Source: Anaerolineales bacterium (lineage in GTDB: Bacteria > Chloroflexota > Anaerolineae > Anaerolineales > Villigracilaceae). Taken from it: DNA of 10,950 nucleotides. The notes beneath the pieces are model-generated. The model had not been told where the DNA came from. It was given only the letters and a program-made list of their open reading frames with translations, and ran no database searches. The stretch covers positions 1-10,950 of the forward strand of contig JAICQC010000123.1 in NCBI GenBank assembly GCA_025938055.1, read 5' to 3'. The position numbers and the translations under genes were made by a program. Positions 1 to 10,950 of this stretch are shown piece by piece (position 1 is the first letter of the stretch; the number at the start of each line of letters is the position of its first letter).

Positions 1-414
1 ATTCTTTCCACCCTTGAGGAGTTGGAATTGGGTGACTGGTATCGCTCCTTGCCCCAGGGCTTGGATACCGAACTGGACACGGGAAGCCGTTCGCTTTCGG
101 CAGGTGAGGCGCAATTGCTGGCGTTCACACGTGTGTTTTTGCGCAATCCGGGTTTAGTCATTTTGGATGAAGCCTCCTCCCGTCTTGACCCCGCAACGGA
201 GCAACACCTCGAACGCGCCATCGACCGGCTGCTCCAGAACCGCACGGCGATTATCATTGCACACCGCCTGGGTACCGTCCATCGTGCGGATGAGATCATG
301 ATCCTGGATAGCGGCAAAGTCAGTGAGTATGGCGACCGTCAACAATTGGCGGCAGACCGGAGCTCGCGGTTTTACCAGTTGTTACAAACTGGTTTAGATG
401 AAGTACTGGCTTGA
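1..414 (+). CDS. ABC exporter half-transporter, ATPase C-terminal part (5' truncated by window)
   Basis: Only the last 137 residues lie in the window; the frame is open from base 1 and ends at TGA 412-414. What is visible is the second half of an ABC nucleotide-binding domain: a signature motif LSAGE (visible residues 32-36), Walker B LVILDE with aspartate 56 and the catalytic glutamate 57, a D-loop SRLD, and the switch histidine in AHRL (about residue 88). The membrane domain and Walker A must lie upstream. The signature departs from LSGGQ, while the catalytic glutamate is intact. The next gene shows the reverse pattern: canonical LSGGQ but aspartate in place of the glutamate. The two are therefore best read as the halves of a heterodimeric exporter that pumps an unknown substrate out of the cytoplasm. 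The family is certain; the pairing is inferred from adjacency and the complementary motifs. Confidence 0.93.
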   Translation: MLSTLEELELGDWYRSLPQGLDTELDTGSRSLSAGEAQLLAFTRVFLRNPGLVILDEASSRLDPATEQHLERAIDRLLQNRTAIIIAHRLGTVHRADEIMILDSGKVSEYGDRQQLAADRSSRFYQLLQTGLDEVLA

Positions 415-528
415 TGTCATTGCGAGGCGTTCGTTGCCGAATCAATCTCCCGTTTAACCGGTGAACCTGTTCAATGAGGATCCTTCGCTTAAGAGGAGAT
501 TGCTTCGCCCATCGGGCCCGCAATGACA
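415..528. repeat. Inverted-repeat element 1 (TGTCATTGCG...CGCAATGACA)
   Basis: The left arm (415-450) begins TGTCATTGCG and ends CAATCTCC. The right arm (495-528) is its imperfect reverse complement, with the outer 10 and inner 8 bases matching exactly. The element starts on the base after the stop codon of the upstream ABC gene and ends 13 bp before the next ATG, so it fills almost the whole gap inside what should be one transcript. Repeats starting TGTCATTGCGAG are common dispersed elements in Chloroflexota and some other bacteria (recollection, not searched). No target-site duplication or coding capacity is visible. In RNA it would fold into a long imperfect hairpin and could affect coupling or mRNA stability between the two genes. 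Confidence 0.8.
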
Positions 529-541
529 TAAAGGAAATATT

Positions 542-2344
542 ATGTCCGAAACTACATTCACTCAAAAAGTCCCATCCCTCCCAGCCTGGCGTGTGATCTG
601 GGAGATGTTGCGCTTCCGCCCGTGGTTGTGGTTCATAGACCTGCTGGCTGTAGCACTCATCCGCTTTTGCTGGCAGATCGCGCCAGCGCTCATCATCAAA
701 GCCTTCTTCGATATGCTGACTGGCGCGGCGCAGTTGACCTTTGGCATCTGGACGATCGTTGCCTTTACACTTGCTACATGGGTCGGGCGGGTGGTTGCCA
801 GTTACGGTTTTTACTATGCGGATGTGCCGATCTTCGCAGACATCCCCACGCTGCTGCGCAAGAATTTGCTGCGCCATATCCTGCGCCGTCCAGGCGCCTC
901 AGCGCTGCCTGATTCGGCAGGTGAAGCGATCAGCCGCTTCAAGAACGATGTTAATGAGATTCCTCTGTTTGTCATCCTCATCAACGATATCGCGGTCGGT
1001 ATTGGCGTCGTCGTCTTTGCGATTGCTTTGATGGCGCAGATCAGCCTGTGGGTGACGGTCATGGCGCTCATCCCATTGATCGTGGTTGGCGTCGTTGCAA
1101 ATATTGCCACGAAGCGCATCGAACATTATCGCCGCGCCTCCCGTCAGGCGGCTGGCGATGTGACCGGCTTTATCGGTGAGTTCTTCGGCGCTGTGCAAGC
1201 CGTCAAGGTCGCGACCGCCGAAAGGAATGTGATCGATCACTTCCACAAGCTCAATGACGAACGCCGCAAGCTGACCGTTCGGGAGAAACTGTTCGACGAT
1301 GTACTTCAATCTATTTATCGCAATACCTCCACGCTGAGCACGGGCGTGATCTTGATCCTTGTAGGTCAGTCGATGCGCCTCGGCACGTTCACGCTTGGTG
1401 ATTTCTCATTGTTCGTGTATCTCCTGCAGAGTATGGGTGACCTGACTACGTTCGCCGGGATGCTGGCGGCGCGCTATAAGCAGTTGGACGTTTCCGTCCA
1501 GCGCATGTACCGGTTGATGGAGAACGCGCCGCTCGACGCGCTGATCGAGCACAGCCCTGTAGATTTGCGCGGTCCCCTCCCTGAAGTGACCTATCAGATG
1601 AAGACCGCCTCTGACCGCCTTGAAAACCTCTCCGCTGTGAACCTGACGTTTCACTATCCCAACTCGCCGAACGGCATCGACGACATCAACCTGAAGCTGC
1701 AGCGCGATACATTGACCGTCGTCACCGGGCGGATCGGTTCCGGGAAGACTACGCTTCTCCGTGCGCTGTTGGGACTGCTTCCCGTCGAGACAGGCGAGGT
1801 CCGCTGGAACGGCGAATTGATCACCTCGCCGGGTGACTTCTTCGTGCCGCCGCGCTGCTCGTACACTGCACAGGTGCCGAGACTTTTTAGCAACACCCTG
1901 CGCAATAACATCCTGCTCGGGATGGACCTCACCGACGATGATATTTACCGTTCGACAAAACTGGCTGTGATGGACCGCGATCTCGAAGAACTTGATGATG
2001 ACCTGGAAACGATGGTCGGGGCGCGTGGCGTCAAGCTCTCAGGCGGACAAATGCAGCGCGCTGCCGCGGCGCGCATGTTCATACGTGAGCCCGAGCTGCT
2101 GGTCTTCGATGACCTGTCCAGCGCCCTGGATGTGGAAACGGAGCGACAGCTCTGGGACCGCATCTTTGCCGAGCCCGGAAAGACCTGCCTTGTGGTCTCG
2201 CACCGCCGCCCATTGCTGCGCCGCGCAGACCACATTATCCTGCTGAAAGATGGCCGCGTCGAAGCCGAAGGAGCGCTGGAGGTATTACTGGAATCCAGTG
2301 AGGAGATGAAGGATTTGTGGAGACAGGAGAGCAGGGAGAAGTGA
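542..2344 (+). CDS. ABC exporter half-transporter (membrane domain fused to ATPase), degenerate-site subunit
   Basis: A 600-residue inner-membrane half-transporter of the usual type IV exporter length. The N-terminal part (about residues 20-310) is the six-helix membrane domain. The C-terminal part is the ATPase: Walker A GRIGSGKTT (396-404), Q-loop glutamine 444, signature LSGGQ (499-503), Walker B LLVFD (519-523), D-loop SALD (527-530) and switch histidine 554. The residue after Walker B is Asp524 where an active ATPase has glutamate. This change is typical of the degenerate-site subunit of heterodimeric exporters such as the TM287/TM288 type. Its canonical LSGGQ would complete the active site of the upstream subunit. 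ATG 542 is supported by an AAGGA about 5 nt upstream. The substrate cannot be told from sequence; lipid, peptide or drug export are all possible. A strong terminator follows directly. Confidence 0.95.
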   Translation: MSETTFTQKVPSLPAWRVIWEMLRFRPWLWFIDLLAVALIRFCWQIAPALIIKAFFDMLTGAAQLTFGIWTIVAFTLATWVGRVVASYGFYYADVPIFADIPTLLRKNLLRHILRRPGASALPDSAGEAISRFKNDVNEIPLFVILINDIAVGIGVVVFAIALMAQISLWVTVMALIPLIVVGVVANIATKRIEHYRRASRQAAGDVTGFIGEFFGAVQAVKVATAERNVIDHFHKLNDERRKLTVREKLFDDVLQSIYRNTSTLSTGVILILVGQSMRLGTFTLGDFSLFVYLLQSMGDLTTFAGMLAARYKQLDVSVQRMYRLMENAPLDALIEHSPVDLRGPLPEVTYQMKTASDRLENLSAVNLTFHYPNSPNGIDDINLKLQRDTLTVVTGRIGSGKTTLLRALLGLLPVETGEVRWNGELITSPGDFFVPPRCSYTAQVPRLFSNTLRNNILLGMDLTDDDIYRSTKLAVMDRDLEELDDDLETMVGARGVKLSGGQMQRAAAARMFIREPELLVFDDLSSALDVETERQLWDRIFAEPGKTCLVVSHRRPLLRRADHIILLKDGRVEAEGALEVLLESSEEMKDLWRQESREK

Positions 2345-2345
2345 G

Positions 2346-2387
2346 AAAGAAAATGGAGCCACCTGAATGGTGGCTCCATTGCTTTTC
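2346..2387. terminator. Bidirectional rho-independent terminator between convergent genes
   Basis: A perfect 12-bp stem (2352-2363 AATGGAGCCACC, pairing with 2369-2380) encloses a 5-nt loop. It is flanked by an A-rich run on the left and GCTTTTC on the right. Read on the plus strand it closes the ABC operon (stop at 2344). Read on the minus strand it is followed by TTTCTTTC and lies just past the stop of the protease gene (2403). One hairpin thus serves both convergent genes. Confidence 0.88.
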
Positions 2388-2402
2388 AATTAAGAATTGT
2401 TC

Positions 2403-3224
2403 TTACGAGAGAATCTCGTCGCCAAACTCCGTGTAGATCCAATTCAGCACTTCGAAAGTATCCACGCGGGCAGAATAGCCAACGCCCGCGCAGTTGGAGT
2501 TGGTCACGTACGAATTGACCGCCAGCACGATGTTCGTATCACGCAGCAGGTCCGGACCGCCCGAGTCGCCGAAGCAGGTTCCGCCCGAGCCGCCGCCCGG
2601 GTTCAGCGCCAGCTTCATGAACTCGTCGCTGTGCTTGAAGTTGCCCGAGATCAACTCGCTCGGGGCATACAGGCGGACCCTCAGCCCAGTCCAGACGGGA
2701 GGACCACCGCCGCGGATCTGTTCCTGCACGCCGTAGCCCACAAAGTCCACGGGAGTCTTGTTCTCCAGCGTATCCACCAGATCTTGTGCCGGCAGTTCGG
2801 CGTATTCGCTGACCACGCTGGTCGGGACCGGTTCACTCAGGACGATGATGCCCACATCGGTGGAGGCAAAGCCGGGCAGCCCGTTCCCGCAGCCGATACA
2901 GAAATCAGGGTGGGTGAAGGCAACGCCCTCATAGGAGGTTGCGCCGCTGAACGGGTACTCGGTGTTGGACTGCACATCCTCATCGAACCAGATGCGCGCA
3001 GCCGAGGTGCCATCCGTGCAGTGCCCCGCTGTCAGCACAAGCGTGGGAGAGAGCAGGGATGCGCTGCAGCGGTGGGACGGCTCTCCGTCCACATCGAAGA
3101 CAGCCAGTCCCACGTATGGGTGACGGCCATTATCCGGCTCGCCGTTGGTTATGGCGCTGGCACCACCGATCGGTCCGATCAAGAGCGCAATGGCAAGCGC
3201 CAAAGCTAACGTAACTTTTTTCAT
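2403..3224 (-). CDS. Secreted chymotrypsin-fold (S1 family) serine protease
   Basis: A 273-residue exported endopeptidase. Residues 1-24 form a Sec signal peptide (MKKV, a hydrophobic stretch, then GGASA). The predicted mature protein starts ITNGEPD, matching the Ile-Val-Gly-Gly N-terminus of activated S1 proteases. The catalytic triad is His68 (LTAGHC), Asp123 (STDVGIIVL) and Ser221 (CFGDSGGP). Cys53 and Cys69 can form the histidine-loop disulfide. Six residues before Ser221 the S1 pocket floor is glycine, not the aspartate of trypsin, and a valine (residue 240) takes a pocket-wall position usually held by glycine. This suggests cleavage after small aliphatic residues, elastase-like, by analogy. 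No propeptide lies between signal and mature start. There is no TM anchor or C-terminal sorting domain, so it is probably released. AAGGAG lies about 11 nt upstream of ATG 3224, a rather long spacing. Confidence 0.94.
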   Translation of the reverse strand: MKKVTLALALAIALLIGPIGGASAITNGEPDNGRHPYVGLAVFDVDGEPSHRCSASLLSPTLVLTAGHCTDGTSAARIWFDEDVQSNTEYPFSGATSYEGVAFTHPDFCIGCGNGLPGFASTDVGIIVLSEPVPTSVVSEYAELPAQDLVDTLENKTPVDFVGYGVQEQIRGGGPPVWTGLRVRLYAPSELISGNFKHSDEFMKLALNPGGGSGGTCFGDSGGPDLLRDTNIVLAVNSYVTNSNCAGVGYSARVDTFEVLNWIYTEFGDEILS

Positions 3225-3584
3225 TGGTTTCTAGTACTCCTTGTCTTTGTTGGTCTATCTTTGTTTTTCGCCACTTCCTCGTCTTGATGCGAATGATGAT
3301 CATCGGAAGAAGCTCCTCGCAGGCGAAACGCTCAGGGGCATCACCTCCTTCAGACATGGGGTTGCCCGAAGATAGTACAGCCGAACAGAAAAGACAAGCG
3401 ATTTGCTAATCTTTTATCCTTGTGACGATGAGAAGTATCTGAGAGATGTTTAAGAGGGAGGGATGATATGCGCGCTGGACTACGACCGCCGGACGATTGC
3501 CCCACGACTTGAAGCCAAAGCAATAGTCAGGCTAGCTGCAAATCGGCAGCTCCGCTACCCTACGGGCACGGTGTCAGCGCGAGG
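3225..3584. other. Gene-free stretch between protease and SDR genes
   Basis: This 360-bp stretch must hold the promoter of the protease (minus strand) and the end of the SDR transcript. No convincing gene was found. A perfect AAGGAGGTGAT lies on the minus strand at 3340-3350 (complement of the 16S 3' tail) and overlaps an ATG that opens a 13-codon frame; it may be a leader peptide or chance. A small hairpin at 3534-3551 (AGCTGC/GCAGCT, 6-nt loop) lies about 35 bp past the SDR stop but has no T-run, so it is a poor terminator. The segment 3455-3584 is G+C-rich and could carry further RNA structure. I could match no riboswitch or tRNA to it. Confidence 0.5.
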
Positions 3585-4370
3585 TTAATCAGTCCAGCCT
3601 TCGAGACGGAAGAGGCGCGCCAGGCGGTCGCTCAGTCTCGGAGCGAAGACGTTGATGTAGTACAGCAGCCTTGCCTGCGGAGGGACGATCACAATAGGCT
3701 TACGCTTGCGGAGGGCGTGGAGGATGGCGCGTGCCACGCTCTCAGGAGAGATCTTCGGCGAGACCCACGAGAAGCGCAGGTTCTCGATCATCACGGTGTC
3801 CACTCGTCCGGGCAGGACGTTCGTGACCGCTATGCCATGATCGCTGACTTCCTGGCGCAGTACTTCCAGGAAGCCGGTGAGCGCAAACTTCGCCGAGACG
3901 TAAGGTGCATCGGGCGGCAAGCCGATCTTGCCGTCCATGCTGGTGACGGCGAGGATGTGCCCGCTCTTCTGTGCAAGCATGTGCGGCAGAACTGCCTTGA
4001 TGCAGTACACGCCGCCAAAATAATTAACATCCAGGGATCGCTGTAGATCAGCCGGGTCAAGATCAACGATCGGACCCCGAATATACTCTCCGGCGTTGGA
4101 GATCAGGATGTCCACGCGCCCCCATGTTGATAATACTTCCTGCACCATCGCCTCGACCTGTTCACGCCGCGTAACATCCACTTGCATGGCGAGCGCTTTG
4201 CTTCCGTTCCGCTCGATCTCCCCGGCAAGCTCTCGCAGGGCTGCCTCCCTCCGTGCTACAAGAGCAACGCAGGCTCCCTCTTTTGCGAGCGCCAGCGCCG
4301 TCGCCCGCCCGATCCCCACAGAAGCGCCAGTGACAATGGCGACCTTATCACGGAAGGGGTTACTGCTCAT
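3585..4370 (-). CDS. Short-chain dehydrogenase/reductase (classical SDR)
   Basis: A 261-residue cytosolic NAD(P)H-dependent oxidoreductase with a complete classical SDR motif set. The Rossmann glycine motif TGASVGIG is at 14-21, and arginines at 40-41 after the second strand hint at NADP(H) preference. VDV (64-66) contacts the adenine, NAG is at 92-94, and the catalytic residues are Ser144, Tyr157 and Lys161 (YVSAK). PGRVDT (187-192) follows the active site. The C-terminal tail (about 215-261) is longer than the minimal fold and carries a hydrophobic, basic stretch (VIVPPQARLLYYINVF) that may cap the substrate pocket or touch the membrane. The start ATG overlaps the last 11 nt of the upstream gene, which implies translational coupling and a shared process. 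The substrate is unknown. Confidence 0.93.
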   Translation of the reverse strand: MSSNPFRDKVAIVTGASVGIGRATALALAKEGACVALVARREAALRELAGEIERNGSKALAMQVDVTRREQVEAMVQEVLSTWGRVDILISNAGEYIRGPIVDLDPADLQRSLDVNYFGGVYCIKAVLPHMLAQKSGHILAVTSMDGKIGLPPDAPYVSAKFALTGFLEVLRQEVSDHGIAVTNVLPGRVDTVMIENLRFSWVSPKISPESVARAILHALRKRKPIVIVPPQARLLYYINVFAPRLSDRLARLFRLEGWTD

Positions 4371-5841
4371 GTACGTGGTGAGAGTCAGGCGAGGTGAGGC
4401 TCTCTGCTATTGTGGCGCGCTCACCCTTGATTTCATAGATGAACGGACCCTGTGGGATGTCGTTTGTGATCTCGATCTCACGCCTGTCCATGGCTTCCCA
4501 GATCGTCTGGAAAGCAGACTTGTCCTGTACCCACTTTTCGACGATGACCACGCCGTGGCCCGGCAGGACGGTGAAGACGATTTGACGGGGGTCATTCGGG
4601 TTCTGAAGCGCCTGCGAGCTGGAGAACGCCTCCTGCACGGCGCGGTACTGGGCGTCGGTGGAGCACGAGACGGGGTAGTAGAGATAACTCTCGGGCACAG
4701 GCACGTACTCAACGCGCGTCTGGTCGAAAGAGCGCACGCCGCGATGCCCATGCAGCTTCGAGCGGATAACGGGCACCTTTGCGCCGTTCGCTAGCGTGAG
4801 CCGCGGCAGTGGTACGTCCATGCCGATCATCTCGACTGCTTCCGAGGAGGGTGGGTGGTTGGGGTGACCCTCCACTTTGCGGATGAGGGCGCCATCTCTC
4901 TGAGGCTTAATGCCAACGATGACTGCCAGGTCTTTATCGGTGATATTCTCCTTGCGGACGGGGCGGGCGCTGCCGGTGATGGTGGTGAGTAAGCCGTTGA
5001 TGCGAGGCTCACAGGTGGCGAAACAACCTTCACTGTACTGCTGTGAGATGGCGTCGCTGAAGCCGGGGATCTCGGCAACCTGCGCGACCTTGATCATTTC
5101 GGTGAAGAAGTCCCGCCTGCCAAGCTCATGGCTGGCTCGAGTCATCTCTTCGATGGAGGCGAGACTTTCCCATTTGTCTCGTGTGATCGGGGGTTCCACG
5201 GTCTCGTGGCTGGTGATCTCTTCGGTGCTGGCGGCTGTAAGGATGCGGGTGGCGATGTCTTTGTAGAATGTCTCCGGGTCGCTGAACCTGATACGGGGAT
5301 GCGCGCCGACCAGGTCGAAGAGATAGGCGGATTCGGGCTTCTCATCCCCAACGACGAGCAGGACGCGGATGCACTTCGTCTGGATCTGAACGATGCGCAG
5401 GAGGTACATGATGACACCGCCGCGCTTCCCCTGCTGGTGCAGGGTGTGTGAGGCGGTCTCAGGGATGCCTGCAAAAGGAGGCGCGGCTTCCTCTCCTCCC
5501 TGAAGGACGTTTTCCACTTTGCCCATCCAGTCGCTGAACTGCTGTGTAGTGGCGTGGACAACCGTGAAGACAGTCGGCACGTGTTTGAGCGCATAGCGCC
5601 GCCGGGCAGTGAACATCAGTGCCTCGCGCCAGCCGAGAGGTTCGCCGAGGCGGGCAGTGGTGAGGATGACTTCTGTCTCGGGGGATGGCTGCTGCGGGGT
5701 GCTGTGTCCCTCGGCTGCGAAGTACTCCATCAGGTCTGAGGCGACCTGTTCGGAGAGAGGCGTGGACGGACCGGGGATATGGGTGACGGTGAGCTGTTTG
5801 AGCCAGGTGTGCGTGGGAGTTTGTAGGGCAGGGTACCGCAT
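4360..5841 (-). CDS. Unrecognised 493-residue protein, co-transcribed with SDR
   Basis: I do not recognise this family. The frame extends upstream to an ATG at 5898, but the ATG at 5841 is preferred: it has AGGAAG about 7 nt upstream and gives 493 residues starting MRYPALQTP. No signal peptide or TM segment is visible, so it is probably cytosolic. Segments that look conserved-like are EGCFATCEP (271-279), GLLTTITGSARPV (283-295), EGHPNHPPSSEA (324-335) and KLHGHRG (362-368). Clustered His, Cys and Glu there could bind a metal or a sugar-like ligand (inference). The N-terminal half (about 55-200) alternates strands and helices, for example VILTTARLGEP and VFTVVHAT. The gene overlaps the downstream SDR by 11 nt, which suggests they act in one pathway. 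The high G+C and third-position bias support real coding. Confidence 0.85.
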   Translation of the reverse strand: MRYPALQTPTHTWLKQLTVTHIPGPSTPLSEQVASDLMEYFAAEGHSTPQQPSPETEVILTTARLGEPLGWREALMFTARRRYALKHVPTVFTVVHATTQQFSDWMGKVENVLQGGEEAAPPFAGIPETASHTLHQQGKRGGVIMYLLRIVQIQTKCIRVLLVVGDEKPESAYLFDLVGAHPRIRFSDPETFYKDIATRILTAASTEEITSHETVEPPITRDKWESLASIEEMTRASHELGRRDFFTEMIKVAQVAEIPGFSDAISQQYSEGCFATCEPRINGLLTTITGSARPVRKENITDKDLAVIVGIKPQRDGALIRKVEGHPNHPPSSEAVEMIGMDVPLPRLTLANGAKVPVIRSKLHGHRGVRSFDQTRVEYVPVPESYLYYPVSCSTDAQYRAVQEAFSSSQALQNPNDPRQIVFTVLPGHGVVIVEKWVQDKSAFQTIWEAMDRREIEITNDIPQGPFIYEIKGERATIAESLTSPDSHHVHEQ

Positions 5842-6030
5842 AAAAGTCTTCCTGTGGTGTGAGGTTGGTATAGATGTTATACAGCCTGTTAACACCAATC
5901 AGCAGGACTGGTTGTGAAGTGATCTTTCTGTATGGACAACACGGACTGCCCGTTTATTATAATGAATTTGATTCAGAATAGGTTTCCCCCTTCAAATAAA
6001 GAATGTCTAATTCCGAGGATATACTCAGCA

Positions 6031-6157
6031 TGTCACCCTGAGCAGGGCGAAGGGTCTACGATGAAATTGAGCTGATTCAGCTCAATTTCATCGGGATTCT
6101 TCTCTCCCGCAGAGCAGGTCGTTCACACCGTTCCCGTGTTCCTTCGGGAGAATGACA
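6031..6157. repeat. Inverted-repeat element 2 (TGTCACCCTG...GAATGACA)
   Basis: The left end TGTCACCCTGAGCAGGGCGA (6031-6050) and the right end GGGAGAATGACA (6146-6157) are imperfect inverted copies of the TGTCA-NNCTGAG type. Inside lies a perfect hairpin: a 16-bp stem (6059-6074 pairing with 6078-6093) with a 3-nt ATT loop. Repeats starting TGTCAYYCTGAGC are widespread dispersed elements of unknown function (recollection). There is no coding capacity. Confidence 0.72.
6059..6093. repeat. Perfect 16-bp palindromic hairpin inside element 2
   Basis: CGATGAAATTGAGCTG (6059-6074) and its exact reverse complement (6078-6093) are separated by only ATT. No T-run follows on either strand, so it is not a standard terminator. 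The perfect match suggests recent origin or selection for the structure. Confidence 0.85.
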
Positions 6158-6175
6158 TGAAGTTTTTGATGCATT

Positions 6176-6220
6176 AAAAACAATGACAGTCACCCAGCCT
6201 TCCGGACAGGTGACTGTCAT
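6176..6220 (-). terminator. Rho-independent terminator of the 41-residue membrane-protein gene
   Basis: Read on the minus strand, a perfect 12-bp stem ATGACAGTCACC/GGTGACTGTCAT (6209-6220 pairing with 6183-6194) with a 14-nt loop is followed by TGTTTTTAA. It lies 20 bp past the stop codon of the small gene at 6240, which supports that gene being transcribed. Confidence 0.88.
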
Positions 6221-6239
6221 GCGACGATGATGATGATTG

Positions 6240-6365
6240 CTATTTCTTGCGGAAGCGAGGTCCCACCTTTTTGTAGGGTCTGAAGTATTCGATTGTGTAT
6301 CCCACAACGAGCCATGCAAAACCCGTGATGACGGCGACAGCGATCCACTTGACGATGACGAACAT
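6240..6365 (-). CDS. 41-residue single-pass membrane protein
   Basis: A short gene encoding MFVIVKWIAVAVITGF followed by AWLVVGYTIEYFRPYKK and a basic tail VGPRFRKK. Residues 2-23 form one hydrophobic helix; the C-terminal 18 residues are strongly basic and probably face the cytoplasm. AAAGGAG lies 6 nt upstream of the chosen ATG (6365). A second, in-frame-shifted ATG closer to the Shine-Dalgarno is too near to be used. A well-formed terminator (6176-6220) follows the TAG at 6240-6242. Good RBS, a membrane helix and a private terminator make this a real gene although it is short. I do not recognise the family; a small regulator or stabiliser of a membrane complex is one possibility. Confidence 0.82.
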   Translation of the reverse strand: MFVIVKWIAVAVITGFAWLVVGYTIEYFRPYKKVGPRFRKK

Positions 6366-6924
6366 GGCATTCTCCTTTTATGCAAATTTCCGCAAATGCG
6401 GTTCCATTTGTCTGATTACATGACGGAGATTTGGGGAGAAAAGTTGCACAGAGGAGCTTACAGAAAGGTCAATTTTACGAATCGGATCCTGGACGAATTC
6501 CTGTACGCCACCATGCATGCCGCCCTAAATAAACCGTAAAGTTTCTTCCTGATTCAGCACGTTATACTTACGGAAGCCAATTTGTCATCCTTTATGTCGT
6601 TGCAGCTCGGATTGACACGATCCGAGCTGCAACTGTTTCAGGAGGGATAGATATGGGTTTGTCAAAGGATGGTCGAAGGATGACACCCGCAAGACCTGCC
6701 CTGAGCCCTTTCGCCCGCGAGAATTGGTAATTAGACAGGGGAGCGGGTTGTAATGATTTTCGCCTTGCGGGGAGGCGAGTTTTCCTGTATGCTTGCTTTC
6801 TATACCTGAACGCTTCACCTTCAGGTGCAAGTGTCTGTCGTGACGCGCACGCTTCGACTTCGCCTGCAGCTCCGCTCAGCGCGAGGCATCACTCTCTCGC
6901 AACGACACGATGCATGGGTGAACA
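6366..6924. other. Gene-free stretch with element 3; no convincing gene
   Basis: This 559-bp stretch separates the minus-strand small gene from the plus-strand TIR block. An open frame on the plus strand that ends at 6539 has no ribosome binding site at any start and is antisense to the small gene, so it was not called. CCGCA-AA-TGCGG at 6389-6400 lies just upstream of the small gene and could be an operator for it. Element 3 occupies 6583-6685. A possible weak promoter for the downstream block is TTGCGG (6766-6771) with TATGCT 17 nt later. It overlaps a 6-bp hairpin followed by TTTT (6760-6785) that may instead be a weak terminator. The segment 6790-6910 looks like repeat debris (for example CTTCGACTTCGCCTGC). 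Confidence 0.4.
6583..6685. repeat. Inverted-repeat element 3 (TGTCATCCTT...AAGGATGACA)
   Basis: The ends TGTCATCCTT (6583-6592) and AAGGATGACA (6676-6685) are exact inverted copies over 10 bases. Inside is a perfect 14-bp stem GTTGCAGCTCGGAT (6599-6612) pairing with 6620-6633 over a 7-nt loop. Like element 2 it has TGTCA termini plus a strong internal hairpin. It carries no open frame. Confidence 0.75.
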
Positions 6925-7134
6925 ATGACGACACAAGAACTGGCGTACACAGAAATCCAAAGGCTGGGAACAAATTTCAGGAACATGCCTGCTGCCTGTG
7001 TGCCAGAAGATGGACTCGACCGCGCCCGTGATCTGGACAAGGCAATTGCCAACCTGGATCGCATGATCGATTAGCATGTTTATGAGTTGTATGGGCTCAC
7101 GGAAGAAGAGATTAAGACCGTGGAGGGAGGGTAA
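6925..7134 (+). pseudogene. Amber-interrupted C-terminal fragment of a type II/IIG N6-adenine methylase-like restriction protein
   Basis: From ATG 6925 the frame gives 49 residues (MTTQELAYTEIQRLG ... NLDRMID), stops at TAG 7072-7074, then continues in the same frame as HVYELYGLTEEEIKTVEGG to TAA 7132-7134. The joined end, ...LDRMID-x-HVYELYGLTEEEI...VEGG, closely resembles the last residues of TaqI-like/Eco57I-like N6-adenine methylases and type IIG enzymes, which end ...IDxxVYELYGLTxEEIxxVEG (family recollection). No methylase catalytic domain (NPPY) precedes it: the frame is closed by TGA at 6919-6921. So it is a decayed remnant, or a small free-standing protein of which the 49-residue part is still made. 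A single CAG-to-TAG change explains the stop. It ends 4 bp before the next gene. Confidence 0.65.
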
Positions 7135-7138
7135 ACGG

Positions 7139-7333
7139 ATGACCGATAAAAAGAAAAACAAGAAAGTGCTGGTCAAAGTCAGCGAATTGAGCGATGAGGA
7201 GCTTGATGCGGCTCTCGATGCCGCACTGGATGAACTCCTGGGTCCTGATGAAGAGAAGAGTGAAGAAGATCAGCCTGCAAAGAAAACAATGACAAAGCGG
7301 ACCAAATCTGGAAAGTCTCGCAAGCATAAGTAA
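7139..7333 (+). CDS. 64-residue highly charged small protein
   Basis: ATG 7139 is chosen over an earlier ATG (7076) because GGAGGGAGGG lies just upstream and the extra 21 codons overlap the methylase-like tail. Layout: a basic start (MTDKKKNKK), a short strand (VLVKVSEL), an acidic Leu/Ala/Asp helix (SDEELDAALDAALDELLG, about 18-35), then an acidic-to-basic tail rich in Lys, Ser and Arg. There is no TM segment or cysteine. Such a segregated charge pattern is seen in small nucleic-acid-binding or adaptor proteins, but I recognise no family and assign no function. It lies 52 bp upstream of the TIR gene, in the same direction. Confidence 0.65.
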   Translation: MTDKKKNKKVLVKVSELSDEELDAALDAALDELLGPDEEKSEEDQPAKKTMTKRTKSGKSRKHK

Positions 7334-7384
7334 GTGAGAAGTCGTTTGGACGTCTGTTGACTAACCCTTAGGAACGGCATTCCA

Positions 7385-8950
7385 TTGACAACGTTATTCA
7401 TTAGCTATGCACGGAAAGATAAGGCAAAGGTCTACTCATTTGCCGACGAACTTCGCGATCTGGGCTTTGATGTTTGGGTCGATGTCAGCGGCATTCGGGG
7501 TGGAAAGCAATGGAGCGCCGAAATCGTAAAAGCGATTACCGATTGTGATTTCTTTTTGCTTTTCATTTCATCGGCTTCCGTTGAATCCGATAACGTCCGC
7601 CGCGAGGTGGATCTTGCTTTCCAGAACAACAAGCACATCCTTCCTTTGCGACTTGAAAAAGTGGGTATCCCTCTCACCTGGGCTTATCAAACGGTGGGAA
7701 TTCAATGGATCGAGTGTAGTGAAAAGGGTTGGAAATCGCGCTTGCTCGTTGCCCTGGGCAGTCAAAGTGAAATACCGAACCTCGCAACAGAGAATACCGG
7801 GACACCATCCAGAATTACGCAAAGTCGTGTTCAGATCATTATTGAAGGAGAAATAGCAGATTTTAATCAAACCCGTAGAGAAGACCTGGTCCTGATGCTC
7901 GCGGCTGTTCTGCGAGTGGATGCGGAGGAGATCCGATTGTTGAGCGTCAATGAGGGGAGCATCATAGTAGATTTCCTCCTTCCGGAAACAGCAGCCAACA
8001 AGCTGTTTGACCTGGCTCGCAAAAAGGATTTTAGACTTATCGAACTGGGTATTGCATCTCTGGTTTTTGATCTGGATGATGTCGCGTCTCAAGAGCAGGA
8101 TATTCTTAGTGAGGCCGATCCATCCATAAGCGTTAATCAAGCGCGGAGGTTGATCGAAATAAAGGTACGGTCGAACCAGAAGAACAACAAGAGTACCGAT
8201 GGAGGACTGCTCTCCCGGCTGTTGGACAAATTCTCGCGCCGAGATTCGATAAAAAGACAACGAGGAGTTGCACGCCCACATACGGGATCTGGCAAATTAT
8301 TCCCGGAGTTTGACACAGGCTCTGAAGTGCTAACCCGATCAGCGACATCATGGATCGTTGTCATGATAGCTGCTTTCGCAATCGTTGCCGCGATGCTATA
8401 TGGTTACTCTGGTTTGGTCAGACCGGTTCCCTCAGCCGTGGATGCAACCGGGACTATGGAAGCGTTTGGTACGATGGCTGCGATCACAACACAGGAATAT
8501 GAAATGAGTCTGACCCGTGCCGCGGCTTCTACTCTAACTCCTGCTATTGCCGTGTCTCCTACACCTTCACCGGAAGAGCTCACCCAAATCTTCATAGTGG
8601 ACGTTCAGCCTTCTTCAGGTTCGGAGTCTCCGCCGGACAGCAGCGAATGCTTATGGACACAAGTCAACGGCGAGGGCGCATCCATCGTGCTAACACTCGA
8701 ACAGGAAAGCACAATTCACAAGCTGCGGGTGTCGTTATTTACGCCGTACGTGCAGCGAGTCCGGCTGACGTTCAGCGACAATTCGCAGCAAACTGTAACA
8801 TTCGAAAGATACGGAGATTATATATTCCAGGAAATTCTTCTTGACCCGGTAAAAACGACGACAATTACTGTTGAAGTCCTGGAGGTCGAGGGCAATTCAT
8901 TCGATAGTTACGGAATCTGTCATATCGAAGTCTTTGGAACAGTACCTTGA
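7385..8950 (+). CDS. TIR-domain transmembrane receptor-like protein
   Basis: 521 residues from a TTG start; no ATG or GTG is available between the upstream stop (7358-7360) and FISYARKD, and AGGAA lies about 11 nt upstream. Residues 1-125 are a TIR domain: FISYARKDK, VWVDVSGIRGGKQW, ITDCDFFLLFISSAS, and the SxxSxxS...E pattern placing Glu74 at the NADase catalytic position of enzymatic TIRs. Residues 147-230 form a beta-alpha-beta-beta-alpha-beta-like domain with NEGSIIVDFLLP and ELGIASLVF, resembling the adaptor (TRADD-N-like) domains linked to bacterial effectors; this is tentative. A basic stretch (282-298), a TM helix (322-341) and a Thr/Ser/Pro stalk (349-399) follow. Residues 420-519 are a beta-rich discoidin/glycan-binding-like sandwich with Cys422 and Cys512. 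Positive-inside logic puts TIR in the cytoplasm and the sandwich outside: a sensor-to-NAD-cleavage receptor is the leading inference. Confidence 0.92.
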   Translation: MTTLFISYARKDKAKVYSFADELRDLGFDVWVDVSGIRGGKQWSAEIVKAITDCDFFLLFISSASVESDNVRREVDLAFQNNKHILPLRLEKVGIPLTWAYQTVGIQWIECSEKGWKSRLLVALGSQSEIPNLATENTGTPSRITQSRVQIIIEGEIADFNQTRREDLVLMLAAVLRVDAEEIRLLSVNEGSIIVDFLLPETAANKLFDLARKKDFRLIELGIASLVFDLDDVASQEQDILSEADPSISVNQARRLIEIKVRSNQKNNKSTDGGLLSRLLDKFSRRDSIKRQRGVARPHTGSGKLFPEFDTGSEVLTRSATSWIVVMIAAFAIVAAMLYGYSGLVRPVPSAVDATGTMEAFGTMAAITTQEYEMSLTRAAASTLTPAIAVSPTPSPEELTQIFIVDVQPSSGSESPPDSSECLWTQVNGEGASIVLTLEQESTIHKLRVSLFTPYVQRVRLTFSDNSQQTVTFERYGDYIFQEILLDPVKTTTITVEVLEVEGNSFDSYGICHIEVFGTVP

Positions 8951-8990
8951 GTATGAATGATGGGAAGATAAAGACAAAAGGAAAGACAAG

Positions 8991-9611
8991 ATGAACAACA
9001 ACGCTGACACCAAGCTGGTAGAAGTATTATCCAATCACTATAGTGAAACTTTTGATCAACTAAAGGAAGTCGTTGCAAGGCGTGACCGTCTATTTTTGTA
9101 TATTTTGTTGGTGATCTTCATCCTGTTGCTGTATATCAGCAGCCCAACCGTAATGAGCGATTGGGTAAATTCATTCTTTAGTAGTCAGGTCACCGGAGCC
9201 ACTGGCACGACTATGCAACCGCTCATCAATGTAGCAGTGATTGGTGTTGTCTTGTTGTTGGCACTGTTAAGTTTTTCGCACACGTACTTCCAAACCGTCC
9301 TGCATATCGAGCGACAATACGATTACGTCTATCAACTCGAAGAACAGCTGGGCAGGTTTTTCAGCGACAAGGCATTCATTCGTGAAGGCAAACATTATCT
9401 CAATTACAAGCGTAGGTTCTCCTCGTGGACAAAGTTTATCTTTTGGTATCTCTTTCCAGCCCTATATTTGTTGTTCATACTCTACTTTCTATGGTTCTTA
9501 TTCACAACCTCGCAAACCGACGTTGGTTATAAGATCATTGACTTGTTGATCACCGTGAGTATCATGATCTCACTGGGGTTTTATTTGTTGGCGATCATTA
9601 AGAAGAAATAG
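8991..9611 (+). CDS. Four-helix membrane protein, possible partner or effector of the TIR receptor
   Basis: 206 residues. Residues 1-32 are a predicted amphipathic cytosolic helix ending in ARRDR. TM helices lie at about 33-52, 79-100, 146-172 and 181-203. The loop 101-145 (HIERQYDYVYQLEEQLGRFF, then KHYLNYKRR) is charged and predicted cytosolic; the C-terminus ends KKK, inside. The plan resembles the small multi-TM effectors (SLATT or S-4TM type) that accompany bacterial nucleotide-signalling and immunity genes, but no diagnostic motif was recognised. AAGGAAAG sits upstream of ATG 8991, 40 nt after the TIR stop. The gene is visibly A+T-richer than the ABC and SDR genes, hinting at horizontal origin. 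It could also be a scaffold for the receptor. The membrane topology is well supported; the role is a guess. Confidence 0.85.
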   Translation: MNNNADTKLVEVLSNHYSETFDQLKEVVARRDRLFLYILLVIFILLLYISSPTVMSDWVNSFFSSQVTGATGTTMQPLINVAVIGVVLLLALLSFSHTYFQTVLHIERQYDYVYQLEEQLGRFFSDKAFIREGKHYLNYKRRFSSWTKFIFWYLFPALYLLFILYFLWFLFTTSQTDVGYKIIDLLITVSIMISLGFYLLAIIKKK

Positions 9612-9614
9612 TAA

Positions 9615-10070
9615 ATGAGTGCATATTCTAAGACGTATCGAATTCGATTTTCAGATATTGATGCCAACAGGCATGTCAATAATGCTGTTTACATTGATGC
9701 GGCGGGCGAAATCCGCTATCAATTCTTTGCAGAAAATGGCTTCCCGCCAGAGCGATTCGAACAACTCGGAATCGGTCCCGTGTATACAAAGATTACTACT
9801 CAGTTTCTGCGTGAAGTGCTATTGGGCGAAACTGTGACGATTACCTTTACTCTGACAGGTCTCTCGCCTCAGGGTATGTTCTGGAGAGCCCATCACGACA
9901 TTCTCAAATCCAATGGTAAGAAGGCTGTCATCGTGGATATGGAAGGTACGATTCTTGATCTGACCACGCGTAAGCCCGCCCCATCGAGCGAGGAACTCAT
10001 GCGCGTCTTCCAATTGATTCCGCATTCGGAAGATTTCGAAATCCTGCCCGAGGTTCGTAGAGTGAAATGA
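9615..10070 (+). CDS. Hotdog-fold acyl-CoA thioesterase (4HBT type)
   Basis: 151 residues, the usual length for a single hotdog domain. The N-terminal motif RFSDIDANRHVNNAVYIDA (11-29) matches the family signature in which Asp16, His20 and Asn22-Asn23 shape the active site before the central hotdog helix (about 25-40). The strand-rich rest (VTITFTLTGLSP, FWRAHHDIL, KAVIVDMEGTIL) fits the antiparallel sheet. The likely reaction is hydrolysis of an acyl-CoA or acyl-ACP thioester in the cytosol; chain length cannot be told. The start lies 3 nt after the stop of the 4-TM gene with only a weak AAGAAG before it, so translation is probably coupled to that gene. Whether it serves the TIR module (for instance in lipid remodelling) or is a passenger is open. 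Confidence 0.88.
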   Translation: MSAYSKTYRIRFSDIDANRHVNNAVYIDAAGEIRYQFFAENGFPPERFEQLGIGPVYTKITTQFLREVLLGETVTITFTLTGLSPQGMFWRAHHDILKSNGKKAVIVDMEGTILDLTTRKPAPSSEELMRVFQLIPHSEDFEILPEVRRVK

Positions 10071-10441
10071 TAGAACCAGAATTCACCTAAACGAACTCTT
10101 GACTGCCTGACAGGAAGGAGTACACTATAGGCAGTTAGGAAATCATCATTAGGTGGCAATGTATTTGTGAGACCTGCTCATGAGTTTCCAGGGGTATTTA
10201 CAAGCGCGGGCAGATCCGCATCGAACATAGATCGTTGAGGCAGCCCATGCCTTGCCGGGGGATCGCATCGGTTGGCTTTCTGATGCGTCAGGAAGGTAAG
10301 TTACGAGTGGAGGGATCTAAGACGAGATAACAACACGTGCTTCTTCACAGGTTCAATACTTTTCCATTGCGCGACACGCTTTGAGGAAAAGGCCGCCTGC
10401 AGGGTGGTTGTCATGTTTTCTACACCAAGGAGGAATTGATC
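10071..10441. other. Gene-free leader upstream of the secreted-protein gene
   Basis: This 371-bp stretch has no gene. It begins with a promoter/operator-like site (10099-10135), so the transcript of the next gene would have a long 5' leader of roughly 300 nt. A 6-bp hairpin CGCATC/GATGCG (10264-10269 with 10282-10287) lies within it. A long leader suggests post-transcriptional control, but I could match it to no known riboswitch. Confidence 0.45.
10099..10135 (+). promoter_or_regulatory. Sigma-70-like promoter with overlapping inverted repeat
   Basis: TTGACT (10099-10104), a 16-nt spacer and TACACT (10121-10126) form a fair -35/-10 pair. Exact inverted arms ACTGCCT (10102-10108) and AGGCAGT (10129-10135) overlap the -35 and flank the -10, as an operator would. 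It would drive the secreted-protein gene starting at 10442. Confidence 0.45.
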
Positions 10442-10950
10442 ATGTACTCGACCAAAACGAAAACTCGTCTCTTGCTTGTTCTGTCGGTTCTTAGCATTTC
10501 CGTTCTCGTGGCTGTGCCCGTTCTGGCTGCCAGCCTGACGATCGACTTTGAGAGTTATGCTCTCGGAACTGTCCACGGGCAGGATGGATGGAGCAGCGCC
10601 GGGGCCGCAGGCTCTGGCTGCGCGATGTACGACCATGCCATTGTTAACAACACCTATGGCTATGCCTCGTTCGGGACAAAGAGCCTGCGAATCTCCAATG
10701 CCGTGACTAGCGGCTGTTTCGGAGATCAAACCTTTTCGAAATCCCTGGCGGATGAGGCAGGGGAAACGACCGCAGGAAATGATGGCTTATCTGGCGGGGC
10801 GCGGCAAAACTTCTTTACCGCCCAGTGGGACTTTGCCTCTACCGTCCCTGGCGCCGAGCAACCAGGGCTGTCCGTTGTCGCCAGCCCGGACCGAGGTGAT
10901 GGCGCCCGCATGAGCTGGGTGCAGATGGCGGATACACCCGGAGGGCTTGA
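10442..10950 (+). CDS. Secreted protein with N-terminal DFESYALG-type domain (3' truncated by window)
   Basis: The frame is open from ATG 10442 to the window edge (169 complete codons). A perfect AAGGAGG (10427-10433) lies 8 nt upstream. Residues 1-30 form a Sec signal peptide: basic MYSTKTKTR, a hydrophobic core and a VLAA end. The mature part begins SLTIDFESYALGTVHGQDGW, a start common in secreted or surface proteins with lectin-like beta-sandwich folds (concanavalin A-like; family recollection). Further segments are TKSLRISNAVTSG, FSKSLADEAGET and AQWDFAST. Cys60 and Cys94 could pair. The part seen is probably a surface or extracellular carbohydrate-binding module; the C-terminus, which may hold an anchor or enzyme domain, lies outside the window. 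Function beyond secretion is unknown. Confidence 0.88.
   Translation, partial: MYSTKTKTRLLLVLSVLSISVLVAVPVLAASLTIDFESYALGTVHGQDGWSSAGAAGSGCAMYDHAIVNNTYGYASFGTKSLRISNAVTSGCFGDQTFSKSLADEAGETTAGNDGLSGGARQNFFTAQWDFASTVPGAEQPGLSVVASPDRGDGARMSWVQMADTPGGL

Follow-up and report, generated by a model that had tools for sequence, protein, structure and literature searches.

Where bacterial immune proteins have parts in common with animal immunity, most descriptions place them inside the cell, sensing an infection that is already under way. Toll-like receptors combine an N-terminal leucine-rich-repeat ectodomain, a transmembrane (TM) segment, and a C-terminal TIR domain. Receptor kinases of the PknB/PrkC type have an N-terminal effector inside the cell, one helix, and a C-terminal wall-binding domain outside.

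Bacterial TRADD-N proteins carry a variable N-terminal effector, which may be a TIR domain, a TRADD-N domain in the center, and a variable C-terminal part (Kaur, Iyer, Burroughs, and Aravind, 2021, PMC8195603); region 141-232 of an Anaerolineales protein was a seed of the search in that study. In the available portions of that paper, the C termini are typically repeats, a STAND NTPase, a caspase, PAS, GUN4, bDLD3, or HTH, and a partner caspase protein has TM helices with outside domains (CHASE2). The same source describes NPCBM- and FGS-lectin conflict systems, in which a discoidin-like (NPCBM) or C-type-lectin-like (FGS) sensor, called intracellular and often tied to NTPases, is fused to effectors including TIR. 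Among DGR-diversified lectin antigen sensors (Dore 2024, PMC10907252), some lectin domains are predicted to be periplasmic, and the GAP1-N2 and membrane two-gene conflict systems (Kaur 2020, PMC7159879) have TM helices and extracellular cadherin or PBP domains. Arabidopsis PP2-A5, which is linked to defense, joins an N-terminal TIR domain to a C-terminal beta-sandwich lectin (review, PMC12355970).

The gene described here lies in a window of 10,950 nucleotides, the whole stretch of DNA that was analyzed, from an Anaerolineales bacterium (Table 1). Its product has the effector, TRADD-N, and variable C terminus order of the TRADD-N conflict proteins, but it adds a TM helix and a predicted outside discoidin domain, which the available text of PMC8195603 does not give to TRADD-N proteins. 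Unlike the NPCBM and FGS sensors, its sensor is predicted to lie outside and is accompanied by no NTPase. The DGR sensors differ in their retroelement-diversified C-type lectin domains with NTPases, and the available part of PMC10907252 contains no discoidin or TRADD-N receptor; the two-gene systems of PMC7159879, as far as the accessible text goes, have other core domains and not TIR-TRADD-N-TM; and PP2-A5 is a plant protein with a PP2 domain, for which the accessible text of the review mentions no TM helix or TRADD-N. In the open-access literature searched, and within the portions of it available, we found no description of an outside-facing TIR-TRADD-N-TM-discoidin protein. TIR-TRADD-N proteins and intracellular lectin-type sensors were known from these sources, and the outside-facing transmembrane form is apparently new.

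The layout had originally been likened to a Toll-like receptor in reversed order. The parallel holds only as an analogy in layout: predicted outside recognition, one helix, and TIR or TRADD-N inside are common to this protein and to Toll-like receptors and death receptors with TRADD. However, the order is reversed (TIR is N-terminal and discoidin C-terminal), there is no leucine-rich or TNFR ectodomain (no LRR among six matches at E<=1), and TRADD-N is present in cis and not as a separate adaptor; in architecture, the protein is closest to the bacterial TRADD-N/effector-associated-domain conflict proteins. The layout is also that of the PknB/PrkC-type kinases, with TIR replacing the kinase and discoidin replacing PASTA.

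The domain content, domain order, and topology of the protein find support in its sequence, in the predicted folds, and in the comparisons made. On balance, we consider it somewhat probable that the protein is a single-pass surface receptor in which an outside ligand or damage leads to TIR assembly, whereupon the cell stops or dies. The ligand, clustering, catalysis, cell death, and defense role are what we infer. The discoidin/CBM32-type domain would bind a glycan or other envelope ligand outside, and ligand or damage would cluster the receptor. Stalk and helix would relay the signal to the inside, where the TRADD-N domains would interact with one another or with TRADD-N/EAD partners, and the TIR domains would come together as an active complex, either cleaving NAD+ or producing an ADP-ribose signal, with the result that the cell stops or dies. 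If this is true, some bacteria judge threats at the surface, via a glycan-type sensor outside and TIR-TRADD-N inside, and the bacterial origins already known for TIR and TRADD signaling gain an extrinsic branch.

Table 1. Features of the TIR gene and its predicted product, in window coordinates
Feature	Position	Strand	Basis
CDS, 521 aa	7385..8950	+	TIR - TRADD-N - basic juxtamembrane - TM - stalk - discoidin; homologue P0003, 77% full-length
TIR domain, residues 1-125	7385..7759	+	PF13676, 5.9e-24, residues 5-113; solved TIR relatives
Glu74, at the catalytic-glutamate position of TIR NADases	7604..7606	+	Alignment to SARM1/tir-1; conservation
TRADD-N-type adaptor domain, residues 147-237	7823..8095	+	Model of 139-262; Foldseek 1f3v; A6 alignment
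Gly191-Ser192, TRADD-N superfamily small-residue-Ser turn motif	7955..7960	+	A6 conservation
Variable basic juxtamembrane region, residues 263-318	8171..8338	+	32/51 versus P0003; 12 K/R
Single transmembrane helix, about residues 320-341	8342..8407	+	Hydropathy 2.36 at 320-338
Thr/Pro/Ser/Ala-rich stalk, predicted outside, residues 342-398	8408..8578	+	T+P+S composition
Discoidin/CBM32-fold sandwich, predicted outside, residues 399-521	8579..8947	+	Predicted model
Cys422, one of two ectodomain cysteines	8648..8650	+	Invariant in 7 rows of A2 + A7, including query
Cys512, second ectodomain cysteine	8918-8920	+	Invariant in the same 7 rows of A2 + A7

Reading frame and predicted cytoplasmic domains

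The reading frame starts with TTG, with AGGA upstream and an in-frame stop at 7358. This start matched the MT[TK]LF start of five of the six homologues in alignment A1, the remaining one, P0019, beginning with MSHIF. Chimeric assembly of the gene is unlikely, because P0003 shows the identical layout on a separate contig of 35 kb.

Against the curated TIR_2 profile, the N-terminal domain scored 85.3 bits (cut-off, 28), and 14 TIR relatives, including Cat1, SARM1/tir-1, and AbTIR, were among the matches listed in a profile search of solved structures; the best of these 14 was Cat1, a CRISPR-associated TIR protein (6.1e-12). In the profile alignment, Glu74 fell on a Glu of 8p2l (NAD hydrolase SARM1/tir-1) that we take to be the catalytic Glu of TIR NADases, and position 74 was Glu in all 22 aligned TIR-TM-ectodomain proteins. 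These results bear out the original prediction of a TIR domain with glutamate at the catalytic position. The best PADLOC match was to Argonaute-associated TIR effectors (5.2e-15), and PADLOC matches reached the TIR domain and flanking linker only (residues 1-137 at most). Membership in Thoeris ThsB/ThcB was rejected by score (NCBIfam ThcB4, 37 bits versus a cut-off of 220).

In known systems, TIR domains can also work as scaffolds or produce signals. One alternative is that the protein is a membrane-tethered signaling scaffold, whose TIR domain acts in assembly or supplies another effector with a second messenger, with no killing by NAD+ depletion; the neighboring TRADD-N is an interaction domain according to the text available of PMC8195603. 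However, Glu in 22 of 22 proteins would be unexpected if catalysis were dispensable, although a signal producer would keep the Glu too, and no partner effector was recognized among the neighboring ORFs scanned; we regard a scaffold as improbable.

An alpha/beta adaptor-like domain had been predicted to follow the TIR domain, and modeling placed it in the TRADD-N type. The predicted structure of residues 139-262 (pLDDT, 83.3) had the RRM-like beta-alpha-beta-beta-alpha-beta fold, and the first Foldseek match of this model was TRADD-N 1f3v, at an E value of 7e-3; none reached 0.001. A small-residue-Ser motif in the beta2-beta3 turn is described for the TRADD-N superfamily (PMC8195603); the query has Gly191-Ser192 there, and Ser192 was at least 90% conserved in A6 (21 rows). 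The query scored below the cut-offs of both Pfam TRADD-N models (16.7 versus 22.5 and 15.6 versus 23.7), its relative L020 passed (23.3 versus 22.5), and each of the two models was matched by five of the seven A5 members at E values up to 1. When query residues 140-270 were used as the search region, only the query and P0003 were found.

Membrane topology and the C-terminal sandwich

Helices were called by hydropathy, without a trained topology predictor, and segment 320-338 was the sole query segment with a value of >1.9. A single helix preceded by a basic cluster had been predicted; the helix was confirmed, and the cluster is corrected to 12 Lys and Arg residues spread across 266-318 and densest at 285-293, some 27 residues N-terminal of the helix. 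Counted over the nearest 20 residues, K+R numbered 2 on the TIR side versus 1 on the other, a slight bias. The T+P+S fraction was 0.35 in the 60 residues C-terminal of the helix versus 0.23 before it, in agreement with the predicted Thr/Pro-rich stalk.

Topology was compared across 22 selected TIR-TM-ectodomain proteins, comprising 8 from the window/homologue set, 3 from the TRADD-N survey, and 11 of 13 from the TIR survey. This set included L045, whose 3' end is incomplete, and left out P0008 (a TIR-TM-discoidin-WD40 protein in which a TPR-like stretch was also noted by eye), L070 (which ends at the locus edge and has nSTAND1 between TIR and TM), and L051 (the L037 gene again). K+R within 20 residues of the helix was higher on the TIR side in 20 proteins, equal in 2 (P0003 and P0010), and reversed in none; the sign test gave a P value of 1.9e-6, which overstates independence because the 22 proteins are homologous. 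T/P/S was richer C-terminal of the helix in 22 of 22. Counted by eye, ectodomain cysteines were even in number in 21 of 22 proteins (L037 has 0; the exception, P0011, has 1), and cytoplasmic cysteines were even in 8 of 22. Charge bias, stalk composition, and even ectodomain cysteine counts thus agree in supporting a topology with TIR inside and the ectodomain outside, and the extracytoplasmic C terminus originally predicted is supported with these hydropathy-called helices. The reverse topology, with TIR outside, is disfavored by the charge bias and stalk position across the 22 proteins. For seven TRADD-N receptors that are not TIR proteins, the charge bias was for this orientation in four, tied in three, and against it in none, and the stalk was richer in three of the seven.

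The C-terminal discoidin/glycan-binding-like sandwich was recovered in the model of residues 399-521 (pLDDT, 80.5), whose predicted fold matched CBM32/discoidin domains. The ligands bound by proteins with this fold are of many kinds. The NCBIfam model NF047619 (NADase-type discoid glycan-binding domain) gave 16.9 bits over residues 456-514, below its cut-off of 38. A profile of the sandwich alone matched 0 of 386 class genomes, a count that is little informative without a positive genome. Judged from their conservation, Cys422 and Cys512 could possibly form a disulfide.

Recurrence of the modules in related proteins

A full-length homologue search, in which the 7993 candidates with the most shared words were scored, yielded 19 proteins including the query. 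P0004 and P0006 were 66 to 70% identical to the query in TIR and 53 to 55% in TRADD-N (BLAST), with no sandwich match; the C-terminal part of P0004 resembled CBM30, just below the cut-off (24.9 versus 27). P0010, P0011, and P0013 had a TIR domain 65 to 70% identical to that of the query and a TM helix, with no TRADD-N match, and the C-terminal domain of P0010 was FGE. Two more distant proteins of the same layout, P0019 and L037, ended in SH3_3 and CBM9, respectively. P0005 and P0007 had the inside half in common with the query and no TM helix; P0005, which has an Hsp90-like tail and is found on contigs of at most 1.3 kb, was left out of the evidence for a receptor. The query-type sandwich (58 to 68%) was present in P0008, laid out as TIR-TM-sandwich-WD40, and in P0012, P0017, P0021, and P0022, where it occurred with CarboxypepD_reg (just below the cut-off in P0022) and no TIR; P0012 has one N-terminal hydrophobic segment, and the other three have two. 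By these comparisons, the query is not an isolated case: its cytoplasmic half is also joined to different outside domains, and its sandwich is also carried by different proteins. A receptor role is more likely because the inside module joins different lectin- or wall-binding-type outside domains.

Since the sandwich is also used on these four proteins without TIR, it need not be the trigger, and it could be a mere anchor or spacer, with sensing done inside by the TRADD-N region or other partners. We consider this very improbable. A single helix alone would suffice for anchoring, and between the query and P0003 the sandwich was conserved at 100/123 positions, versus 32/51 in the juxtamembrane region (TIR, 114/125; TRADD-N, 95/116; TM plus stalk, 51/79).

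In the class to which G006 belongs (an Anaerolineae-labeled MAG and the source of L006), 18 of 396 genomes gave 19 matches to the TRADD-N profile, and these, together with L019 from another search, made up a survey of 20 ORFs (L018-L037), several of which end at locus edges, including L020, L023, L024, L027, L030, and L032. One TM helix after TRADD-N, with at least 60 residues beyond, was present in 10 of the 20 (L021, L022, L026, L027, L029, L031, L034, L035, L036, and L037); L030 had three helices and a long part beyond, L028 was a tail-anchored TRADD-N protein, and in six the portion read was without a helix (L018, L019, L020, L024, L025, and L032). L023 and L033 are multi-pass membrane proteins with TRADD-N close to the N terminus. 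Among the 10 survey ORFs covered by the Pfam scan, L021, L022, and L037 were TIR-TRADD-N-TM-ectodomain proteins, EAD7 took the place of TIR in L029 and L034 (above the cut-off) and in L026 (below it), and the above-cut-off C-terminal domains were CBM9 (L037) and cohesin (L029). EAD7-TRADD-N-TM-cohesin is the layout of L029:1168-2763 (+), and L034:1228-2247 (+) is EAD7-TRADD-N-TM with a part beyond the helix; both could pair with EAD7 effectors of the same genome. In L036:604-2730 (-), a Ser/Thr kinase in TIR's place is followed by TRADD-N, TM, and a Thr/Pro stalk, and this survey protein stands beside the PknB/PrkC-type receptor kinases. A phylum search with A6 matched 7 of 400 genomes, 4 of them already found earlier, and added loci L042-L044.

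Because its profile included the TIR part of two rows, the A2 search, which matched 165 of 396 genomes of a Chloroflexota-type class, was in effect a TIR survey. Sixty loci among the matches listed (20 given with the search and 40 in listed order, leaving out row G321:C83, which has internal stops) contained 63 TIR ORFs, 59 of them distinct; L055 and L074 had no TIR ORF at the threshold used. The original statement that most bacterial TIR immunity proteins are cytosolic was consistent with the 45 distinct ORFs that had no TM helix, but 13 shared the single-TM layout (one helix, starting after residue 120 and followed by 60 residues or more), and 1 was multi-pass. The membrane layout of the query is therefore not singular, and 13/59 is not a class-wide rate, because the rows were ranked by similarity to a profile including membrane TIRs. 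The layout was commoner in TIR ORFs of at least 300 aa (13/43) than in neighboring non-TIR ORFs (3/81; Fisher P value, 6e-5), the latter being mechanical ORFs, some perhaps not genes. According to Pfam, 10 of the 13 had FGE (8), LysM (1), or CBM9 (1) beyond the helix; the CBM9 case was L051, the only one of the 13 with TRADD-N. L070 had WD40 behind nSTAND1, and the part beyond the helix had no Pfam name in L045 and L066.

FGE has a C-type-lectin-like fold, and the eight TIR-TM-stalk-FGE proteins (L063, L068, L072, L076, L084, L086, L091, and L092) have it predicted outside, whereas FGS is treated as an intracellular sensor in the available text of PMC8195603. L069:1772-3196 (-) is a TIR-TM-LysM protein with LysM in two stretches beyond the helix, a layout resembling a plant LysM receptor whose kinase has been replaced by TIR.

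It is possible, though somewhat less than probable, that Anaerolineae-type bacteria carry modular surface immune or death receptors. These would be built from an effector (TIR, EAD7, or kinase), in many cases joined by TRADD-N, a single helix, frequently a Thr/Pro stalk, and an ectodomain of lectin or wall-binding type that can be exchanged. If real, such a class would give bacteria an extrinsic death pathway comparable with TLR and TNFR/TRADD signaling and with plant LysM receptors.

The same outside domains bear on a different reading, which we judge unlikely, of the protein as an envelope-integrity or self-surface sensor, with discoidin attached to the wall or sheath of the cell itself and TIR triggered when that contact is lost or rearranged; such a sensor might serve, for example, programmed death within filaments or kin recognition. 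The LysM domains beyond the helix of L069 (53 bits) would fit this reading, as would the wall-type and lectin-type folds that make up most of the named outside domains. So would the distribution of related TIR loci: a scan of genome contigs with the query as a single protein gave 0 matches, and a repeat with alignment A4 gave 17 loci, 13 of which were in Anaerolineae or Chloroflexi MAGs, a group with filamentous members. However, the outside domains are wholly different between relatives with similar inside halves, which fits diversified recognition better than one fixed self ligand.

Gene neighborhood

A membrane protein gene of unassigned family, encoding four hydrophobic segments, lies 40 bases 3' of the TIR gene (8991-9611, +) and is followed after 3 bases by a 4HBT thioesterase gene (9615-10070, +), a possible operon. 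The 8991-9611 gene is rare, with weak matches in 3 of 386 genomes; the three loci concerned (3.2 to 3.6 kb) contained no TIR ORF. A conserved operon with it was thus not supported, and the TIR gene was treated as standing alone.

Just upstream of the TIR gene is a short remnant frame interrupted by a stop (6925-7134, +). A 49-aa piece of it had no Pfam match, and its end, by eye, presumably resembles restriction-modification methylases; the remnant is possibly a decayed defense gene. At the thresholds applied, neither Pfam nor NCBIfam nor PADLOC gave a match for the 512-aa ORF at 4360-5898 (-). A trypsin-family serine protease (65.7 bits) is encoded at 2403-3224 (-), and its N-terminal hydrophobic segment at residues 4-22 is likely a signal peptide.
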